From assembly GCA_017618075.1 (NCBI GenBank), contig JAFZUY010000053.1, positions 26,397 to 90,396 on the forward strand: a DNA stretch of 64,000 nt, given 5' to 3'. The translations under genes were made by a program, and so were the position numbers. Origin of the DNA: Lachnospiraceae bacterium (GTDB lineage: Bacteria; Bacillota; Clostridia; Lachnospirales; Lachnospiraceae). This document shows, piece after piece, positions 1-64,000 of this stretch (the stretch's first letter is position 1; every line of letters begins with the position of its first letter). The notes under the pieces were generated by a model. The model searched no databases, was not told the DNA's origin, and saw nothing but the letters and a program-made list of their open reading frames with translations.

Positions 1-6
1 TGCCAT
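1..6 (-). CDS. Start of a gene running off the left edge
   Basis: Only the initiation codon and one further codon (ATG GCA, Met-Ala) lie inside the window, so no product can be named. A gene start is supported by a purine-rich ribosome site (GGGGGAA) a few bases upstream and by a well-formed promoter 33-60 bases further upstream on the same strand. Confidence 0.5.
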
Positions 7-38
7 ATTTCATTCCCCCTGGTCACTTTCTTATAATA

Positions 39-66
39 ATTATAACTCCTCATAAAAGAAAGTCAA
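39..66 (-). promoter_or_regulatory. SigA-type promoter for the edge gene
   Basis: Reading the minus strand, TTGACT and TATAAT are separated by 16 bases. The -10 element ends 32 bases before the ATG at the window edge. This is a near-consensus vegetative promoter. Confidence 0.6.
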
Positions 67-101
67 TTATGACGTTGACATAAAATGTAAACAAATTGTA
101 A

Positions 102-125
102 CTTCCCTGTTAATTTACAGGGAAG
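102..125 (-). terminator. Terminator downstream of the NhaC gene
   Basis: A perfect 9-bp stem (CTTCCCTGT/ACAGGGAAG) with a 6-base loop lies 33 bases past the antiporter stop. On the minus strand it is followed by a T-rich but interrupted tail. Confidence 0.6.
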
Positions 126-157
126 CTACAATCCGTATCGGTTTTATTAGAAAAATA

Positions 158-1729
158 CTATGCTTCAGCCTTTGCTTCTTTCTTTTCTTTGCCAAAAATT
201 GCCTTTAATACAAAGAGCATTCCGATGGTAAGCACAACGCCTATTAATAGGCTTAATACTACATTAAGTACGAAGTTTGTAACAAACAACTGAATCAGAC
301 CTGCAATTATGTATGTTACGAATGAAACAGCCGCTACAGAAAGTGCGTAAGGAAGCTGTGATGATACATGGTTTACATGCTGAATCTGTGCGCCTGCCGA
401 AGCCATAATTGTTGTATCCGAAATAGGTGAGCAGTGATCGCCGCATACAGCACCTGCAAGACAAGCAGAGATACCGATGATAAAGAGTGTACTTTCGGGC
501 GGGAACAAAGCAGTTACAATCGGAATCAGAATACCGAATGTACCCCATGAAGTACCCGTTGCAAATGCAAGGAAGCATGCAACTATGAAGATAACTGCGG
601 GAAGGAATACATATAATCCGCCTGCAGCACCTTCCATAAGGCCGCTTACAAATTCTGCCGCACCAAGTGCACTGGTCATATTCTTAAGAGATACGGCAAG
701 TGTAAGGATTAACATTGCGGGAACCATTGCCTTAAATCCCTGAGGAAGACATTCCATAGCATCCTTGAATTTGATTACTCTTCTTAAAAGCAGATAAGCA
801 ATAATAATTACAAGGGCAATAACGGCACCCCAGGGAAGTCCGATGGTTGAGTCCGTATCTGCGAAAGCATTGATAAAGTTAAATGCATTATCGGGAGCAT
901 CTTCACCTAAAAATGCAACAGGGCCCCAGAAACCGCCGATGTAAATCATACCGACTACGCAGGTAATAATAAGAACTGCTACGGGAAGAATAAGATCTAT
1001 AACTTTACCCTTCGAATTGGATTTTTCTTCATCCTTCTTTTCAAGTCCTCCGATATTTCCTTTTAAGGCTTCTTCCTCATATTTTTTCATGGGACCGAAA
1101 TCGAATTTAAGAAGTACAAGTCCGATGATGAATATAAATGTAAGAAGTGAATAATAGTTAAAGAAAATAGCCTTGCAGAAAAGCTGAATACCGTTAATTC
1201 CCGTATTCATATCTTTAGCTACACTCGAAACTGCCGCAGCCCATGAAGAAATGGGTGCAATCATACAAATAGGAGCCGCTGTGGCATCAATCAGATACGA
1301 CAACTTGGCTCTTGAAATCTTTTTTGAATCTGTAATCGGTCTCATAACCGAGCCGACTGTAAGGCAGTTAAAATAATCGTCCACGAAAATTAAAACGCCA
1401 AGAACAAAAGTTGCAATCTGTGCACCGACTCTTGTCTTAATATTCTTCTCTGCCCATCTTCCGAATGCTTCGGAACCGCCGGACATATTAATAAGTGCAA
1501 CGATAATTCCTAAAAGAATAAGGAATAAGAAAATACCGGCATTATCCATTATGGCTGTGATAAGGCCGTCGTTAATAATGGTATCAATCGTTCCGATAGG
1601 ATTAAAACCCGCTACGAACAAAGCACCGATAATAATGCCGACAAAAAGTGATGAATAAGCTTCTTTGGTGATTAGCGCCAAGACAATGGCTACCACGGGC
1701 GGAATAAGCGCCCAAAATTTACCGTACAT
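158..1729 (-). CDS. Na+/H+ antiporter, NhaC family
   Basis: Predicted integral membrane secondary transporter of the NhaC superfamily, which exchanges sodium (in some members organic acids or amino acids) against protons or another solute. The 523 residues form about twelve hydrophobic segments from residue 7 to the C-terminus. Family-type stretches are the conserved VDDYFN segment near residue 116, the ATGTSWGTFG segment near residue 392, and GDHCSPISDT near 430, which is typical of the C-terminal half. The start ATG is chosen because GGGAGG lies 7 bases upstream. It is a single gene, ended by a hairpin, and separated from the upstream dipeptidase gene by 110 bases with its own hairpin. The exact substrate cannot be read from sequence. 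Confidence 0.85.
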   Translation of the reverse strand: MYGKFWALIPPVVAIVLALITKEAYSSLFVGIIIGALFVAGFNPIGTIDTIINDGLITAIMDNAGIFLFLILLGIIVALINMSGGSEAFGRWAEKNIKTRVGAQIATFVLGVLIFVDDYFNCLTVGSVMRPITDSKKISRAKLSYLIDATAAPICMIAPISSWAAAVSSVAKDMNTGINGIQLFCKAIFFNYYSLLTFIFIIGLVLLKFDFGPMKKYEEEALKGNIGGLEKKDEEKSNSKGKVIDLILPVAVLIITCVVGMIYIGGFWGPVAFLGEDAPDNAFNFINAFADTDSTIGLPWGAVIALVIIIAYLLLRRVIKFKDAMECLPQGFKAMVPAMLILTLAVSLKNMTSALGAAEFVSGLMEGAAGGLYVFLPAVIFIVACFLAFATGTSWGTFGILIPIVTALFPPESTLFIIGISACLAGAVCGDHCSPISDTTIMASAGAQIQHVNHVSSQLPYALSVAAVSFVTYIIAGLIQLFVTNFVLNVVLSLLIGVVLTIGMLFVLKAIFGKEKKEAKAEA

Positions 1730-1770
1730 TTCATAACCTCCCTAAATATCCGATTTTTGTTTACCGGAAG

Positions 1771-1793
1771 AAGTGTCCCCTCGACACTTTTTT
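1771..1793 (+). terminator. Hairpin with T-tract in the NhaC upstream region
   Basis: AAGTGTC and GACACTT form a 7-bp stem with a 5-base loop, followed on the plus strand by six T. The T-tract orientation suits plus-strand transcription, yet no plus-strand gene precedes it. In the minus-strand message it would be a leader hairpin between pepD and the antiporter gene. Confidence 0.35.
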
Positions 1794-1839
1794 GCTTGCC
1801 AATCTATATTATATAATAAAATAATAAATATAAAAAGAA

Positions 1840-3267
1840 CTAATTCTCCTTAATTTGCATAACTTTTATAACAAGTTCTCTCGTTCTTTCAACGCTTGCA
1901 AGATCAAGTTTTTCCCTTGTGGTATGAATATTTAATATATTGGGGCCGACAGATACGGCATCAAGTTCTTTTTTCTTTTCAATCAGTATTCCACACTCCA
2001 AACCCGCGTGAACGCCTGTAACTACGGGATTTTGACCGTATTGGTCATTATAACATTCAACAAATCTTTTAGTAAGTTTCGAGTCAGGATTAAACTCCCA
2101 GCCGGGATAATCTCCTGTTAATGCAAGCTTGCAGCCTTTCTTAGCAAGGATGGTTCCGAGTCTTTCTTTTAAATCTTCTTTTTCTTTGGCAACAGAACTT
2201 CTAAGACAGAAATCAAGTTTAAATCCTTCGTCATCGAGTCTCATGACACCCAAATTAAGACTGGTTTCAACCATATCAATACCTGAACACATTTTGACGA
2301 CTCCATCGGGAATCTCCGTTAAGATTTCCGCAATCACTTCTGTTTTGTCTACGCATAAAGTATCATTAGAGGACTCTTCGGTCACCGGTGTTATGACTAT
2401 TCTTATTTCATCCTCGATGCCTTTGTACTCTTCGTTTATCTTTTTATCAAAATCGTTGATTATTTTTGCAAAATCATCGGTAACAATGTCGGTATCGATT
2501 AACATCGAGGCATATGCGGGAATTGCATTGTCTTTTTCACCACCGTAAATACCGGCCAAATCCGTTTTGCCTTTTTTTACAAGTTCTTTTAGGAGTCTTC
2601 CGAGCACTATGCAGGCATTTGCCCTGCCCTCATGGATGGAAGTACCCGAATGACCGCCTTTAAGGCCCTTAAATTCAACGGAATACATTGTGCCGTGTCT
2701 TTTTACGTCTCTTTTACATTCAAGCAGAGAAAGAAGCCTTACGCCGCCTGCACAGGATGTAGTAATCACGCCCTCTTCTTCAGAATCGATGTTTATAAGA
2801 TATTTACTGTTTATGTCAGATAAGTCGATGCCCATCGCACCGTCCATTCCGACCTCTTCGTTGACCGTAAAAATGCATTCAAGCGAAGGGTGCGATAATG
2901 AATCGTCTGTTAAAATATCAAGTGCCATTGCAACGGCTATTCCGTCATCTCCGCCAAGCGATGTGCCTTTTCCGTACAGATAGCCGTCCTTTTCTTCTAA
3001 GATAAGACCGTCTTTTTCAAGATCAAGTTCTACGCCCTCATCTTTTACGGCCACCATATCCATATGACCCTGAAGAATGATTCCGGGCTCGTTCTCGTAA
3101 CCTTCGGACGCACTTTTCCAAATGATGACATTTTTAAGATCATCCTGTCTGTACTTAAGACCGTTTTTATGAGCGAAATCTGCGAGATAGTCGCTAATTT
3201 TATCAATATTGTATGAACCGTGAGGTATCGCACATATTTCTTTAAAATATTTAAGGGTATTGTTCAT
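1840..3267 (-). CDS. pepD: Aminoacyl-histidine dipeptidase (PepD, peptidase M20)
   Basis: Cytosolic zinc dipeptidase that cleaves Xaa-His and other dipeptides (beta-Ala-His dipeptidase family). The metal-site motif GHMDMVAV is at about residues 67-74, followed by GGDDGIA, the catalytic EEVGMDG segment, an IDSEEEG segment and a late GVHAGLECGI ligand segment. This is the full M20C pattern at about 475 residues, the usual length. An in-frame ATG lies 24 bases further upstream, inside the preceding gene, but the internal ATG at 3267 has AAAAGGAA at proper spacing and is preferred. The gene follows the membrane trypsin-like protein by 13 bases, so the two are probably cotranscribed. Confidence 0.92.
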   Translation of the reverse strand: MNNTLKYFKEICAIPHGSYNIDKISDYLADFAHKNGLKYRQDDLKNVIIWKSASEGYENEPGIILQGHMDMVAVKDEGVELDLEKDGLILEEKDGYLYGKGTSLGGDDGIAVAMALDILTDDSLSHPSLECIFTVNEEVGMDGAMGIDLSDINSKYLINIDSEEEGVITTSCAGGVRLLSLLECKRDVKRHGTMYSVEFKGLKGGHSGTSIHEGRANACIVLGRLLKELVKKGKTDLAGIYGGEKDNAIPAYASMLIDTDIVTDDFAKIINDFDKKINEEYKGIEDEIRIVITPVTEESSNDTLCVDKTEVIAEILTEIPDGVVKMCSGIDMVETSLNLGVMRLDDEGFKLDFCLRSSVAKEKEDLKERLGTILAKKGCKLALTGDYPGWEFNPDSKLTKRFVECYNDQYGQNPVVTGVHAGLECGILIEKKKELDAVSVGPNILNIHTTREKLDLASVERTRELVIKVMQIKEN

Positions 3268-3280
3268 TTTCTTTTTCCTT

Positions 3281-3985
3281 TTACTCGGCAATCTTAAAAT
3301 TCATATATTCGTTTCTTAATTCATACGCAGGGATTACCGCACCTTCGGTTTCGTTAGCTGCTATAATCATTCCGATTAATCTGTCTTCCCCGTCAAAAAG
3401 ACCTTCGCCGGACATTCCCGGAAGAACATCTCCCATAAAAAGTCCGACGTCTTCACTTAATTCATAGACAAATTCATCCGAAGAAAGCCATTTTCCTTCT
3501 GCGACATCCAGAGAAACATCATAAATATCTTTGGAATAATAAACGCTTCTGCTTAAAGGTAATGATTCATAATCACTTTTTGACATAATCTCGGGAGCTT
3601 TTGCGCCTTTAATATAAAAGTCCGAATCTTCCCTCATAACCCTTATTATCGCAGCGTCGGTATCAAGATAATAATACACGACTTCGGCATCGACCTTTCC
3701 CTTATTTCCAAACTCGATACTGACTTTGTTTTCTTCACTTACAAGGTGCTTGGATGTAACTATATCGATATAATCTTCGGTAGCATCAATGACGATTCCG
3801 CGGCCGTTTTTAATACCCGCATAAACATTTACCTGGCAAAGATTTCTGTAACCTTTTTCCAGGAGCCCTATTTCGTCTGCTGCATCTTTTATGAAAATCA
3901 TTCCCACCGCAAATACCACTATAATGCTCATAAAAGAAATGATGCACAGTATTAAGTTTTTAACAAAATCACTGCCTTTTTTCAT
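3281..3985 (-). CDS. Membrane-anchored trypsin-like serine protease-like protein
   Basis: 234 residues with an N-terminal transmembrane anchor (about residues 9-32) and an extracellular domain resembling the trypsin/HtrA fold. A His in VTSKHLV (about residue 80), an Asp in LDTDAAIIRV (about 110) and a Ser in PGMSGEGLFD (about 192) sit in the order and context of the catalytic triad. The last resembles the usual GNSGGPL motif but is degenerate. It has no PDZ domain. The start at 3985 is chosen for GGAGAG 4 bases upstream. It lies between the SUF genes (with a terminator in between) and pepD. Activity is unproven, since the oxyanion-hole sequence is unusual. I do not know a named family. Confidence 0.5.
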   Translation of the reverse strand: MKKGSDFVKNLILCIISFMSIIVVFAVGMIFIKDAADEIGLLEKGYRNLCQVNVYAGIKNGRGIVIDATEDYIDIVTSKHLVSEENKVSIEFGNKGKVDAEVVYYYLDTDAAIIRVMREDSDFYIKGAKAPEIMSKSDYESLPLSRSVYYSKDIYDVSLDVAEGKWLSSDEFVYELSEDVGLFMGDVLPGMSGEGLFDGEDRLIGMIIAANETEGAVIPAYELRNEYMNFKIAE

Positions 3986-4004
3986 ATCACTCTCCAAAAT
4001 AAAC

Positions 4005-4031
4005 AAGTGCCGACGTCACACGCCGGCACTT
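4005..4031 (-). terminator. Terminator after the SUF genes
   Basis: AAGTGCCG and CGGCACTT form an 8-bp stem with an 11-base loop directly after the SufBD stop. On the minus strand it continues into TTGTTTATTTT. Confidence 0.65.
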
Positions 4032-4038
4032 TATAAAC

Positions 4039-4956
4039 TTACTTTAAGAATCCTGCGACTATTTCTTTTTCAGCTTCTTCTTCGCTTAAGCCTAACGTCA
4101 TAAGCTTGATTAACTGTTCGCCTGCAATCTTACCGATGGCAGCTTCGTGAATAAGTGAAGCTTCCACATTGTTGGCGGTAAGTGCGGGAAGTGCCGTTAC
4201 GGATGCGCTGTCCATAATAATCGCGTCACATTCACTGTGTCCGTGGCATTCCGCATTTCCGTTTATTTCGGATCTGAAGAACTGCGTGGATTCATTCTTT
4301 GCTACAGATCTTGATACAAGATCCGCACTTGAATTAACGCCGTCGAGATCTACGCTGAAATCCGTCTCCGCATGCTGTTTGTCGTGCGTCATGATTTTTT
4401 CTTTTATGACAAGTCTGGCATCATCCATAAGCTTTGCTCTGGTCTCACGCTTGGTGGAATCGATACCCTCTATCTGAACGGTATCCATTTCCATGTAAGA
4501 GCCCTCGCGAAGAAGGATGTTGGTCTGGGGATTCATGATTCTCTCGCCCGTGCCTTCGCCCTGTCCGTAGTGTTTCTCGACATATTTAACTTTTGAATTT
4601 TTGCCTACATCAAAGGTATGAATGCCCGAATGCTCGCTCGCATCCTTTCCTCCGTTGTGAATACCGCAGCCTGCGATAATTGTAACGTCACAGTTTTCGC
4701 CGATGAAAAAGTCGTTGTAAACCGCTTCTTTTAAACCTGACTGTGCGATAATAACGGGAATATGAACACTTTCGTTGACTGTATTGTCTTTTACGATGAT
4801 ATCTATTCCGGGTTTGTCTGTTTTGGTAACAATATTGATATTTGCCGATACGTTTCTTCCGTAAAGCTCACCGTCTTTTCGGATGTTGTAAGCACCAACG
4901 GGGATTTCGTGAAGACCGGCAACCTGTTCGAGTAATTCTTTGGTAATCTTATCCAT
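4039..4956 (-). CDS. SufB/SufD-family Fe-S cluster scaffold
   Basis: Single SufBD-type protein of 305 residues, shorter than E. coli SufB or SufD because the N-terminal helical part is reduced. It carries the beta-helix core and the family C-terminal signature, LIHEAAIGKI followed by the AGEQLIKLMTLGLSEEEA region. Cysteines in the ECHGHSECDA segment (about residues 237-246) are placed where SufB has its cluster or persulfide cysteine. With SufC it should form the scaffold/ATPase complex that builds Fe-S clusters in the cytosol. The ribosome site AGGAGG precedes the ATG, and sufC ends 9 bases upstream. No SufS, SufU or second SufBD gene is next to it. Confidence 0.85.
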   Translation of the reverse strand: MDKITKELLEQVAGLHEIPVGAYNIRKDGELYGRNVSANINIVTKTDKPGIDIIVKDNTVNESVHIPVIIAQSGLKEAVYNDFFIGENCDVTIIAGCGIHNGGKDASEHSGIHTFDVGKNSKVKYVEKHYGQGEGTGERIMNPQTNILLREGSYMEMDTVQIEGIDSTKRETRAKLMDDARLVIKEKIMTHDKQHAETDFSVDLDGVNSSADLVSRSVAKNESTQFFRSEINGNAECHGHSECDAIIMDSASVTALPALTANNVEASLIHEAAIGKIAGEQLIKLMTLGLSEEEAEKEIVAGFLK

Positions 4957-4965
4957 CTCGGCCTC

Positions 4966-5688
4966 CTACATTTTTTCTGTCAGTTTTTCGCAAGCCGGAC
5001 CATCCATTAAAAGTCCGGGTAAAACTGCATCTCTCGTTCCCATATCTTTAATCTGTCCGTTTGCAAGAACAATAACCTTATCCGCAATATTAAGGATTCT
5101 TTCCTGATGCGAAATAATGATTATGCTTCCGCCTGCCTTCTCGTGAAGATGTTCAAAAACCTTGATAAGGCTCTGGAAACTCCAAAGGTCGATTCCTGCT
5201 TCCGGCTCGTCAAAGATAGAAAGCGATGTTCCCCTTGCCATTGTCATCGCAATTTCGATTCTTTTGGCTTCACCGCCTGATAATGATGCGTTAAGTTCTC
5301 TGTTGATATAATCCTTTGCGCAAAGACCTACTTCGGAAAGGTATGCACATGCTTCGGTAGTCGAAATATCATGTCCTACGGCAAATCTGATAAGATCTTT
5401 TACCGTAATGCCCTTAAATCTTACCGGCTGCTGAAAAGCAAAACTGATACCGCTTTTTGCTCTATCGGTAATGCTTAAATCCGTAATGTCTTTTCCGTCA
5501 AGGTAAATTCTGCCCGATGTGGGTTTTATGATACCTGCCACAAGTTTGGCAAGTGTGGATTTGCCGCCGCCGTTAGGTCCGGTGATTGCCACAAATCTCT
5601 CATCGATTGTGAAACTGATGTCTTTTAATATTTCTTTGTTGTCGTTTTCATCCGACACTTCATAAGAAACATTCTTTAATTCAAGCAT
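4966..5688 (-). CDS. sufC: SufC Fe-S assembly ATPase
   Basis: Soluble ABC-type ATPase of the SUF pathway, partner of the SufBD protein encoded 9 bases downstream. It shows Walker A GPNGGGKS (residues 37-44), the Q-loop in FAFQQPV, the signature LSGGEAKR, Walker B SLSIFDEPEAGID and the H-loop in IIISHQ. The SUF-specific signature and the missing membrane partner distinguish it from transport ATPases. At 240 residues it has family length. AAGGAGAT precedes the start. It is probably the first gene of the minus-strand unit and is divergent from the ppGpp synthetase gene. Confidence 0.93.
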   Translation of the reverse strand: MLELKNVSYEVSDENDNKEILKDISFTIDERFVAITGPNGGGKSTLAKLVAGIIKPTSGRIYLDGKDITDLSITDRAKSGISFAFQQPVRFKGITVKDLIRFAVGHDISTTEACAYLSEVGLCAKDYINRELNASLSGGEAKRIEIAMTMARGTSLSIFDEPEAGIDLWSFQSLIKVFEHLHEKAGGSIIIISHQERILNIADKVIVLANGQIKDMGTRDAVLPGLLMDGPACEKLTEKM

Positions 5689-5805
5689 TTCAATATCTCC
5701 TTAATGTATATGAATTTAGCCTGATTTTTTACCCTATACATTTTTCGATTTATTACTACATAGGCTTTTTAAGCCACACCATATGTTAACACAAATTTTA
5801 CATAA

Positions 5806-5835
5806 TTGCTATACACTTTTAACCGCCTCTATGAT
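5806..5835 (+). promoter_or_regulatory. Candidate promoter of the ppGpp synthetase gene
   Basis: TTGCTA and TATGAT are separated by 18 bases, with the -10 ending 33 bases before the preferred ATG at 5869. The following AAAATAAG is AT-rich as expected for an initiation region. Confidence 0.45.
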
Positions 5836-5868
5836 AAAATAAGTACATGTAATCAAGGGGGTTTTACG

Positions 5869-6561
5869 ATGCAGAGCGAAGAAAACATTATGCTGATCAA
5901 CGAGCTCAAGGACCAGCTTTCAGGCGAAGAACTTGTACAGGTTCTCGATCAGTATAAAGAACTCATGACCAAGTATTCCTGTGCGATTAAGGAGATTCGT
6001 ACCAAATTCGAAGTCTTAAACGAAGAACTTCAGATAAAAAATAAAAGAAATCCTATTCATGCGATTTACTCGAGAATCAAAACCATACAGAGCATACGGG
6101 ATAAATTAAACAGAAAAAATTTAGAGTTTTCATTTGACAACATTCAGGATGAAATACACGACGTGGCAGGTATCAGAGTTATATGTCCTTTCGTGGACGA
6201 TATCTATGAAATCGCCGACATGATACTTAAGCAGGATGATATCAAACTTGTAAATTACAAGGATTACATCCGTGCACCCAAGCCCAACGGCTACAGAAGT
6301 TATCATATGATCGTGGAAATACCCGTATTCTTCTCAGAGCACAAGGAATATCTTAAGGTCGAAGTCCAGTTAAGAACCATCGCAATGGACTTCTGGGCAA
6401 GTCTCGAACACGAGATGCGTTACAAAAAAGACCTGACTGAAGAAATTTCTCAGTCAATCTACGCACAGCTTCTTGACTGTGCAACAACCATCACTGAAAT
6501 GGATTCAAAAATGCAGGATATCAAAAATCAGATTTATCCGAAATACCCCGAATCCATGTAA
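5869..6561 (+). CDS. Small alarmone synthetase (RelQ/YjbM-like)
   Basis: GTP pyrophosphokinase family protein of about 230 residues holding only the RelA/SpoT synthetase domain. There is no HD hydrolase, TGS or ACT domain. It should transfer pyrophosphate from ATP to GDP or GTP to make (p)ppGpp. Family segments are HDVAGIRVICPFVDDIY, the APKPNGYRSYH region (the G-loop) and VEVQLRTIAMDFWASLEH with the catalytic Gln-Leu-Arg-Thr. The start is set at 5869, where AAGGGGG lies about 7 bases upstream; an earlier in-frame TTG is less likely because it coincides with the -35 region. The gene stands alone on the plus strand and ends at a bidirectional terminator. Confidence 0.88.
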   Translation: MQSEENIMLINELKDQLSGEELVQVLDQYKELMTKYSCAIKEIRTKFEVLNEELQIKNKRNPIHAIYSRIKTIQSIRDKLNRKNLEFSFDNIQDEIHDVAGIRVICPFVDDIYEIADMILKQDDIKLVNYKDYIRAPKPNGYRSYHMIVEIPVFFSEHKEYLKVEVQLRTIAMDFWASLEHEMRYKKDLTEEISQSIYAQLLDCATTITEMDSKMQDIKNQIYPKYPESM

Positions 6562-6595
6562 CAGTAACCCAAACAACAAAAGAATATTAAAAAAG

Positions 6596-6623
6596 AAAAA
6601 CCGGTGTTTTTGCACCGGTTTTT
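6596..6623. terminator. Bidirectional intrinsic terminator
   Basis: CCGGTG/CACCGG extended by five A-T pairs gives an 11-bp stem with a 6-base loop, and has a T-tract on either strand. It sits between convergent genes (ppGpp synthetase and deaminase) and can serve both. Confidence 0.85.
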
Positions 6624-6630
6624 CGTATTC

Positions 6631-7086
6631 TTAATATCTTTGAGCCTTCTTGTCCTTGATATATTCGTCGAAGAGTTTCTTGCACTCTTTTCTGTCGCTT
6701 TCTTCAAGCGTTAATATGTTTTTCTCGCCATTGAAGAAATCATAAAACTTATCGTCTCTGAAACCGATTTTGTCGGTATCGTTTACATTGCAGCCATAAT
6801 AAACTTTTGCAATGTTTGCCCAGAGGATTGCTCCCAAACACATAGGGCAGGGTTCTGCCGTTGTATAAAGTTCACACCCGGAAAGATCATGACTGCCTGT
6901 CTTTTCACAGGCATCTCTTATCGCTTCCATTTCACCGTGACAGGTAGGGTCATGTTTTATGAGCACTCTGTTGTGCCCCTGGCCGATTATTTCTCCGTCT
7001 TTTACGATGACACATCCAAACGGTCCGCCATGACGGTTGTTAATTCCTTCGTATGCCTCTTTTAGGGCTTCACGCATAAAATCCAT
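6631..7086 (-). CDS. Guanine deaminase-like nucleoside deaminase
   Basis: Cytidine-deaminase-fold zinc enzyme of 151 residues. Zinc and catalytic residues are visible as H50-x-E52 in TCHGEMEA and C80/C83 in EPCPMCLGA. The early GGPFGCVIVKDG segment, spacing and overall length match the GuaD type (guanine to xanthine and ammonia, purine salvage) better than TadA tRNA deaminases. TadA is possible but less likely because of the long acidic C-terminal segment with DDKFYDFF. GGAGGG lies upstream of the start. The CPBP protease gene ends 14 bases upstream on the same strand, so the two may be cotranscribed. Confidence 0.8.
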   Translation of the reverse strand: MDFMREALKEAYEGINNRHGGPFGCVIVKDGEIIGQGHNRVLIKHDPTCHGEMEAIRDACEKTGSHDLSGCELYTTAEPCPMCLGAILWANIAKVYYGCNVNDTDKIGFRDDKFYDFFNGEKNILTLEESDRKECKKLFDEYIKDKKAQRY

Positions 7087-7100
7087 ACATCCCTCCTAAA

Positions 7101-8126
7101 CTATTTGCTTACGAAAAATTCAATTATCGGCGGCAGATACTCGGATATAAACAATACTGCCGTTGCCACATAAAAGATCCACATTAAAGGAGATGCAATT
7201 ATACTTAAGGCCTGTTTTCCGAATGAATCATCTTCCTCGGCACGGTTAATCTTTATTTTTTTCATGCATGCAATAACAATAAAGGTAACAAGTCCTGCAA
7301 TCATAATTAAGAAAAGTAAAAGAATCCAGCCGATTAATGCCATGGAAGGTAATACAAGTTTTTCCGCACCTGCGACATTATATAAACTTGCATCGGAAGA
7401 TGCGGCGTTTATATCAAGCCCGATGCTTTCGGCAACTTTGTAAAACCACTTTATGAGTCCGATTGTAATACCGCTTGTGACTGTATTTAAAGTCATATGA
7501 AGAAGAATCGTATATATCACTCTTCCTGTTTTAAGATAAATATATGCAAAAAGAAAACCTATGAAGCAGGCGAAAAAGCACTGCTGGAAATTGCCGTGGA
7601 AAAGTCCGAACATGATTCCGGAGGCTAAGATTGCAACAAGTTCTCCTTTGGGTGCAACGTGGTCAATCAGTACTTTTCTGAAGATAAGTTCCTCAAATAT
7701 AGGAGCAATTACACCGACTATCAGAATTCTTACAAAAGAATTGGAGTTAATCAGAAGGTTCACGAGTTTTGAGCTTTCATTATTGTTGAAGGGAATCGTC
7801 AGTACGCCATGAAATACTAATCCTATCAACGCTCCCACAAAAATCAGTCCGTACATTATGAGTACGCAGAGCAGAAATTTTCCGAAGCCCAGTCTTTTTT
7901 TCTCAATCTGAGCCTTGGGCATTTTGAGAGTGAGTAAAAAAATTAACGGAAAACTAACCAAATCAACAGTGAAAATTATCATCAGATATGTAATAAGAAT
8001 CGTATGATTTTCCACAAAATTAGGAACCAGCAATCTTAAAAGAAAAGATATTCCATAATTAAGCACGATATAGATTATCGCCATTAGTCCGTATTTCCAG
8101 CCTATGGAATTCATAGTCCTGTTCAT
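7101..8126 (-). CDS. CPBP family intramembrane metalloprotease
   Basis: 341-residue polytopic membrane protein (about eight hydrophobic segments) of the CPBP/CAAX-processing (Abi) family. Catalytic motifs are present: EELIFR at residues 145-150 with the paired Glu and the Arg, and GLFHGN around 174-179 with the His ligand. Members cleave prenylated proteins, act in bacteriocin immunity or regulate membrane partners; the role here is unknown. AGGAGG precedes the ATG. The gene is followed closely by the deaminase gene. Confidence 0.85.
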   Translation of the reverse strand: MNRTMNSIGWKYGLMAIIYIVLNYGISFLLRLLVPNFVENHTILITYLMIIFTVDLVSFPLIFLLTLKMPKAQIEKKRLGFGKFLLCVLIMYGLIFVGALIGLVFHGVLTIPFNNNESSKLVNLLINSNSFVRILIVGVIAPIFEELIFRKVLIDHVAPKGELVAILASGIMFGLFHGNFQQCFFACFIGFLFAYIYLKTGRVIYTILLHMTLNTVTSGITIGLIKWFYKVAESIGLDINAASSDASLYNVAGAEKLVLPSMALIGWILLLFLIMIAGLVTFIVIACMKKIKINRAEEDDSFGKQALSIIASPLMWIFYVATAVLFISEYLPPIIEFFVSK

Positions 8127-8161
8127 TTTATATCCTCCTGTCAGCCGGTCCGGATTAATCT

Positions 8162-9778
8162 TTAAAACATTTTGACATATTTATGAAGGGTATCTCTTAC
8201 GGCGCCTTCTTTTAGCATTTCCTTAAACATATTTTCAATCTTGTCGGATAAGCCCGCATCGATTAGATTAATCGCAAAAATATTCTCGTTTGAAAGAATA
8301 TCTTTTATCTGACCGTTATAAGTATTTACATCATTATATACTATTCCGGATAATTTTGTCTGCAAATCTTCAAGCTGCGGATCTGCGCTTACTTCCATTG
8401 TCTCGCCCTTATCGTTTACTCCTAAAAGATAGCGAAGCCACGCTGCTATCGCAAGAGGGATAAATGTTAAATCATTTACGTCTCTGTCGGGTGAATTGTA
8501 ATAGGACTTGATCGTCTCGCCAAATCTGATGGGTATTTTCATACTTGTATCGGTTGCGATTCTCTGCGGCATATCGGGTATAAACATGTTAGGAAGTCTC
8601 TCTTCCACTACTTCATCGATAAACTTCTTCGGATCTATGATTCCGGGGTTAACGACTACGGGAAGACCTTCCTTGTAACCGATGTTCATTACAAGTTTCT
8701 TAATGTCTTCATCCTGCATTTCTTTGGCGATGTGATTATATCCTAAAAGACACCCGAAAACAGCCATGGCTGTATGAAGAGGATTAAGGCATGTGGTAAC
8801 TTTCATCTTCTCTGTTTTATTTACTGTATCTCTGTCCGTAAAATAAACTCCTGCCTTTTCAAGGCTTGGACGGCCGTTTGGAAATCTGTCTTCGATTACC
8901 AGATACTCGGGGATTTCAGCATTTACGAAGGGTGCGATAAAAGTGTTTTTATCCGTTACGATTGCGGACATATTTTCAATGCCTTTGTCTTCAAGCATTT
9001 CTTCAATCGATTTCGCAGGTCTCGGAGTAATTTTATCTATCATGCTCCAGGGGAAGGATACTTTTTCCTCATCGGAAATATAGTCAATAAATTCCTTTGA
9101 AACAAAACCTTTCTTTGCCCACTCGTTTGCCATAAAAAGCACCGATGATTTTAATTTCTCACCATTATGCGAACAGTTATCCATGCTGCAGACTGCGATA
9201 GGATATGCGCCTGCGTTAAATCTTTCTAGAAGTAATGCAACAGTGATGCTCATAGCATGCTTTGCATTTGCAGGTCCTTCATTTATATCACTTACAACAA
9301 CAGGTAATAAATCACCCTGCATATTTCTGAGTGAATAACCTTTTTCTGTGATTGTGTAGCTGATCATCTGGAGAGAAGGGTTTTTTACTGCTTTTACGAG
9401 TTTTTCTTTTTCTGCATCATCGGCGAAATTGCACTTAACCGCATCTGCTATCGATGCAATCACTCTCATGTCGGTATTGCCGTCCGCTTTTAAACCTACG
9501 GAAAGTGCAAGGTTGTCAAAAGGCACATAGATTTTATCTATCATGTCAAAATCAAATGTGTCCGCCGCAATTATACCTTTATCACTTAATCCTTCGTCCA
9601 AAAGTTTCTGCTGTAAAACCGCAATAAATCCTCTGAAAATATTACCCGCACCAAAATGAATCCACACAGGATTTTCCGCGGTATTTATTTTCATCTTTGC
9701 AATATCAAAAGCCGGCATTTTGATTCCGGCTTTTTCCCAAATTTCTTTTTCTTTTATGCCTTTTAAAGTTAATTCCAT
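8162..9778 (-). CDS. uxuB: D-fructuronate reductase (mannitol dehydrogenase family)
   Basis: Polyol dehydrogenase family enzyme of 538 residues, with the N-terminal NAD-binding motif WIHFGAGNIFRGF at about residues 40-52 and the family C-terminal helical domain. It should reduce D-fructuronate to D-mannonate. Tagaturonate reductase (UxaB) and mannitol dehydrogenase are the alternatives. Mannonate dehydratase and glucuronate isomerase in the same locus favour UxuB. Only 3 bases separate it from the upstream aldolase-kinase gene, so the two are surely cotranscribed. GAGGTAGGA provides the ribosome site. Confidence 0.85.
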   Translation of the reverse strand: MELTLKGIKEKEIWEKAGIKMPAFDIAKMKINTAENPVWIHFGAGNIFRGFIAVLQQKLLDEGLSDKGIIAADTFDFDMIDKIYVPFDNLALSVGLKADGNTDMRVIASIADAVKCNFADDAEKEKLVKAVKNPSLQMISYTITEKGYSLRNMQGDLLPVVVSDINEGPANAKHAMSITVALLLERFNAGAYPIAVCSMDNCSHNGEKLKSSVLFMANEWAKKGFVSKEFIDYISDEEKVSFPWSMIDKITPRPAKSIEEMLEDKGIENMSAIVTDKNTFIAPFVNAEIPEYLVIEDRFPNGRPSLEKAGVYFTDRDTVNKTEKMKVTTCLNPLHTAMAVFGCLLGYNHIAKEMQDEDIKKLVMNIGYKEGLPVVVNPGIIDPKKFIDEVVEERLPNMFIPDMPQRIATDTSMKIPIRFGETIKSYYNSPDRDVNDLTFIPLAIAAWLRYLLGVNDKGETMEVSADPQLEDLQTKLSGIVYNDVNTYNGQIKDILSNENIFAINLIDAGLSDKIENMFKEMLKEGAVRDTLHKYVKMF

Positions 9779-9781
9779 ATC

Positions 9782-11542
9782 CTACCTCTGAACTCTTCCC
9801 GAAGCATCGCCTTTTGCAAGTTTTTTAACTTCATCAACGGTAACAAAATTGTAGTCACCTTCAATCGAATGCTTTAAGCAGCTTGCGGCTACTGCAAATT
9901 CTATAGCGTCTGCGGGAGTTTCGTTATGCATGAGTGAGTAGATAAGGCCTGCGCCGAATGAATCTCCGCCGCCGACACGGTCTACTATATGCACATTGTA
10001 TTTCTTGCTGAAATAATAGTCGCTTCCGTCATAAAGCATTGCGCCCCATCTGTTGTCGCTAGCGGAAATTGATTCACGAAGTGTGATTGCAACATATGAA
10101 AAACCGAATCTTTTCTTTAATTCATCCGCAACATATTTATATCCTTCGGAATTAATCTCACCTGCGGTAACATCTGTGTTTGCTGCCTTGATACCGAATA
10201 CATCGTTTGCATCTTCCTCGTTGGAAATGCAGACATCCACGTACTGACAGAGCTTATTCATTACTTCGCCTGCTTTTTCTTTTGACCAGAGTTTGTTTCT
10301 GTAGTTAAGATCGCAACTTACAATGATGCCTTTTTCTTTTGCTTTTTTACACGCTAAAAGACATATTTCTGCCAACTCGTCCGAAAGCGCGGGAGTAATG
10401 CCCGTAAAATGAAACCATCCTGCACCGTCAAATATTTTATCCCAGTCAAAATCATCTTTAACTGTCTCGGCGATAGCCGAACCGGCACGATCATAGATTA
10501 CTTTTGAAGGTCTCTGAGAAGCGCCTTTTTCAAGATAGTAAATACCTACTCTCTTTCCGCCTCTTACGATTAAAGATGTGTCAACTCCGTATTTTCTTAA
10601 GGAATTAACAGCCATCTGACCAATTTCGTGCGAAGGAAGTTTGGTTACAAAAGAAGTATCAGCGCCGAAGTTTGCAAGAGAAATACTTACGTTTGCTTCA
10701 CCGCCGCCGAATGTTGCTTCAAAAGAATCAGCCTGAACAAATCTTAAATATCCTTCGGGTGCCAGGCGGAGCATCAGTTCGCCGAAAGTAATAATCTTCT
10801 TGTCCGGTAAATTGGACAGATTGATTTTTTTATCAGATTTATTTTCAACTGAATCATCTACATCTTTTTTATCAAAAGGATATTCTATTGATTCGCTTAA
10901 AGATGAATTGGATTTAATCTCTTCAATACCCTTTACAACATCTTTTGTAAGGTCTTTTATTTTTTCAAAATTGCCTTCTTTAATTGCCGCAGCATCGATC
11001 ATAAAACTACCGCCGCACGCAATTACATTTTTAAGCTTGTAGTATGAATCCATATTTGCCATGGATATTCCGCCTGTAGGCATAAATGTCATCATGTTAT
11101 AGGGCGCAGAAAGTGCCTTAAGCATCTTAACTCCGCCTGCAGCTTCTGCAGGGAAAAACTTAACCACATTAAGTCCGAATGAATATGCCTTGGCAACTTC
11201 GCTTGCAGTTGAAACTCCGGGTATAACGCAGATGCCCTTCTCCTGACAATAAGATACTACGTTCTCGTCAAATCCCGGACTTACGATAAATTCGGCACCG
11301 GCTTCAATTGCAAGGTCAACCTGCTTTGTATTTAAAACCGTACCCGCACCGACCAACATATCGGGATATGCTTCTTTCATTGCCTTAATGCAGAGGTTTG
11401 CACCTTCTCTCCTAAAAGTAACTTCAGCGCAGGGAAGTCCGCCCTCAACCAAAGCCTTTGCAAGAGGTATTGCATCAGCTACATTATCAAGAGCAATTAC
11501 AGGTATCATTTTACAGTTTTTGATTTTTTCGTATGTATTCAT
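9782..11542 (-). CDS. KDPG aldolase fused to 2-keto-3-deoxygluconate kinase
   Basis: Bifunctional 586-residue protein. Residues 1-210 are a class I KDPG/KHG aldolase (Eda): Glu40 in CAEVTF, the Schiff-base lysine K128 in VVKFFPAE, and the GPTGGIS-like segment MPTGGIS. After a hydrophilic Ser/Asp/Lys linker (about 212-245), residues from about 246 to the end are a PfkB-fold kinase. This half has an FGELMLRLAP start, GGGEANVSIS substrate loop and RVGGGDSFGAGL anion-hole/catalytic Asp motif. It would phosphorylate KDG to KDPG and split KDPG to pyruvate and glyceraldehyde-3-phosphate, the last two steps of hexuronate breakdown, on one chain. There is no stop or frame break at the junction. uxuB follows after 3 bases; uxuA lies upstream behind a hairpin terminator. 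Confidence 0.93.
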   Translation of the reverse strand: MNTYEKIKNCKMIPVIALDNVADAIPLAKALVEGGLPCAEVTFRREGANLCIKAMKEAYPDMLVGAGTVLNTKQVDLAIEAGAEFIVSPGFDENVVSYCQEKGICVIPGVSTASEVAKAYSFGLNVVKFFPAEAAGGVKMLKALSAPYNMMTFMPTGGISMANMDSYYKLKNVIACGGSFMIDAAAIKEGNFEKIKDLTKDVVKGIEEIKSNSSLSESIEYPFDKKDVDDSVENKSDKKINLSNLPDKKIITFGELMLRLAPEGYLRFVQADSFEATFGGGEANVSISLANFGADTSFVTKLPSHEIGQMAVNSLRKYGVDTSLIVRGGKRVGIYYLEKGASQRPSKVIYDRAGSAIAETVKDDFDWDKIFDGAGWFHFTGITPALSDELAEICLLACKKAKEKGIIVSCDLNYRNKLWSKEKAGEVMNKLCQYVDVCISNEEDANDVFGIKAANTDVTAGEINSEGYKYVADELKKRFGFSYVAITLRESISASDNRWGAMLYDGSDYYFSKKYNVHIVDRVGGGDSFGAGLIYSLMHNETPADAIEFAVAASCLKHSIEGDYNFVTVDEVKKLAKGDASGRVQR

Positions 11543-11560
11543 ACAACCTTCTTTCGCAAG

Positions 11561-11584
11561 AAAAACCGGACGTTAATTTCCGGT
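11561..11584 (-). terminator. Intercistronic terminator between uxuA and the aldolase-kinase gene
   Basis: ACCGGA and TCCGGT form a 6-bp stem with an 8-base loop, followed on the minus strand by TTTTTCTT. It lies between the uxuA stop and the next start, so it may reduce rather than abolish read-through within the pathway operon. Confidence 0.6.
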
Positions 11585-11601
11585 CTTTCTCATAAAGCAA
11601 T

Positions 11602-12672
11602 TTATTGTTTTGAATTTTTCTCAATAGCTTCCCAGAGTCCCTGAAGATACATGGCTCCGAGTGCCCTGTCATAAAGTCCGTAGCCGGGCATCGCTTTTTC
11701 ACCCCAGATCATTCTTCCGTGATCGGGTCTCATTATTCCGTCAAATCCGATATCATACAACGCTTTCATTATCGCATACATATCGAAATCTCCGTCGCTT
11801 GACAAATGCGCCGCCTCTTCGAAATTCGTGGGTGAAATAAACTTAAGATTTCTTACATGTGCGAAATGAATTCTGCCTTTTAATGCATGAATCGTATCAA
11901 CTATATCGTTGCTTAAACTTGTTCCGTAAGAACCTGTACAGAATGTAATTCCGTTGTGTACGTTATCAACGGCATTTAAAAGTTTTATGAGCTGGTCTTT
12001 GTTCGTTACTATTCTTGAAAGACCAAATACACTCCATGCGGGATCGTCCGGATGAATTGCCATGTTAATATCGTACTTGTCACATACAGGCATAATGGCT
12101 TTTAGGAAATATACAAGATTGTCGAAAAGCTTGTCGGCATCGATATCTTTGTATAATTCAAACAGTTCTTTTACCTGAGCCATACGCTCGGGTTCCCAGC
12201 CGGGAAGAACAAATCCGTTGCAGCAGTCTTTAAGCGAATCAAACATTTCCGAAGGATTAATCTTATCCACCGCATCCTGTGTATATGCCATAACTGTTGA
12301 GCCGTCTTCGCGCACTCTCGCAAGTTCGGTTCTCGTCCAGTCAAACACGGGCATAAAATTGTAGCATACGGTATGTATGTCTTCTTCACCCAAATATGTA
12401 AGCGTCCTGATATAATTGTCTATGTATTTATCTCTATCGCTCGCACCTACTTTAATTGCATCACAGACATTTACGGATTCTATTCCAAGGATTTTTAATC
12501 CGTTGTCTTCTACTTCTTTTTTCAGGGAGCGAATTTCTTCCTTATTCCATTCTTCGCCGGGCACGGTATCGTATAATGTGGTAATTACTCCTTTTACGCC
12601 CGGAATCTGTCTGATTTGGGGCAAAGTTACACTGTCGAACTTTGAGCCAAACCATCTAAATGTCATTTCCAT
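11602..12672 (-). CDS. uxuA: Mannonate dehydratase
   Basis: 356-residue UxuA family enzyme (xylose-isomerase-like TIM barrel) that dehydrates D-mannonate to 2-keto-3-deoxygluconate. Family segments seen are the RWFGSKFDSVTLPQIRQIPG N-terminus, the VCYNFMPVFDWTRT stretch, the AIHPDDPAW metal-binding segment, the FCTGSYGTS segment with a Cys ligand, and the C-terminal MRPDHGRMIWGE. These carry the His, Cys, His and Asp metal ligands known from the family. Its own promoter lies 58 bases upstream. Together with uxuB, the fused aldolase-kinase and uxaC (20494) the glucuronate pathway is complete. Confidence 0.95.
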   Translation of the reverse strand: MEMTFRWFGSKFDSVTLPQIRQIPGVKGVITTLYDTVPGEEWNKEEIRSLKKEVEDNGLKILGIESVNVCDAIKVGASDRDKYIDNYIRTLTYLGEEDIHTVCYNFMPVFDWTRTELARVREDGSTVMAYTQDAVDKINPSEMFDSLKDCCNGFVLPGWEPERMAQVKELFELYKDIDADKLFDNLVYFLKAIMPVCDKYDINMAIHPDDPAWSVFGLSRIVTNKDQLIKLLNAVDNVHNGITFCTGSYGTSLSNDIVDTIHALKGRIHFAHVRNLKFISPTNFEEAAHLSSDGDFDMYAIMKALYDIGFDGIMRPDHGRMIWGEKAMPGYGLYDRALGAMYLQGLWEAIEKNSKQ

Positions 12673-12729
12673 TTCTCAAATCTCTTTTCCTATTTTTAGG
12701 GATTGTTCCTTCAAAAAACACTAACTTTT

Positions 12730-12758
12730 ATCATATAACATTCTGCCCTAAAAATCAA
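12730..12758 (-). promoter_or_regulatory. Promoter of uxuA
   Basis: On the minus strand TTGATT and TATGAT are spaced by 17 bases, with the -10 ending 57 bases before the uxuA start. No copy of the CTTGTATACAAG palindrome seen upstream of the transporter genes was found here. Confidence 0.6.
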
Positions 12759-12799
12759 TTTCACAAAGAGTCTTATTAGTTTCGTTTTTCTAATGTTTT

Positions 12800-12834
12800 G
12801 TGCATGCAGAGGGGACTAAGCCCCCCTGCTGCAC
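12800..12834 (-). terminator. Strong GC-rich hairpin after the solute-binding protein gene
   Basis: GTGCATGCAGAGGGG pairs with CCCCCCTGCTGCAC (with one bulge), 20 bases past the binding-protein stop. There is no proper T-tract on either strand, so it may be an RNA 3'-end stabiliser or a non-canonical terminator. Confidence 0.45.
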
Positions 12835-12854
12835 AATAGGGTTTCGGGAAATAA

Positions 12855-14621
12855 TTATCTCTTGTTAATTTCGTTGTAAAGATTTACAAGATTCTGTGCG
12901 TTTGCATCGTCACATGCCTTAAGGTAGTTATCCCATTCAGCATCGATGTCTTTCTTACCTGTTACGAAGTTAAGTGTCCAGGTGTTGATTGTATCTACCA
13001 AAGGAGTCTTCCAAAGGTTGATCTGCTCGTTCTCGTCTGCTGTTGAAGCAAGAGCGGGATTAAGAGGTCTGATATCTCTGTACTGAGAAATTCTCTTTGA
13101 GAAATCCTGAAGTGCGGGTGTTAAGTTGTCATCTCTCTGATCTACTCTGTGTGCATACCAGAAGTTACCGCCTGCATAACCGTACTCAAGTCTCATATCC
13201 TTGTTGTCGGAATCATCATCGGGTGTGGGATCTGCGTAGCCTAAGCCTGAGCAGTACCAGCCGTCTGCAAGAACTTTCTGACCGTCAACAACATTGTATG
13301 TTTCACCTTCAACACCCCATTTAATGAGATCGTAAGCTTCGTCTGAGTAGAATAACCAGTCAACGAATCTTAACATCTTGATGAAGTCTTCTTCGCCGAG
13401 ATCGTCGTATGCGTTCTTGGAAATCATAACACCGTTTTCAAGTCTGGAGTTTTCTGCCATGTAGTTGTTAAGTCCCTTAGGAGTTACCATGAGGTATGTC
13501 TCATATGTCTTTCCTTCAGAACCGATACCTGTTTCAAGGCCTGCGTTGAATGCAGCAACCTGACCACGGTTAACTGACATGATAGCTGTTTCACCACGGA
13601 AGAACTTGTTTGTAGCAACTGAGTCATCCTGTGTGAATGTTTCGGGATCAAGGATTCCGCCCTTAACGAACTTGTTAGCTGTCTTAACAAATTCCTTGTA
13701 ATCTTCTGTTGTAGAAGAAAGGAACCATTCCTGCTTGTCCTGATCGTACTGGATACAATCTGCTACAGCCCAACCTGAAGCTACATTGTATGAGAAGCCC
13801 ATAATCTTAAGAAGGTTACCGCCTGAACCCTGTCCGGATTCCTGGCCGCACCAGAGGTCTGACCAGATGTAGTCAGATTCTGAGCACATTCCTTCTTCTA
13901 CCATGTAAGCTTTAACTTTAACTAATGCATCATATAAATCATCGTATGTCATATCTTTTTCAAGTGAAGCGATATCAACGCCTGCGCCGTCAAAGAGGTC
14001 TTTTCTGATGATGAAGAAATAATCCTGGTTAGGTGATTCATGCATACCGGGAAGTCTGTAGAAGTTGCCGTCGTTACGTGTGATTGTATCAAGGTCGGGC
14101 TGCATATTGTAATCTTCAACAAACTTTGTGAAATTAGGCATGAACTGAGTCCACTTGGAAACGGGAACAATAGCGCCGCCGTCTACGAATCTGGATTCAT
14201 CATATGTCTTGGGGATGATGTAAGGCGCATCACCTGCATTGATTGAAAGAGCAATCTTGTCATTGTAGTCGCCTGAGTCGATGCTTGTAAGATCAAGAGT
14301 AACGTTTGTTCTAAGTCTGATCTGTTCAAACACACCTTCTGTCTTCCACTGATCTGTCATGGGATACCATGAAGCATCTGAGAATGACATTGAATATGTC
14401 ACAGGTTCGTCTGACCAGAAATGCTCGCCGTATGTATAATCGAGTTCTTCAACCGGTTCTACTACGGTGCCTTCTTCTGTAGTCGAAACAGTGTTGTTTT
14501 CAACCGCTGTCTGACTGGGTGCCGGTTCCTCCTGTTTGGAGCCGTTGCCGTTAGTACATGCTGTAAGAGATGCTGCTACCATACTTACTGCAAGCGCTGT
14601 ACTTAAGAGCTGTTTTTTCAT
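12855..14621 (-). CDS. Sugar ABC transporter binding lipoprotein (LplA/YtcQ type)
   Basis: 588-residue extracellular solute-binding protein with a lipoprotein signal (Lys-rich start, hydrophobic core, lipobox LTAC with Cys22) and an acidic Ser/Thr/Glu linker before the folded domain. The long family-1 binding-protein type and the order permease-permease-binding protein match the LplA/YteP/YtcP importers of Firmicutes, which carry oligosaccharides of pectin or aldouronates from glucuronoxylan. The surrounding glucuronate genes favour aldouronate. No ATPase gene is present, as usual for this class, which borrows a shared MsmX-like ATPase. AAGGAGGAAAC gives a very strong ribosome site. A 75-base gap with a small hairpin separates it from the upstream permease gene. 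Confidence 0.88.
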   Translation of the reverse strand: MKKQLLSTALAVSMVAASLTACTNGNGSKQEEPAPSQTAVENNTVSTTEEGTVVEPVEELDYTYGEHFWSDEPVTYSMSFSDASWYPMTDQWKTEGVFEQIRLRTNVTLDLTSIDSGDYNDKIALSINAGDAPYIIPKTYDESRFVDGGAIVPVSKWTQFMPNFTKFVEDYNMQPDLDTITRNDGNFYRLPGMHESPNQDYFFIIRKDLFDGAGVDIASLEKDMTYDDLYDALVKVKAYMVEEGMCSESDYIWSDLWCGQESGQGSGGNLLKIMGFSYNVASGWAVADCIQYDQDKQEWFLSSTTEDYKEFVKTANKFVKGGILDPETFTQDDSVATNKFFRGETAIMSVNRGQVAAFNAGLETGIGSEGKTYETYLMVTPKGLNNYMAENSRLENGVMISKNAYDDLGEEDFIKMLRFVDWLFYSDEAYDLIKWGVEGETYNVVDGQKVLADGWYCSGLGYADPTPDDDSDNKDMRLEYGYAGGNFWYAHRVDQRDDNLTPALQDFSKRISQYRDIRPLNPALASTADENEQINLWKTPLVDTINTWTLNFVTGKKDIDAEWDNYLKACDDANAQNLVNLYNEINKR

Positions 14622-14696
14622 TTTGTTTCCTCCTTTTTAAAACATGGATTATTCTCCCCCATAGAGAACTAACCCGTTTATGTACATTTTTATAAT

Positions 14697-15659
14697 TTAT
14701 CCCTTAACACCGCCAAGCATCATTCCCTGAACGAAATACTTCTGGATAAAGGGGTAAACACATATGATAGGTACTGCCATCAAAACCATCGAACATGATT
14801 TGATGTTTGCCGCAATCTGCATGTTTTCCTGTGATGCGGCGCCGGGATCCGCACTTGTTGCGGCTCCGATAATAATCTGGCGAAGGTGGTATGCAACGGG
14901 CCATTTGCTTCTGTCTTCCAGATAAAGGAAAGCGTTAAACCAGTTGCTCCAGTAACCTGCCATGTAGAAAAGAACCATCGTTGCGATAATCGGCTTTGAA
15001 TTCGGAATAACTATCCTGAAGAACACTCCGTATTTCGAAAGACCGTCTATCTCGCCCGCTTCCTCTAATTCGTGAGGAAAACTTGCGAAGAATGATTTCA
15101 TTAAAAGCACATAGTATGTACCGATCAGACCGGGAAGGATAAAAGAGAAAATCGTGTTTCGAAGTCCAAGCGAGGTCATTAAGATGTAGTTAGGAATAAG
15201 TCCGCCTCCGAAATACATCGTAAAAATAATGAACGGTACGAAAAACTTGTTTAATCTAAGCTGCGGCTTTGATAAAGGATACGCAAGCATCGATGAGAAA
15301 AGCACCGAGAAAAACGTTCCGAAAACCGCGTAAAGAATAGTGTTTTTGTAGTATCCCAAGAAATCACCTTTGGATAACACCGACTTGTATGTCGTTAAGT
15401 TAAAATCCACAGGAATGATTTTTACCTGACCTTTTATGATCGCTGCTTCAGACGAGAACGACTGTGCAACCAGGTAAAGGAAGGGATAAAGCGTAGCAGC
15501 GCAGATGAGTACCATTATGATTACATTGATAACCTGAAATACTCTGTACTGCCAGGACTCTTTTACCTTTATGCCTTTTTTAAGCTTTTTGATTCTTAAT
15601 TTTTCTTCACTGATTCTGTTTTTTTCTTCTTCAGTCAGTTGTATTTTTTCTTCTGCCAT
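14697..15659 (-). CDS. Carbohydrate ABC transporter permease (LplC/YtcP type)
   Basis: Inner-membrane permease of about 320 residues with a long charged cytoplasmic N-terminus (residues 1-35), six hydrophobic segments, and the cytoplasmic EAA loop ELEEAGEIDGLSKYGVFFRI in the second half, which docks the ATPase. The C-terminus ends with the subfamily-typical YFVQGMMLGGVKG. The start is placed at 15659 because AAGGAGGGTGTC directly precedes that ATG; an upstream in-frame ATG lies in the end of the previous gene. It follows the other permease by 10 bases. Confidence 0.9.
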   Translation of the reverse strand: MAEEKIQLTEEEKNRISEEKLRIKKLKKGIKVKESWQYRVFQVINVIIMVLICAATLYPFLYLVAQSFSSEAAIIKGQVKIIPVDFNLTTYKSVLSKGDFLGYYKNTILYAVFGTFFSVLFSSMLAYPLSKPQLRLNKFFVPFIIFTMYFGGGLIPNYILMTSLGLRNTIFSFILPGLIGTYYVLLMKSFFASFPHELEEAGEIDGLSKYGVFFRIVIPNSKPIIATMVLFYMAGYWSNWFNAFLYLEDRSKWPVAYHLRQIIIGAATSADPGAASQENMQIAANIKSCSMVLMAVPIICVYPFIQKYFVQGMMLGGVKG

Positions 15660-15669
15660 GACACCCTCC

Positions 15670-16680
15670 TTACCAAAGTGATTCGCCGGCAACTTTTTTA
15701 GAAGTAAAGTTTGCTACGGTCAAAAGAATCAGATTCAGAAGTCCTTCAAACAAACCAACCGCTGTCGCGTACGAATAGTTTCCTGAATAAACACCCATTC
15801 GGTAAACGTATGTCGATACAATGTCGGATGTTTCGTATGTCATAGGATTGTAAAGAAGGAATACTTTTTCAAAAGCTGCGCCCGATCCTACCATTCCGCC
15901 GATATCAAGGATTAAAAGTGTGGTAATTGTAGGAAGGATGCAGGGAATTGTTATGTGCAGTACCTGCTGGAAATGTGTTGCGCCGTCAACCTTGGCCGCT
16001 TCGTAAAGCTCGGGGTTGATACCTGCAATGGCTGCGAGGTAAAGGATACTTCCCCACCCCAGGCCCTGCCATATTCCGCTGGCAACGAATATGGTAGGGA
16101 ACCATTCGGGTAATGCAATGAATTCTATGGCTTGCTGTCCTATCGATACCAAAAATGAATTTATAGGCCCGCTGGTTGACAAGACTTCCTTTATCATTCC
16201 GGCTACAATAACCATCGAGATAAAGTGAGGGAGGTAAGATACCGTCTGAACAAACTTTTTCCAAGGAAGCCATTTGATTTCATTAAGCAGCAGTGCAAAG
16301 ATAAGTGTGAGCGGAAATCTGACTACCAGATATGAGAAGTTAAGTATAAGCGTATTTCCGAATGCTCTTCTGAAAGCAGGGTCGCCTAAAAACTGTCTGA
16401 AGTATTTAAAGCCCGACCACTGTGATCCGAAAATGTTACCGCCTGCCGAATACTTTCTGAAAGCGATGATGTTACCAAACATAGGTATGTATCTGAAAAC
16501 TACGTAGTAAACAACCGGAATAATTAAGAACGTGTAAAGGATCCAGTTCTTTTTCATGTGTCTCCAGAATCCGTCGCCAGAGTTCTTTTTAGGTTTGTTG
16601 TCTGAGGATTCGTTTTCACTGAGAGCTGTTGTTTCTTCTATGCTCTCCGTTACTTCGATTTTGGAATCTTCGTTCGTCAT
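15670..16680 (-). CDS. Carbohydrate ABC transporter permease (LplB/YteP type)
   Basis: 336-residue permease, first gene of the importer operon. An acidic cytoplasmic tail (residues 1-40) precedes six hydrophobic segments. The EAA loop appears as ELYEAAKVDGATHFQQVLHI at about residue 236. Pairs with the next gene product to form the channel. CGGAGG lies upstream of the ATG, and about 50 bases further upstream is a perfect 12-bp palindrome overlapping a TATACT -10-like element, a likely operator for the FadR-type regulator encoded next to it. Confidence 0.9.
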   Translation of the reverse strand: MTNEDSKIEVTESIEETTALSENESSDNKPKKNSGDGFWRHMKKNWILYTFLIIPVVYYVVFRYIPMFGNIIAFRKYSAGGNIFGSQWSGFKYFRQFLGDPAFRRAFGNTLILNFSYLVVRFPLTLIFALLLNEIKWLPWKKFVQTVSYLPHFISMVIVAGMIKEVLSTSGPINSFLVSIGQQAIEFIALPEWFPTIFVASGIWQGLGWGSILYLAAIAGINPELYEAAKVDGATHFQQVLHITIPCILPTITTLLILDIGGMVGSGAAFEKVFLLYNPMTYETSDIVSTYVYRMGVYSGNYSYATAVGLFEGLLNLILLTVANFTSKKVAGESLW

Positions 16681-16730
16681 ATCAGCCTCCGAATGACCAT
16701 TGTATTTTTGTATTTTTGTCTGCTAATATT

Positions 16731-16742
16731 CTTGTATACAAG
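16731..16742. promoter_or_regulatory. Palindromic operator CTTGTATACAAG
   Basis: Perfect 12-bp palindrome centred 55 bases upstream of the importer operon. On the minus strand its first two bases overlap a TATACT element. Its TTGTATACAA core resembles known FadR-subfamily GntR operators, such as the ExuR/UxuR type with a GTATAC centre. The regulator gene at 16923-17600 is adjacent. The extended string ATACAAGTATA (16736-16746) recurs in inverted orientation at 19635-19645. Confidence 0.55.
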
Positions 16743-16871
16743 TATATTATGCCATCTTTTTGTACTTTTTCTATTAGCAGAATCAATATATCTGAAAAAC
16801 TTTTTTGTTGAATATGTACAAAAAATGATTTATGTAAACCCTTTGTCCATCAATATTGAACAAAAGGCAAT

Positions 16872-16897
16872 AAAAAAATCGCCCTCTCGGACGATTT
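16872..16897 (-). terminator. Terminator of the GntR regulator gene
   Basis: On the minus strand AAATCG...CGATTT with inner CC/GG pairs forms a stem followed by seven T, 25 bases past the regulator stop. The remainder of 16743-16871 is AT-rich with no supported gene. Confidence 0.75.
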
Positions 16898-16922
16898 CTT
16901 CTTTTATGATAAAAATCTTTAT

Positions 16923-17600
16923 TTAATGTTTGTAATATTCCGGATATGCTTTCTTGATTTCCTCTTTGTCTATATCATATCTGGATAAATGTTTCTTAAT
17001 CAGTCTTTTGACTTCTTCTTTGTCTTTGTTTCTGATGGCTTCCATGATGAGTCTGTGATCGTTTACGATTTTGTTATCCTTAACCGTAATAAGCGAAAGT
17101 GCTCTAACTCTGTCGTAATGAATCATCATTCCGGCCTTCATTGCGTAAGTTCTTTCCTTGTTGGCCATCACATAAATCATTTTGTGGAACTCATTGTCGA
17201 GTTCGAAGATTTTACCCTGGATATTATTCTCAAGATAAAACTCCTGAAGCTTAACATTTGCTTCAAGATTCATGATGTCTTCGGGAGAAGCGACATCACA
17301 TGCGATTTCCGCTACCGATACATCGAGCACTTCTCTGATAAATCTTGATTCCTCTACGAGGTCGGGATCGATTAACGCAACCATGCTGCCCCTCTGAGGA
17401 TATGTCTCTATTACATTTGAATGATTAAGGTCTATTAAAGCCTCGCGAAGCGGTGTTCTGCTGACTCCTATCTCGTTGGCGAGCTCTGTCTCACTTAAGA
17501 ACTGACCGGGTTTTAATTCAAGCGAAATAATGTTAGTACATAAAAACCGCGAAGCATAATCTCTCGTGGACTCACCTGCGAGTTTTTCGACTTTGATCAT
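16923..17600 (-). CDS. GntR-family (FadR/FCD type) transcriptional regulator
   Basis: 225-residue repressor-type protein. The N-terminal winged helix-turn-helix (residues about 12-75) contains SETELANEIGVSRTPLREAL, the classical GntR recognition segment. The all-helical FCD domain (about 85-215) has Asp/His ligand positions (LDNEFHKMIY and HRLIMEAI). FCD domains bind carboxylate ligands through a metal, which suits a hexuronate or aldonate inducer. The gene follows the esterase by 4 bases and sits between the importer and the esterase. Local palindromes upstream of the importer (16731) and near 19640 are its probable targets. Confidence 0.9.
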   Translation of the reverse strand: MIKVEKLAGESTRDYASRFLCTNIISLELKPGQFLSETELANEIGVSRTPLREALIDLNHSNVIETYPQRGSMVALIDPDLVEESRFIREVLDVSVAEIACDVASPEDIMNLEANVKLQEFYLENNIQGKIFELDNEFHKMIYVMANKERTYAMKAGMMIHYDRVRALSLITVKDNKIVNDHRLIMEAIRNKDKEEVKRLIKKHLSRYDIDKEEIKKAYPEYYKH

Positions 17601-17604
17601 AGTT

Positions 17605-19254
17605 TTATCTTCCCCTTTCGATTGCTCTTATAAGCATTCTGTATTCATCGTAAAATCTTTTTGCCACTTCTTTTTTGTTCTGGGTGTGGATTTCGTTGTA
17701 CTCTCCGAGATCATAAAGCTCAGCTAACGCACAGTCTTCAATCCTCTCTGAAGCCCGAAGCTGGGCGTCTCGTAAATCTTCCCACTCGTCTCCCGGAATC
17801 TCCCAGGACTCTCCTCTGAAGTAAGGGAGTCTCGCAAAAATGAAAGGCACGTCGTATCCGAACAGATTTCTCCATTCTTTTACCATTGCTACCATCAAAT
17901 ACTCGTAATCCTCGGGATATTTCGTATTGGATTCGCCCTGATAAAAGAGAACCGACTTAAACGATATATTTCTTAATGGATAAATCATTTTGTTGTAAAG
18001 CGCCGTAGGATGCCATGTAAAGAATGTCATTGAACCCATGGGTTCCTCGACTGCTGCCACTCTCGCGTTCCATGTGCCTTCAAGCGAAATCTCTTCGTTG
18101 TCTGCCTTTATAAAATAAGGCATGTCTTCCTTGAATTCACCGACATTATTATTGATGATTACGCGGACCGTGATTACATTCTTGCCGTTTTTCAAAACTC
18201 CTGCGGGAATAGAATATCTTCTCGGAGGATAGAAGTAATCCGTGTGGCCTACCTGTATTCCGTTGACATATGTGAAATCGGCATCTACTATGGTTCCGAG
18301 CTTAAGCTCCACGTCTCTTTCGCAGAAATTCTGCGGAGCAAAGAATGTTCTCTGAACCCATACCGTTCCGATTCTGTTTTTAAGAACATTGTTGACCCAT
18401 GACTGCGGTACTTCGATTTCGATACCGCCCATCTTTTCGTCAGCGTTCCACTCGTGGTCGTACCATTTTTCTTTTAGACCGATATCGTCTTCATCGGTCT
18501 TTTTCCACCACGCATTTATTCTTTCCATTTCTTCGGAAATGGTGTTCTTAACAAAGAGTTCGTCTTTATTTCGATTGATGTTTTCCTCGTAGCACATCTT
18601 GCAGGTATCGTTGATATCGCACTTACAGACAAGTTCTCTGCCCTGGTCTAATGCGATTTTTCTAAGCTTCTTACCTACCTTTATAAGCCAGTCACCGCTC
18701 ATAAAAGCTTCGATATGCGTACCGCCTACAGAAGCATGTACTAATCCTACGGGAATACCGTCTTTTTCAAATTTCATCTGTGCGAAAAAGAATCCGATGG
18801 CAGAAAAGTTCATTACCGATTCTTCGTTCGCAGAAGTCCACTCTCCACTCTCTACCGTCTCGTCAGGCTCGCCGAATTTAAATTCCTGCGGCATCTGAAA
18901 CATTCTGATTAAAGGATATTCGATACCCTTTAATTCCTCGCGGTAAAGATCGAGTGTTCTTGATACCGGAAGCTCCATATTGGACTGTCCGGCCAATAAA
19001 AATACATCTCCGACATATACGTAGTTGATTGTATATCTATCGTTTTTATCAGCTATATTTATAGTGTGGGGGCCGCCTGCTTCCATAGGAGGCAGAACGA
19101 TAAAGAAATGTCCTTCCTCATCGCAAATCCCCTCATATATATTTTTGTCAAAATACAGGCGGATTTCACTGTTCGGAGAAGCATAACCTTCGATAATATT
19201 CTCGAAGTTTCTCTGAATAATCATTCCGTCGCTGTAGATTTTCGACAACTTCAT
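17605..19254 (-). CDS. SGNH-type acetylesterase (sialate O-acetylesterase/SASA family)
   Basis: 549-residue cytoplasmic carbohydrate esterase with no signal peptide. The nucleophile block is LLAGQSNMEL (Ser91). The oxyanion Gly/Asn segment appears in HASVGGTHIEA, and the late catalytic Asp/His block in YDLGEYNEIHTQNK near residue 520. A beta-sandwich insert (about residues 270-390) is typical of the family. It would remove acetyl groups from imported oligosaccharides, likely acetylated aldouronates from xylan, after uptake by the neighbouring importer. It lies between the alpha-glucuronidase remnant and the regulator. The initiation region GGGGTGAGACT precedes the ATG. Confidence 0.85.
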   Translation of the reverse strand: MKLSKIYSDGMIIQRNFENIIEGYASPNSEIRLYFDKNIYEGICDEEGHFFIVLPPMEAGGPHTINIADKNDRYTINYVYVGDVFLLAGQSNMELPVSRTLDLYREELKGIEYPLIRMFQMPQEFKFGEPDETVESGEWTSANEESVMNFSAIGFFFAQMKFEKDGIPVGLVHASVGGTHIEAFMSGDWLIKVGKKLRKIALDQGRELVCKCDINDTCKMCYEENINRNKDELFVKNTISEEMERINAWWKKTDEDDIGLKEKWYDHEWNADEKMGGIEIEVPQSWVNNVLKNRIGTVWVQRTFFAPQNFCERDVELKLGTIVDADFTYVNGIQVGHTDYFYPPRRYSIPAGVLKNGKNVITVRVIINNNVGEFKEDMPYFIKADNEEISLEGTWNARVAAVEEPMGSMTFFTWHPTALYNKMIYPLRNISFKSVLFYQGESNTKYPEDYEYLMVAMVKEWRNLFGYDVPFIFARLPYFRGESWEIPGDEWEDLRDAQLRASERIEDCALAELYDLGEYNEIHTQNKKEVAKRFYDEYRMLIRAIERGR

Positions 19255-19281
19255 AGTCTCACCCCGCGGATTAAGTTACCG

Positions 19282-19599
19282 TCAGAAAAGAGGGCGTCCT
19301 TTTTCGTCTTTTATGCCTGTCTTTCTGAAGAAATAACTGTTAATCACGTCACGCCATTCTTTGGCATGTTCTGTCTGGTGCTCAAAACGCGAAGCTGCTC
19401 TTTCATAGACATCGTCTGCAATAAGCCCCTTTAGGGACTTAAACGATTCATACATATCCCCTGCTTCCGCAGCACCCTCAAAATGTGTGTCATAAATGTG
19501 CTGAATAATGGTCTTGCCATTTTTCAATACATAATTATAAGGCAATCTGTGGAAAAACAAAAGTAAATCTTCGGGACATGTTTCAACTGATGCATACAT
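19282..19599 (-). pseudogene. 3' remnant of a GH67 alpha-glucuronidase gene
   Basis: The 105 residues from the ATG at 19599 match the C-terminal end of family GH67 alpha-glucuronidases. ETCPEDLLLFFHRLPYNY, the GKTIIQHIYDTHFEG segment and the EHAKEWRDVINSYFFRKTGI tail are all family-typical. A full enzyme has about 670-700 residues including the catalytic domain, all missing here. The reading frame stays open upstream of the ATG, and codons back to about 19620 (WKENAD) still look GH67-like before the DNA turns into AT-rich intergenic sequence. That ATG has no good ribosome site. This indicates a truncation that removed about 85% of the gene. The remnant still lies in the same orientation directly ahead of the esterase gene. 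Confidence 0.8.
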
Positions 19600-19634
19600 A
19601 TCCGCATTCTCTTTCCAAATGAAAAAATATGTAG

Positions 19635-19655
19635 TATACTTGTATTTCAGTACAA
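19635..19655. promoter_or_regulatory. Second operator-like site
   Basis: TATACTTGTAT is the exact reverse complement of the 11 bases at 16736-16746, followed by a TTGTA-6-TACAA inverted repeat (19640-19655). It lies in the region between yesL (plus) and the esterase unit (minus). The rest of 19600-19792 is AT-rich and could hold promoters in both directions, for example TTGTCT-18-TGTAAT from 19681 on the plus strand. Confidence 0.4.
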
Positions 19656-19792
19656 TATCATTTTACTACTTATTATTGTTTTGTCTATACGAAAAATCCG
19701 AAAGTGTAATTTTACCTGCAAAAAACTATAATATGTAGGAGATATTTGTTTATAATATTATATAAGATTTTTTAAAAAGGATAATTCCCGTT

Positions 19793-20482
19793 ATGAATCT
19801 TTTTGGCATGGACGGAAAAATATATAAGTTTCTCTCGAAGTTCTGGCACATGGTATGGATTGGAGTTCTTTGGATAGTCTGCTCCATCCCCATCATTACC
19901 ATCGGCGCTTCCTCGACGGCCGCTTATTATGCAATGGTAAAAAGTGTTCGTAAAAACGAAGACCAGCCGACCAGGGATTTCTTTAAATCTTTTAAGAGAA
20001 ACTTCCTGCAGGCTACGATAATGACTGTAATTTATCTCGTGGTCGGCGCTGCATTCGCATATGCCGCATGGTTTTATTATCACGGCCAGGGTTCTTTTAA
20101 CATGGGAATGAGATGGGTCTTTTACATTATCATTCTCGTATACCTTTGCACGATTACATATGCATTCTCATGGCTTTCAAGATATGATATGAGCACAATA
20201 CACGCTCTGACATATCCTATAGCGATTACGTTAATGCATTTGCGCTTCTCGCTCGGACTGATAGTTTTCTGGGCTGCTTCCGCAATCGTGCTTTACTGGT
20301 CCTACAATACATTCCTTTTTGCACCGCTGCTTGTACTGATGCCGGGACTTAAATGTCTGTTGGACACTTACCTGATTGAGCCGGTGCTTAAGAAATACGA
20401 GTCGATTGCACTGGGTGCTGCGAATAATGAGACTGCAAAAGAAGAAACCGAAGAAATTTCAGAAACTGAAGAAAATAAATAA
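19793..20482 (+). CDS. YesL family (DUF624) membrane protein
   Basis: 229-residue membrane protein with about five hydrophobic segments and a charged, Glu-rich C-terminus. The N-terminal MNLFGMDGKIYKFLSKFWHM stretch, then the IPIITIGASSTAAYY segment and a KSFKRNF loop, are characteristic of DUF624. Such proteins recur next to oligosaccharide ABC importers of the LplB/YtcP class, but their biochemical role is unknown. The uxaC gene starts 11 bases downstream, so the two are cotranscribed. Confidence 0.85.
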   Translation: MNLFGMDGKIYKFLSKFWHMVWIGVLWIVCSIPIITIGASSTAAYYAMVKSVRKNEDQPTRDFFKSFKRNFLQATIMTVIYLVVGAAFAYAAWFYYHGQGSFNMGMRWVFYIIILVYLCTITYAFSWLSRYDMSTIHALTYPIAITLMHLRFSLGLIVFWAASAIVLYWSYNTFLFAPLLVLMPGLKCLLDTYLIEPVLKKYESIALGAANNETAKEETEEISETEENK

Positions 20483-20493
20483 AGGGGTTACTT

Positions 20494-21894
20494 ATGAGTA
20501 CTTTTATGAATGATGATTTTTTACTTTCTAATGATGTAGCTAAAAAGCTATACAACGACTATGCGAAAAATCAGCCGATAATCGACTATCACTGCCATAT
20601 CGACGCAAAGGAAATTGCGGAAAACAAACGCTTTGAAAACATCACTGAGCTCTGGCTTGGCGGTGATCATTACAAATGGCGTTTTATGCGTGCTGCAGGC
20701 GTTGAAGAAAAATACATCACAGGCGATGCAACGGATAAGGAAAAGTTCGTAAAATGGATAGAAGTACTCTCTTCCGCCATTGGCAATCCTTTATATCACT
20801 GGAGCCATATGGAGTTAAAGAAGTATTTCGGCTTCAACGGATATGTTAAAAAAGAAAATGCCGAAGAACTCTGGGAACTCTGCAATAAGGTAATTGCTTC
20901 AGAAGATTTCTGCGCAAGAAAAATCATTGAAGATTCAAATGTTACAGTTCTTTGCACCACAGACGATCCTGTAGATTCACTCGAATATCATGATGCGATT
21001 GCAAAAGACGAATCGGTTAAATTCAAGGTTTTGCCTGCATTCAGACCTGACAATGCACTGGCTATCGAAAAAACCGGTTTTGTGGATTATATAAATAAGC
21101 TTTCCGAAGTAAGCGAAATAAAAATTAATTCACTTGAGACTTTAGAAGAAGCTTTATATTCAAGGATTAAATATTTCAAGGAAAAAGGCTGTGTGATATC
21201 CGACCACGGTTTACTTGATATTCCTTTTGCACCCACCAAGGATTTTGAAGCCAATACAACTCTTAAAAAGAGATTAAACGGAATAATGCCTACGGCTGAA
21301 GAAATCGAAAAATTCCAGACCACTCTTTTAGTATTCCTTCATGCAAAATACAAAGAAGTCGGCTTTGTAAGTCAGCTTCACTACGGATGCAAGAGAGACA
21401 ATAATGAAAAGATGTTTAACGAGATCGGTCCCAACACAGGTTTTGACTGTATCTCTTCAGTTACCTCGGGCAACAAACTCGCTGATTTATTAAATCTTTT
21501 AAACAATTGCGATGCGCTCGGCAAAATGATTGTATACAGTCTTAATCCCAACGATAACGATATTATCGATACTGTTATCGCTTGCTTCCAGGACGGAATG
21601 TGCGAAAACAAAATCCAGCACGGAAGCGCATGGTGGTTTAACGACAATAAAGCAGGCATGGAAAAACATCTTAATTCCCTTGCCAACAATACAAACCTTG
21701 CAGGCTTTGTAGGAATGCTGACCGATTCAAGAAGTTTTGTATCATACACCAGACATGATTATTTTAGGAGAATTCTTTGTAACTTCTTGGGAACACTCGT
21801 TGATAACGGAGAATTCCCCGAAGACTACGACATCCTCGGTGAAATCGTTACGAAGATTTCTTACAAGAACGCTAAAGAATACTTCGGTTTTTAA
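20494..21894 (+). CDS. uxaC: Glucuronate (uronate) isomerase
   Basis: 466-residue UxaC of the amidohydrolase superfamily, which converts D-glucuronate to D-fructuronate (and galacturonate to tagaturonate) in the cytosol. The metal-binding IIDYHCHIDAKEIAEN block is at about residues 29-44. VLCTTDDPVDSLEYH, the PAFRPD segment, and the C-terminal HDYFRRILCNFLG with the SRSFVSYTRHDYF arginines are family-typical. Length is as usual. AAAGGGG precedes the ATG. It is the pathway entry enzyme for the uxuB, uxuA and aldolase-kinase genes encoded 8-12 kb away on the other strand. Confidence 0.95.
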   Translation: MSTFMNDDFLLSNDVAKKLYNDYAKNQPIIDYHCHIDAKEIAENKRFENITELWLGGDHYKWRFMRAAGVEEKYITGDATDKEKFVKWIEVLSSAIGNPLYHWSHMELKKYFGFNGYVKKENAEELWELCNKVIASEDFCARKIIEDSNVTVLCTTDDPVDSLEYHDAIAKDESVKFKVLPAFRPDNALAIEKTGFVDYINKLSEVSEIKINSLETLEEALYSRIKYFKEKGCVISDHGLLDIPFAPTKDFEANTTLKKRLNGIMPTAEEIEKFQTTLLVFLHAKYKEVGFVSQLHYGCKRDNNEKMFNEIGPNTGFDCISSVTSGNKLADLLNLLNNCDALGKMIVYSLNPNDNDIIDTVIACFQDGMCENKIQHGSAWWFNDNKAGMEKHLNSLANNTNLAGFVGMLTDSRSFVSYTRHDYFRRILCNFLGTLVDNGEFPEDYDILGEIVTKISYKNAKEYFGF

Positions 21895-21899
21895 TCTAA

Positions 21900-22586
21900 A
21901 TGAAAAACAAAAATCCAATCAGAAAAGAAAGATATGAAAATTTAAAAAAAGCCTCTGCGCTTCCGTTTGGAAAGCGCATGAGGTATTATTTTGATTTCTT
22001 TAAATTTCATCTGCTTGCAATTCTGATTGTGGGCGTAATTATATTCTTTGTTTTAAAAGATATCGTCTTCGCTCCCGATGTGATTTTGAACGGTTACATC
22101 GTAAACAGGACTGAAATCCCTGAGATAAGTGATGAAGAATTTATTACGTCATTCCCTGAATACGGTAACATAGATACCAAGAAGCATCGAGTGTATTTCT
22201 CATCTGAATTGTTCTTAAACGATTCTGATATTGAATCTACCGCAAAGCTTATTGCAACCGCTTCCGCAGGCGATATCAATTTTCTTATCTGCAATGAAGA
22301 AACCTTTGAGCGTCTCGGTAAAATGGGGCTTCTTGAAGATATAAACAGATACCCCGAACTTCAAAGCAAATATAACGACAGACTTATTGTCTACGACCAT
22401 ACAAAAAACGACACCTCCGAAGACGATTCTTTGGGCTTAAAGCCCTACGGAATCGATGTCTCCGAAAGTGCCGTATTAAAGTCTTTTAACGCATTCAAAG
22501 AAGATGAAAACGTTTATCTTTGTATCGGTATCAATTCTAAATTAAACGATACTGTTTTCGCTTTTATTGATTGGATTGCGCGGTAA
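21900..22586 (+). CDS. Membrane-anchored protein of unknown function
   Basis: 228 residues. A basic cytoplasmic start is followed by one transmembrane segment (about 37-56) and an extracytoplasmic domain. The segment around GDINFLICNEETFERL resembles the short binding-protein-like folds found in many Lachnospiraceae membrane proteins, but I cannot assign a family. It begins 5 bases after the uxaC stop with no clear ribosome site, which implies translational coupling to uxaC, and ends 1 base before the convergent gene. Confidence 0.7.
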   Translation: MKNKNPIRKERYENLKKASALPFGKRMRYYFDFFKFHLLAILIVGVIIFFVLKDIVFAPDVILNGYIVNRTEIPEISDEEFITSFPEYGNIDTKKHRVYFSSELFLNDSDIESTAKLIATASAGDINFLICNEETFERLGKMGLLEDINRYPELQSKYNDRLIVYDHTKNDTSEDDSLGLKPYGIDVSESAVLKSFNAFKEDENVYLCIGINSKLNDTVFAFIDWIAR

Positions 22587-22587
22587 A

Positions 22588-24114
22588 TTATTCTTCGCTT
22601 TCTTCCTCTTCTTCCAAAGCTGCCTGTTTTGCATATTCAATAGCTTCTGCAGAAATATTCTCTTCAGGATCGTATTTCTCAAGATTTGAAGTTACAACAT
22701 TGTTTGAAAGTGCATCAAGATCTGAGAAACCGTTGTAGTAAACGATAACCTGATTGCCGAGGATTCCCCAAAGTGATGTCTGATATACATCAAATTTGTG
22801 TGAATCAGAAGCCCAAGGCTTTTCATACTTGTTCAGATCATAAATGAAGTTTCCGTCCGAATCTACATACATATTTTCCCATGAAACATAGTTATAGAAA
22901 TCGCATTCACATGTAACATCTTTTTTCTTATGATCCTTAACTTCTTTTGTATAATGCATTCTGTAAACAAGGCATACCTTATTCTTGAAATCCCAAGTCG
23001 TTAAGTCTTTTGCTGTAAGGAAATATGTTCCGATATATTCAACATCCAAAACAGCTTCGCTGTCGAGTGCGGTATTAATTGAATCGGACTGCATTGTATC
23101 GGAAGCCTGTTTTTTCATCTTTTCCAGTTCTTCTGCGGGAATCATGGAAGCGCTTGTAATATATTCGCCCAAACCTTCTACTACATATGTTTTGCTTTCA
23201 GAAGTAGGTGCTTTTCCGTAGGCCTGAATATATGCTTCGATTCCATAAGGTGTGGTTGCAGTCATAACAATCTCTTCACCGTTTGAAAGATTTGTCATTC
23301 TGTCAAGTGTATAATACAAACCGTTACTGGGCATATTATTTACAACAGCCTGACCGGCGGGAGAAATACCCGTGAAATCAATTGTAATTCCGTCAAAAGG
23401 ATCAAAGTAAGCTACAGGTTCAAGATCTTCAACAGTAAACTCAATATCGGAATAATTTAATTTTACGCCGAGAGAAGAACATGTTTCAGCTACTTCTTCC
23501 TCACTCATTCCGCCAAAAGTCCATGTGTATGTAATTACATCACTATTTGAAAGGCGTGTGCATTCCGAAAGTTCTCCCATAGGATTAAATCCTGCCACGA
23601 ATAACTTCGCAGCATCTGCATCATTGTTAATATCGATGCCTGATAAAGCAATTAAGAACTGTGTTCCGGAATCAGCATTGTTGTATTCTCTTTTAAATTT
23701 GCTTGTAAATTTGAACTTGTCTGCATTGTCTTCCATAAATGCAGTTGAATCAAATACATATGCGGCTGTACCGTATCCGTCATATCCCTGTGTATCGAGA
23801 GATATATACTGGTTCATATCGATAGTGGGTTTGTGCAAAGCGATTGCGACAATAATAACCACAACGACAATAACTACAAGAAGTAACAAAGCTAAAGCTG
23901 CCAAAGCAATTCCGATGCCGACAAAAAGTTTTGTTTTCTTTTTCTTGACGGGCTTAGGCTCATCAGCTTTCTTCTCTTCTGCAGGCTTCTCTTCTACAGG
24001 TGCTTTTTCTTCAACTGCTTCTGCAGTTTCTTCAACAGCCTGTTCTGCCTCGTTTACGGCAGTTTCTTCAACTACCTGCTCTTCTTCATTTTGAATAATT
24101 GTGTTTTCGTCCAT
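22588..24114 (-). CDS. Large single-pass protein with acidic cytoplasmic tail, unknown function
   Basis: 508 residues. The first about 55 are a low-complexity Glu/Val/Ala-rich tail with VEE, AEE and PVEEKP repeats, ending in a Lys cluster (KPVKKKKTK). One very long transmembrane stretch of Ala/Leu/Val/Ile follows (about 62-92), then a roughly 400-residue extracellular domain and another acidic C-terminus (EEEEESEE). No family recognised. The start at 24114 is chosen for GAGGAG directly upstream. It stands alone between convergent and codirectional neighbours. Confidence 0.75.
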   Translation of the reverse strand: MDENTIIQNEEEQVVEETAVNEAEQAVEETAEAVEEKAPVEEKPAEEKKADEPKPVKKKKTKLFVGIGIALAALALLLLVVIVVVVIIVAIALHKPTIDMNQYISLDTQGYDGYGTAAYVFDSTAFMEDNADKFKFTSKFKREYNNADSGTQFLIALSGIDINNDADAAKLFVAGFNPMGELSECTRLSNSDVITYTWTFGGMSEEEVAETCSSLGVKLNYSDIEFTVEDLEPVAYFDPFDGITIDFTGISPAGQAVVNNMPSNGLYYTLDRMTNLSNGEEIVMTATTPYGIEAYIQAYGKAPTSESKTYVVEGLGEYITSASMIPAEELEKMKKQASDTMQSDSINTALDSEAVLDVEYIGTYFLTAKDLTTWDFKNKVCLVYRMHYTKEVKDHKKKDVTCECDFYNYVSWENMYVDSDGNFIYDLNKYEKPWASDSHKFDVYQTSLWGILGNQVIVYYNGFSDLDALSNNVVTSNLEKYDPEENISAEAIEYAKQAALEEEEESEE

Positions 24115-24213
24115 AATACTCCTCATTCCTTACGTATTATTATTTAAATATAACCAACAAAATTGATTATATTTATTTACTTAACTATATGCAATCTTTT
24201 TCTTGCTAATTCT

Positions 24214-24822
24214 CTATCCTAAATATGACATATCGTTTATATGCCTTACGCAGTGTTTTCCGTCATCAAATACAAGCATTTTGGATACTCCGCCTGCCGG
24301 ACCGTGTATATTCACCTCATAAAAGGATTCAAGCGGAAGTCCGATAAACATTGCATTCCAGATGCTTAAAAGATCCCCATGCGAAACGATCACGATAGTT
24401 TCTTTATCGCTCGCCATTATTTCCTCATAAAAAGGTTTAAGGCGGTTCCATGCATCACGTCTGCTCTCTCCGTCTGAGAAAAGTCTGTCATCAACCGTCT
24501 TTTCATCGCATTCAATATTTTCGCGAAGCCACTCAACGGATTTTCCGCAGCACTTTCCTAAGTTTCTTTCTCTTAATTCATTTCTTAAGATTGTTTCAAC
24601 GCCCAGATATTTTGCTATCTCGTCTGCAGTCTGCTTTGCACGCTTAAGGTCTGAAGAATACATAATTACTTCTTTTCCCGAAAGCTCATCTTTTAATTTC
24701 TGTCCGATTTGATCCGCCTGCTTTTTACCAAGTTCAGTTAAATCCCAGTCAGTCCAGGAACCAACCATACCATTCGTATGGTGAACCGATTGTGTATGTT
24801 GCACTGTAATAATAGTCTTCAT
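24214..24822 (-). CDS. Histidine phosphatase family protein with altered RHG motif
   Basis: 202-residue protein of the phosphoglycerate mutase-like histidine phosphatase fold. The usual N-terminal RHG motif is replaced by VQHTQS: the nucleophilic His9 remains, but the preceding Arg is Gln. SSDLKRAKQTA keeps the second Arg, ELRERNLG supplies the acid region, and IVSHGDLLS keeps the second catalytic His. The GSWTDWDLTELG segment is typical of the family. Likely a small-molecule phosphatase; substrate unknown. TTGGAGAAAG precedes the ATG. Confidence 0.8.
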   Translation of the reverse strand: MKTIITVQHTQSVHHTNGMVGSWTDWDLTELGKKQADQIGQKLKDELSGKEVIMYSSDLKRAKQTADEIAKYLGVETILRNELRERNLGKCCGKSVEWLRENIECDEKTVDDRLFSDGESRRDAWNRLKPFYEEIMASDKETIVIVSHGDLLSIWNAMFIGLPLESFYEVNIHGPAGGVSKMLVFDDGKHCVRHINDMSYLG

Positions 24823-24859
24823 TGTCTTTCTCCAAGTATTTTACGCCAGTCCATTAATC

Positions 24860-25336
24860 TTAACGAGTATATTGTATTGCTATAATCAACACAAAACGAT
24901 ATGTATTATCCGGGTACTCCATTACGCAGTAATGGCAGTCAGTTTCCGTATCACTTCCTTCTTCTTCCAAAGGCAGAAGTTCAGGATTAATTTCATATAT
25001 AGTGACCTGCTTGTTCTTTAAATCAAAACCATTCTGAGACACACCGGATGTCAACGCATCTTTGATTGCATCAGAAAAGCCTGCAGGTAAATTTGCATTC
25101 ATTTCCTCGACGCTTTTAAATTTCCTTGTCTCTAAAAATTCATGAGTTCCGTTTCCAAATTCTCCAAAGCCATTTTCTTCTATGTATTCAGCAAAGTACG
25201 ACATATGCGCAACCCAAGTGTAATGCGCTCTGTCAGATTTCTCGGTTTCACGAAGATACCGGAAAATTTGGAAGCCAAAAACACCGGCTATCAATAATAT
25301 TATTACACCAAAAACAATCAGTAATTTTTTTAACAT
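24860..25336 (-). CDS. Small membrane-anchored protein, unknown
   Basis: 158 residues. An N-terminal hydrophobic anchor (about 4-24) precedes a soluble extracellular domain with acidic stretches and a DCHYCVMEYPDNTY segment near the end. No homology recognised. GGAAGG lies upstream of the ATG. It belongs to a minus-strand row of small envelope proteins (24.9-27.9 kb) with short gaps. Confidence 0.6.
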   Translation of the reverse strand: MLKKLLIVFGVIILLIAGVFGFQIFRYLRETEKSDRAHYTWVAHMSYFAEYIEENGFGEFGNGTHEFLETRKFKSVEEMNANLPAGFSDAIKDALTSGVSQNGFDLKNKQVTIYEINPELLPLEEEGSDTETDCHYCVMEYPDNTYRFVLIIAIQYTR

Positions 25337-25365
25337 TTTTATCCTTCCTGCAAAAATATTTTTGT

Positions 25366-26049
25366 CTAATAAGGGAATTGTCCAAAAGAGCCTACTTTTT
25401 TATTAACATCCTCATATTTATCCATTTCCGCTGCACTGAATGGCGCGCTTAAATTATCATATAAAGGCTGCGAATCAATTCTCCAGACAGTACCGAAAAC
25501 ATTTGCATGCCCATCGTTTAGCAACTCATCCCGGAATTCGTCGGTTTGCGTTTTATAATCCGTATTCTTCGGGCTGCTTGGAGGAATATATATAATTAAC
25601 TCCACGCTGCAATTATCAAGAACTTCATCTGCATCTGCCGTAACAGGAAAGGATGAAGGCAAATACGAACTTACGAAATTTACAAATACCTTACAACTTC
25701 CGAATTTTTCCTCTGCGGTTTTCTGCATATATTCTTCAATCTCGCTTCTTTTCAAAAGCACCATGTAGTTATCTTTATAAATCCACTGTCCGTTTTGAAA
25801 CATAACATGTGCTCTGATTTCACCGTCAGGAAACGTATCATTTTTATAAAAGACTTCGGTAATATAGTATTCCCTGTCATACGAAACGAGCTCATTATGA
25901 TCTACCGTAAAATCACTCCCCGGATATCTGTCTTCCATATATGAAGCCAGCATTTTCAGTGTGTTGGGCTGACATCCTAAAACCAAAAATGAAAGCATCA
26001 AAGTAAATACTGATATAACTATTCTTTTTATATTTTTTTGTTTTTTCAT
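25366..26049 (-). CDS. Putative lipoprotein, unknown
   Basis: 227 residues with a lipoprotein signal: basic start, hydrophobic core, lipobox VLGC with Cys26. The mature part has no recognisable domain. GGATTATTAAACAAA precedes the ATG. It is followed after 29 bases by the membrane-anchored 158-residue protein and may share its message. Confidence 0.65.
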   Translation of the reverse strand: MKKQKNIKRIVISVFTLMLSFLVLGCQPNTLKMLASYMEDRYPGSDFTVDHNELVSYDREYYITEVFYKNDTFPDGEIRAHVMFQNGQWIYKDNYMVLLKRSEIEEYMQKTAEEKFGSCKVFVNFVSSYLPSSFPVTADADEVLDNCSVELIIYIPPSSPKNTDYKTQTDEFRDELLNDGHANVFGTVWRIDSQPLYDNLSAPFSAAEMDKYEDVNKKVGSFGQFPY

Positions 26050-26079
26050 TTTGTTTAATAATCCTTTTCCGATACCCTG

Positions 26080-26355
26080 CTATACCGGCTCATAAAAGAA
26101 TGCCGCAATCTTCGGATGTCTGTCGACATATCCTTTGAAAAATTTGTTGAAAATTTTTGTGGAAACAATGAATTTTCTAAAGTGCCTCGATGCTCCCGCA
26201 AGGAACATAAAACTAATCACAAAAAACGGAACCTGCGGAATAACAGGCAAAATAAGACCGATTACAGCAAGCCTGAAGAAAAGCCAAAACAGGTATAAAA
26301 ACAGTATCTTTTTTAGAATATTAAGAACTTTTTTTATAAAACTCTCAAATGTCAT
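26080..26355 (-). CDS. DUF454 (YbaN-like) small membrane protein
   Basis: 91 residues. A hydrophobic segment at about 16-55 contains GLILPVIPQVPFFVISFMFL, followed by the short RHFRKFI helix and a basic C-terminal part. This order is that of the DUF454/YbaN inner membrane family, whose function is not established. GGAAATTAATT precedes the ATG. Confidence 0.6.
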   Translation of the reverse strand: MTFESFIKKVLNILKKILFLYLFWLFFRLAVIGLILPVIPQVPFFVISFMFLAGASRHFRKFIVSTKIFNKFFKGYVDRHPKIAAFFYEPV

Positions 26356-26377
26356 AATTAATTTCCAATAATATCGC

Positions 26378-27250
26378 CTAATCCATTTTCTTAAGTTCGT
26401 TTGCTAACCAGCCTGTCACACCGTTAGGAAGGCTTTCGTCCATCGGCGTTCCGTCATCGAATTTCACATTCATCTGTATTTCATTCATCAGACAGTGCTG
26501 GCCCATTTCTATACCGAAGTTGATGGATGCAACACCTTTATCGCCGTTATATGTCCAGTCGGGCGTGAAAATAAAGCTATTCTTCATGTTTCTAATTCGC
26601 TCGAGTCTGGGTGCAATTACTTCATCAAACGGTGTAAATTCATCATGCTTGCAGATTGCTAAGAAGAGTGTTACGCCGTTTTTATCATAATCATCGAGTA
26701 CTTCATCAGGCGGAATCTCACATGAACCTACAGGAAGGATAATATCAAACTTCTCGGGATGATGTTTTGAAATCGTAAAAGTAAATCTTCCTCCGCTTGA
26801 ATTGCCAAGTAAAATTTTAGCTTTACAGCCATCCATATGCTTCTCAACAAAGTCGTCAATAAGCGCAGTAACAGGCTCAACATATTCCACTTCCCATGCG
26901 CCCTGTACTCTTCCGTTCTCATCACGGTATTCGTTTGCCATAGGCATTAAAATATAAGCTCCGCCAAGATCTTTCTGATAATCATCGGATGCATACATCT
27001 CAGAGCCCGAATAATTTATGCAAAGCTCACCTTCCAGAGCATTGCTTGTTCCGTGGAAGAATACAAGCAGCGGATAATCGTCTCTTTTAGGGTATCCGTG
27101 TTCTGTAGGATCAAAATAATAATATTTTAGGCCAAAAGCCTCATCTTTCTTAAATCTGTTAAAATACTTACCCGTAGGATAAGTCGGTTCGCCTGTTACA
27201 AATGCTCCTTCGGGAAGTTCGTTTGTCCAGGGTGGTGTAGGTCTTTCCAT
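26378..27250 (-). CDS. Alpha/beta hydrolase (esterase/depolymerase-like)
   Basis: 290-residue cytosolic hydrolase. The oxyanion-hole segment VFFHGTSN is near residue 63. The nucleophile elbow GNSSGG (149-154) has a serine as expected for the G-x-S-x-G pattern, and a late His in MGQHCLMNE is a likely triad member. The layout resembles PHB-depolymerase-like or acetylxylan/feruloyl esterases of plant-degrading bacteria, but no substrate can be read. TTGGAGGCAG is the ribosome site. Confidence 0.7.
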   Translation of the reverse strand: MERPTPPWTNELPEGAFVTGEPTYPTGKYFNRFKKDEAFGLKYYYFDPTEHGYPKRDDYPLLVFFHGTSNALEGELCINYSGSEMYASDDYQKDLGGAYILMPMANEYRDENGRVQGAWEVEYVEPVTALIDDFVEKHMDGCKAKILLGNSSGGRFTFTISKHHPEKFDIILPVGSCEIPPDEVLDDYDKNGVTLFLAICKHDEFTPFDEVIAPRLERIRNMKNSFIFTPDWTYNGDKGVASINFGIEMGQHCLMNEIQMNVKFDDGTPMDESLPNGVTGWLANELKKMD

Positions 27251-27311
27251 ATGCTGCCTCCAATCTTTCAGTAAAATTAATCTGGTTTTTTATATAATTC
27301 CATCAGCCAAA

Positions 27312-27887
27312 CTATACCCCGTATAATTCTTTTCTTCTCTTCTTGCTCTTAAATACCCTGTAAACAATAAGCATAATCAGGCACCATACGAGTATCACGC
27401 CGCCTGTAACGAAGTCAAATGCCACAGGATAAAGGAACAAAATATCGTTTCTGACTGAAGGGAATATAAGCAAAATAATGCCTACAACCATAAAAGATAA
27501 TCCCTGGAATAAAGTCAAAAGAAAATGAACCAAAAGTACCTGCGATATTATTTTATCCGCTTCGGCCTTGGGCGCTGGTTTTTGAATACATGCTCTTACC
27601 AAAAGAAGAATGTAAAGTATCGATGTTACAGTGATAATGATTGCATCAAACGAAAACGGTATCAGGTAAACCAGTATCGTTTTAAATGTCTGTAAAAAGA
27701 AAGAACTTACCACAAATGCGGGATCCATAACCATGTTGTGAATCCAGACATAAAGGTATGTAATTTTCTGAATGCTTGATGCATTAATCGCAAAATTCTG
27801 GATAAAAAGCAGCGCCAGAAAAATCACAATGCATTTGTTACGGTTAAAGTTTTTGTCATATGTAATTTCAACTGTATTCTCTTCCAT
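27312..27887 (-). CDS. Four- or five-pass membrane protein, unknown
   Basis: 191 residues with hydrophobic segments near 20-35, 55-75, 80-100, 115-140 and 150-175, and a basic C-terminal tail (KSKKRRKE). The start is set at 27887, where GGAGGG precedes an ATG; ten further residues are possible upstream but lack a ribosome site. No family recognised. Upstream lies the rfbB terminator. Confidence 0.65.
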   Translation of the reverse strand: MEENTVEITYDKNFNRNKCIVIFLALLFIQNFAINASSIQKITYLYVWIHNMVMDPAFVVSSFFLQTFKTILVYLIPFSFDAIIITVTSILYILLLVRACIQKPAPKAEADKIISQVLLVHFLLTLFQGLSFMVVGIILLIFPSVRNDILFLYPVAFDFVTGGVILVWCLIMLIVYRVFKSKKRRKELYGV

Positions 27888-27962
27888 AATTTTACCCTCC
27901 AATAAACATTTCCACATAGTATATTATACCATTTCTTGCTCTGTAATGCACCTAACCAATCG

Positions 27963-27995
27963 TAAAAAAAACAGCTGCGAATATATCGCAGCTGT
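27963..27995 (-). terminator. rfbB terminator
   Basis: A perfect 10-bp stem (ACAGCTGCGA/TCGCAGCTGT, 5-base loop) followed by eight T on the minus strand, 21 bases beyond the rfbB stop. Textbook intrinsic terminator. Confidence 0.92.
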
Positions 27996-28016
27996 CTAAA
28001 AACAAGATTAATCTTT

Positions 28017-29036
28017 TTATCTGTTTGCGTACATTTTCTCGTAGTAGTTCTGATATTCGCCGGATACGATGGGCTCCCACCAGCTTTCGTTGTCAAGATA
28101 CCATCTGATGGTCTTCTTGATACCGTCTGCAAACATGGTTTCAGGTAACCATCCGAGTTCATCATGAATCTTTGTGGGATCGATTGCATAACGCATATCA
28201 TGACCTTTTCTGTCTGTTACATATGTGATGAGGCTTTCGGGTTTGCCGAGTTCCTTGCAAATAAGTTTTACGATATCGATGTTTTTCATTTCGTTATGAC
28301 CGCCGATATTGTAAACTTCTCCGACTCTTCCCTTGTGAATTACGAGATCGATTGCCTTGCAGTGATCTTCAACATAGAGCCAGTCTCTTACATTTAAGCC
28401 TTCGCCGTATACGGGAAGGGGCTTGTCATGAAGTGCATTGATAATCATTAAAGGAATGAGTTTCTCAGGGAAATGATAAGGTCCGTAGTTATTCGAGCAG
28501 CGGCTGATACTTACGGGAAGTCCGTATGTTCTGTGGTAAGCAAGTACCAAAAGGTCTGCACCTGCCTTTGATGATGAGTAAGGACTTGATGTATGAATAG
28601 GAGTAGTCTCCGTAAAGAACATATCAGGTCTGTCAAGAGGAAGGTCTCCGTATACTTCGTCGGTAGATACCTGATGATATCTCTTGATGCCGTATTTGCG
28701 GCAGGCATCCATCAGAACGGATGTACCGATAATATTTGTATCAAGGAAAACCTGAGGATTTTCAATTGAACGGTCAACATGGGACTCTGCAGCGAAGTTT
28801 ACAACCATGTCAGGATGTTCTTCTTCGAAAAGCTTTTCAACTGCTGCCCTGTCGGTAATGCTTTCCTTTACGAATCTGAAGTTGGGATTATCCATTACAG
28901 GTTCGAGTGTGGAAAGATTTCCTGCGTATGTAAGGCAATCCAGACAGATAATTCTGTAGTCCGGATATTTATTAAGCATATGGAAGATAAAGTTGCTTCC
29001 GATAAAGCCTGCGCCACCGGTTACTATAATCGTCAT
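28017..29036 (-). CDS. rfbB: dTDP-glucose 4,6-dehydratase
   Basis: 339-residue extended short-chain dehydrogenase that converts dTDP-D-glucose to dTDP-4-keto-6-deoxyglucose for deoxysugars such as rhamnose in surface polysaccharides. It shows the NAD motif GGAGFIGSNF (residues 7-16), the FAAESHVDRSIE segment, the active-site QVSTDEVYGDL with Thr-Asp-Glu, and the YSSSKAGAD catalytic YxxxK. RfbA, RfbC and RfbD are not beside it. AAAGGAG precedes the start; a strong terminator follows. Confidence 0.93.
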   Translation of the reverse strand: MTIIVTGGAGFIGSNFIFHMLNKYPDYRIICLDCLTYAGNLSTLEPVMDNPNFRFVKESITDRAAVEKLFEEEHPDMVVNFAAESHVDRSIENPQVFLDTNIIGTSVLMDACRKYGIKRYHQVSTDEVYGDLPLDRPDMFFTETTPIHTSSPYSSSKAGADLLVLAYHRTYGLPVSISRCSNNYGPYHFPEKLIPLMIINALHDKPLPVYGEGLNVRDWLYVEDHCKAIDLVIHKGRVGEVYNIGGHNEMKNIDIVKLICKELGKPESLITYVTDRKGHDMRYAIDPTKIHDELGWLPETMFADGIKKTIRWYLDNESWWEPIVSGEYQNYYEKMYANR

Positions 29037-29066
29037 TTATGACTCCTTTCCCGCCTAAGCGAAAAC

Positions 29067-29136
29067 ATATAATGTTAATATTCCATTTTTTTTCAGCTGA
29101 ATATCGAAATGTTCCTTTTCGATATTAACATTATAT
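29067..29136. repeat. Nested inverted repeats upstream of rfbB
   Basis: An outer perfect 15-bp inverted repeat (29067-29081 with 29122-29136, ATATAATGTTAATAT type) encloses an inner 10-bp inverted repeat (29100-29109 with 29117-29126) of AATATCGAAA. The two share the bases 29122-29126, so only one can be fully paired. The minus-strand right arm contains a TATAAT, and TTGCAC lies further upstream, so the structure overlaps a probable promoter and the first part of the rfbB leader. Confidence 0.6.
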
Positions 29137-29178
29137 AGGGTGACGTAACGTAATGTGCAAGTACTTTTTTTAATTTTT

Positions 29179-29745
29179 TTAAAATATATTTTTCAGTAGT
29201 ATTATAAAATCATGTATTTTATATTTGATTTCCCGATAAACCTTCGTATGACTGATTTCCGTACACATATCTCTTATCAGTCTTTTCCTGTCAACCGAAG
29301 ACATAAATTTATACATCCTGTCTAGTGTATCTCCCTGAGGAAAATTATATTCATAGGTACGATGTTCTACTTTTGTACCGTCTTTTCTGATTAAAGTGAT
29401 GTGGCATATAAATCCGTCTACACAGCAGCCATCGGGAAAATATGCATTGGTGTTTTCAATGTTTAATGATGCCACACGCAAAACCGCGGTATAATATAAT
29501 ATTTTTGGTATTTCTATTTCTTTCTCGTCGTAAAACATACCTGATTCACTTGCAGTCAAAAAACAGTGAGAGCCGTGTCTTTCGAAAACATATCTTCCCT
29601 CACTTCCGGAAAACGTTACCGACCTGTAAGGATTTAATACTTTCTCTGCAAAAAAGCAAATCGCACTTCTTCCTGCAATAATAGAAAAAAGCAGCACTAT
29701 GAGAAGAATAAACGTTTTCTTTTTAAACTTCTTCTTTTCATTCAT
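29179..29745 (-). CDS. Membrane-anchored protein, unknown
   Basis: 188 residues. A basic start and one hydrophobic segment (about 12-33) anchor an extracellular domain with Cys-Cys (GCCVDG) and a basic C-terminal helix. No family recognised. AAGGAGGCGG precedes the ATG. It lies 22 bases after the MerR-methyltransferase stop and may be cotranscribed with it. Confidence 0.6.
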   Translation of the reverse strand: MNEKKKFKKKTFILLIVLLFSIIAGRSAICFFAEKVLNPYRSVTFSGSEGRYVFERHGSHCFLTASESGMFYDEKEIEIPKILYYTAVLRVASLNIENTNAYFPDGCCVDGFICHITLIRKDGTKVEHRTYEYNFPQGDTLDRMYKFMSSVDRKRLIRDMCTEISHTKVYREIKYKIHDFIILLKNIF

Positions 29746-29767
29746 AGTACCGCCTCCTTATATCCGT

Positions 29768-31018
29768 TTAAGATTTAAAGGCTTTAAAATACCCCGATTC
29801 TTTGGTGATTTTAAATCCTTTTTGGGTTTTCTTTTCAACGAATACTTTGAATTCCTTATAACGGTCCGGTATGTATCGTCGCTGATTGCCGTGGCAGGAC
29901 ATTATGTATTCAAGTAGCGGTTCGGCCTTATCGACGTACAGATAATCGTCATATAAGTTTTTCTCTATACTCGTAAAATATTTCTTTAATATTTTCTCGC
30001 CGTTATCAAGTCCGAATATAAGATATAGATCCTTTGCAGCAAGTGCGATTCTGTCGTCAAATTCTTTTACGAGGTCTGTTATTTCCCTCATATGAGCACT
30101 TCCGTATGTACTGGCAAAAAGAAATCCGCCTTTTTTAAGCACTCTTTTAGCCTCAGACAAAACTTTATCCGGTTTGTCAAAATAAAAGAGCATGTGATTG
30201 GCAATTACTATATCTATCGATTCGTCCTTTACGGGCAAATCCTCGGAATCAAACGCTTCGAACTTAAAATTCTCACTGACTAATTTTTTTAATTTCTCGC
30301 TCTTTCCTGCTGCCTTTTTAAGTCCGTTCTCCGCATCATTTACCATTCCGATGGAAACATCCGACAGGATAACGTTAACATTTTCAGGTATCTTTTTAAT
30401 GTTCTCAATCCAGAAAGCTCCGTTGCCGCAGCCGATTTCAAGGATAGTAACCGTCTTTTTCTTATCAACATTTTTAAATACTTCTTCAAAGAGCCAGGGA
30501 AACCATCCTTTTTTATTGACGGAATAATTCTTGTGAAGATCTATTCTGGCCGAAATATTGCCGGAGTTTTTGTACTGCGTATTAAGAGAGTTTTCCAAAC
30601 CTGTAAGTTCGGTAATCTTAAGCATCTTATCCCAGTCAATATTTTTGTTTTTCTCATAAGCATTAAGAGTTTCGTTTATCGCATCTTTTACAAGCTGCAT
30701 CTGCTCGATTTTATCATCTACAAGTTTGTTCTGCAGTTTCAGCGAATCAAGCATAAAATTCTTGTCATCCGAATTAAGCATCAGTTCCTTGATTTCATCC
30801 AAGGAAAATCCGAGATACTTGTATAAAAGAATCTGCTCGAGCTTAAGGAAATCTTCGCGAACATAAAATCTTGCGCCGGTATCTTCATCGATTACGCTCG
30901 GCTTTAAGATATTGGCCGTATCGTAAAATCTTATGGTTCTAACCGATACCTTTGCCATTTTTGCAAGCTGTCCGGTAGTAAAGTATTCTTTGTTGTCGTC
31001 TTTGTTTTTAATACTCAT
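29768..31018 (-). CDS. MerR-family regulator fused to a SAM-dependent methyltransferase
   Basis: About 416 residues. N-terminal MerR winged helix (residues about 13-82): FTTGQLAKMAKVSVRTIRFY, then the typical ARFYVREDFLKLEQILLYKY segment, followed by a coiled dimer helix to about 145. The C-terminal half is a class I methyltransferase: motif I ILEIGCGNGAFW, acidic motif II around VILSDVS, FEAFDSEDLPV and ANHMLFYFD as later motifs. Such fusions occur in Firmicutes and probably join ligand sensing or self-modification with gene control; substrate unknown. GAGG precedes the ATG at 31018. An 11-bp inverted repeat directly upstream is a candidate operator. Confidence 0.88.
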   Translation of the reverse strand: MSIKNKDDNKEYFTTGQLAKMAKVSVRTIRFYDTANILKPSVIDEDTGARFYVREDFLKLEQILLYKYLGFSLDEIKELMLNSDDKNFMLDSLKLQNKLVDDKIEQMQLVKDAINETLNAYEKNKNIDWDKMLKITELTGLENSLNTQYKNSGNISARIDLHKNYSVNKKGWFPWLFEEVFKNVDKKKTVTILEIGCGNGAFWIENIKKIPENVNVILSDVSIGMVNDAENGLKKAAGKSEKLKKLVSENFKFEAFDSEDLPVKDESIDIVIANHMLFYFDKPDKVLSEAKRVLKKGGFLFASTYGSAHMREITDLVKEFDDRIALAAKDLYLIFGLDNGEKILKKYFTSIEKNLYDDYLYVDKAEPLLEYIMSCHGNQRRYIPDRYKEFKVFVEKKTQKGFKITKESGYFKAFKS

Positions 31019-31036
31019 AAACGCCTCATAAAATAT

Positions 31037-31083
31037 GGTTTGTTTATGATTCTCAGATTGCTTTTCTGATATATAAACAAACC
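31037..31083. repeat. 11-bp inverted repeat upstream of the MerR-methyltransferase gene
   Basis: GGTTTGTTTAT (31037-31047) and ATAAACAAACC (31073-31083) are perfect inverted copies 25 bases apart, with a smaller TCAGA/TCTGA pair inside. The block starts 19 bases upstream of the ATG. It could be an autoregulatory MerR operator or a leader hairpin. Confidence 0.55.
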
Positions 31084-31111
31084 ACATAAAAGAATGTTAC
31101 AAAAAATTTAA

Positions 31112-33124
31112 TTAAATTCCTTCCAGAGGAATATTTAGTTCTTCGCAGCCTTCAAGTACGAATCTGCCGTTTTCGATGAGTTTAACCGCTACACCATTGT
31201 AATCAACCGCTTCAAGGAGTCCCAACTCATCATATGGAATCGTTACATCGGTATGGCAGTATGTGTAGGCTTCACCGTTTTCTTTGGCAATCATTTCCTT
31301 GCCGTCGGGATTGTATACCTTTACGCTCTCTTCGTTCGAATAGCATGTGTCGCCGAATGCAAAATGCGGTCCCATTTTTTCTGCGATGAGTATCGGAAGC
31401 TTGTTGAAAATATCATATTTCTTTGCAAGTGCATATGCATACGTATTCGTTCCGATTGCAGCCTCTCCCATAGGAAGTGTCGGATGATAGAATAAAAGAT
31501 TTTCATCGATGAATTCTTTGTTCTTTTTCTCATCCTCGTAATTGGTGCATGTATATGCGGATATCTTTCCGTCCTTTATTTCAAGTTCAATGTTTTTGAA
31601 TTTAAGATCGTTTAAAAATACTTCTTTTACATGCAAAACACCCTCTGTGCCCTTAAGTACGGGAGATGTAAATACTTCGCCCAAAGGAATGTTTACATCT
31701 GCGAGACAATTTTCGTACTTGGTCTCTTTTAAAGGATCTTTTAAATCCGCGAGCTTAACCTTTAAATCCGTTTTATTGCCGTTACATCCTACGACATGGA
31801 TGTGGTCGGATTTATCCAGGGTATCGATTAATGTCTGCTGGATTTTCTGATATGTATCCACCGGAAGTGTATTGACGGTAATTATTTCTTTTAGGATTTC
31901 CGCGTAATTTCCGATTGCGGGAACGGGCCATGCAATAATCGTAAAAGATCTCTCTTCTCTCTTGATGTATTCGTTGGTAATCTCGGAACTCTTTTTTCTA
32001 AAGTCCGTGATTAGCTCCTGCTTTTTACTGCCGTATCTTGCTGCATACGCACATTCCGAAGGCACAAAGGAATCCTCTCCGAAAATCTCCATACATGCGG
32101 GACCGGCCCATTCTTCGGCTTCCTTCTTTAATTCTTCGTATGCTGCTTTTATGCCTTCGATACGTCTTGTTACAAGCTGGCCGTTTAAAACAAGTGACAT
32201 GTCTTCCTTATGATCTTCGTCAAACTGGGGATTCGCAAGTCCGCCGTAATAACCGGGTTTAAAGATACCGGTTCTTGAAAAGATATCATAACCTGCTCTG
32301 TAGATTACGCTTTCAAGACCCATATGTCTAAACTGCTTAATCGCATCCTTGGCCACTCTTTCAAACCCTAATCTGTAACGAAGGTTCACGGTCTTTTTCT
32401 TGGACAAATCTTTCTTTGAAACGACAAAGCCTTTTTTGAAGCCTTCGGTATAGGTTCTGCTCATGATCTCAATGTCCTTTTCATCCAAAGAAGCCATTGC
32501 AAGGAATGTTTCTTCCTCGCTTTTTCCGACATATTCGCCGAATGCAAAAAGTGTTCTTACATCGGATAAATCATAATTTTCGATGATTTTATTTGCATAT
32601 GCATTGTCAATCGTAAGCTGCTTGTTGATTCTCTTAACAGATTCGTCTTCCGTGTAATCAAATACATAGTAGTAAAGGATTTCGCGAAGCTCTTCTGCTT
32701 TTACGGTTTCCCCTTCTAAAAGAAGCACGTTACCGTATACCTCAAGTAAAAGTTCCATGCGGATTACAAGTTCTTCTATGTCGCACTCAAAGACATATGG
32801 AATCATACCGAATACTTCGGCGTAAACGGCGGATAAAAGAACGCCTGCTTCACCCAATGTTTCATATGCGTAATCGGGGTTAAGATATGATGTTTTATAA
32901 TTCTTGGCATAGATTTCTCCGTAGAGAAAATCATTTCTTTCCCTTAATTCTTCAAGCGATTTATTACCAATGGGACCGTTAACTTTGATATCTTCGTAGA
33001 TACTTAAAAGTCCCTTCACATATTTGGAAACGGAAACGAAAAAAGGACCATATTTACCCAGTCCTTCTGCTTCCGTTACAATTTCTTCAATTCTTTCTTT
33101 TGATAATTCGTATCTTTCTGTCAT
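31112..33124 (-). CDS. M29-family aminopeptidase with long N-terminal extension
   Basis: About 670 residues. The C-terminal about 330 match thermophilic-type metallo-aminopeptidases (AmpS/PepS, M29). They show NIPLGEVFTSPV with the Glu ligand, GEAAIGTN with the second Glu, EKMGPHFAFGDTCY with His, and YTYCHTDVTIP with His/Asp ligands. Free N-terminal residues would be removed from peptides in the cytosol. The first about 320 residues are a helical region not found in the usual roughly 410-residue enzymes. The start at 33124 is preferred since AAAGGATG precedes it. A short DUF-type membrane gene lies 9 bases upstream and pyrE is just beyond. Confidence 0.8.
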   Translation of the reverse strand: MTERYELSKERIEEIVTEAEGLGKYGPFFVSVSKYVKGLLSIYEDIKVNGPIGNKSLEELRERNDFLYGEIYAKNYKTSYLNPDYAYETLGEAGVLLSAVYAEVFGMIPYVFECDIEELVIRMELLLEVYGNVLLLEGETVKAEELREILYYYVFDYTEDESVKRINKQLTIDNAYANKIIENYDLSDVRTLFAFGEYVGKSEEETFLAMASLDEKDIEIMSRTYTEGFKKGFVVSKKDLSKKKTVNLRYRLGFERVAKDAIKQFRHMGLESVIYRAGYDIFSRTGIFKPGYYGGLANPQFDEDHKEDMSLVLNGQLVTRRIEGIKAAYEELKKEAEEWAGPACMEIFGEDSFVPSECAYAARYGSKKQELITDFRKKSSEITNEYIKREERSFTIIAWPVPAIGNYAEILKEIITVNTLPVDTYQKIQQTLIDTLDKSDHIHVVGCNGNKTDLKVKLADLKDPLKETKYENCLADVNIPLGEVFTSPVLKGTEGVLHVKEVFLNDLKFKNIELEIKDGKISAYTCTNYEDEKKNKEFIDENLLFYHPTLPMGEAAIGTNTYAYALAKKYDIFNKLPILIAEKMGPHFAFGDTCYSNEESVKVYNPDGKEMIAKENGEAYTYCHTDVTIPYDELGLLEAVDYNGVAVKLIENGRFVLEGCEELNIPLEGI

Positions 33125-33133
33125 AATCATCCT

Positions 33134-33460
33134 TTAACCTATCATACCAAGCCCGTACACATACATAAGGTAAATAAGATTTACCGCTGCTATTCCGAGC
33201 CCGATATGCGAGAAAATGTGATAAACGTTTTTCTGAAAATATGTTCTGATGGAGAGCACAACGGAAGTGAGTGAAAATAAGAGGCATAAAATTGCCGTTA
33301 TTCCCACTCTTCCTTCTATCTGCCCTGCCAGTTTAAATGACATAATAAGTGAAACAAGAAGTGCCACAAACGAAATGAATGAAAGCACTATGCTCATTAC
33401 AGAAAGCGGCGATATTTTTTTGTCCGTGAATTTGTAATTCGCATTCGGAAGTTTAAACAT
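33134..33460 (-). CDS. Small three-pass membrane protein (possibly DUF6142)
   Basis: 108 residues with three hydrophobic segments (about 19-45, 52-72, 82-103) joined by short loops. The build recalls the DUF6142 family of Clostridia, but this is a guess from appearance. GTGGAGATATAA precedes the ATG. It is wedged between pyrE (12 bases upstream) and the aminopeptidase gene (9 bases downstream), so it is part of that operon. Confidence 0.6.
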   Translation of the reverse strand: MFKLPNANYKFTDKKISPLSVMSIVLSFISFVALLVSLIMSFKLAGQIEGRVGITAILCLLFSLTSVVLSIRTYFQKNVYHIFSHIGLGIAAVNLIYLMYVYGLGMIG

Positions 33461-33472
33461 TTATATCTCCAC

Positions 33473-34150
33473 TTATTTAGCGCCGTATTCTTCGTAATAC
33501 TTGTCGATTGCTTCTTTTATGGTGTCGTCGATTATAACTTCACCGTTAATTTCCTTGTTGTACAAGGCTTCTGTTACATCTGCCATGGATACGATGGCCG
33601 CGGTGTTGATGCCGTATGTTTCCTTGATTTCGTCAAGTGCGCATTTTTCGGTATTAAGGCCTCTCTCCATTCTGTTAAGGCTGACGATAAGGCCTACGAT
33701 TGTAACATCTGCCTGAGCCTTGATGATGGGGAAGGTTTCCTCGATTGACTTGCCCGATGTGGTTACGTCTTCAATAATTACCACTCTGTCGCCATCTTTT
33801 AACTTCGAACCGAGAAGAATTCCGGTATCACCATGATCCTTTATTTCTTTTCTGTTGGAACAGTATCTGACTTCTTTGCCGTATAATTCGCTGTATGCGA
33901 TGGCTGTTGTTACCGACAAAGGAATGCCCTTGTATGCCGGTCCGAAGAGTACGTCGAAATCATCTCCGTACACATCGTGTATAGCTTTGGCGTAATATTC
34001 GCCGAGTTTCTTTAACTGATAACCGGTTACATATGCGCCGGCATTCATAAAGAAAGGTGATTTTCTTCCGCTCTTTAATGTGAAATCACCGAATTTGAGC
34101 ACCTTGCTCTCTACCATAAAATCAATAAATTCTTTTTTGTAAGCGTCCAT
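33473..34150 (-). CDS. pyrE: Orotate phosphoribosyltransferase
   Basis: 225-residue type I PRTase that makes OMP from orotate and PRPP in UMP synthesis. The PRPP-binding motif RVVIIEDVTTSGKSIEE and the KSPFFMNAGAY segment are characteristic. The start is placed at 34150 where GGAGG precedes ATG; an in-frame ATG 12 bases upstream would place the ribosome site inside the gene. It heads the operon with the small membrane protein and the M29 aminopeptidase, and is separated from other pyr genes. Confidence 0.93.
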   Translation of the reverse strand: MDAYKKEFIDFMVESKVLKFGDFTLKSGRKSPFFMNAGAYVTGYQLKKLGEYYAKAIHDVYGDDFDVLFGPAYKGIPLSVTTAIAYSELYGKEVRYCSNRKEIKDHGDTGILLGSKLKDGDRVVIIEDVTTSGKSIEETFPIIKAQADVTIVGLIVSLNRMERGLNTEKCALDEIKETYGINTAAIVSMADVTEALYNKEINGEVIIDDTIKEAIDKYYEEYGAK

Positions 34151-34268
34151 CGAAACCTCCAAAATTTCATTTCAAACATAAAGATTTTATCATAAAAGTA
34201 CTTGATTTAAAAGACAGAAATGCCATTGACCGACACGGTTAATCATAAAAGACATGCTTTTATATAAT

Positions 34269-34297
34269 TTGATAAAAAAGTCCGGATAATGTATAAT
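34269..34297 (+). promoter_or_regulatory. Promoter of the GH25 muramidase gene
   Basis: TTGATA and TATAAT are separated by exactly 17 bases, ending 75 bases before the ATG. The remaining 34163-34268 serves as the pyrE upstream region and shows no gene. Confidence 0.75.
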
Positions 34298-34372
34298 ATT
34301 GTTAAGTATGGAGTTTTTTCAAAACACATATTTTGCGAAACTTTGGATAAGCTGACATGAAAAGGATTAAAA

Positions 34373-35449
34373 ATGAGCGACAAATCAACATTAAATGAAT
34401 TGCAACCCAGGAAGAAGAAAAAGAAAAGCGTAATCGGATTTGTAATAGCGATAGTGTTCTTAAGTCTTATTACACTTGCTTCTCTCGCAGTTGCATATCA
34501 GTCCGTAAAATTATATAAAGACGAAGTTAAAAAGAACGAAGAAGCACCTGTGGCTGAAGTTACATACACTAAAGAAGAAGTCGACGAGATGGTTAAACTT
34601 GCCAGAGAAGATGCAGCCGAGCAGGCTACGGCAGGTTTTTATGCGGAGCTTAAGGATACGGCCGAAAACAGCAACGGTATCGTCAGCATGCTTCGTAAAA
34701 TGTATCCCGAATACTTCGTATATTACAACAACAACCATTATGAATTCGTTGAGATAGACCACACTATTCCGCAGGCTAACTTCGAAAACGAAAACATCAT
34801 TGCAAACGAAGGTTTCCTTGAATACAAGGTTGACGGCGAAACCAAATCCGTAAAAGGAATCGATGTATCCAAATTCCAGGGCGATATCGACTGGCAGAAG
34901 GTAGCCGACTCGGGTGTTGAATATGCCATGATAAGACTCGGGCTTAGAGGATATGAAACCGGCAAACTCGTAACAGACGAAAACTTTAAGGCAAATGTGG
35001 AAGGTGCAACCGCAGCAGGTATCGATGTGGGCGTTTACTTCTTTACACAGGCAATCAACCCTGCAGAAGCAAGAGAAGAAGCCGAATATGTGTTAAATGA
35101 AATTGACGGATACAATATCACTTATCCCATTGCTATCGATGTTGAAGATCTTTACAATGACAAAGCAAGAAGCTACAACCAGTCAAAGGAATCACGTACC
35201 GAATGCGCTATTGCTTTTATGGATGCTGTTAAAAATGCAGGTTACAATCCTGCCATTTACGGCAATCTTAATACATTTACAAAGTTAGTCGAAGTCAACA
35301 AACTCGGCGAATACGACAAGTGGTTTGCGCTTTACGATACACAGATTTACTTCCCTTACGAAATCACCGTATGGCAGTATTCCGACAAGGGCAGAATCGA
35401 CGGTATCGAAGGCGATGTGGACTTAAACATTACATTTCCCAAACAATAA
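34373..35449 (+). CDS. Membrane-anchored GH25 muramidase
   Basis: 358 residues. A basic cytoplasmic start and one transmembrane segment (about 21-43) anchor a coiled linker (about 50-95) and a C-terminal glycosyl hydrolase family 25 domain (about 160-355). KGIDVSKFQGDIDW, AMIRLGLRGY, GVYFFTQA and the catalytic Asp-x-Glu in AIDVEDLYN are all present. It would cleave the beta-1,4 bond between N-acetylmuramic acid and N-acetylglucosamine at the outer face of the membrane, in wall remodelling rather than as a phage lysin, given the anchor and the absence of phage genes. Confidence 0.9.
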   Translation: MSDKSTLNELQPRKKKKKSVIGFVIAIVFLSLITLASLAVAYQSVKLYKDEVKKNEEAPVAEVTYTKEEVDEMVKLAREDAAEQATAGFYAELKDTAENSNGIVSMLRKMYPEYFVYYNNNHYEFVEIDHTIPQANFENENIIANEGFLEYKVDGETKSVKGIDVSKFQGDIDWQKVADSGVEYAMIRLGLRGYETGKLVTDENFKANVEGATAAGIDVGVYFFTQAINPAEAREEAEYVLNEIDGYNITYPIAIDVEDLYNDKARSYNQSKESRTECAIAFMDAVKNAGYNPAIYGNLNTFTKLVEVNKLGEYDKWFALYDTQIYFPYEITVWQYSDKGRIDGIEGDVDLNITFPKQ

Positions 35450-35454
35450 ATTTG

Positions 35455-35463
35455 TGTTATAAT
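35455..35463 (+). promoter_or_regulatory. Extended -10 promoter giving a near-leaderless message
   Basis: TGTTATAAT ends only 8 bases before the ATG at 35472. Initiation at the usual distance would fall on or next to the start codon, and no ribosome site is visible in front of that ATG. There is no good -35 element, in line with an extended -10 promoter. Confidence 0.45.
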
Positions 35464-35471
35464 TCAAAACT

Positions 35472-35861
35472 ATGGAATACGTAAAAAGCGAAGCTAAACA
35501 TGCCAAAACTGCATACAGTGCCCTGACCGTGTCGGGCTTATCCTTCGTGTCGGCAGTGCTCGGAGTGTTTTTTATGCCCTTTATTCTTTCTCCTATTGCA
35601 ATGATTATTTCGCATCTTTCCAAAGGAAGATTAAAGACCAGACATTTCGCCGCACAGGCTGCCATAGTCGTAGCCATTATCGCATTTATCATAAACGGCT
35701 GTATGATTGCGCTCGGCATTTATAAATTTAAAACCGATCCCGAAATCAGAAACAGATACAATACCGCTATGCAGGAAATGTACGGAATGTCTTTAGACGA
35801 ATATTTTCAGACCTTACAGGATGAATTTTCGGTAACGCTTCCTGAAACAAACGTAAAATAA
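35472..35861 (+). CDS. Small membrane protein (DUF4190-like)
   Basis: 129 residues with two hydrophobic segments (about 18-48 and 57-84) separated by the basic SHLSKGRLKTRH loop, and a soluble acidic C-terminal part. The segment pattern, with IALGI after the second helix, suggests the DUF4190 type, but the assignment is weak. No ribosome site precedes the ATG. It lies between the muramidase and DUF975 genes on the same strand. Confidence 0.6.
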   Translation: MEYVKSEAKHAKTAYSALTVSGLSFVSAVLGVFFMPFILSPIAMIISHLSKGRLKTRHFAAQAAIVVAIIAFIINGCMIALGIYKFKTDPEIRNRYNTAMQEMYGMSLDEYFQTLQDEFSVTLPETNVK

Positions 35862-35875
35862 CTGAGGCTTAACAG

Positions 35876-36637
35876 ATGTCCGACAAAGTACTTAAAATCA
35901 GAACAAACAGAGAAATAAGAAGTTATGCCAGGGAAAGGCTTCTCGGAAACATGCTCATCCCCTGCCTTGTTACCTTCTTTTTTTTCAGTGCAAGAAATGT
36001 TTTCGAACTGCTCATGCAGTACGGCATTCTCGGCACGGACATGTTTGCCTTTATCTTTTATGTTGCACTTTTTATCACAATCAATTCGGTATGGGGACTG
36101 ATAAGATACGGAATCAGCCGTTATTTCCTTTCTTTTATCACCACAAAAAAAGCAAGCCCTGCAAATATCTTTGCGGGCTTTAAGGGTTCAACTGAAACAA
36201 TCATCGTTGTTTCGCTTATATTGGCTATAATAAGTCTGGTTTTCCAGTTGCCTTATCTTATCTATACTTTCTTCTTTTCGGTTAACACAATACACAGTTT
36301 CTTATTAAGCCTGATACTGTTTCTCGCCGGAAACCTTGTTGTTTACTTAATCGAAGCATATCTTGCTCCGATTTATTTCGTAATCTGCGACAATCCCGGT
36401 GCAAGACTTCCCTGGATTCTCGTTATAACTTTTTCTTTGATGAACACAAAGAATTTCTTTAAATATATCGGACTTCAGATTTCGTTTATTCCGTTATATC
36501 TTTTAGGATTACTTTCATTCGGTATAGGGCTTCTCTGGGTCGTTCCCTACTCATATACTTCCTATGCTTACTTTTACGAAGCACTGTGCGAAACATATCT
36601 TTCGGCGCAATCCAAAGAAGAAGCATCCGCAGAATAA
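35876..36637 (+). CDS. DUF975 membrane protein
   Basis: 253-residue polytopic membrane protein with about six hydrophobic segments. NIFAGFKG in the middle, the DNPGARLPWIL loop, and a C-terminal LSFGIGLLWVVPYSYTSYAYFYEAL stretch are characteristic of DUF975, which has no established role. GAGGCTTAACAG is the ribosome site. It follows the small membrane protein by 14 bases and ends 4 bases before the convergent prfB stop, with no hairpin between. Confidence 0.82.
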   Translation: MSDKVLKIRTNREIRSYARERLLGNMLIPCLVTFFFFSARNVFELLMQYGILGTDMFAFIFYVALFITINSVWGLIRYGISRYFLSFITTKKASPANIFAGFKGSTETIIVVSLILAIISLVFQLPYLIYTFFFSVNTIHSFLLSLILFLAGNLVVYLIEAYLAPIYFVICDNPGARLPWILVITFSLMNTKNFFKYIGLQISFIPLYLLGLLSFGIGLLWVVPYSYTSYAYFYEALCETYLSAQSKEEASAE

Positions 36638-36641
36638 TCTT

Positions 36642-37745
36642 TTAGTTTCCAAGACTTTTCCACTTTAAATATGCATTGATAAAAGGATCCAGATCTCCGT
36701 CGAGCACTGCGCCTGCATTGCCCGATTCTTCGTTTGTTCTTAAATCTTTGACCATAGTATACGGCTGAAGCACATAGGATCTTATCTGGCTTCCGAAGCC
36801 GTTTTCAAGAACTTCACCCCTGATATCGTCAAGTTTGGCAGCATTTGCTTCTTCCATAAGCATTAACAGTTTGGCCTTTAACATCTGCATGGCCTTGTCT
36901 TTGTTCTGGAACTGGCTTCGCTCATTCTGACATGCTACAACTACTCCCGTGGGAATATGTGTAATTCTGACTGCGGAGGAAGTCTTGTTGATATGCTGTC
37001 CGCCGGCACCCGACGAACGGTATGTGTCAATCTTTAAATCTTCGGGATTAATCTCAACCGTATTGTCATCTTCAAGTTCCGGCATTACATCAAGTGATGC
37101 AAAGGAAGTCTGTCTCTTTCCCTGTGCGTTAAAGGGTGAAATACGAACCAGTCTGTGAACGCCCTTTTCTCCCTTTAAATATCCGTATGCATTGGGACCG
37201 TTTACCTGCCACGCCACGGATTTAATACCTGCTTCATCGCCTTCGAGGTAATCGAGTACTTCAACCTGAAAGCCTTTCTTTTCTGCCCATCTGGTATACA
37301 TTCTGTAAAGAATCGAAACCCAGTCACAGCTTTCCGTACCGCCGGCACCTGCGTTTAATCTTAAAATAGCATTGCAGGAATCGTGTTCGCCCGATAAAAG
37401 CATGGATATTCTCATATCCTCAAGCTTTGCTTTAAACTTCTCAAACTCGGAAACAATCTCTTCTTCCATACCCTCTTCCTCACCTGCTATCTCGATGAAT
37501 TCAAGGATATCGTTGTACTGGTTTTCCAAAGTTTTTACATCATCTATCGACTGCTTGAAAAGTTTGCATTCTGTGCTTAATTTGTTAGCCCTGTCAACAT
37601 CGTTCCAAAAGGTAGGCTCCTGCATTTCTCGCTCGAGCTCGACTACTCTTTCTTCTTTTCTTTCGATATCACAGGAAAGCTTAACCTGATTAAGCGTATC
37701 CTTAAGCGATAAAAGTTCAGTTTTGATATTGTCTAAAAGTACCAT
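36642..37745 (-). CDS. prfB: Peptide chain release factor 2
   Basis: 367-residue RF2, which releases proteins at UGA and UAA. The anticodon-like tripeptide SPF is visible in VRISPFNAQGKRQTSF, and the catalytic GGQ in RSSGAGGQHINKTSS. The gene is one uninterrupted frame: where many bacteria have the in-frame UGA of the programmed +1 frameshift (about codon 26), this gene reads CTT TCC TGT GAT without a stop. So it lacks that autoregulation. GAGGAAAT precedes the ATG, 9 bases after the preceding VWA gene, and prfB is the last gene of that operon. Confidence 0.95.
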   Translation of the reverse strand: MVLLDNIKTELLSLKDTLNQVKLSCDIERKEERVVELEREMQEPTFWNDVDRANKLSTECKLFKQSIDDVKTLENQYNDILEFIEIAGEEEGMEEEIVSEFEKFKAKLEDMRISMLLSGEHDSCNAILRLNAGAGGTESCDWVSILYRMYTRWAEKKGFQVEVLDYLEGDEAGIKSVAWQVNGPNAYGYLKGEKGVHRLVRISPFNAQGKRQTSFASLDVMPELEDDNTVEINPEDLKIDTYRSSGAGGQHINKTSSAVRITHIPTGVVVACQNERSQFQNKDKAMQMLKAKLLMLMEEANAAKLDDIRGEVLENGFGSQIRSYVLQPYTMVKDLRTNEESGNAGAVLDGDLDPFINAYLKWKSLGN

Positions 37746-37754
37746 ATTTCCTCA

Positions 37755-40700
37755 CTAATCGTCGTCTCTAATCCATACTCTGGTCTTAAGAGCAGCGCTT
37801 GTAACCGAATCGTTTGATTTATTTGCAGTCTTGCCTGCATCAGGTTTCTTAGTAGCAGCATTATTGTCTTTAAAATATATAGGTGCTGCATCTTTTCTTT
37901 CAAATACTCTGGACTGCGTATTAGTCTGCTGTGTACCGGTTGTGCCGGGCTTTTTAAGCGATGAGAACGAAGGCGTTTCTTTTGCAGTACCTGTTGCCGT
38001 CTGTGCTGTCTGCGGTTTTACAGCAGCCGAACCTGAGGGCTTTGCAGATGTGGCCCCAGAAGTGCCTGCAGGAGCTTTATATGCGCTCTGGGGATTTTCA
38101 TTGACATATTGCCTGATCTTTCCTTTAGGAGCACTCTGAGGCTTCTCAGAGGGCTTTTTGGAAGCTGCCGCAATAATACCTGATTTTTCTTCTTCCTTTT
38201 CCTCTGCGGTTTCAGCCTTAATTACTTCCGCTTCTTCCTTACGCTTTTTCTCTTCTCTCTTAAGCTTGTTCTTTGCTCTGTTTGCAGCCATCTTGTCTAC
38301 AAATGCAAATGAAAGGTGGAATCTTCTTACTGCGATATCATAAAGGAACAAAAGTGCCGCAATGATTAAAAGAGGAATCCAGAGATTAAATCTCGCTTTT
38401 ACGAATTCGGGACTGTATTTAAATACTTCTTCTGGATTCTCTATAAATATACCGCCCGTGCTGGCCGCAAATTCGTCAAGCAGTGTATTTTCGGGATAGA
38501 ATCTGTACTCTAACGAATACTGCATAATGGCAGCCGTATTGATGGAGCTTACTATCTCGTCCTTATCCTTCTGCTGTACATTGATTGTATATATACCTGT
38601 ATCCTTTGTATCTACCTGTGCTTCATATACACCGGGTTTTTTAGGATCGAGTTCTACTTCCTTGGGGTTTCCTTCCTCATCGTAAACTATAGCGATTACC
38701 TTGGTATCCGCAGAATAATCCTCTGTTGTATAGGTAATGGTAGCCTTATTGCCGTTTTGCTCTACATTGGCATAGGTACCCTCCATACCGTTGTCTTCGG
38801 ATACCAGTTTTATGATGTTATGCCATAAAAGAGGTGTATTTTCCCACCCCGAATATTCCGCGGACCATTCACCGTTTACATCGGATGTCCACGCAACCGT
38901 TTTACCGAGGCCATACTGCCAGTATGAAAGAATTGGATCGTGCTGGAAGGATTCAAGAAGGTCAATCGACCTTTCTTTTTTCATGGTTGCCACATAGCCG
39001 TATAACTGTGGCATTCCGTCTTTTACAACATCTCTTATAATCTTATCGTTACTTGTAACTTCAGGCGTAAATACCTCGTTTACAAGATATGTATTGGATG
39101 CCAGAAATACTTCCTGTGCGAAAATTCTCGGAAGGTCGGTCGTGTTGTCGGAATAAAAAATTCGTCCGCCGCCCTTTGTCGCCAGTTCGTTTAAAAGCTG
39201 GTCGTTACAGCCGCTTCCGACTGCCACACATGAAAGTGTAATGCCGGCATTATTAATAATTTTAAGAAGTCCGTCATAGCCCGAATTGTAATCCTGTCCG
39301 TCGGTAAGAAGGATAATATGCTTAATCATTGCATCGGAGCCGTTAATATCTTTTACGGCAGCTTCAAGAGCGGGATAAATACTTGTACCGCCGCCTGAAG
39401 GGATTGAGAAAATCATCTGCTGAATCTTCTCGGGATCTTCAACATTCTGAAGAGGAACAACTCTTGAATAAGCATCATCGAAAGCTATTACTTCAACGTA
39501 GTCTTCGGGTCTTAAATAATCAACGGCTGCTGCCGCGGATTTCTTGGCCAAATCAAGATATGATTCGATACCGTCGGATGCATCCATGGAACCGGAATGG
39601 TCGATAACCATAGCCATAGCCATCGTGGGTATTTCATTTTCTCCGTTAATATCCATATATACGGGAGACATCTCTTCAAGCAGTGTATCTCTGTAACCGC
39701 CTACGGCATACGAAGATGAACCGCCTGTGATAATAAGACCGCCACCGTTGTTTTTGACATATTCGTTTAAGATATCAAGGAATCCCTCGCGTAAATCGGC
39801 TTCGTAAACATCCACCAAAACAACGGCCGAATACTGCATGAGAGACGGCATATCAACGGGTACCGTGCCCGGAGTAACCGTATCGTATCCGACATCGATG
39901 GATTCGAGGATTTTCTTGTAGTTTTTCGCGTTGCCTTCGCTGCCTTCGACTACGAGCAGAGGAAGCGTGGTTTCGATATTTGTATATGATGCAAACTCGT
40001 TGTTAACGGTAATTGTATCTTTTTCGGACTCTACTACAACCTTGTAAGTCTTAAGACCTTCGTCAGACTGCGTATCGGAGAAGATAAGCTGGTTGGTACC
40101 TTTCTGAAGATGAACATCCTGCTCACCCTTTAGGGTACGTCCGGCATAAAGCTTAACCTTCGCATTGCAGGCCACATTACTTTCAACTTCTACTTCGATA
40201 TTGAATTTCTCGCCGATTCCTGCCTGTGTCGGGATTGAAAGATCCGATACATAAACTTCATCGGAAATGTTTTCTTCTATCTTTTTTATCTCAAAAGCAC
40301 AGCCGCTTGAAATAATATCGGGGGCAACGCTCTTAAGAGAGCCTTCGTTTTCATTACCGTCGGTAATAAGTACGATTCTTCCTGCAGAATCATCGGGCAG
40401 CTGTGAAAGAGCAAGCTTAACCGCATCTTCGAGATTGGTAGCACCTGTATTTACATCCGTCTGGAATTTGGAGAATGCCAGATTTTCCGATACAAACTGC
40501 TCTACTCTTGTATCTTCACCAAACGCAATAACACCGACATTGTCGTTCTTTTTCTTGTTCTTAACCGACTCGTTGACAAAAGTAATAATATCCTGCCTGC
40601 TGTCTCTGACAGAATCGGAAACATCAAGAAGGTAAATCGTAGTCGTGCTCTTGCCGGTAAATTTGAGTGACAGGCCCGAAAGAGCGAATATCAAAATAAG

Positions 40701-40841
40701 AAACAGAATGGATCTTATGACAATCTGTCCGACTTTACTTCCTTTTTCTCTTGTAAACATGAAACGCTGCGTTACGAATAAAAACAGCGCCGCCACAGGT
40801 ATTAAAAGCAAATACCACGGGTTTTCAAATGATATCGACAT
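37755..40841 (-). CDS. Large membrane protein with two VWA domains
   Basis: 1028 residues. Two N-terminal hydrophobic segments (about 9-25 and 38-57) are followed by a VWA domain with the MIDAS start LLDVSDSVRD. A beta-rich region and a glutamine-amidotransferase-like segment (IITGGSSSYAVGGYR) come next, then a second VWA domain with VIDHSGSMDASD and the TDG loop in LLTDGQDYNSG. A late transmembrane segment (LWIPLLIIAALLFLYDIAV) precedes a roughly 190-residue disordered Lys/Ala/Thr/Pro-rich tail, cytoplasmic by topology. It probably binds metal-dependent partners in a MoxR/BatA-type complex. It follows the other VWA gene by 14 bases. Confidence 0.85.
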   Translation of the reverse strand: MSISFENPWYLLLIPVAALFLFVTQRFMFTREKGSKVGQIVIRSILFLILIFALSGLSLKFTGKSTTTIYLLDVSDSVRDSRQDIITFVNESVKNKKKNDNVGVIAFGEDTRVEQFVSENLAFSKFQTDVNTGATNLEDAVKLALSQLPDDSAGRIVLITDGNENEGSLKSVAPDIISSGCAFEIKKIEENISDEVYVSDLSIPTQAGIGEKFNIEVEVESNVACNAKVKLYAGRTLKGEQDVHLQKGTNQLIFSDTQSDEGLKTYKVVVESEKDTITVNNEFASYTNIETTLPLLVVEGSEGNAKNYKKILESIDVGYDTVTPGTVPVDMPSLMQYSAVVLVDVYEADLREGFLDILNEYVKNNGGGLIITGGSSSYAVGGYRDTLLEEMSPVYMDINGENEIPTMAMAMVIDHSGSMDASDGIESYLDLAKKSAAAAVDYLRPEDYVEVIAFDDAYSRVVPLQNVEDPEKIQQMIFSIPSGGGTSIYPALEAAVKDINGSDAMIKHIILLTDGQDYNSGYDGLLKIINNAGITLSCVAVGSGCNDQLLNELATKGGGRIFYSDNTTDLPRIFAQEVFLASNTYLVNEVFTPEVTSNDKIIRDVVKDGMPQLYGYVATMKKERSIDLLESFQHDPILSYWQYGLGKTVAWTSDVNGEWSAEYSGWENTPLLWHNIIKLVSEDNGMEGTYANVEQNGNKATITYTTEDYSADTKVIAIVYDEEGNPKEVELDPKKPGVYEAQVDTKDTGIYTINVQQKDKDEIVSSINTAAIMQYSLEYRFYPENTLLDEFAASTGGIFIENPEEVFKYSPEFVKARFNLWIPLLIIAALLFLYDIAVRRFHLSFAFVDKMAANRAKNKLKREEKKRKEEAEVIKAETAEEKEEEKSGIIAAASKKPSEKPQSAPKGKIRQYVNENPQSAYKAPAGTSGATSAKPSGSAAVKPQTAQTATGTAKETPSFSSLKKPGTTGTQQTNTQSRVFERKDAAPIYFKDNNAATKKPDAGKTANKSNDSVTSAALKTRVWIRDDD

Positions 40842-40855
40842 ATCTTTCCCCTAAA

Positions 40856-42679
40856 CTATTTCCTTAAGCTGAATATCCATTCAAGTGCAAGAAGGATGAG
40901 TGAAAGTAAAATAATAAAGTTTCTTAAGTTAAATATTCCTTTTACTTCGGTCACAACCTTATCGTCGCCCGAAGAAATCATTGAAGGATGCGTATCTATC
41001 TTGCTCTCCGATACAGGGAAGTTAACAGCAAACATTTCTGTATTCTCTTCTTCTCTTATTGTCTGGGTGAGCGAATAAATACCCATTTCCTTTGTATCAT
41101 TAAAGTTAAAGCGGTAATCGGATAAAGTTACTTCTTCTCCGTCAGGTTTTGTAACTACCGGAAGTTCTCCGTCCACATTTGTATTAACCGATACCGAATC
41201 ACCGCTGTTATAAACATAATTTGTTACCATTCCGCCCTGTACGCATTCATTTATGAGATTGTACATAAGCAGCGGGAACTCCATATAAAGAGGAAAATCG
41301 GAATTGTGTATGTCAAATCCCAACATCGCATATGTTCTGCCCTGGTTTTCACCGATAAAGGCAATATCATGTGATGTCTCTTTTTCATTTCCCTGAGCCT
41401 CAAGGAAAGGCGTAGCGTAATCAGGAACATCGTATGTATACGATCTTGAAACCGCAAACGATAATCCGTCCAGATACTTGGTTACCTTTGAATCCAATCC
41501 GTTTACGATACAGCCGTCATCGAGGATATCGTCTATCGGAGCTATCTCGTCGCACTCGGCACCTATAACAATGATGTTTCCTGTCTCCGGAAGTTTATTC
41601 GGAACCATTCCGTCAAATACATATAAATCAAAGCCCTGCTTTGCAAAATCTTCAAAACTGCTGATATCTTCGGATTTGATAACCGAAATGCCGGGAATAA
41701 TCTTAAGTGCATTCTCAAGGTACATATTTCTTTGGGTCATCAAAAGAACGGTACTTTCTTTCTCTTCGGTCAAAACATCATAGCAGATATTGTCCAAGTC
41801 GCTCGCATCCTTGCCCGAAACCTGAGCAAAGAAAACATTTTCTTCAAGGCTTATATCTTCAAAATAAACAACCGAGGAAGAAGACTCTTCTATCTCTACT
41901 TCCTTGGTAGCTACAAGGTTTTCTCCCTGATAAATGGATACGTCTCTTTTAACAGGTTCTTTACAGTAGTTGGTAACTTTTACGAGCACATCCAGTTGAT
42001 TGTCTTTATAGCCGTGGCTTACGTAATCAATGGATACGTTATCCATTTCCGAATAAACATCAACTACAATTGCATCAAGATTTTCTACATCTACCGTGCT
42101 GTCGGTAATAATAAGTGTCTGCAGACCCTTTGAATCCATCGCAAGCGATTTGGCCATCTGCACGCCTTCCGAGGCATCTCCGGGGTAATTGCTTAACTCA
42201 AGATTTTTAATCTGCTCTATTACATCACTCTTGCTCTGTGATTTGCTTGATAAAAGAATCGAGTTTCGATCGGACGTAATAAGGGAAATTTCGGTACCGT
42301 TTCTTAATTTTTTAACATAAGAAACCGCTTCGTCTTTGGCCTTGTCAAATCTCGTCTGGTTCTCGTCGTACATAAAGCCCATGCTGGCCGAAGTATCTAT
42401 TACTATGCAGGCTTTACCCGAAGAAACAAGACCTGATAGAAAATAAGGGCTCGTAAGCGCTGCGATAAGCACAAGGAGCGTTATAATCTGCAAGATCATA
42501 AGCCAGTTCTTTTTTAATTTTTCCCATGGTGTATTGGCTCTGTCGTTTTTTACCATTTCTCTCCAAAGATAGAGAGAGGCAACTTTCTGTTCCTTGGCCT
42601 TCTGTTTCATCATATACATGATGATAATAACCGGAACAAGTATTACTAAAAACAACGGCCATAAATGAGTAAATTTCAT
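40856..42679 (-). CDS. BatA-type VWA membrane protein
   Basis: 607 residues. The N-terminal BatA-like segment has two transmembrane helices (about 7-23 and 62-81), then a VWA domain beginning CIVIDTSASMGFMYD (DxSxS MIDAS). Extracellular beta-rich domains follow, and a last transmembrane helix (FIILLSLILLALEWIF) ends in a short basic tail. This is the arrangement of BatA/BatB-like proteins encoded with MoxR ATPases and DUF58 proteins. The DUF58 gene ends 26 bases upstream; ribosome site AGGAAATATAA. Confidence 0.85.
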   Translation of the reverse strand: MKFTHLWPLFLVILVPVIIIMYMMKQKAKEQKVASLYLWREMVKNDRANTPWEKLKKNWLMILQIITLLVLIAALTSPYFLSGLVSSGKACIVIDTSASMGFMYDENQTRFDKAKDEAVSYVKKLRNGTEISLITSDRNSILLSSKSQSKSDVIEQIKNLELSNYPGDASEGVQMAKSLAMDSKGLQTLIITDSTVDVENLDAIVVDVYSEMDNVSIDYVSHGYKDNQLDVLVKVTNYCKEPVKRDVSIYQGENLVATKEVEIEESSSSVVYFEDISLEENVFFAQVSGKDASDLDNICYDVLTEEKESTVLLMTQRNMYLENALKIIPGISVIKSEDISSFEDFAKQGFDLYVFDGMVPNKLPETGNIIVIGAECDEIAPIDDILDDGCIVNGLDSKVTKYLDGLSFAVSRSYTYDVPDYATPFLEAQGNEKETSHDIAFIGENQGRTYAMLGFDIHNSDFPLYMEFPLLMYNLINECVQGGMVTNYVYNSGDSVSVNTNVDGELPVVTKPDGEEVTLSDYRFNFNDTKEMGIYSLTQTIREEENTEMFAVNFPVSESKIDTHPSMISSGDDKVVTEVKGIFNLRNFIILLSLILLALEWIFSLRK

Positions 42680-42705
42680 TTATATTTCCTGCTCTTGGCG
42701 TATTG

Positions 42706-43575
42706 TTATACTTTCTTTGCAAGCTTTGCAAGTGATGAGAAGAAAAGGCTGTCAAAGCTTTCGGACGAACATACTCTGATATATGTTACGCCGTATTTTT
42801 TACACATATTTTCCGTATCGGTTAAGAATGCATTGAGTGATTCTTTGTACGTTTTAATAGCCGATGCGTTAAAGGATACTCTTAATTCTCCTAAAAATTC
42901 CGAATCCTGAAGATTTAATGTTCCTTCGTATCTCGGGTCTAATTCCTCATCGGATAAAAGATGTATCAAAACCACATCCTGTTTCTTGTATTTTAAATAC
43001 TTTATCGTTTCGTCAAGTTCGTCGGTGTAACCGTCGGTAATCAGAAAAGAAAGACCTCTGTTTTTGAATTCCTTTTCTTTTACGCTCTTAAACAAATCGT
43101 TGGCGTTACCCATCGGAGCTTCTTCGATAAATTTGATGCATCGTATAAATGCCTGCATTCCCGAATAACTTCCTGCGGTAACGACATGATTGTCTTTTAG
43201 GGTATTTATATAGAGTCTGTCGCCGTTTTCAAGCACGATGTAGCTTAACGCACCTGCGATTCTCTTGGCACAGACTTCCTTTGAATGCTCGCCGTATTTC
43301 ATGGATTCGCTGCAGTCCAAAAAGATCTGGAACACACCTTCCTTTTCTTCCATGAAAAGTTTTACGAACAGTCTGTCAAAACGCGCATAGGCGTTCCAGT
43401 CTATTCTTCTGATGTCGTCTCCGAGCATGTATTCCCTGAAGTCCGAAAACTCAACGGAATTACCCTTGGAATTACTCTTTCTGCCTCCGGCCTGACCGCT
43501 GGCGATATTAAGAGCGATACTCATGCGAAGCGTATGCAGTTTTTCATAAAATTCGCTGTTAAATATCTGTTCCAT
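42706..43575 (-). CDS. DUF58 protein
   Basis: 289-residue cytosolic protein. The DUF58 hallmark is the segment from DFREYMLGDDIRRIDWNAYAR, and a VWA-like fold follows (FQIFLDCSESMKYGE). Members accompany MoxR-type AAA ATPases and VWA membrane proteins and are thought to link the two. Only 3 bases separate it from moxR, and 26 from the BatA-type gene. Confidence 0.92.
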   Translation of the reverse strand: MEQIFNSEFYEKLHTLRMSIALNIASGQAGGRKSNSKGNSVEFSDFREYMLGDDIRRIDWNAYARFDRLFVKLFMEEKEGVFQIFLDCSESMKYGEHSKEVCAKRIAGALSYIVLENGDRLYINTLKDNHVVTAGSYSGMQAFIRCIKFIEEAPMGNANDLFKSVKEKEFKNRGLSFLITDGYTDELDETIKYLKYKKQDVVLIHLLSDEELDPRYEGTLNLQDSEFLGELRVSFNASAIKTYKESLNAFLTDTENMCKKYGVTYIRVCSSESFDSLFFSSLAKLAKKV

Positions 43576-43578
43576 TTA

Positions 43579-44562
43579 TTATTCCTTGGGAATACTTGAT
43601 ACGATTTTCTTTACAATCTGATCTGTGGTAATACCTTCGGCAAGTGCTTCGAACGAAAGTGTTACTCTGTGACGAAGTGCGGGAAGCGCTACGCTTTCAA
43701 CATCCGCAAACGAAACATTGTATCTGCCTTCAAGCATTGCTTTTGCTCTGGCTGTCTTAAAGATAGCCTGTGCTGCTCTGGGTGAAGCACCGACAGAAAT
43801 ATATTTCTTTGCAAGCTCGTTTGCGCCGGGAACCTCGGGATGTGTACCGATTACCAGACGAAGAGCAAATGCTTCAACTTCTTCAGCCATGGGGATTTCG
43901 TTTACATACTGTCTGATATTCATAATGTCATCACCCGAAAGAACAGGATTAAGAACTGTTTCCTTATTCGTAACTGTAATGTCCATAATCTTTTTAAGCT
44001 CCGCAAACGTAGGAAAATCAACCTGAATCTTGAACAAGAAACGGTCGAGCTGTGCTTCGGGAAGAGGATATGTACCTTCGTTCTCTATGGGGTTCTGTGT
44101 TGCAAGCACCATAAAAGGCTCCGAAAGAGGATATGTATTGTTACCTACGGTAACCGTATGCTCCTGCATGGCTTCAAGAAGAGCCGACTGAGTCTTTGGT
44201 GTTGCACGGTTTATTTCATCCGCAAGCAAAAGGTTTGCAAATACGGGGCCGGGCTGGAATTCAAATTCATTTCTGCCCTCTTTTTTAACAATGATATCCG
44301 TACCCGTAACATCCGCAGGCATAAGGTCCGGAGTAAACTGAATACGTGAAAACTCCAGGTCACACACCTGAGCAAGTGCTTTTACGAGCTGTGTTTTTCC
44401 AAGGCCCGGAACACCTTCAAGAAGTACGTTACCGCCTGCTATCAAAGACAGAAGAACCTGTCTTACAACATCTTTCTGACCTATGATTGCCTTGCCTATT
44501 TCAGCCTCGGCAGCATTCATTTTGGCAATCATTTCTTTTAATTCCTGTTCGCTTGCGTTCAT
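43579..44562 (-). CDS. MoxR-type AAA+ ATPase
   Basis: 327 residues. Walker A GVPGLGKT (about 50-57), Walker B NLLLADEINR, sensor ATQNPIENEGTYPLPEAQLDRF and the C-terminal helical lid are the MoxR pattern. MoxR proteins act as chaperone-like ATPases that activate partner complexes holding VWA proteins. The genes for the DUF58 and two VWA proteins follow directly. AAAGGAAAACAAA precedes the ATG. Confidence 0.95.
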   Translation of the reverse strand: MNASEQELKEMIAKMNAAEAEIGKAIIGQKDVVRQVLLSLIAGGNVLLEGVPGLGKTQLVKALAQVCDLEFSRIQFTPDLMPADVTGTDIIVKKEGRNEFEFQPGPVFANLLLADEINRATPKTQSALLEAMQEHTVTVGNNTYPLSEPFMVLATQNPIENEGTYPLPEAQLDRFLFKIQVDFPTFAELKKIMDITVTNKETVLNPVLSGDDIMNIRQYVNEIPMAEEVEAFALRLVIGTHPEVPGANELAKKYISVGASPRAAQAIFKTARAKAMLEGRYNVSFADVESVALPALRHRVTLSFEALAEGITTDQIVKKIVSSIPKE

Positions 44563-44588
44563 TTTGTTTTCCTTTCAAAAATGATTTA

Positions 44589-46568
44589 TTAGTTCATACT
44601 GTCAAAATAATCTTTTACAACATCCTTCATACTGTCGGGGATTTTGCTGTGTTCCATGTTCTGGTATGCTTCCTTGGTGTAGTTACCGATTACTTCGCCA
44701 TGTGTCTGCTTATTTCCCGACCATACATATGAATAATCCGACGATGTCATATTGGAGTTTCCGTTTTCGTTGGCATATCCGGTGAGTTTTTCGTTTGGAT
44801 CCCAGTTGTCGGGAATCATCAGGGATTCATTCGGATCAAGTACAAGATCCTGTTCGTTGCCGATTTTTGAACCTGTATCCCATCCTGTTCCGCCCTGGCC
44901 ACCGCCGCCACTTTGTCCGCTCTGGCCGTCCTGTCCGCTCTGGCCCGGCTGCTGACCGCTTTGTCCGTCCTGTCCGCTCTGGCCCGGCTGCTGTCCGCTT
45001 TGACCATCCTGTCCGCTTTGACCATCCTGTCCGCTCTGTCCACTCTGACCGGGCTGCTGTCCGCTTTGACCGTCCTGTCCGCTCTGGCCGTCCTGTCCAC
45101 TCTGGCCATCCTGTCCGCTTTGTCCGTCCTGACCGCTCTGACCCGGCTGTTGTCCGGGTTGCTGTCCACCGTTAGGATTTTGCTGACCTCCGGGCTGCTG
45201 TCCGTTAGGATTTTGCTGACCTCCGGGCTGCTGTCCGTTAGGATTCTGCTGACCTCCGGGCTGCTGTCCGTTAGGATTCTGCTGACCTCCGGGCTGCTGT
45301 CCTCCGTTGGGATTCATACCGCCGGGGTTAGGATTTTGGTTATTGCCGGGATTCTGATTTCCGTTATTACCCGGGTTTTGGTTTCCGTTATTGCCCGGGT
45401 TCTGTGAAGGATCCGAACCATTTGGATTCTGTCCGTTCTGACCGTTCTGACCCTGTTGAGGATTCGTGGGATCGGGAGCACCGTTCTGCTGGCCGTTCTG
45501 ACCATTCTGTCCGTCCTGCTGGCCGTTCTGACCATTTTGTTGTCCGTTCTGGCCATTCTGTCCGTTCTGACCGTCCTGACCCTGATTGCCCTGTTCTCCG
45601 TTTGCATACTGATCCAGTTGCTGCTGTGCCTGAGAAGCGGTCTCGTCTGAAATCTCACCGTTCTCCTCAAGTTCCTTCTGCATCTGCTCTGCCAGTTTCT
45701 CAAGCTCTTCGTCCTGATTTTTCTTTGCGAGTTCCTCAAGATCCTTGGCTATTTCTGCCTGGTCTTTGGGCTTTATTTCATCTTTCATTACGGAGTCGAG
45801 AGCATTCTGAATCGCCTCGGCTTCTCTTTTATTTTCATCAGGCTTTTCTTCGCCTATATAATCATAAATCTTATTTTCGAAACGCTCTTTTACCTTGTCG
45901 ACCTCTGTAGAGTTTTCACTCTCATCGAGTTCTTCCTTGGCTTCTTTTAACATTTCATCCAGTTTTTCAATATCTTCTACGCTGAGATTATGTGTTTCTT
46001 TTATCTCAGCCACAAGATTTTCAAGTTCTTCCTCGGCCTCTTTTTTCTCTTCCTGAAGGATGTGATTTTCGATTGCGATATCCTTGGCTTTAGCAGGGAT
46101 TAAACCGGTTGTTAATACAAACATCACACTTAAGAAGAAAAGGATAAAAGGAAGCGCCGTAAACTTCATCGGAAATACTTTTCTCATCGAAATGCCTGAA
46201 GTTTTAATAAGCGTATCCGTCTTTTGCATATTGGAAAAGACATCGTGTTTGCCCTTTAATTCCATGGATGTAATTACTCTCTCGTTATAACCCTTGGAAT
46301 CAAGTCTTAAGGCTGCTTCCTTCATTGAAGGATACCGAATCACAGTAATAATTACGCCTATCAAAATTGAAGCCATGCAAAGAAGTATTCCGACAATTGT
46401 TGCGCTGTAAAAAGGCACAAAAAGTGAAATAAGCTGCATAATGCCCCAGAGTGCAAGGCCGATGATTATAAAAAGTAACAATCCTTTTATGAATTTTACG
46501 AAACAAAGTCTTTTTCTTGCTCTTTTTATGAGGTTTTCAATCTTTTTATCTATTTCCATGAAAATCAC
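44589..46568 (-). CDS. Membrane protein with Gln/Gly/Asn-rich repeat tail
   Basis: 659 residues in four parts: two adjacent hydrophobic helices (about 26-45 and 50-76), a third at about 133-152, an acidic Glu/Lys coiled-coil region (about 165-330) of which one stretch is annotated by heptad-like LEELAKKN patterns, and a long low-complexity tail (about 330-565) of Gly/Gln/Asn/Pro. A short C-terminal folded region follows. The tail is built from short tandem repeats (see the repeat entries). I recognise no named family, though a link to DUF4175-like proteins of MoxR loci is conceivable. It lies between the ABC permease and MoxR genes, 26 bases before the latter. Confidence 0.8.
   Translation of the reverse strand: MIFMEIDKKIENLIKRARKRLCFVKFIKGLLLFIIIGLALWGIMQLISLFVPFYSATIVGILLCMASILIGVIITVIRYPSMKEAALRLDSKGYNERVITSMELKGKHDVFSNMQKTDTLIKTSGISMRKVFPMKFTALPFILFFLSVMFVLTTGLIPAKAKDIAIENHILQEEKKEAEEELENLVAEIKETHNLSVEDIEKLDEMLKEAKEELDESENSTEVDKVKERFENKIYDYIGEEKPDENKREAEAIQNALDSVMKDEIKPKDQAEIAKDLEELAKKNQDEELEKLAEQMQKELEENGEISDETASQAQQQLDQYANGEQGNQGQDGQNGQNGQNGQQNGQNGQQDGQNGQNGQQNGAPDPTNPQQGQNGQNGQNPNGSDPSQNPGNNGNQNPGNNGNQNPGNNQNPNPGGMNPNGGQQPGGQQNPNGQQPGGQQNPNGQQPGGQQNPNGQQPGGQQNPNGGQQPGQQPGQSGQDGQSGQDGQSGQDGQSGQDGQSGQQPGQSGQSGQDGQSGQDGQSGQQPGQSGQDGQSGQQPGQSGQDGQSGQSGGGGQGGTGWDTGSKIGNEQDLVLDPNESLMIPDNWDPNEKLTGYANENGNSNMTSSDYSYVWSGNKQTHGEVIGNYTKEAYQNMEHSKIPDSMKDVVKDYFDSMN
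44900..45150. repeat. Tandem 18-base repeats coding for Gly-Gln-Asp/Gly-Gln-Ser
   Basis: Repeated units of six codons coding GQDGQS, interspersed with GQQPGQS, occupy this stretch inside the membrane-protein gene. Codons alternate (Gly GGC/GGA, Gln CAG) so the DNA copies are similar but not identical. The region is likely to vary in length between strains. Confidence 0.75.
45183..45302. repeat. 33-base tandem repeats coding for NGQQPGGQQNP
   Basis: Three complete 33-base units start at 45183, 45216 and 45249, followed by a partial fourth with a diverged end. They differ at a single base (TTTTG/TTCTG). The near identity points to recent amplification by slippage or unequal exchange. Confidence 0.85.
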
Positions 46569-46583
46569 CTCTTTTCGAAAAAA

Positions 46584-47579
46584 CTACTGCTGTTGTGCCA
46601 CGCTCACGTTTTTCTTTCTTTCCTTAACCTTTCCTTTTACGGGATTTAAGATTGCTGCGGAAAGTCTTAATACGCCAAGCGAAATAAGAACCATTTCAAT
46701 CATGCTGATCGGAGTCCAGAGTTTCATAAGGATATTATTCTCTGTGAAATGAGGTAAAACATCTGTTCCGCAGAGAGAAATCATGCCCTTAATAGAAGCG
46801 TAATCACCGAAATTGTATCCGATGGTATTGCCCAAAACATCATATATCATAAGTATGGGATTGAATGTTCCGAGTAACATCAAAAAGTCTCCGTTTATAA
46901 AATGCGGATCTGTTATCCATGCAAATGCATTTTTGTCATAATAAAGTGTTTCGTTTATCATCGCTATAACCGACTGAATGACAAACGGAGTTGAAAATGT
47001 AACTGAAAAATAAATCATTACAAAAAGATATGTAAGTATTACCGAAACAATCGTATTCTTCGTCAAAGCCGAGAAGAATATTCCAAAGCATGATATAAAT
47101 CCGATAAATACAAGCAGTACCACTCCTATATAAAGCAGCTGGAAGAATGATATACCGCCGTAAATAAACACTATCGCAAGAAGCGGGAATGTGGATATTA
47201 CCATGAGTGCAAGGAATATAAAGTCCGAGCCGTATTTTCCTTTGATAATCTCCCAGGGAGTCATTCTTGTGGTAAGAAGAACATCCAGCGTCTGTCTTTC
47301 CTTTTCAAGTGAAATACTGCCTGCGGTTATTGCAGGAGTAAGGAATAAAAGCAGTGTGGCTTCCACAAATACCATTGCAATAAGATACCATGCAAGTACT
47401 CTGTAAGAGCAGGACGCTTCAACTGAAGAAATCATTATTCCCAGGAAAAAGCATAATGAAATCGGTGCCAGAAACATATTGATTAAAAGCATAATAATCA
47501 TTATTTTCGGACGCTTCATATCAATGGTCATTTCTTTGTATAAAACGGCATTGGTTTTGTTCTTTTTAGGCTTACTCAT
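46584..47579 (-). CDS. ABC-2 type permease (GldF-like)
   Basis: 331 residues, six hydrophobic segments. ERQTLDVLLTTRMTPWEIIKGKYG between the second and third is the cytoplasmic coupling segment of ABC-2 permeases. The permease pairs with the ATPase encoded 1 base upstream. Similar permease/ATPase pairs with a large auxiliary surface protein exist as GldA/GldF/GldG; here the 919-residue gene upstream takes the place of GldG, an inference from context. Confidence 0.88.
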   Translation of the reverse strand: MSKPKKNKTNAVLYKEMTIDMKRPKIMIIMLLINMFLAPISLCFFLGIMISSVEASCSYRVLAWYLIAMVFVEATLLLFLTPAITAGSISLEKERQTLDVLLTTRMTPWEIIKGKYGSDFIFLALMVISTFPLLAIVFIYGGISFFQLLYIGVVLLVFIGFISCFGIFFSALTKNTIVSVILTYLFVMIYFSVTFSTPFVIQSVIAMINETLYYDKNAFAWITDPHFINGDFLMLLGTFNPILMIYDVLGNTIGYNFGDYASIKGMISLCGTDVLPHFTENNILMKLWTPISMIEMVLISLGVLRLSAAILNPVKGKVKERKKNVSVAQQQ

Positions 47580-47580
47580 A

Positions 47581-48528
47581 TTAACTCCTTTTATTCGGTT
47601 CAGCTGCCTGACCCGATACTATCTGCATAAACAGGCTTTCGAGGCTTCCTTCCTCGCGGTAAAAGCTGTTGACGGTAATATTTGAAGAAACAAGAGACGC
47701 AAGCATTTTTCCTTCGTCTTCCTTGGTTCCTGTAAAGACAATCTTTAATATGCTTCCCTGAGCGGTAACCTTCTGAACATAAGGATTGCTCTGAAGAATT
47801 GCAAATACATCATCAATCTGACTTTCATCCACCGTTAAGTTAAGCGGTGAAGACATTGCAGCCGCACGGTGAATCTCTTCTATACTTCCCTGCAGTACAA
47901 GATGGCCTTTTTCGATAATTCCTACCGAAGTACACATCTCGGCAAGTTCGGGTAAGATATGTGACGAAATAATAATCGTTTTACCCATTGATGATAAGTT
48001 TTTAAGTATCTCTTTTAACTCATATCTTGCCTTGGGGTCAAGACCGCTCGCAGGCTCATCGAGGAAAAGAATATCCGGGTTATGTACAAGACCTCGGGCG
48101 AGACAAAGTCTCTGTTTCATACCACGTGAAAGTCCGTTTACATCAGAATCTTTTTTATGTGTAAGATTTACCAGGTCTAAAAGTTCTTCACTTAACTTAT
48201 CTGATTCTTTGCCGTAAATACCGTATGCATTTGCGAAAAAGTGAAGATATTCCGATGCCGAAAGGCTCTTGTATACGCCGAAATAATCGGGAACATAGCC
48301 AACCTTTTCAGCAAGTGCCCTGTGGTTTTTAAGCATATTCTCGCCGTCGATTAAAACCTCTCCGCCGTCAGCCTTTAACAGTCCGACGCAGATTCTCATG
48401 GTTGTGGTTTTACCTGCACCGTTTGAACCTACGAAACCGAACAGTTCGCCCTGAGCGACATTAAGGGAAAAATCGTTTAATGCGAGGAATCTTCCGTATC
48501 TTTTATACAAATGTTTAATCTCTATCAT
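47581..48528 (-). CDS. ABC transporter ATPase (GldA-like)
   Basis: 315 residues with an ATPase domain to about 225. Walker A GSNGAGKTTT, Q-loop around VPDYFG, signature LSRGMKQRL, Walker B DILFLDEPASGLDP and IIISSHIL H-loop are all visible, followed by a C-terminal ligand-like domain (about 230-300). The domain order and the D-loop match the drug/export or GldA-type subfamily (CcmA-like). It follows the giant exported protein gene by 31 bases. Confidence 0.92.
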   Translation of the reverse strand: MIEIKHLYKRYGRFLALNDFSLNVAQGELFGFVGSNGAGKTTTMRICVGLLKADGGEVLIDGENMLKNHRALAEKVGYVPDYFGVYKSLSASEYLHFFANAYGIYGKESDKLSEELLDLVNLTHKKDSDVNGLSRGMKQRLCLARGLVHNPDILFLDEPASGLDPKARYELKEILKNLSSMGKTIIISSHILPELAEMCTSVGIIEKGHLVLQGSIEEIHRAAAMSSPLNLTVDESQIDDVFAILQSNPYVQKVTAQGSILKIVFTGTKEDEGKMLASLVSSNITVNSFYREEGSLESLFMQIVSGQAAEPNKRS

Positions 48529-48559
48529 CTTTATCTCCCCAAAAGGATTATTTTACTTT

Positions 48560-51286
48560 TTACTGTACCTGAAGATCTTTGAAATCTTCGCGAACAACAA
48601 TGGCTTCTGTACGGGATTGTTTACTCTTCTTGCCTTCGGTTACTTTTGCTCCTATATCCGACTTGGGGAACGCAACAACCAGTATATGATCATTGTCCGG
48701 AGCATATTCATCCTCAAGATAATCAAGAACCGATTTGCGGTGGATTGTTTCGTTAAATCCTCTGTAAATATTGCCGAACAAAAGTCCTAAAGCAATATCC
48801 GCGGATTTATTCTTGTTATAATGCGAAGCAAGCTTGTTGGAGTACGTTGAATAAAGGTAACTGTAACTGTTGTTATTGTCATCAATGAATTTTCCCGTAC
48901 TTGCAACTACGCTTTCGCCGGGTTTAATCTTCTTGATATAATAATCCTCATAACCCTTTGATGTATAAATCTGAACTATAACATCCTCGAGTACAGTTGA
49001 ATAATTGTTGGTCACGCAAATATTCTGAGGAACCTTTCCACCGATAGAAAGATCAGTCTTAAGAGTGACATCAAGTCCGCCCTGTGTCGGATATGCGGCT
49101 TCACCCTTAAATGACTGACTCTCGAGCGCAACCTTGTTGGAAATAACACTCTGGATATGATCGTAATCGGATCTGTATCTGATGGCATATGTATCATAAT
49201 CTATATCACTTGATGAATAATATGTGCCGTCGGGAGCATAATTTCTGTCAATCTCAATTTCGTTTGTAAAATCAATCACATATTCCTTTGCCTTCGGTAC
49301 CGTAACATTGATAAAATCAACTTCCTGTGTGGATACGGAATCGGGGAAAAGAAGCGTAATGATGTTTGTATTAAGTCTTAAAACTCTGGTAGAAAAACCG
49401 AGGCAGAAAATTAGCACTGCCACAGCCAGAGCCGATACGGGATAAACAACCCAGAGCTTCCAAGTCTTTTTCTTCTTTAGGCAAACCAGATAGGCTACAA
49501 GGATTGCAACAAAGTATAAAAGAAGAATAATTATGTATAAAAGAACAGGAGGCACGGGAGCGCTGGCCGCAGATTTAAGTAAATTCTTCTCGGCATATCC
49601 TGTACCGTATGAATAATAATATGAATTTCCCGCTTTATTTTCATAATTTACGGCTTCGTTAATAAGGTCCGTTCCTGCAACTTTTTCAATAAGATTTCTG
49701 AAAAACTCTCCGGATGAAGAATTCTTCGGAATAGGATTTTTGGTAAAGTCAACCGCACAGAGAATCACTTTGCCGTCACCGCTCTTCATTACCTTTGCGA
49801 GAGGGTAAGTACCACCGTCGGATGTATCACCGTAAATGATTTCATCAAAAGATCTCGTTAATGTTTCATCGATTCCGCAACAGTCAACATCCAGATATTT
49901 GTAATCATTAGAAATTAACGCATTCGAATTGGTGCTTAAATCAGGTCTTAAATCGATTCCGTTATCCATATAATTGAAAAACAGATATGCATAGTGCCTT
50001 AAGAATTCCCTGAAATCATCTCCGAAATATTCATCAAATGCAGCATCAAGATCGGCTTCATCAGTGATGGAAAGTTGATCGCAAAGATACCATTTAGGAT
50101 CAAATCCTAAAAGATTGCAGTACTCTCTGTATCCGTAATCTTCAATTTCTTCTTCACTGAAACCGTACCAGTTCATCAGTTCATCAAGAGTTTCCGAAAC
50201 ATAGCCGTATCTCTCATCGTAATATTTGTAATGGTAGGCGCCGTTTGAATCGGAATAAAAAGCATTATTTTCAAAAAGATAAACATTTGACGGATCTACG
50301 AGATTGTTATACGCATCATAATAATCTCCGTTATCACTATAGCTGCCGCCATAGCTGAATATATAATCATTCATTCCGTCACCATCCAAATCCCAGTAAT
50401 TGGAAGGATCGGTATAATCGTAAATATTGTAATAATAATATCCGTCATAAAAACCATCAAAAGAACTGTAACTGTTTGTCACAGAACCTATCAGTGACAG
50501 ATATGAATAATCTTCGGTTGCAAGACCGAGTGTTGTGTTTTTCGATGTGGTGGATGTTACTTTTTCGTTTATTATATTTCCGTAAAGGCCTGATAATGTT
50601 TTGTTCGCAGTTGAACCTGTACCGATTACCAAAATACCGCCCTTTTTAACCCAGAGGTTAAGAGCGCTCATCTGTTCCTTCGTTAATAAATCCGTGGAAA
50701 AATCAGAAATAAGAATAACATCCAGCATATCGAGTGCTGCATAATTTACGGGAAAATCTGCTGCCGAAAGTTCTACCAGCGAAGTATATCTGGTAGTGTC
50801 GGAAAGAAAATGAACTCTGTCCATATATCCGAGCGCAGAAAAATCATCGGATAATACTCCGACTCTGATATCGTTTTTGGTCTTTGAAACATTTATCTTC
50901 TGAAGTTCTGACCAGAGAACCTTGTATCTTTTATTGGTCATTCTGACATTAACAAATTCTGCGGGTACAGGAATACCTGCTACAATTTGTACTGTCTTGG
51001 TTTCGCCGGCGCCGAGTGCAATTTCTTCTTCGTAAAGAATATTATTGTTGGAATAACCGGGAATAATAAGCTGCATACAGCCTTCAAAATTATTTGAGTT
51101 TTTGTTGGTAACGGTTATTTCAAAAGGGGCTCCGTATCCTACCAGAACCTTTTGACCGTAACCCGCGTCTAAAGAAACCTCAAAATCATATGTGGTTTTG
51201 GCTTCCGCAAAACGCGCAGGAATAAATGCAATTAATGCTCCAAGCATCAGAATGCATAAAATCCTTGTTATGATATTCTTTTTCAT
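48560..51286 (-). CDS. Giant exported membrane protein of the MoxR/ABC operon
   Basis: About 908 residues. A signal peptide (hydrophobic core about residues 6-22, cleavage probably after AEA) is followed by a CARDB-like beta domain. Then comes a Rossmann/GATase-like segment (LDMLDVILISDFS and VKKGGILVIGTGS) and a long Tyr/Asp/Asn-rich insertion including DLDGDGMND (about residue 298), a Ca2+-loop-like motif. Two transmembrane helices lie near PPVLLYIIILLLYFVAIL. The C-terminal part is extracellular by prediction. GGAGG precedes two successive ATGs; the second (51286) has the better spacing. Likely the auxiliary subunit of the ABC system downstream. Confidence 0.75.
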   Translation of the reverse strand: MKKNIITRILCILMLGALIAFIPARFAEAKTTYDFEVSLDAGYGQKVLVGYGAPFEITVTNKNSNNFEGCMQLIIPGYSNNNILYEEEIALGAGETKTVQIVAGIPVPAEFVNVRMTNKRYKVLWSELQKINVSKTKNDIRVGVLSDDFSALGYMDRVHFLSDTTRYTSLVELSAADFPVNYAALDMLDVILISDFSTDLLTKEQMSALNLWVKKGGILVIGTGSTANKTLSGLYGNIINEKVTSTTSKNTTLGLATEDYSYLSLIGSVTNSYSSFDGFYDGYYYYNIYDYTDPSNYWDLDGDGMNDYIFSYGGSYSDNGDYYDAYNNLVDPSNVYLFENNAFYSDSNGAYHYKYYDERYGYVSETLDELMNWYGFSEEEIEDYGYREYCNLLGFDPKWYLCDQLSITDEADLDAAFDEYFGDDFREFLRHYAYLFFNYMDNGIDLRPDLSTNSNALISNDYKYLDVDCCGIDETLTRSFDEIIYGDTSDGGTYPLAKVMKSGDGKVILCAVDFTKNPIPKNSSSGEFFRNLIEKVAGTDLINEAVNYENKAGNSYYYSYGTGYAEKNLLKSAASAPVPPVLLYIIILLLYFVAILVAYLVCLKKKKTWKLWVVYPVSALAVAVLIFCLGFSTRVLRLNTNIITLLFPDSVSTQEVDFINVTVPKAKEYVIDFTNEIEIDRNYAPDGTYYSSSDIDYDTYAIRYRSDYDHIQSVISNKVALESQSFKGEAAYPTQGGLDVTLKTDLSIGGKVPQNICVTNNYSTVLEDVIVQIYTSKGYEDYYIKKIKPGESVVASTGKFIDDNNNSYSYLYSTYSNKLASHYNKNKSADIALGLLFGNIYRGFNETIHRKSVLDYLEDEYAPDNDHILVVAFPKSDIGAKVTEGKKSKQSRTEAIVVREDFKDLQVQ

Positions 51287-51326
51287 CATGACCTCCGAAG
51301 TCCCGTTTTTATGACACACGAAACTT

Positions 51327-51355
51327 ATTATATAATAATATCGGTTTAATTACAA
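51327..51355 (-). promoter_or_regulatory. Internal promoter ahead of the giant exported protein
   Basis: TTGTAA and TATAAT separated by exactly 17 bases on the minus strand, 41 bases upstream of the gene start. It is in the 97-base gap following the anti-sigma-like gene. It suggests that the eight downstream genes can be made independently of sigma/anti-sigma readthrough. Confidence 0.6.
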
Positions 51356-51383
51356 ACTGAGGGGCTTAATAGTCCTCTGTCCT

Positions 51384-52319
51384 TTACGGCGTTTTAAACT
51401 CAATTTCGTAACAGATTTCATCATCGGGAACGAAATTAATGATACAGTCATACTCTGCATCTTCGGTAAAATCAGCGTCCTTAAAATCAGGCTTAAGATA
51501 TGCAGTAATTGTCTCCCCTGCTTCAAATCCGTCAAAATCTTCGGGTATTACAAGGTAATCACCATAAACACCGACTATTTCAATATCTGCCAGTTTCTTT
51601 CCTTCTTCATTTTCATATACGGAAAGGAATTTGACCGTTACGCTGTCGTTAATTACTCTGCTGTCAGCTTCACGTTCTGTAGGAGCAAGGGATGAAGCTG
51701 AATCCGACTTTGTTCCGTCGAAGTTTTCCATAAGTCCCTGTAAACCTTCAAGCTTATCCTGTCCGAGCGTGAAATCGTAGTCTGAAACAGCATTCTTATA
51801 TTCCTGGGTTGAATCTTCTTCATAGTATTCGGTAGCTTCAGATACAGCCGGTTCATCCCACGTTGCAGCAGCATCGTAATATTCAGTTGCAGCCTCCGCC
51901 GTAGAAGTCGGAGCGGCCGGTGATGCATCATAAGCAAAATTTGCTGTAGTGGTCGGAGCTGACATTTTGCTTCCCATTCCGCCAAGCATCATCATAAAAC
52001 CAACGGGAATAATTACTAAAAGAAGAATTGCTGCCGAAGGAATTGCTACAAATACCCATGCGGGAATTCTGAATTTTTTCTTCTTCTGTGTCTGTGCTTT
52101 TACAGGTTCGTTATCATATGCGTTTACTGCATATTTGTTTGCTGTATTAACTGTATTGTTTTCAGGTTTGTTAAAATTAATAACATTTGAAGCCGGTGTT
52201 TCGTTACCGTCTGTTTTTGCATTTTCTTCTGCGTCGATTGCCGCTTCGATTCTGCCCCAGAGATCGGGCAAATCGTTCATAACGGCTTCTTTATATTCTT
52301 TTGAAAGATCTTTATTCAT
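51384..52319 (-). CDS. Membrane anti-sigma-like protein
   Basis: 311 residues encoded 8 bases into the sigma gene's end. A cytoplasmic N-terminus (about 1-85, with LPDLWGRIEAAIDAE as a helical start) is followed by one transmembrane segment (about 87-112), an extracellular Ala/Thr/Ser/Glu-Tyr-rich stretch, and a compact C-terminal domain. The overlapping position directly after an ECF sigma gene and the single-pass topology are the classic anti-sigma layout. The zinc-binding HxxxCxxC motif is absent, so the class is unclear. Confidence 0.7.
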   Translation of the reverse strand: MNKDLSKEYKEAVMNDLPDLWGRIEAAIDAEENAKTDGNETPASNVINFNKPENNTVNTANKYAVNAYDNEPVKAQTQKKKKFRIPAWVFVAIPSAAILLLVIIPVGFMMMLGGMGSKMSAPTTTANFAYDASPAAPTSTAEAATEYYDAAATWDEPAVSEATEYYEEDSTQEYKNAVSDYDFTLGQDKLEGLQGLMENFDGTKSDSASSLAPTEREADSRVINDSVTVKFLSVYENEEGKKLADIEIVGVYGDYLVIPEDFDGFEAGETITAYLKPDFKDADFTEDAEYDCIINFVPDDEICYEIEFKTP

Positions 52320-52845
52320 AGCCCAACCTCCTTAATTTTTTGATTGCTTCCTGATAGCGCCAGGTTATGGTACCCATAGGCACTCCCAGCGCTTCCGATA
52401 TTTCCGCAAATGTCATATCGGATAGTATCTTCATGCTGACGACCTGCCTTTCTTTTTCCGAAAGAGTGGCGAGTGCTTCGGTTACCGTCATATCTCCTAT
52501 TACTGTCTCTTCGACTTTATCGTCTGCCACGGGCTCTATGCCCTCTTCGATAAAATCGTCTACTGCTACCTGACGTGAATTTTTCCTCACAAAATCAATC
52601 GCCATGTTTCTGGCAATCGTAGCAAGGAAGGTCTTGTGTGAATCCTTTAATTCCATGGTTTCAGCCATGTTATAAAGCTTCACGAAAAAATCCTGTGTCA
52701 CGTCTTCGGCATTTTCTCTCTGACCGACTACACCGTAGATAATAGAATAAATATATCCGAGGTATTCATCGTAAATATCTTTCAGGCCGGACTTGTCTTT
52801 ATTCTTTATTCTGTTGATGCACTCCGAAAACTTTTCCTGAGTCAA
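52312..52845 (-). CDS. ECF sigma factor
   Basis: About 177 residues. Region 2 is visible as DVTQDFFVKLYNMAET and the FLATIARNMAIDFVR part; region 4 as ALGVPMGTITWRYQEAIKKL. Regions 1 and 3 are absent, as in ECF (group 4) factors. The start is placed at a TTG codon (52845) since an AGGAGG lies directly in front of it; the upstream in-frame GTG would leave that ribosome site inside the gene. The gene overlaps the anti-sigma-like gene by 8 bases. Confidence 0.9.
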   Translation of the reverse strand: MTQEKFSECINRIKNKDKSGLKDIYDEYLGYIYSIIYGVVGQRENAEDVTQDFFVKLYNMAETMELKDSHKTFLATIARNMAIDFVRKNSRQVAVDDFIEEGIEPVADDKVEETVIGDMTVTEALATLSEKERQVVSMKILSDMTFAEISEALGVPMGTITWRYQEAIKKLRRLGYE

Positions 52846-52913
52846 GTTTCCTCCTAACTCCACTAAAGATACGAATCAGTTTTATCTTTTTATGGTAATT
52901 TTTTTATTTTTTC

Positions 52914-55739
52914 TTACGGCTCTTTTCCAAACAGGATATTTCCGCCTGTTTTGATGACTACGCCGTCATTATTTTTATATGAATAATCGTTGGTAATGTT
53001 AATATTGCTCCAGTCCGAAGGATGGATTGCAAAACTTACCGTAAATTTATCACCTTTCTTAAGTGACATTGAATCTCCGATTGAGATTACACACTTCTTG
53101 TCACAGTCCGTTCCCGATGCGTCGGAAATACTTCCTGTTACATTGCTTAAAGCTGTATATGTACCGTCCTTTGCATTTACGGCACTGTGATAATTGTCAA
53201 ATACAAATGCATTCTTATTGTCTGCAGTGTAGTAATAAGTAATGGTTGTCTTCGACAAATCAATAGCATCGGAAGAATTGTTCGTAAATTCAATTGTTCC
53301 CGAAACGCTGCTCTTTCCGTCGCCCGTGTATTCAATCTTAACCGCAAGGTCGCCTGTATCGGCTGTTACGTTTGAAGGAGATACGGTTACATTGTTGTTG
53401 TTTGAATTGTTGTTTGAGCCGCCGTTATTGTTATTGCCTGCGTTGTTGTTAGCTGCTCCGCCCGAAGGAATAACGGACTCGCCCGCTTTGTCACCGCTTT
53501 TAGGAGTGGTACCGAATACAAGGGTATCGTTTTCATAAACGGCCATATTCTTTGCCAGGCTTACGCCTCCGCTTGTTAAGCCCGTAAAAGAAGGGTCGTT
53601 TGAATCATCCCATACTCCGTTCTTACTCTTCATGCGGACCTGGATTTCCTGCTTGTAATTGGACTGTCCGCCGGGGTAAAGTTTTCCGTCGTCAAATACT
53701 ACAGAAAGATAATAGATATGGTTTGCTTCATCCCAGACCTTAAGTCCGTCGCATTTTCCGGACTGCATGTAGTTGGTGGTTACTTCGATATCCGAAGCGC
53801 TTCCGCCTGCATCGTAAACTTCCGATAAATCTATAAAATATCTTAATTCAATCTTCTTAGGAACTCTTGCGGGCCAGCCTGTAATATTGTAAACATACGC
53901 TTTTATTTCCACGAAATCGCTGCCCGAAACATTGATTCCGCCATCTGCATAAAGCTCAAGGCCGGGAGTTTCAACCGCACCGAAATCTTTTATGGTCTGT
54001 CCTTTGTACTTTGAATAAAGGTGTGCCAAAAGACCTGTAAAGCCTGCGTTATAATCGCAAGCTACTTCGTTAACCGTATAGTCCGAAACCGTATCGTTGT
54101 ATCCGTCGGAAGCATCGGGACCGCCTACAAGAGCACCGTATAAAATGTGTCTTGCGGGATTGGGCTCGTTCATATTGTCACAGTAAGAACCCTGTGCCGT
54201 TCTGTGGTGAGGGTTCTTGGGATAATTGTTTCCAAAGCCTATCTCAAAAGATCTACCTGTATCGCCGAGCGCATATCCTGCCTGTGAAAGAGCAAAATCC
54301 TCATATGTTTTCTTTTTAGCCGCGCTGCATGTATCTTCTTCCGCATAAATGGATGCGATATAAGCAGTCGTTGTCGCATATCTTAATGAGCCCCAGGAAT
54401 CAAGCCATGCTAGGCCCTTGGGTGTATATGTGATTCTTTCTCCGTCAACGCCTGTCGTCCACCAGTCAAGGTGCTTTTCAACCGCCTGCGAGTACTTGGG
54501 ATCTTCGGTATTTTCTGCCAGAAGCACTGCCGCACCGATATGCACGTCGTCCCAGCACATAGCCCATTTATGGTTCTGGTCTGCTTTTGAATAATCTGTC
54601 TGTGCATTGCTTAAATAAGTCTCATCTCCCGTCGCAATATAAAGCCATGCGCCAGACCATGCGAGTTCATCATAAAAGCCGCTCCAGGAATTATAAAAGC
54701 CGTTTGCTGCTGTATAGCCGGCATCAGACTTTGTATCACGCGCAAATTTGTAAAGGCTCTTGGCATGCTTAAGGCAAAGGTCGCTGTAAGTTTTATCCGT
54801 ATCCTTATAAACGATTGAACATGCTGCAAGTGAAGCTGCGGTCTCTGCGCATACTGCTGAGCCGGGATTCTGCTTTGTAACCTTATATGCAGGTCTGCTC
54901 ATTCTGGTATCAACAACTTCAGCGGGTCCCCACCATGAATGGTCCTGATTGCCGTCTCCGACCTGGTAGTAATAAACTTCGTCCGAAGGATGGCACTTGA
55001 TAAAATAATCATTCGCCCATTTGATATTTGAAAGCGCATATTCAAGCTGTCCCGATTCAACATATGCATCCTTGTCTTCATATACGGACCATGCAAGCAT
55101 TGTAGCGGTATAGGACATCGGAAGATTGAACTTTACATTATCTCCTGCATCATACCATCCGCCCGATAAATCAACTCCGGCATCGGAACCGTCCTTTAAG
55201 CAGGAGTCGCCTCTCCAGTTACATCTAACTTTGTCGGGAAGATCGCCCGAACGCTGGAGCTCATAAAAAAGAAGGGATTTCTGAAGTGCTTCGCCGTAAT
55301 TGTACTTGCCTGTTCCTTTAGTGCCTTCATATCCGCTTCCCTTCTGTGAAAGGTTTCCGGTATCAAGAATGGAATTAACCGGTTTAGAAACGCTTTCGGT
55401 TTCTTCACTTGTTTTCTTCTCGGGTTTTGTTTCTTCTTTTTCTTCTTTTGTTTCTTCCTTGTCTTCTTTGGAATCAACAGAAACTGATGTGTCCGGCTTA
55501 TCGGACACATCAGTTACTTCGCTTTCGATATTGTTTCCGCTTTCTGTAACACCTGTTTCTACGGTTGCCACTTCGGGCGTTTCTGCTTTTTTGCTTTTAA
55601 TCTTTTCGGTGATGGTTATTCCTGCAACAAGAGCAAGTCCGGCTAAAAAAATTACTGCGCCGACAGGAATGCCTATCATCAAAAATTCTTTTATGCTCTT
55701 TTTATTTTCTGCGTTTTCGTCAACGTATGGTTTTCTCAT
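52914..55739 (-). CDS. Membrane-anchored GH9 endoglucanase with two CBM3-like modules
   Basis: 941 residues. A cytoplasmic start and one uncleaved transmembrane segment (about 18-44) are followed by a Glu/Lys/Thr linker (about 50-130) and a GH9 catalytic domain (about 140-590). VDLSGGWYDAGDNVKFN carries the catalytic Asp, NPHHRTAQGS the substrate His, and YTVNEVACDYNAGF the proton-donor Glu. A CBM3c-type module follows (about 605-755; VYNITGWPARVPKKIELRYF), then an Asn-rich linker and a C-terminal CBM3-like module (about 800-935). It should hydrolyse cellulose at the cell surface. It is translationally coupled: its ATG overlaps the stop of the HD-GYP sensor gene as ATGA. Confidence 0.92.
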   Translation of the reverse strand: MRKPYVDENAENKKSIKEFLMIGIPVGAVIFLAGLALVAGITITEKIKSKKAETPEVATVETGVTESGNNIESEVTDVSDKPDTSVSVDSKEDKEETKEEKEETKPEKKTSEETESVSKPVNSILDTGNLSQKGSGYEGTKGTGKYNYGEALQKSLLFYELQRSGDLPDKVRCNWRGDSCLKDGSDAGVDLSGGWYDAGDNVKFNLPMSYTATMLAWSVYEDKDAYVESGQLEYALSNIKWANDYFIKCHPSDEVYYYQVGDGNQDHSWWGPAEVVDTRMSRPAYKVTKQNPGSAVCAETAASLAACSIVYKDTDKTYSDLCLKHAKSLYKFARDTKSDAGYTAANGFYNSWSGFYDELAWSGAWLYIATGDETYLSNAQTDYSKADQNHKWAMCWDDVHIGAAVLLAENTEDPKYSQAVEKHLDWWTTGVDGERITYTPKGLAWLDSWGSLRYATTTAYIASIYAEEDTCSAAKKKTYEDFALSQAGYALGDTGRSFEIGFGNNYPKNPHHRTAQGSYCDNMNEPNPARHILYGALVGGPDASDGYNDTVSDYTVNEVACDYNAGFTGLLAHLYSKYKGQTIKDFGAVETPGLELYADGGINVSGSDFVEIKAYVYNITGWPARVPKKIELRYFIDLSEVYDAGGSASDIEVTTNYMQSGKCDGLKVWDEANHIYYLSVVFDDGKLYPGGQSNYKQEIQVRMKSKNGVWDDSNDPSFTGLTSGGVSLAKNMAVYENDTLVFGTTPKSGDKAGESVIPSGGAANNNAGNNNNGGSNNNSNNNNVTVSPSNVTADTGDLAVKIEYTGDGKSSVSGTIEFTNNSSDAIDLSKTTITYYYTADNKNAFVFDNYHSAVNAKDGTYTALSNVTGSISDASGTDCDKKCVISIGDSMSLKKGDKFTVSFAIHPSDWSNINITNDYSYKNNDGVVIKTGGNILFGKEP

Positions 55740-58700
55740 GATTCTTCCTTGGCCTCAGCTTTTTCTTCTGCTTCTTTAGACTCTTCGTCCTGTTTTTTAT
55801 GGATGTTGTTGATATCATCCATCGATCCGCCGCCCTTATCGTCGGGATCTCTGAATTTACCTTGTTCTACGAGTCTTAAGAAAGCATCAACAACATCTTC
55901 GGTAAGCTGGGTGCCTGATACTTCTTTTATGATGGATACAACCTTTTCGAAATTCATGCGGTTTCTGTAAGGTCTGTTTGAATACATTGCATCAAATGTA
56001 TCCGCAACAGCTATAATCTGAGCGGCTCTGGGAATTTCATCGCCCTTTAATCCATCGGGATAGCCTTTTCCGTCAGGTCTTTCGTGATGCGACCTCGCGC
56101 CTGTCGAAAGTTCGGGCATAATACTGATGTCTTTAAGAACATTGAAGCCCTGAATAGAATGGGACTTAATGAGCGTGAATTCATCGTCGGTAAGTTTTCC
56201 GTTTTTGTTAAGTACTTCTGGCTTGATACCGATTTTTCCGATATCGTGCAAAAGTGCGATATTGTAGTACTTCTCAACGGTATCCTCATCATATCCGAGT
56301 TCTTTCGTCAGCATTGCGGTATACTCTGCAACTCTCGTGGAATGACCTTTGGTATAACGGTCTTTCATATCGATGGTTCGCGCGATTGCTTCGGTCATCT
56401 CTTTGATGAACTGTTTGTTCTCTTCCTGTTTCTTTAGGTAGTTTCTTGTCTTTCTGTGTACTACGTATACAACCAGCTCATAAATTGCAAATACAACAAA
56501 TATACCGATGAGTACATAGAACAAAAGTGTTTCGTGGAAAGCTTTCTGTTTAACAATTGTGACCGAAAGCTCGTTTTCGCCGGGATTTAAGGCATCATCC
56601 AGCTTCATTACAAAGTGGTATGTTTTTCCGCGAAGGTTGGTGTATGTAACGGGCTCAAAATCGGTTCTCGACACAACTCTTTCGTCTTTATCAAAACCTT
56701 CGAGGCAATAAGTAACCTGAGGGTTCATCAGCGAATACGTGAAAACATATCCGAAAATGGTAACTCTGTCCGTATTTGACGGAATCGTTATTACGCCGGT
56801 TTCATCGGGATAAATATCCACACCGTCTGCATCCACAAAGGGAACTGCCATTTTTATATCCACGACATCAGCAAAATCTCTTTCGATATTTACCTTTGAA
56901 ACGCCTGTGGAACCTGCAACATACAAATCTCCGTCTTCGGTCAGTTCGCTGTATGAGTTTGCCGTAGCAACACTGGTAAGTCCGTTAAATATACTGAAAT
57001 ATGAGGGATGGATATCTTCGTTTGCAATAAGATCGTCAACTTTGGTTACATAAATACCGTTGCTGGCGATTACCCACATCTCGCCCTTGCTGTTTTCGAC
57101 CATATCGAAGTTGTTTGAGTAAGGGAAGTTTTTAACCGTTACAACTTCGAAATTCTCGTTCATATACGCAATCGAGTTACTGGTTACTATCCAGTAAAGT
57201 TTTCTCTTCGCATCTCTTTTTATTCTTAATACAACCATTGAGGAAAGGCCTTCCTTTAAGCCTACACCTTCAATATTGTTGCCCTTTTTCACATAAATAC
57301 CGCCGCCGTCGGTACCCATTACTATTTCGCCGTTAAAGCCTTCTGTAACGGTAAGTACTTCGGGATTGCCGAGGCCAGCTTTTGAGTCGATAACTTCTTT
57401 TACGGCAGCCTTGTTATCCAGAACAGCTAATCCGTCGGAACATACAGCGTAAATCGTACCGTCTTCGCATTCATACACGGCTCTGACCTTGTTCGACGGA
57501 AGTCCGTTGGATTTATTGAACGATGTGATGTTTCCGTCGTCATATTTTATGAGGCCAAGGTTGCTGTATGTGGAAATCCAGAGAATATTATCGCTGTCTC
57601 TGATAATGGATCTGATTCTGACACCATCCAAAAGTTTTAAAAGATTGTTGGTATTATCGGGATCCATATCTTTGGGAATATCATATTTTTTTCTGATAAC
57701 CATGTAGGATGCTTTAGTACCGCCTTCAACTGCTATCAGACCTTTGTCGGTTCCCATCAAGAGATACGAATTATAACGCGCAGTAGTATTAACAACCGCT
57801 TCATCAAGTCCGTACTTAGCGAAAATATCCGTAAAACGGTTACGTACGATTTTCAAAACACCCTGTCTGGATGAGGCAAACCACAGATTTCCTTCATAGT
57901 CGGTAATCATCTGATCAATCGAGTTGTTCATCGGAAGATTGTAAATCTGTCTGAATCCCGCATTGTCATAAACGCCGACACCGTTATCCGCACATATCCA
58001 GAGTTTATTATCCAGATATTCAATTGAGTTGACTTTTTTAAGAGGGTCAACTTTTATTTCTTTTATGTTTTTGTCGTTTTTCCAGTCGCCTTTTAACTCA
58101 CCGTAAAAGATACTCGAGTTATCGGTTCCGATGTAAATATATCCGGGATTTTCGGGATCGGGCAAAATGCTGTTTGCATCATTGAAGCCCAAGTTTGATT
58201 CGGTATAAAATCCCGTAACCTTGAGGTTCTGGATGGTAAATATATCGCCTTCCTGCGTGATACCGTAAATAATGCCGGTATTGTCATCCATACGAAGTTC
58301 ATGTATAAACGCATCATTGATATTGTGAGAATCCAGTCTGTACAGATTATGATATTCATCGACGATTTCAATACCGTGCGTGGTGGCTATAAGAATATTG
58401 CCCGCCTTGTCTTCTATAATGCTTCGAACGGAAAGCGACTGTGACGAGTTGATATCTTTATAGTATGTGTACACGCCTTTATCAAGCATTGCGGTTCCGT
58501 TATCGTTCGTTCCTATCCAGAGACGATTCTTACTGTCTACATAAAGAGCCGTGATACTTGCGATACCGCCGGTTGAATCCATTCTTTCGAAAGTATTGCC
58601 GTCATATCTGATAAGACCCGAATAACTGCCTATCCAGATAAATCCCTCTGCGGTTTCCGCTATGGCATTGGCTTCGGATGTCGGAAGTCCGTTGCTGTTG

Positions 58701-58921
58701 TTATAAAGGAACGATGTATAGCCTTCGTTTTGTCCCGTAAATTCTACACTTACGTCATCGTATCCAACACCCGAATGAGTCTTCGCAGACGCCGTATTGT
58801 CAAAGAAAACACCCGTAAAAGAAACTGTCAGAACAAATAAAAGGACCAGACTAAAAAGTCTTTTAGCCCGCTCCATAATAATCCGACGTTTTTTAGAAGA
58901 AAAACGGTAAAAACTTTTCAT
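55736..58921 (-). CDS. Reg_prop/Y_Y_Y sensor with HD-GYP cyclic-di-GMP phosphodiesterase domain
   Basis: 1061 residues. A signal or anchor segment (about 17-46) precedes a long extracellular region of Reg_prop (two-component propeller) repeats such as GFIWIGSYSGLIRYDG and GEIVMGTDGGGIYVK, then a Y_Y_Y domain. A transmembrane helix (about 785-805) leads to a cytoplasmic HD-GYP domain (about 860-1010) with LLHDIGKIGI, SHHERPDGKGYP and VADTFDAM. All metal-binding and GYP residues remain, so it is predicted to linearise cyclic-di-GMP. The propeller probably reads an extracellular carbohydrate or surface signal. GAGGGAATGTT precedes the ATG; an own promoter lies 61 bases upstream. The cellulase gene overlaps its stop. 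Confidence 0.9.
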   Translation of the reverse strand: MKSFYRFSSKKRRIIMERAKRLFSLVLLFVLTVSFTGVFFDNTASAKTHSGVGYDDVSVEFTGQNEGYTSFLYNNSNGLPTSEANAIAETAEGFIWIGSYSGLIRYDGNTFERMDSTGGIASITALYVDSKNRLWIGTNDNGTAMLDKGVYTYYKDINSSQSLSVRSIIEDKAGNILIATTHGIEIVDEYHNLYRLDSHNINDAFIHELRMDDNTGIIYGITQEGDIFTIQNLKVTGFYTESNLGFNDANSILPDPENPGYIYIGTDNSSIFYGELKGDWKNDKNIKEIKVDPLKKVNSIEYLDNKLWICADNGVGVYDNAGFRQIYNLPMNNSIDQMITDYEGNLWFASSRQGVLKIVRNRFTDIFAKYGLDEAVVNTTARYNSYLLMGTDKGLIAVEGGTKASYMVIRKKYDIPKDMDPDNTNNLLKLLDGVRIRSIIRDSDNILWISTYSNLGLIKYDDGNITSFNKSNGLPSNKVRAVYECEDGTIYAVCSDGLAVLDNKAAVKEVIDSKAGLGNPEVLTVTEGFNGEIVMGTDGGGIYVKKGNNIEGVGLKEGLSSMVVLRIKRDAKRKLYWIVTSNSIAYMNENFEVVTVKNFPYSNNFDMVENSKGEMWVIASNGIYVTKVDDLIANEDIHPSYFSIFNGLTSVATANSYSELTEDGDLYVAGSTGVSKVNIERDFADVVDIKMAVPFVDADGVDIYPDETGVITIPSNTDRVTIFGYVFTYSLMNPQVTYCLEGFDKDERVVSRTDFEPVTYTNLRGKTYHFVMKLDDALNPGENELSVTIVKQKAFHETLLFYVLIGIFVVFAIYELVVYVVHRKTRNYLKKQEENKQFIKEMTEAIARTIDMKDRYTKGHSTRVAEYTAMLTKELGYDEDTVEKYYNIALLHDIGKIGIKPEVLNKNGKLTDDEFTLIKSHSIQGFNVLKDISIMPELSTGARSHHERPDGKGYPDGLKGDEIPRAAQIIAVADTFDAMYSNRPYRNRMNFEKVVSIIKEVSGTQLTEDVVDAFLRLVEQGKFRDPDDKGGGSMDDINNIHKKQDEESKEAEEKAEAKEES

Positions 58922-58982
58922 AACATTCCCTCTTTAAGCCAAAATAAAATGATCTTCCACAATCATAATTACTCAAATTTAT

Positions 58983-59011
58983 ATTTTATCATAAGGGAGT
59001 GTTTTTTTCAA
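58983..59011 (-). promoter_or_regulatory. Promoter of the sensor-cellulase operon
   Basis: On the minus strand TTGAAA and TAAAAT lie 17 bases apart, ending 61 bases before the sensor start. The next base toward the gene continues AT-rich, without an obvious operator. Confidence 0.65.
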
Positions 59012-59029
59012 TTAAAAGACCTTGCAAAA

Positions 59030-59686
59030 CTAGTTTAAAATACTTGCAAAAAAGGCCCTTACTTCGTGCAAATTCACGAAGATTTTATGACAGAGTTTTG
59101 TTATCTCCTCATCCGGCTGAATGATGTCAGGAACCATCAGAGGTTTTGCCCCCGCTGCATGCGCTGCTTTTATGCCGTTAAATGAGTCCTCAATGATATA
59201 GCTTAACGTCGGATCAACGCCCAGTTTCTCGGCCGCTTCAAGGAAAATCTCAGGATCCGGTTTTGACTTTGTAACCATGTCACCGCCTATTACAACATCA
59301 AAGTAATCAAGTATTCCGGCATCTCTAAGCTGGTTTGTAACGGTTTTTACGTTAGTGGACGACGCAAGCGCGGTTTTGATGCCTTTTTCTTTTAAGAAAC
59401 ATAAAAGTTCATCGACTCCGGTCTTCTTCGGAAGCTTTCCTCCTCCGCAGAGAGTTCTGTACCTTTCGCCGATGACTTTTTTATACTCATCGTAAGGGCA
59501 GTCTTCACCATAGGTCTCAAGGAACAGTTTCTCAGTTGCTCTCTCATTAATGCCTATGCATTTTAAGATCAGTTCATCCATCCCCTGCATATTATTTTCT
59601 TTTGCAAAATCTATCCACAGGTCACAAACGATTCTCTCCGAATCAAATATGACTCCGTCCATATCAAAAATTACCGAATCTATCAT
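59030..59686 (-). CDS. HAD-family phosphatase (beta-phosphoglucomutase-like)
   Basis: 218 residues of the HAD superfamily, subfamily I. Motif I IFDMDGVIFDSE (nucleophile D9, acid D11 by position), motif II ALASST, the lysine in VTKSKPDPEIF (motif III) and the acidic pair in YIIEDSFNGI (motif IV) are complete, with the helical cap domain between residues about 20-85. Beta-phosphoglucomutase, sugar phosphatase and phosphoglycolate phosphatase are all possible; the AASST/KPDPEIF pattern fits the sugar-phosphate group. The LMW phosphatase gene ends 25 bases upstream. Confidence 0.88.
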   Translation of the reverse strand: MIDSVIFDMDGVIFDSERIVCDLWIDFAKENNMQGMDELILKCIGINERATEKLFLETYGEDCPYDEYKKVIGERYRTLCGGGKLPKKTGVDELLCFLKEKGIKTALASSTNVKTVTNQLRDAGILDYFDVVIGGDMVTKSKPDPEIFLEAAEKLGVDPTLSYIIEDSFNGIKAAHAAGAKPLMVPDIIQPDEEITKLCHKIFVNLHEVRAFFASILN

Positions 59687-59711
59687 AAAAAGCTCCGTTT
59701 AGAATATTAAA

Positions 59712-60179
59712 TCACGATTCAACTTTCTGTTTAATCTCCTGTAGCAGGCCATCGCAGCCCTCTTTGATCTGTCTGTAAGCTGTAACGAAGTCTCCGGTGT
59801 ACCAGGGGTCCGCAATCTGCTTTCCGGGGGTTGAAGAATAGTCCATACAGAGTGAAATCTTGTCATCTCTGCCGTCAAAAAACCTGTCACGCATGATTCT
59901 GTGATGGATATCTTCCATTGCGATTATATAATCAAATCTGTCATAATCGTCACGGCGGACCTGTCTGGCATGATGTCCTTTACAGTCGATTCCGTGTTTT
60001 CTTAACTCATCTCTTGCGGGCGGATATACAGGATTTCCTATTTCCTCTGTAGAAGTTGCTGCGGATTCAACATAAATGCAGTCTTCGAGGCCCTCGTTAC
60101 TTACCATATCTTTAAAAATATACTCTGCCATCGCCGAGCGGCAGATATTGCCCCAGCAGACAAACAAAACCTTTATCAT
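59712..60179 (-). CDS. Low-molecular-weight protein tyrosine phosphatase
   Basis: About 156 residues with the N-terminal phosphate-loop VLFVCWGNICRS (Cys-x5-Arg-Ser; Cys8 and Arg14 counted from the chosen start) and a late DPWYTGDF acid loop with Asp. Such enzymes dephosphorylate tyrosine kinases or, in Firmicutes, polysaccharide regulators and arginine phosphates. A longer reading from an upstream ATG (60239) adds a 20-residue hydrophilic tail absent from the family; 60179 is preferred because AAGGAAAGTTAAGG precedes it. A Tn916-type mobile element lies just upstream. Confidence 0.88.
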   Translation of the reverse strand: MIKVLFVCWGNICRSAMAEYIFKDMVSNEGLEDCIYVESAATSTEEIGNPVYPPARDELRKHGIDCKGHHARQVRRDDYDRFDYIIAMEDIHHRIMRDRFFDGRDDKISLCMDYSSTPGKQIADPWYTGDFVTAYRQIKEGCDGLLQEIKQKVES

Positions 60180-60261
60180 CCTTAACTTTCCTTGTTTTTC
60201 AATGGTTTCACGTGTTTCGTATTTCTCATTTTCCGGCATATATTGGTATATTTTCGCATAT

Positions 60262-60312
60262 TTTTGCCGGCAAAAGGTATAAAATTCGGTATAAAATATA
60301 TGAATTTATACC
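60262..60312. other. Palindrome and repeats at the probable element boundary
   Basis: A perfect 14-bp palindrome TTTTGCCGGCAAAA (60262-60275) is followed by two direct copies of GGTATAAAAT (60276 and 60288) and an inverted TTTATACC (60305-60312). All lie in the gap between the integrase stop and the LMW phosphatase gene, where an attachment site with integrase arm sites would be expected. The other end of the element is outside the window, so the repeat cannot be confirmed. Confidence 0.4.
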
Positions 60313-60328
60313 TCGCTTTTTTGACGTA

Positions 60329-61531
60329 TCAAACGACCTTCGTTACGCGGTTTACTTCCTCTTTGGCATCCTCATAATTTAGATGAGTATAGGTATTAAG
60401 CGTTACGCCTATATCAGAGTGCCCCATCAAATACTGAAGTGCCTTCGGATTCATTCCGGACTTTGCCATATTGGAACAATAGGTATGGCGACACACATGC
60501 GGAGTGATTTTCGGAAGCGGTATTCTGTAAATACTGTTATATTTCTCCAAAATATGCTTGAAATAATGCTCCCAATGAAGTGCATACATGATACTTCCGT
60601 CTTTATCGAAATATAGAAATCCCCAATATCCATCCACCATTGGTTCATTTTTCGGGGGTTTTCGATTCTTAACGATTGTCTTAAAGCACTCCTCAACATC
60701 TTCCGTCATAGGGATAACCCTATTCCCGCAGGCAGTCTTTGTTTCCTCAATGTAGTAACCGATTTTCGCTCTTTTTTGTAATTGATGGTCAATGTGAATG
60801 CAGTGATTTTGGAAGTCCACATCTTTCAACGTCAGTCCGCAAAACTCAGAAATACGCATCCCTGTTTTAAACAGAATATAGATTCCTTCGTAATACTTCG
60901 AAAAATGATTGTCCTCTTTCACAAACTTTAGAAATTTCCGTTCATCTTCCCTGGAAATGGCCTCTCTTGTCACGCTGTCGTTTACAACTACGTCAACCAA
61001 TTGAAATCCAAACGGATTCTTTCTGAGTAAATCATCATCCACTGCCATCTGGAATGCCGGTCGTAAAACTCCTCTGACAGAATGAATGGAACTGAAACTC
61101 TTTCCGTCTTTCTCCTGAAGTTTTATCAGCCAGCATTTCGCATCCGAAATACGTATAGTATCAATTCGCCTGCTACCAAAAGAATCTTTTTTCAACAGAT
61201 TAATTACTGTTCCATATCCGGCCTGCGTAGTAGGTCTTACACCCGTTCTGGTCGAAATATATTTTTCAGCAAGTTCAAGAACAGTCAGATTTCCACCATT
61301 CGATGCGATATTGTCAAACAGATCCGCCTGGATTTGTTTTTCCATTTCGCGTAACGAAGCGGATTTCTTTTTCCCTTCCGGTACTCTGTCGTTATGATCC
61401 AAACGCCAGCTGTAAACAACCTTAACTTTTCCAAAACCGTCAGTATACTTAAAGCGATATCTTCCGTCACTCATCTGGAATTCGCCATTATGTAAAATAC
61501 GTCCTTTGTTATCTCTCCTTTTTTCGCTCAT
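60329..61531 (-). CDS. int: Tn916-family tyrosine integrase
   Basis: 401 residues. The start MSEKRRDNKGRIL and the following DGRYRFKYTDGFGKVK region closely resemble Tn916 Int. A Tn916-type N-terminal domain and a core-binding domain precede the catalytic domain, in which the Arg in KTGMRISEF, the HxxR box in ITPHVCRHTYC, and the Tyr nucleophile in LNTYTHL are present. The start is placed at 61531 for GGAGA upstream. It lies at the left end of a mobilizable element that continues right with xis and mob genes; the boundary is in the roughly 150 bases after the stop. Confidence 0.95.
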   Translation of the reverse strand: MSEKRRDNKGRILHNGEFQMSDGRYRFKYTDGFGKVKVVYSWRLDHNDRVPEGKKKSASLREMEKQIQADLFDNIASNGGNLTVLELAEKYISTRTGVRPTTQAGYGTVINLLKKDSFGSRRIDTIRISDAKCWLIKLQEKDGKSFSSIHSVRGVLRPAFQMAVDDDLLRKNPFGFQLVDVVVNDSVTREAISREDERKFLKFVKEDNHFSKYYEGIYILFKTGMRISEFCGLTLKDVDFQNHCIHIDHQLQKRAKIGYYIEETKTACGNRVIPMTEDVEECFKTIVKNRKPPKNEPMVDGYWGFLYFDKDGSIMYALHWEHYFKHILEKYNSIYRIPLPKITPHVCRHTYCSNMAKSGMNPKALQYLMGHSDIGVTLNTYTHLNYEDAKEEVNRVTKVV

Positions 61532-61630
61532 ATTGCGGTCTCCTTTCAATTAAATCAAAAAGAACCGCCTCATGATATGTTATACCATAATGCGGTCCCT
61601 CTTTCCATAACATTTGCCGTTTTTGATATT

Positions 61631-61652
61631 GAAAAACACCCTTCCCGAGTGT
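61631..61652 (-). terminator. Hairpin after the excisionase gene
   Basis: GAGTGTT and AACACCC form a 7-bp stem with a GGGAA loop, followed by TTTTTC on the minus strand, just past the excisionase stop. It may restrict transcription into the integrase gene. Confidence 0.5.
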
Positions 61653-61655
61653 TCG

Positions 61656-61988
61656 TCAAATAGTCCCGGAACGGTTCAGATATTGTTCAAACAACTCTCT
61701 CTTTATTCTGGTCTGACTGCCGACTTCCATAACAAAATCTTCACCTATATTTTCCGCGACAATTCGTCTTAAACGTTTCTCTCCGATTCCAAAATACTCG
61801 GCTGCTTCTTCAATGGTAAGAAGATATTTATGCCAAATCGGTAAGTGTTCTTTCTTCGTGGATTTAAACGAATTTGCTTCCTTTATCTTGGAATCCAGAC
61901 GCATGATTGCATCATATGCTAATGGCACCATGTAAGGCACTGTCTTGGGTTTTACTGTATATTCCTGTAAATAAACTATCTGTTCCAT
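61656..61988 (-). CDS. xis: Excisionase (Tn916 Xis-like)
   Basis: About 110 residues. The C-terminal half (about 47-108) has the Tn916 Xis pattern with a winged helix: LTIEEAAEYFGIGEKRLRRI then the basic-ending IKRELFEQYL. The N-terminal extension of about 45 residues is additional. Xis bends attachment-site DNA and steers integrase to excision. An in-frame ATG lies 18 bases upstream, but AAAGGAAAAGAAG precedes 61988. It is upstream of int, 124 bases away. Confidence 0.85.
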   Translation of the reverse strand: MEQIVYLQEYTVKPKTVPYMVPLAYDAIMRLDSKIKEANSFKSTKKEHLPIWHKYLLTIEEAAEYFGIGEKRLRRIVAENIGEDFVMEVGSQTRIKRELFEQYLNRSGTI

Positions 61989-62030
61989 AACTTCTTTTCC
62001 TTTCATAATTCCTTATGCTCCAACAGTTTT

Positions 62031-63488
62031 TTAAATCTCGTTCCTTCCGTTCTTGTACTTTGATTTATTACGCATATTTCTGTACGGTTCGGCAATCTGC
62101 TTGTCGAACTTATATGCCTCTTTTGCAAGCCTTCTTGCTTCTTCCAATTCTTTTCGTTTTAAGTCTCCCGCATTCTGTAATTCTAAAGCCCGAGCTTTTA
62201 ACTCTTTAACCGGGATAGTAAAATCAGGATATTTCTCTTTAAGTTCTCTTCTTGCAGCACGGAAAATTGTAAGTTCTTTATCATGTTCTTCTGCGAATCG
62301 TTCTTTCTTCCTGCCTTTGGGAAGTGAATACCATTCCTGATAAACCGGAAGATATTTTTTGAATGCTTCGTAACGTTCCAATATACGATTTATTGATTTC
62401 ATTTCATTATCCATATCCCGCACCTGACTTTGGATGGTTGCTACATTCTCGTAAAGTTTTTTCGAAAGCACCTTAAAATCTTCAATGCAGGTAATCTTAT
62501 TGTTCTGAATAAATTCAATTGCCTCAACATATGCTTTAACCTTTGAAACCTTTCCGTATTTCTTTCCGTGACTGACACTGTAATTATGCAGTGCAACTTC
62601 CAAATCAAGAGCGTCCATTTCTTTTTGGGACTTATCCGACTCATACTCCTTATACTTTTCGAGAACCGAATCAATGATAGTTTTTATCTTCCTGATTTCC
62701 GAATTGATCCATTTGACTAACCGGTTCCAATCTCCGATATCCGTCGTGATTCCCTTTTTCTCCATTGCTCTTACCTTCGGTCCTTCGTGAACCTGCGGAA
62801 TATAATCTTCTCCCATGCTTTCAAACGATTGATGAGTAACTCTCTCGGTTATCCCTTGTTCTTCGAAAGCCGCATTGATACATTTCGCCCAGTTTTCTCT
62901 CCAACGATTTAAAGTATCCGGATCACTCCAGTCCGTTGTCTTAACCGCGTTAAAAATGTATTTGCCATCAGAACCACGAATTCGATTTCCGTCTTCATCT
63001 AGAATGTATTCTCTTCTCTGTTTCTCTCCCCAGGTCCCGTCTTCATTAAGCGGTCTCATCGGAACCATAACATGAACATGCGGATTTTGCGGCCCCCCTT
63101 CTTTATCCGGAGCATGAATCGCAATATCACAAATCATTCCCCTGCTGACGAAATTTTCCATAATAAACTTCCTGGCCATTGCTATATTTTCTTCTTCCGA
63201 CAATTCATTTTGGAGCGCAAAATCAAAAGAGAACGCAAGCTGCGCTCTCTTATTTTTCTCTGCGAACTCAACCGCATTCCATAATGTTTCTCTGTCGGAG
63301 TATTCCTTCGGAGCATGTTTCGGCAACATAATTTCTGTATGAATCACACCTCCCTTTTTTGTATAATCCGGATCTTCCCCGTAATAAGAATCATGAATTT
63401 TTTCTCCGGCCCGGTAAGCTGCCGCAGCACAAACCGACTGTCCTTTTCCTCTTGAAATCTGTGTAACATGAAAATGATACAGTGACAT
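62031..63488 (-). CDS. MobQ-type (MobA/MobL) relaxase
   Basis: 485 residues. The relaxase domain covers about 1-220: an N-terminal MSLYHFHVTQISRGKGQS start typical of MobA/MobL, AAAAYRAGEKI, and the metal-binding HxH in NPHVHVMVPMRPL with a catalytic Tyr in the N-terminal part. The C-terminal half is a basic/acidic coiled region. It nicks the transfer origin and leads the strand into the recipient, using a helper's type IV secretion system. Its ATG overlaps the stop of the accessory gene by one base (TAATG). Confidence 0.92.
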   Translation of the reverse strand: MSLYHFHVTQISRGKGQSVCAAAAYRAGEKIHDSYYGEDPDYTKKGGVIHTEIMLPKHAPKEYSDRETLWNAVEFAEKNKRAQLAFSFDFALQNELSEEENIAMARKFIMENFVSRGMICDIAIHAPDKEGGPQNPHVHVMVPMRPLNEDGTWGEKQRREYILDEDGNRIRGSDGKYIFNAVKTTDWSDPDTLNRWRENWAKCINAAFEEQGITERVTHQSFESMGEDYIPQVHEGPKVRAMEKKGITTDIGDWNRLVKWINSEIRKIKTIIDSVLEKYKEYESDKSQKEMDALDLEVALHNYSVSHGKKYGKVSKVKAYVEAIEFIQNNKITCIEDFKVLSKKLYENVATIQSQVRDMDNEMKSINRILERYEAFKKYLPVYQEWYSLPKGRKKERFAEEHDKELTIFRAARRELKEKYPDFTIPVKELKARALELQNAGDLKRKELEEARRLAKEAYKFDKQIAEPYRNMRNKSKYKNGRNEI

Positions 63489-63805
63489 TACCCGTCCACC
63501 TCCTCTACTGATTTGATTTCAAACCGATCAACGTACTCCTGCACTCCCGGAACATTTTTTAACCCGTCTGCAAACAGAACAAACTGAGCGTTGTTCATAT
63601 TTTTCAATTTTGGAAAAAGATATTCCAGGTGGGCTGCCTTAAAACAAAGACTGTGTGTTCTTTGTTTCCTTTGCCTGTTCTCTTCCCTCTTGACTTTGTT
63701 TTCTTTTCGATTAACTCCGCGTTTGGTTTGTTCGATCTGAAGGTGCAAATCAGAAATCTCTTTTCTTAATTTTTCGATTTCATTACTCATTTTTTCTTTC
63801 GCCAT
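63488..63805 (-). CDS. Mobilization accessory protein (DUF3847-like)
   Basis: About 105 residues, mostly charged. A coiled-coil N-terminal region (about 5-45) with IEKLRKEISDLHLQIEQT is followed by a basic KREENRQRKQRT stretch and a compact C-terminus. DUF3847 proteins precede MobA/MobL genes in Clostridial mobilizable elements and likely aid relaxosome formation. The start at 63805 follows AAAGGAG; the frame continues upstream but would cross the IS boundary. Confidence 0.75.
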   Translation of the reverse strand: MAKEKMSNEIEKLRKEISDLHLQIEQTKRGVNRKENKVKREENRQRKQRTHSLCFKAAHLEYLFPKLKNMNNAQFVLFADGLKNVPGVQEYVDRFEIKSVEEVDG

Positions 63806-63833
63806 TTTCAATCTCCTTTCGATTTTGGGGCAT

Positions 63834-63852
63834 AAAAAAAGCACCCTGCTTT
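63834..63852 (-). terminator. Short hairpin upstream of the accessory gene
   Basis: AAAGCA/TGCTTT with a three-base loop, followed by seven T on the minus strand. It sits 29 bases before the accessory gene start and may be a leader attenuator or a truncated remnant of an older upstream gene's terminator. Confidence 0.45.
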
Positions 63853-63890
63853 GTTTGCAATGAGGTGACCCCAAAAAGTTAGACTTTTTA

Positions 63891-63918
63891 AGCGTAGCAG
63901 TTTGATGGCTGCTACGCT
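63891..63918 (+). terminator. Hairpin inside the IS end
   Basis: AGCGTAGCAG and CTGCTACGCT form a perfect 10-bp stem with an 8-base loop, followed by ATTTTTAT on the plus strand. It blocks plus-strand transcription into the transposase region. Confidence 0.65.
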
Positions 63919-63922
63919 ATTT

Positions 63923-64000
63923 TTATGCAGCCGTGATACTGATCCTGTATTGAACAGGACTCATCCATCCCAGTCTTTCTTTAATTCTTTGTTCGTTGTA
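63923..64000 (-). CDS. IS3-family transposase OrfB, C-terminal end only
   Basis: The last 25 codons of a reading frame that enters from the right edge, reading YNEQRIKERLGWMSPVQYR then a short tail and TAA. The NEQRIKxxLGxMSPVxYR block is the conserved C-terminus of IS3-family (IS150 group, rve integrase domain) transposases. The rest is outside the window. Confidence 0.85.
   Translation of the reverse strand, partial: YNEQRIKERLGWMSPVQYRISITAA

Follow-up and report, generated by a model that had tools for sequence, protein, structure and literature searches.

A predicted propeller-sensor HD-GYP protein encoded in front of a GH9 cellulase in one lineage of Lachnospiraceae

How fibre-degrading gut Clostridia link polymer digestion to sticking is, to our knowledge, poorly known. 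The 64,000-nt stretch of Lachnospiraceae DNA analysed here (the window) raises this question at one locus, where the gene of a large membrane sensor with a putative cyclic-di-GMP (c-di-GMP) phosphodiesterase domain runs into that of a cellulase (Table 1): does the arrangement tie attachment to cellulase production, or are the two genes accidental neighbours? An earlier note had described the first product as a 1061-residue Reg_prop/Y_Y_Y/HD-GYP protein with intact metal and GYP residues, translationally coupled to the cellulase behind a promoter, and had suggested that it may recognize cellulose breakdown products and so lower c-di-GMP locally.

Table 1. Features of the sensor–GH9 locus (window coordinates).
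Feature	Position	Strand	Remarks
Sensor gene	55736..58921	-	ORF, 1061 aa: hydrophobic N-terminus, propellers, Y_Y_Y-like region, TM, HD-GYP
First hydrophobic segment, aa 20-44	58790..58864	-	Signal peptide or anchor
Outside propeller region, about aa 70-690	56852..58714	-	Reg_prop repeats; limits approximate
Y_Y_Y-like region, about aa 725-790	56552..56749	-	By homology only
Transmembrane helix, about aa 801-823	56453..56521	-	Hydrophobic stretch 793-823
HD-GYP domain, aa 846-1004	55910..56386	-	Carries metal-site, GYP and RxxR residues
GH9 cellulase gene, 941 aa	52914..55739	-	Hydrophobic aa 15-47; GH9 aa 148-571; two CBM_3 stretches
ATGA, sensor stop overlapping GH9 start codon	55736..55739	-	Shine-Dalgarno-like aaggaag just upstream
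Promoter-like TTGAAA-17-TAAAAT, sigma70-type	58983..59011	-	Between HAD gene and sensor
HAD hydrolase gene, upstream of sensor	59030..59686	-	Directly before GH9 in sensor-less G412
Sigma factor gene (Sigma70_r2/r4, ECF-like)	52312..52863	-	50 nt downstream of GH9 and its next gene in 11/11 clade genomes
Protein overlapping sigma gene by 8 nt	51384..52319	-	Anti-sigma-like by position only

The reading frame, the Pfam matches and the motifs bear out the Reg_prop and HD-GYP parts of this description. The chain carries two membrane segments, recognized as hydrophobic stretches, and matches Reg_prop (E 1.1e-23; PF07494, 80.7 bits against a gathering score of 20.4), HD_5 (E 3.7e-30, over the HD-GYP domain of Table 1) and HD (E 2.1e-19); its propeller region resembles the Bacteroides hybrid two-component system (HTCS) sensor structures 4a2l, 3v9f and 3ott. 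The Y_Y_Y label is based on homology, because the window's protein has no Pfam match to Y_Y_Y even at E<=10 and two of the three propeller homologues scanned do have one in the corresponding position (L161, E 7.3e-10; L072, E 1.2e-6; the third, L078, is unmatched). Histidine kinase, receiver and HTH/DNA-binding domains were absent from the chain in the Pfam scan. By its sequence the sensor is a transmembrane, outside-facing Reg_prop protein whose HD-GYP output is intact.

The HTCS sensors of Bacteroides take oligosaccharides derived from polysaccharides as ligands and are usually encoded beside the polysaccharide genes that they serve (PMC3243724, available text). As described in that text, Bacteroidetes HTCS combine large outside Reg_prop propellers, YYY and a membrane pass; the window's sensor shares the propellers and the membrane pass, and its YYY-like region is assigned by homology only. 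The output here, in another phylum, is a putative HD-GYP phosphodiesterase domain without the histidine kinase, receiver and DNA-binding domains. The comparison with Bacteroidetes made in the earlier note is apt for the sensor half; the host is a clostridial gut bacterium, and related named records come mostly from Lachnospiraceae, Ruminococcus or Clostridia MAGs, not Bacteroidetes. The same sensor type is linked to c-di-GMP metabolism in Xanthomonas oryzae, where GdpX2 and GdpX3 are GGDEF-group proteins with Reg_prop and Y_Y_Y sensors; they differ in being of the GGDEF rather than the HD-GYP group and of another phylum, and the available text of PMC6637768 mentions no cellulase partner. The literature searched yielded nothing on a propeller-sensor HD-GYP protein in Lachnospiraceae or with a rumen cellulase; the architecture may be listed in the survey of HD-GYP proteins by Galperin and Chou (2022), so the term "undescribed" is provisional. 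New here are the pairing of sensor and GH9 in one lineage, its apparent single-origin history, its clade-limited distribution, its spacing and its riboswitch context.

The HD-GYP domain probably hydrolyses c-di-GMP, to judge from its residues. GHSTRVAEY (859), HDIGK (892), HHER (945), GYP (953), ADTFDAM (973) and RPYR (983) are all found, and the key His, Asp, GYP and RxxR residues, including R983 and R986 of R983-P-Y-R986, are invariant in 21 sequences (alignment A1) and in 46 (alignment A2, the window's own included). A2, unlike A1, was collected with the patterns VADTFDAM and KDxYT[NK]GHS, so the conservation of these two in A2 is partly by construction. The RxxR/K motif recognizes guanine and is important for c-di-GMP specificity, according to the available text of PMC10882959. 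HDIGK, HHE, GYP, FDA and RPYR are common to the known HD-GYP phosphodiesterases PmGH (4mcw), V-cGAP3 (5z7c) and 4r8z, to which the whole domain aligns and from which the window's sensor differs in having a propeller sensor as input. The best PDB match is V-cGAP3 (1.9e-57), a 3'3'-cGAMP phosphodiesterase, with PmGH behind at 1.5e-45, which speaks for action on another cyclic dinucleotide (3'3'-cGAMP) or for a regulatory, non-catalytic domain; with all motif residues and the RxxR kept, however, and with 19 GGDEF matches as well as c-di-GMP-I riboswitches in the bacterium's own draft genome (89% complete), such a departure from c-di-GMP hydrolysis appears unlikely. In the alignment, PmGH has Glu where the sensor family has Tyr in KDxYTxGHS; that Glu presumably bears on whether the metal centre holds two or three metals, so a two-metal rather than a three-metal centre is likely in the sensor family.

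The partner gene encodes an intact GH9 cellulase (E 8.6e-149, 497 bits) that probably stays membrane-held. GGWYDAGD and NEVACDYNAGF, which we take to be catalytic-site motifs of GH9, are present, and the closest solved structure, the clostridial GH9-CBM3c endoglucanase Cel9G (1g87), aligns over aa 144-746 with the catalytic-site motifs kept; unlike Cel9G, the window's protein has a hydrophobic anchor near its N-terminus and one more CBM_3 stretch towards its C-terminus, and Pfam found no dockerin in it. The ATGA overlap reported from the window was recovered, the GH9 gene starting in the sensor's stop codon, and so was the promoter-like site upstream of the sensor: a TTGnnn-17-TAaAAT/TATAAT pair, recognized by eye, stands there in 10/10 clade genomes with sequence in that place, the window's own included, although the promoter scan of the window as a whole gave no excess (14 sites against 17.3, sd 4.2, in shuffles). 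Sensor and GH9 are probably expressed together from this promoter, and the sigma factor gene possibly shares the GH9 transcript. The anti-sigma-like protein had neither a Pfam nor a PDB match, and Rfam at gathering score had no match within the window.

In 11 of the 31 genomes of the genus the sensor gene adjoins GH9. GH9 itself occurs in 30 of them and a match to the sensor in 21, which means that the cellulase can do without the sensor. In all 11 adjacent pairs the two genes are spaced by -17 to +23 nt (-4 in the window), with start codons picked by reading frame and N-terminal likeness. The co-directional, operon-like layout is kept throughout this clade, whereas the strict translational coupling proposed from the window is not: the exact ATGA occurs in two pairs and some overlap in five, while the remaining six have gaps, the widest of +23 nt. 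A conserved ATGA coupling device was rejected on this count. GH9-adjacent sensors form one clade (100/100), with non-adjacent sensors of the same genus as sisters, and in the GH9 tree the sensor-less locus of G412 is sister to the pairing clade (both trees midpoint-rooted). The trees suggest a single origin of the arrangement, the sensor having probably been placed once between the HAD and GH9 genes in an ancestor of part of the genus.

A serious rival is that the neighbourhood is accidental: the sensor would have landed before GH9 and lent it a promoter, its ligand and output would be unrelated to cellulose, and the order would have been kept with the block. Such an accident accords with the one origin, with the sensor-less locus of G412, with the other neighbours of most relatives and with the retention of HAD upstream (9/9 clade genomes with sequence there) and of the sigma gene downstream (11/11) as faithfully as GH9, by which gene order alone becomes weak evidence. 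It accords less well with the 13-row GH9 clade, where 11 rows have the pair and the other two (G420 and G424) are cut by contig ends, although in G424 (86% complete) nothing matches the sensor at E<=1e-100; with a sensor identity that falls to about 61% while the gaps stay small or negative; or with single independent orthologues that closely precede GH5, GH3 or GH43 genes, a GH5 cellulase lying 15 nt downstream in L250. Accident is accordingly given a real, if smaller than even, chance of being the explanation.

Beyond the clade the pairing disappears. Among 139 loci of sensor relatives, which include some HD-GYP-only or sister proteins and many loci cut by contig ends, GH9 adjoins the sensor only in ten clade loci; it was never next to the sensor in the 128 scanned loci outside the clade, one distant GH9 lying 4.8 kb away. 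GH9 of the window's type (E<=1e-60) occurs in 13/397 family genomes, and no sensor was near those other GH9 genes (0/12 neighbourhoods). A general sensor–GH9 association across the family was rejected, the pairing being confined to clade loci among the 139. In two of the 12 neighbourhoods (L104 and L105) a short HD-GYP protein is encoded 3-4 kb from GH9.

Nor did HD-GYP/Reg_prop proteins beside GH genes emerge as the general pattern for which the earlier note had proposed a search: GH genes made up 3/34 close downstream neighbours against 0/30 upstream (one-sided Fisher about 0.14, not significant). The 34 are same-strand downstream genes at <=100 nt, taken from 81 loci after deduplication, of which 77 have a gene downstream; there were 35 until L268 was removed because of a masked run, and L044 and L059, whose gaps are wider, were scanned in addition but not counted. 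The 30 upstream genes were drawn at random from 50 that qualified under a looser limit of <=250 nt. Unrelated neighbours in relatives, named beforehand as evidence against a functional link, were frequent outside the clade and not within it.

A wider pairing than that of sensor and GH9 is found in a sister subfamily (~1200 aa), whose genes are directly followed by one for a Bmp/PnrA-type binding protein in 28/32 loci, 22 of them with a 4-nt overlap; Pfam PF02608 was confirmed on two of these partners. The ligand of Bmp/PnrA-type proteins is perhaps a nucleoside, and were the window's sensor also to work with a binding protein, its signal would be a small molecule rather than a glycan. This is unlikely, given a sister subfamily only about 34% identical and no Bmp-type gene in the neighbourhoods viewed of the window's sensor or its clade. 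Propeller-HD-GYP proteins are common among these bacteria and the sister subfamily is closely paired with a binding protein, so identifying the ligand in either would open the whole sensor class. For the window's sensor a ligand derived from cellulose is a guess, because its many relatives stand beside other genes; the sensor is well conserved also where the neighbours are unrelated to cellulose, and its sequence gives no sign of glucan binding by the propeller.

As to output, seven other ORFs of the own genome match the HD-GYP part of the sensor, which therefore need not dominate the c-di-GMP pool. The same genome has three c-di-GMP-I riboswitches, each upstream of a protein with List-Bact repeats and LysM (of the 56 c-di-GMP-I matches in all, downstream genes were viewed for 20, and six of those proteins were Pfam-scanned). 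PilZ was unmatched both in the own genome and in G407, with one match each in G402, G411, G417 and G419, so its absence from the own genome is possibly a gap in the draft. Flagellin had no match in the own genome, at 89% completeness, or in G402, G407, G411, G417 and G419. Swimming was on this ground rejected as the output, and for the own branch only, since flagellin is present in five adjacent-pair genomes (G397, G403, G408, G415 and G416). The GGDEF matches, the missing PilZ and flagellin and the riboswitches before List-Bact-repeat/LysM proteins make surface attachment a plausible output. c-di-GMP-II riboswitches were found in 0/31 genomes and likewise not in the control genomes, and this result is uninformative. 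In the c-di-GMP riboswitch regulon of Clostridioides difficile, too, clostridial c-di-GMP is read by several riboswitches (PMC6200980); the available text of that paper contains nothing on a Reg_prop HD-GYP sensor.

The preferred reading, judged about as apt to prove right as wrong, is that an HTCS-type outside sensor with a c-di-GMP-phosphodiesterase output is co-expressed with a cellulase and ties attachment to cellulase production. An outside ligand would alter the phosphodiesterase activity, the signal passing from the propeller and Y_Y_Y-type sensor through the membrane helix to the cytoplasmic HD-GYP domain, which would hydrolyse c-di-GMP; the c-di-GMP level would be read by c-di-GMP-I riboswitches before large List-Bact-repeat/LysM surface-type proteins, and the cell would thereby couple its attachment state to the making of the GH9 cellulase. 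The locus offers a concrete candidate chain, from outside propeller through c-di-GMP hydrolysis and riboswitch to wall-type surface proteins, with the cellulase probably cotranscribed. A broader proposal, more doubtful and put forward tentatively, is that gut and rumen Clostridia possess a large, provisionally undescribed class of propeller-sensor HD-GYP proteins that read extracellular polymer fragments and switch riboswitch-controlled attachment, in this case welded to a cellulase; if so, one-protein sensors would do for c-di-GMP what the hybrid two-component systems of Bacteroidetes do for transcription. It counts against the preferred reading that in two genomes, G120 and G406, an ABC-transporter-like operon and not a surface protein follows the best riboswitch, at about 405 nt.

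The locus combines known parts in an unusual way, and it is real and conserved within one clade. Pfam searches of the sensor (Table) found Reg_prop, HD, and HD_5 domains; Y_Y_Y, which the earlier note had named, was unmatched even at E ≤ 10; scans of three propeller homologues matched it at the corresponding place in two. The two hydrophobic stretches give a predicted layout of outside sensor, membrane, and inside enzyme. The outside part resembles the Bacteroides HTCS sensors 4a2l, 3v9f, and 3ott, and the nearest solved enzymes to the HD-GYP part are V-cGAP3 (5z7c) and PmGH (4mcw). All HD-GYP residues are found in the sensor, and the key ones are invariant in alignments of 21 sequences (A1) and of 46 (A2, partly gathered via two of the HD-GYP motifs themselves). 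GH9 aligns with Cel9G (1g87) across both the catalytic domain and CBM3c and retains the motifs GGWYDAGD and NE-ACDYNAGF; the single hydrophobic stretch of GH9 (residues 15–47) fits a signal anchor, cleavage also being possible. Within the coding region of the GH9 linker lies a 14-pair hairpin (AACTGATGTGTCC...GGACACATCAGTT), scored by a scan as terminator-like in the − direction.

Features of the locus and of related loci (window coordinates unless a locus, L, is named)
Feature	Position	Strand	Detail
Sensor ORF	55736–58921	−	1061 aa; gaggg run 6 nt before start; ends in ATGA
Reg_prop, HD, HD_5	within sensor	−	Pfam
Hydrophobic stretches	sensor aa 20–44, 793–823		
GH9 gene	52914–55739	−	begins in ATGA at sensor's end, after aaggaag
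Hairpin	55482–55515		in GH9
Sigma gene	52312–52863		follows GH9
Protein overlapping sigma gene	51384–52319		
Integrase region	60329–63874		Tn916-type (Pfam)
Gene next to G421 sensor	L157 8909–11395		matches internalin-J-type proteins
GH43	L052		close downstream gene of sensor orthologue
GH3	L210		close downstream gene of sensor orthologue
GH5 cellulase	L250 (Eubacterium MAG)		15 nt behind sensor orthologue
Sister loci with pair	L067, L071, L072, L261–L266, L272, L278, L325, L326, L328–L332, L334–L336, L338–L344		

Among the 31 genomes of the genus, 21 have a sensor match (E ≤ 1e-100) and 30 a GH9 match (E ≤ 1e-60). The two genes adjoin in 11: the source genome, G411, G407, G402, G417, G419 (sensor cut by the contig start), G397, G408, G416, G415, and G403; G420, where both lie at contig ends, is consistent with adjacency. 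As far as contigs reach, the sensor or a more distant homologue stands apart from GH9 in 9 of the 21 (G120, G406, G421, G425, G418, G399, G401, G409, and G410). At the same sensor threshold no match was found in G424, whose GH9 is at a contig end, or in G412, which has the order LMWP–HAD–GH9–sigma and is the same locus without the sensor. In G421, where the sensor is separate, the next gene (L157 8909–11395) matches internalin-J-type leucine-rich surface proteins. GH9 ends the ABC/MoxR/W37755 gene block in other genus members (L197–L202) and opens it in the window's clade.

The sensor tree (37 rows) unites the 10 complete adjacent sensors and that of G420 in one clade (100/100), whose sister group, also from this genus, is made up of sensors that do not adjoin GH9 (fork joining the two, 99/99); in the GH9 tree (26 rows) the adjacency clade has 13 rows, including G420 and G424 (100/99), with G412 beside it, both roots being midpoints for drawing. 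The simplest reading would be one sensor gain between HAD and GH9, followed by retention; alternatively, G412 would have lost the sensor. The interval in nt between the end of the sensor's stop codon and the start of GH9 is negative in the source genome and G411 (−4), G402 (−1), G397 (−17), and G408 (−14), and positive in G416 (+6), G417 (+15), G415 (+17), G407 and G419 (+20), and G403 (+23). By eye, a TTGnnn-17-TAaAAT or TATAAT pair precedes the sensor in all 10 genomes with sequence there. Because the upstream HAD gene (9/9 with sequence there, source genome included; G403 and G419 are cut) and the downstream sigma gene (11/11) are kept as well, gene order is weak evidence for joint function. 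A model in which an outside propeller sensor with HD-GYP phosphodiesterase output is co-expressed with the cellulase is, in our judgment, evenly poised between true and false; an accidental neighbourhood is a lesser but real possibility, and cellulose as the ligand is a guess. The sigma gene and its overlapping protein, which had no match in Pfam or PDB, follow GH9 in 11/11 clade genomes and are perhaps on the same transcript. The integrase region, with genes we take to be an excisionase and a relaxase, begins just upstream of LMWP–HAD–sensor; G407 also has the integrase there, G408 has it cut, and G402 and G417 lack it at this place.

The host, not a Bacteroidete, is represented by a 2.4-Mb draft (89% complete). 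Some match to sensor residues 308–1061 occurs in 323 of 397 family genomes, many via the HD-GYP part alone; at least 29, the source genome included, match at ≥43% identity over ≥715 of 754 residues, a lower bound with two candidates scored per genome. Among 587 confirmed relatives listed from named genomes, the best 80 are mostly MAGs under the labels Lachnospiraceae, Ruminococcus, Eubacterium, or Clostridia, and many of these come from the rumen or gut. GH9 of the window's type was next to the sensor neither in these 80 (full gene in 79) nor in 40 family neighbourhoods fetched. When two GH9 types were searched by tblastn in 139 loci, GH9 was the next gene in ten adjacency-clade loci, and a CelD-type GH9 lay 4.8 kb off on the opposite strand in G120. 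Other downstream neighbours include GGDEF or EAL proteins, four DcuC transporters, PrmA, an MCP, an elongation-factor-G-like protein and, in L039, presumably a histidyl-tRNA-synthetase-like gene. Outside the adjacency clade, 3 of the 34 genes that lie close downstream of an orthologue on its strand encode glycoside hydrolases, vs. 0 of 30 upstream genes, an excess that is suggestive, not significant; c-di-GMP-type enzymes (GGDEF, EAL, HD_5) account for 4/34 and 4/30, respectively.

The source draft holds 19 GGDEF matches, seven further ORFs matching the sensor's HD-GYP part, and one Reg_prop protein; neither PilZ nor flagellin was found in this 89% of the genome. Its three c-di-GMP-I riboswitches (L305, L306, and L307 on C20, C42, and C13), each seemingly followed by a hairpin and T-run (by eye), precede List-Bact-repeat proteins (721, 1189, and 975 aa) that carry a C-terminal LysM and, by eye, have signal-peptide-like starts. 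Riboswitches precede a prepilin-like gene (N_methyl) in G402, with a near-identical counterpart of that gene in G407, DUF4214 and RHS-repeat proteins in G417, and, ∼405 nt beyond, an ABC-transporter-like operon in G120 and G406. Because of these genes, a change in c-di-GMP would most plausibly alter the cell surface; an effect on the surface is reported for C. difficile (PMC6200980).

Members of a sister subfamily (∼1200 aa, ∼34% identical to the sensor) form a conserved pair with a Bmp/PnrA-type substrate-binding protein. The one member scanned, L072, has Reg_prop, Y_Y_Y, and HD-GYP; the next gene matches its Bmp/PnrA-type protein in 28 of 32 loci, among which a genome may occur twice, with a 4-nt overlap in 22 by first-start calls. 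One of the four loci lacking the match (L333) is cut by a contig end. This coupling is wider than that of sensor and GH9. In L159, L160, and L161 (G410, G409, and G401), a ∼35% identical homologue is preceded by genes that, judging by their N-terminal sequences, resemble flgK, flgL, fliW, and csrA, pointing to a motility setting for this branch. In L078 (G304:C1) and L269, a ∼1418-aa propeller kinase (kinase output by Pfam for L078, by motif only for L269) lies directly behind a ∼717-aa protein with HD-GYP motifs, and the same sensor type therefore has both outputs side by side.
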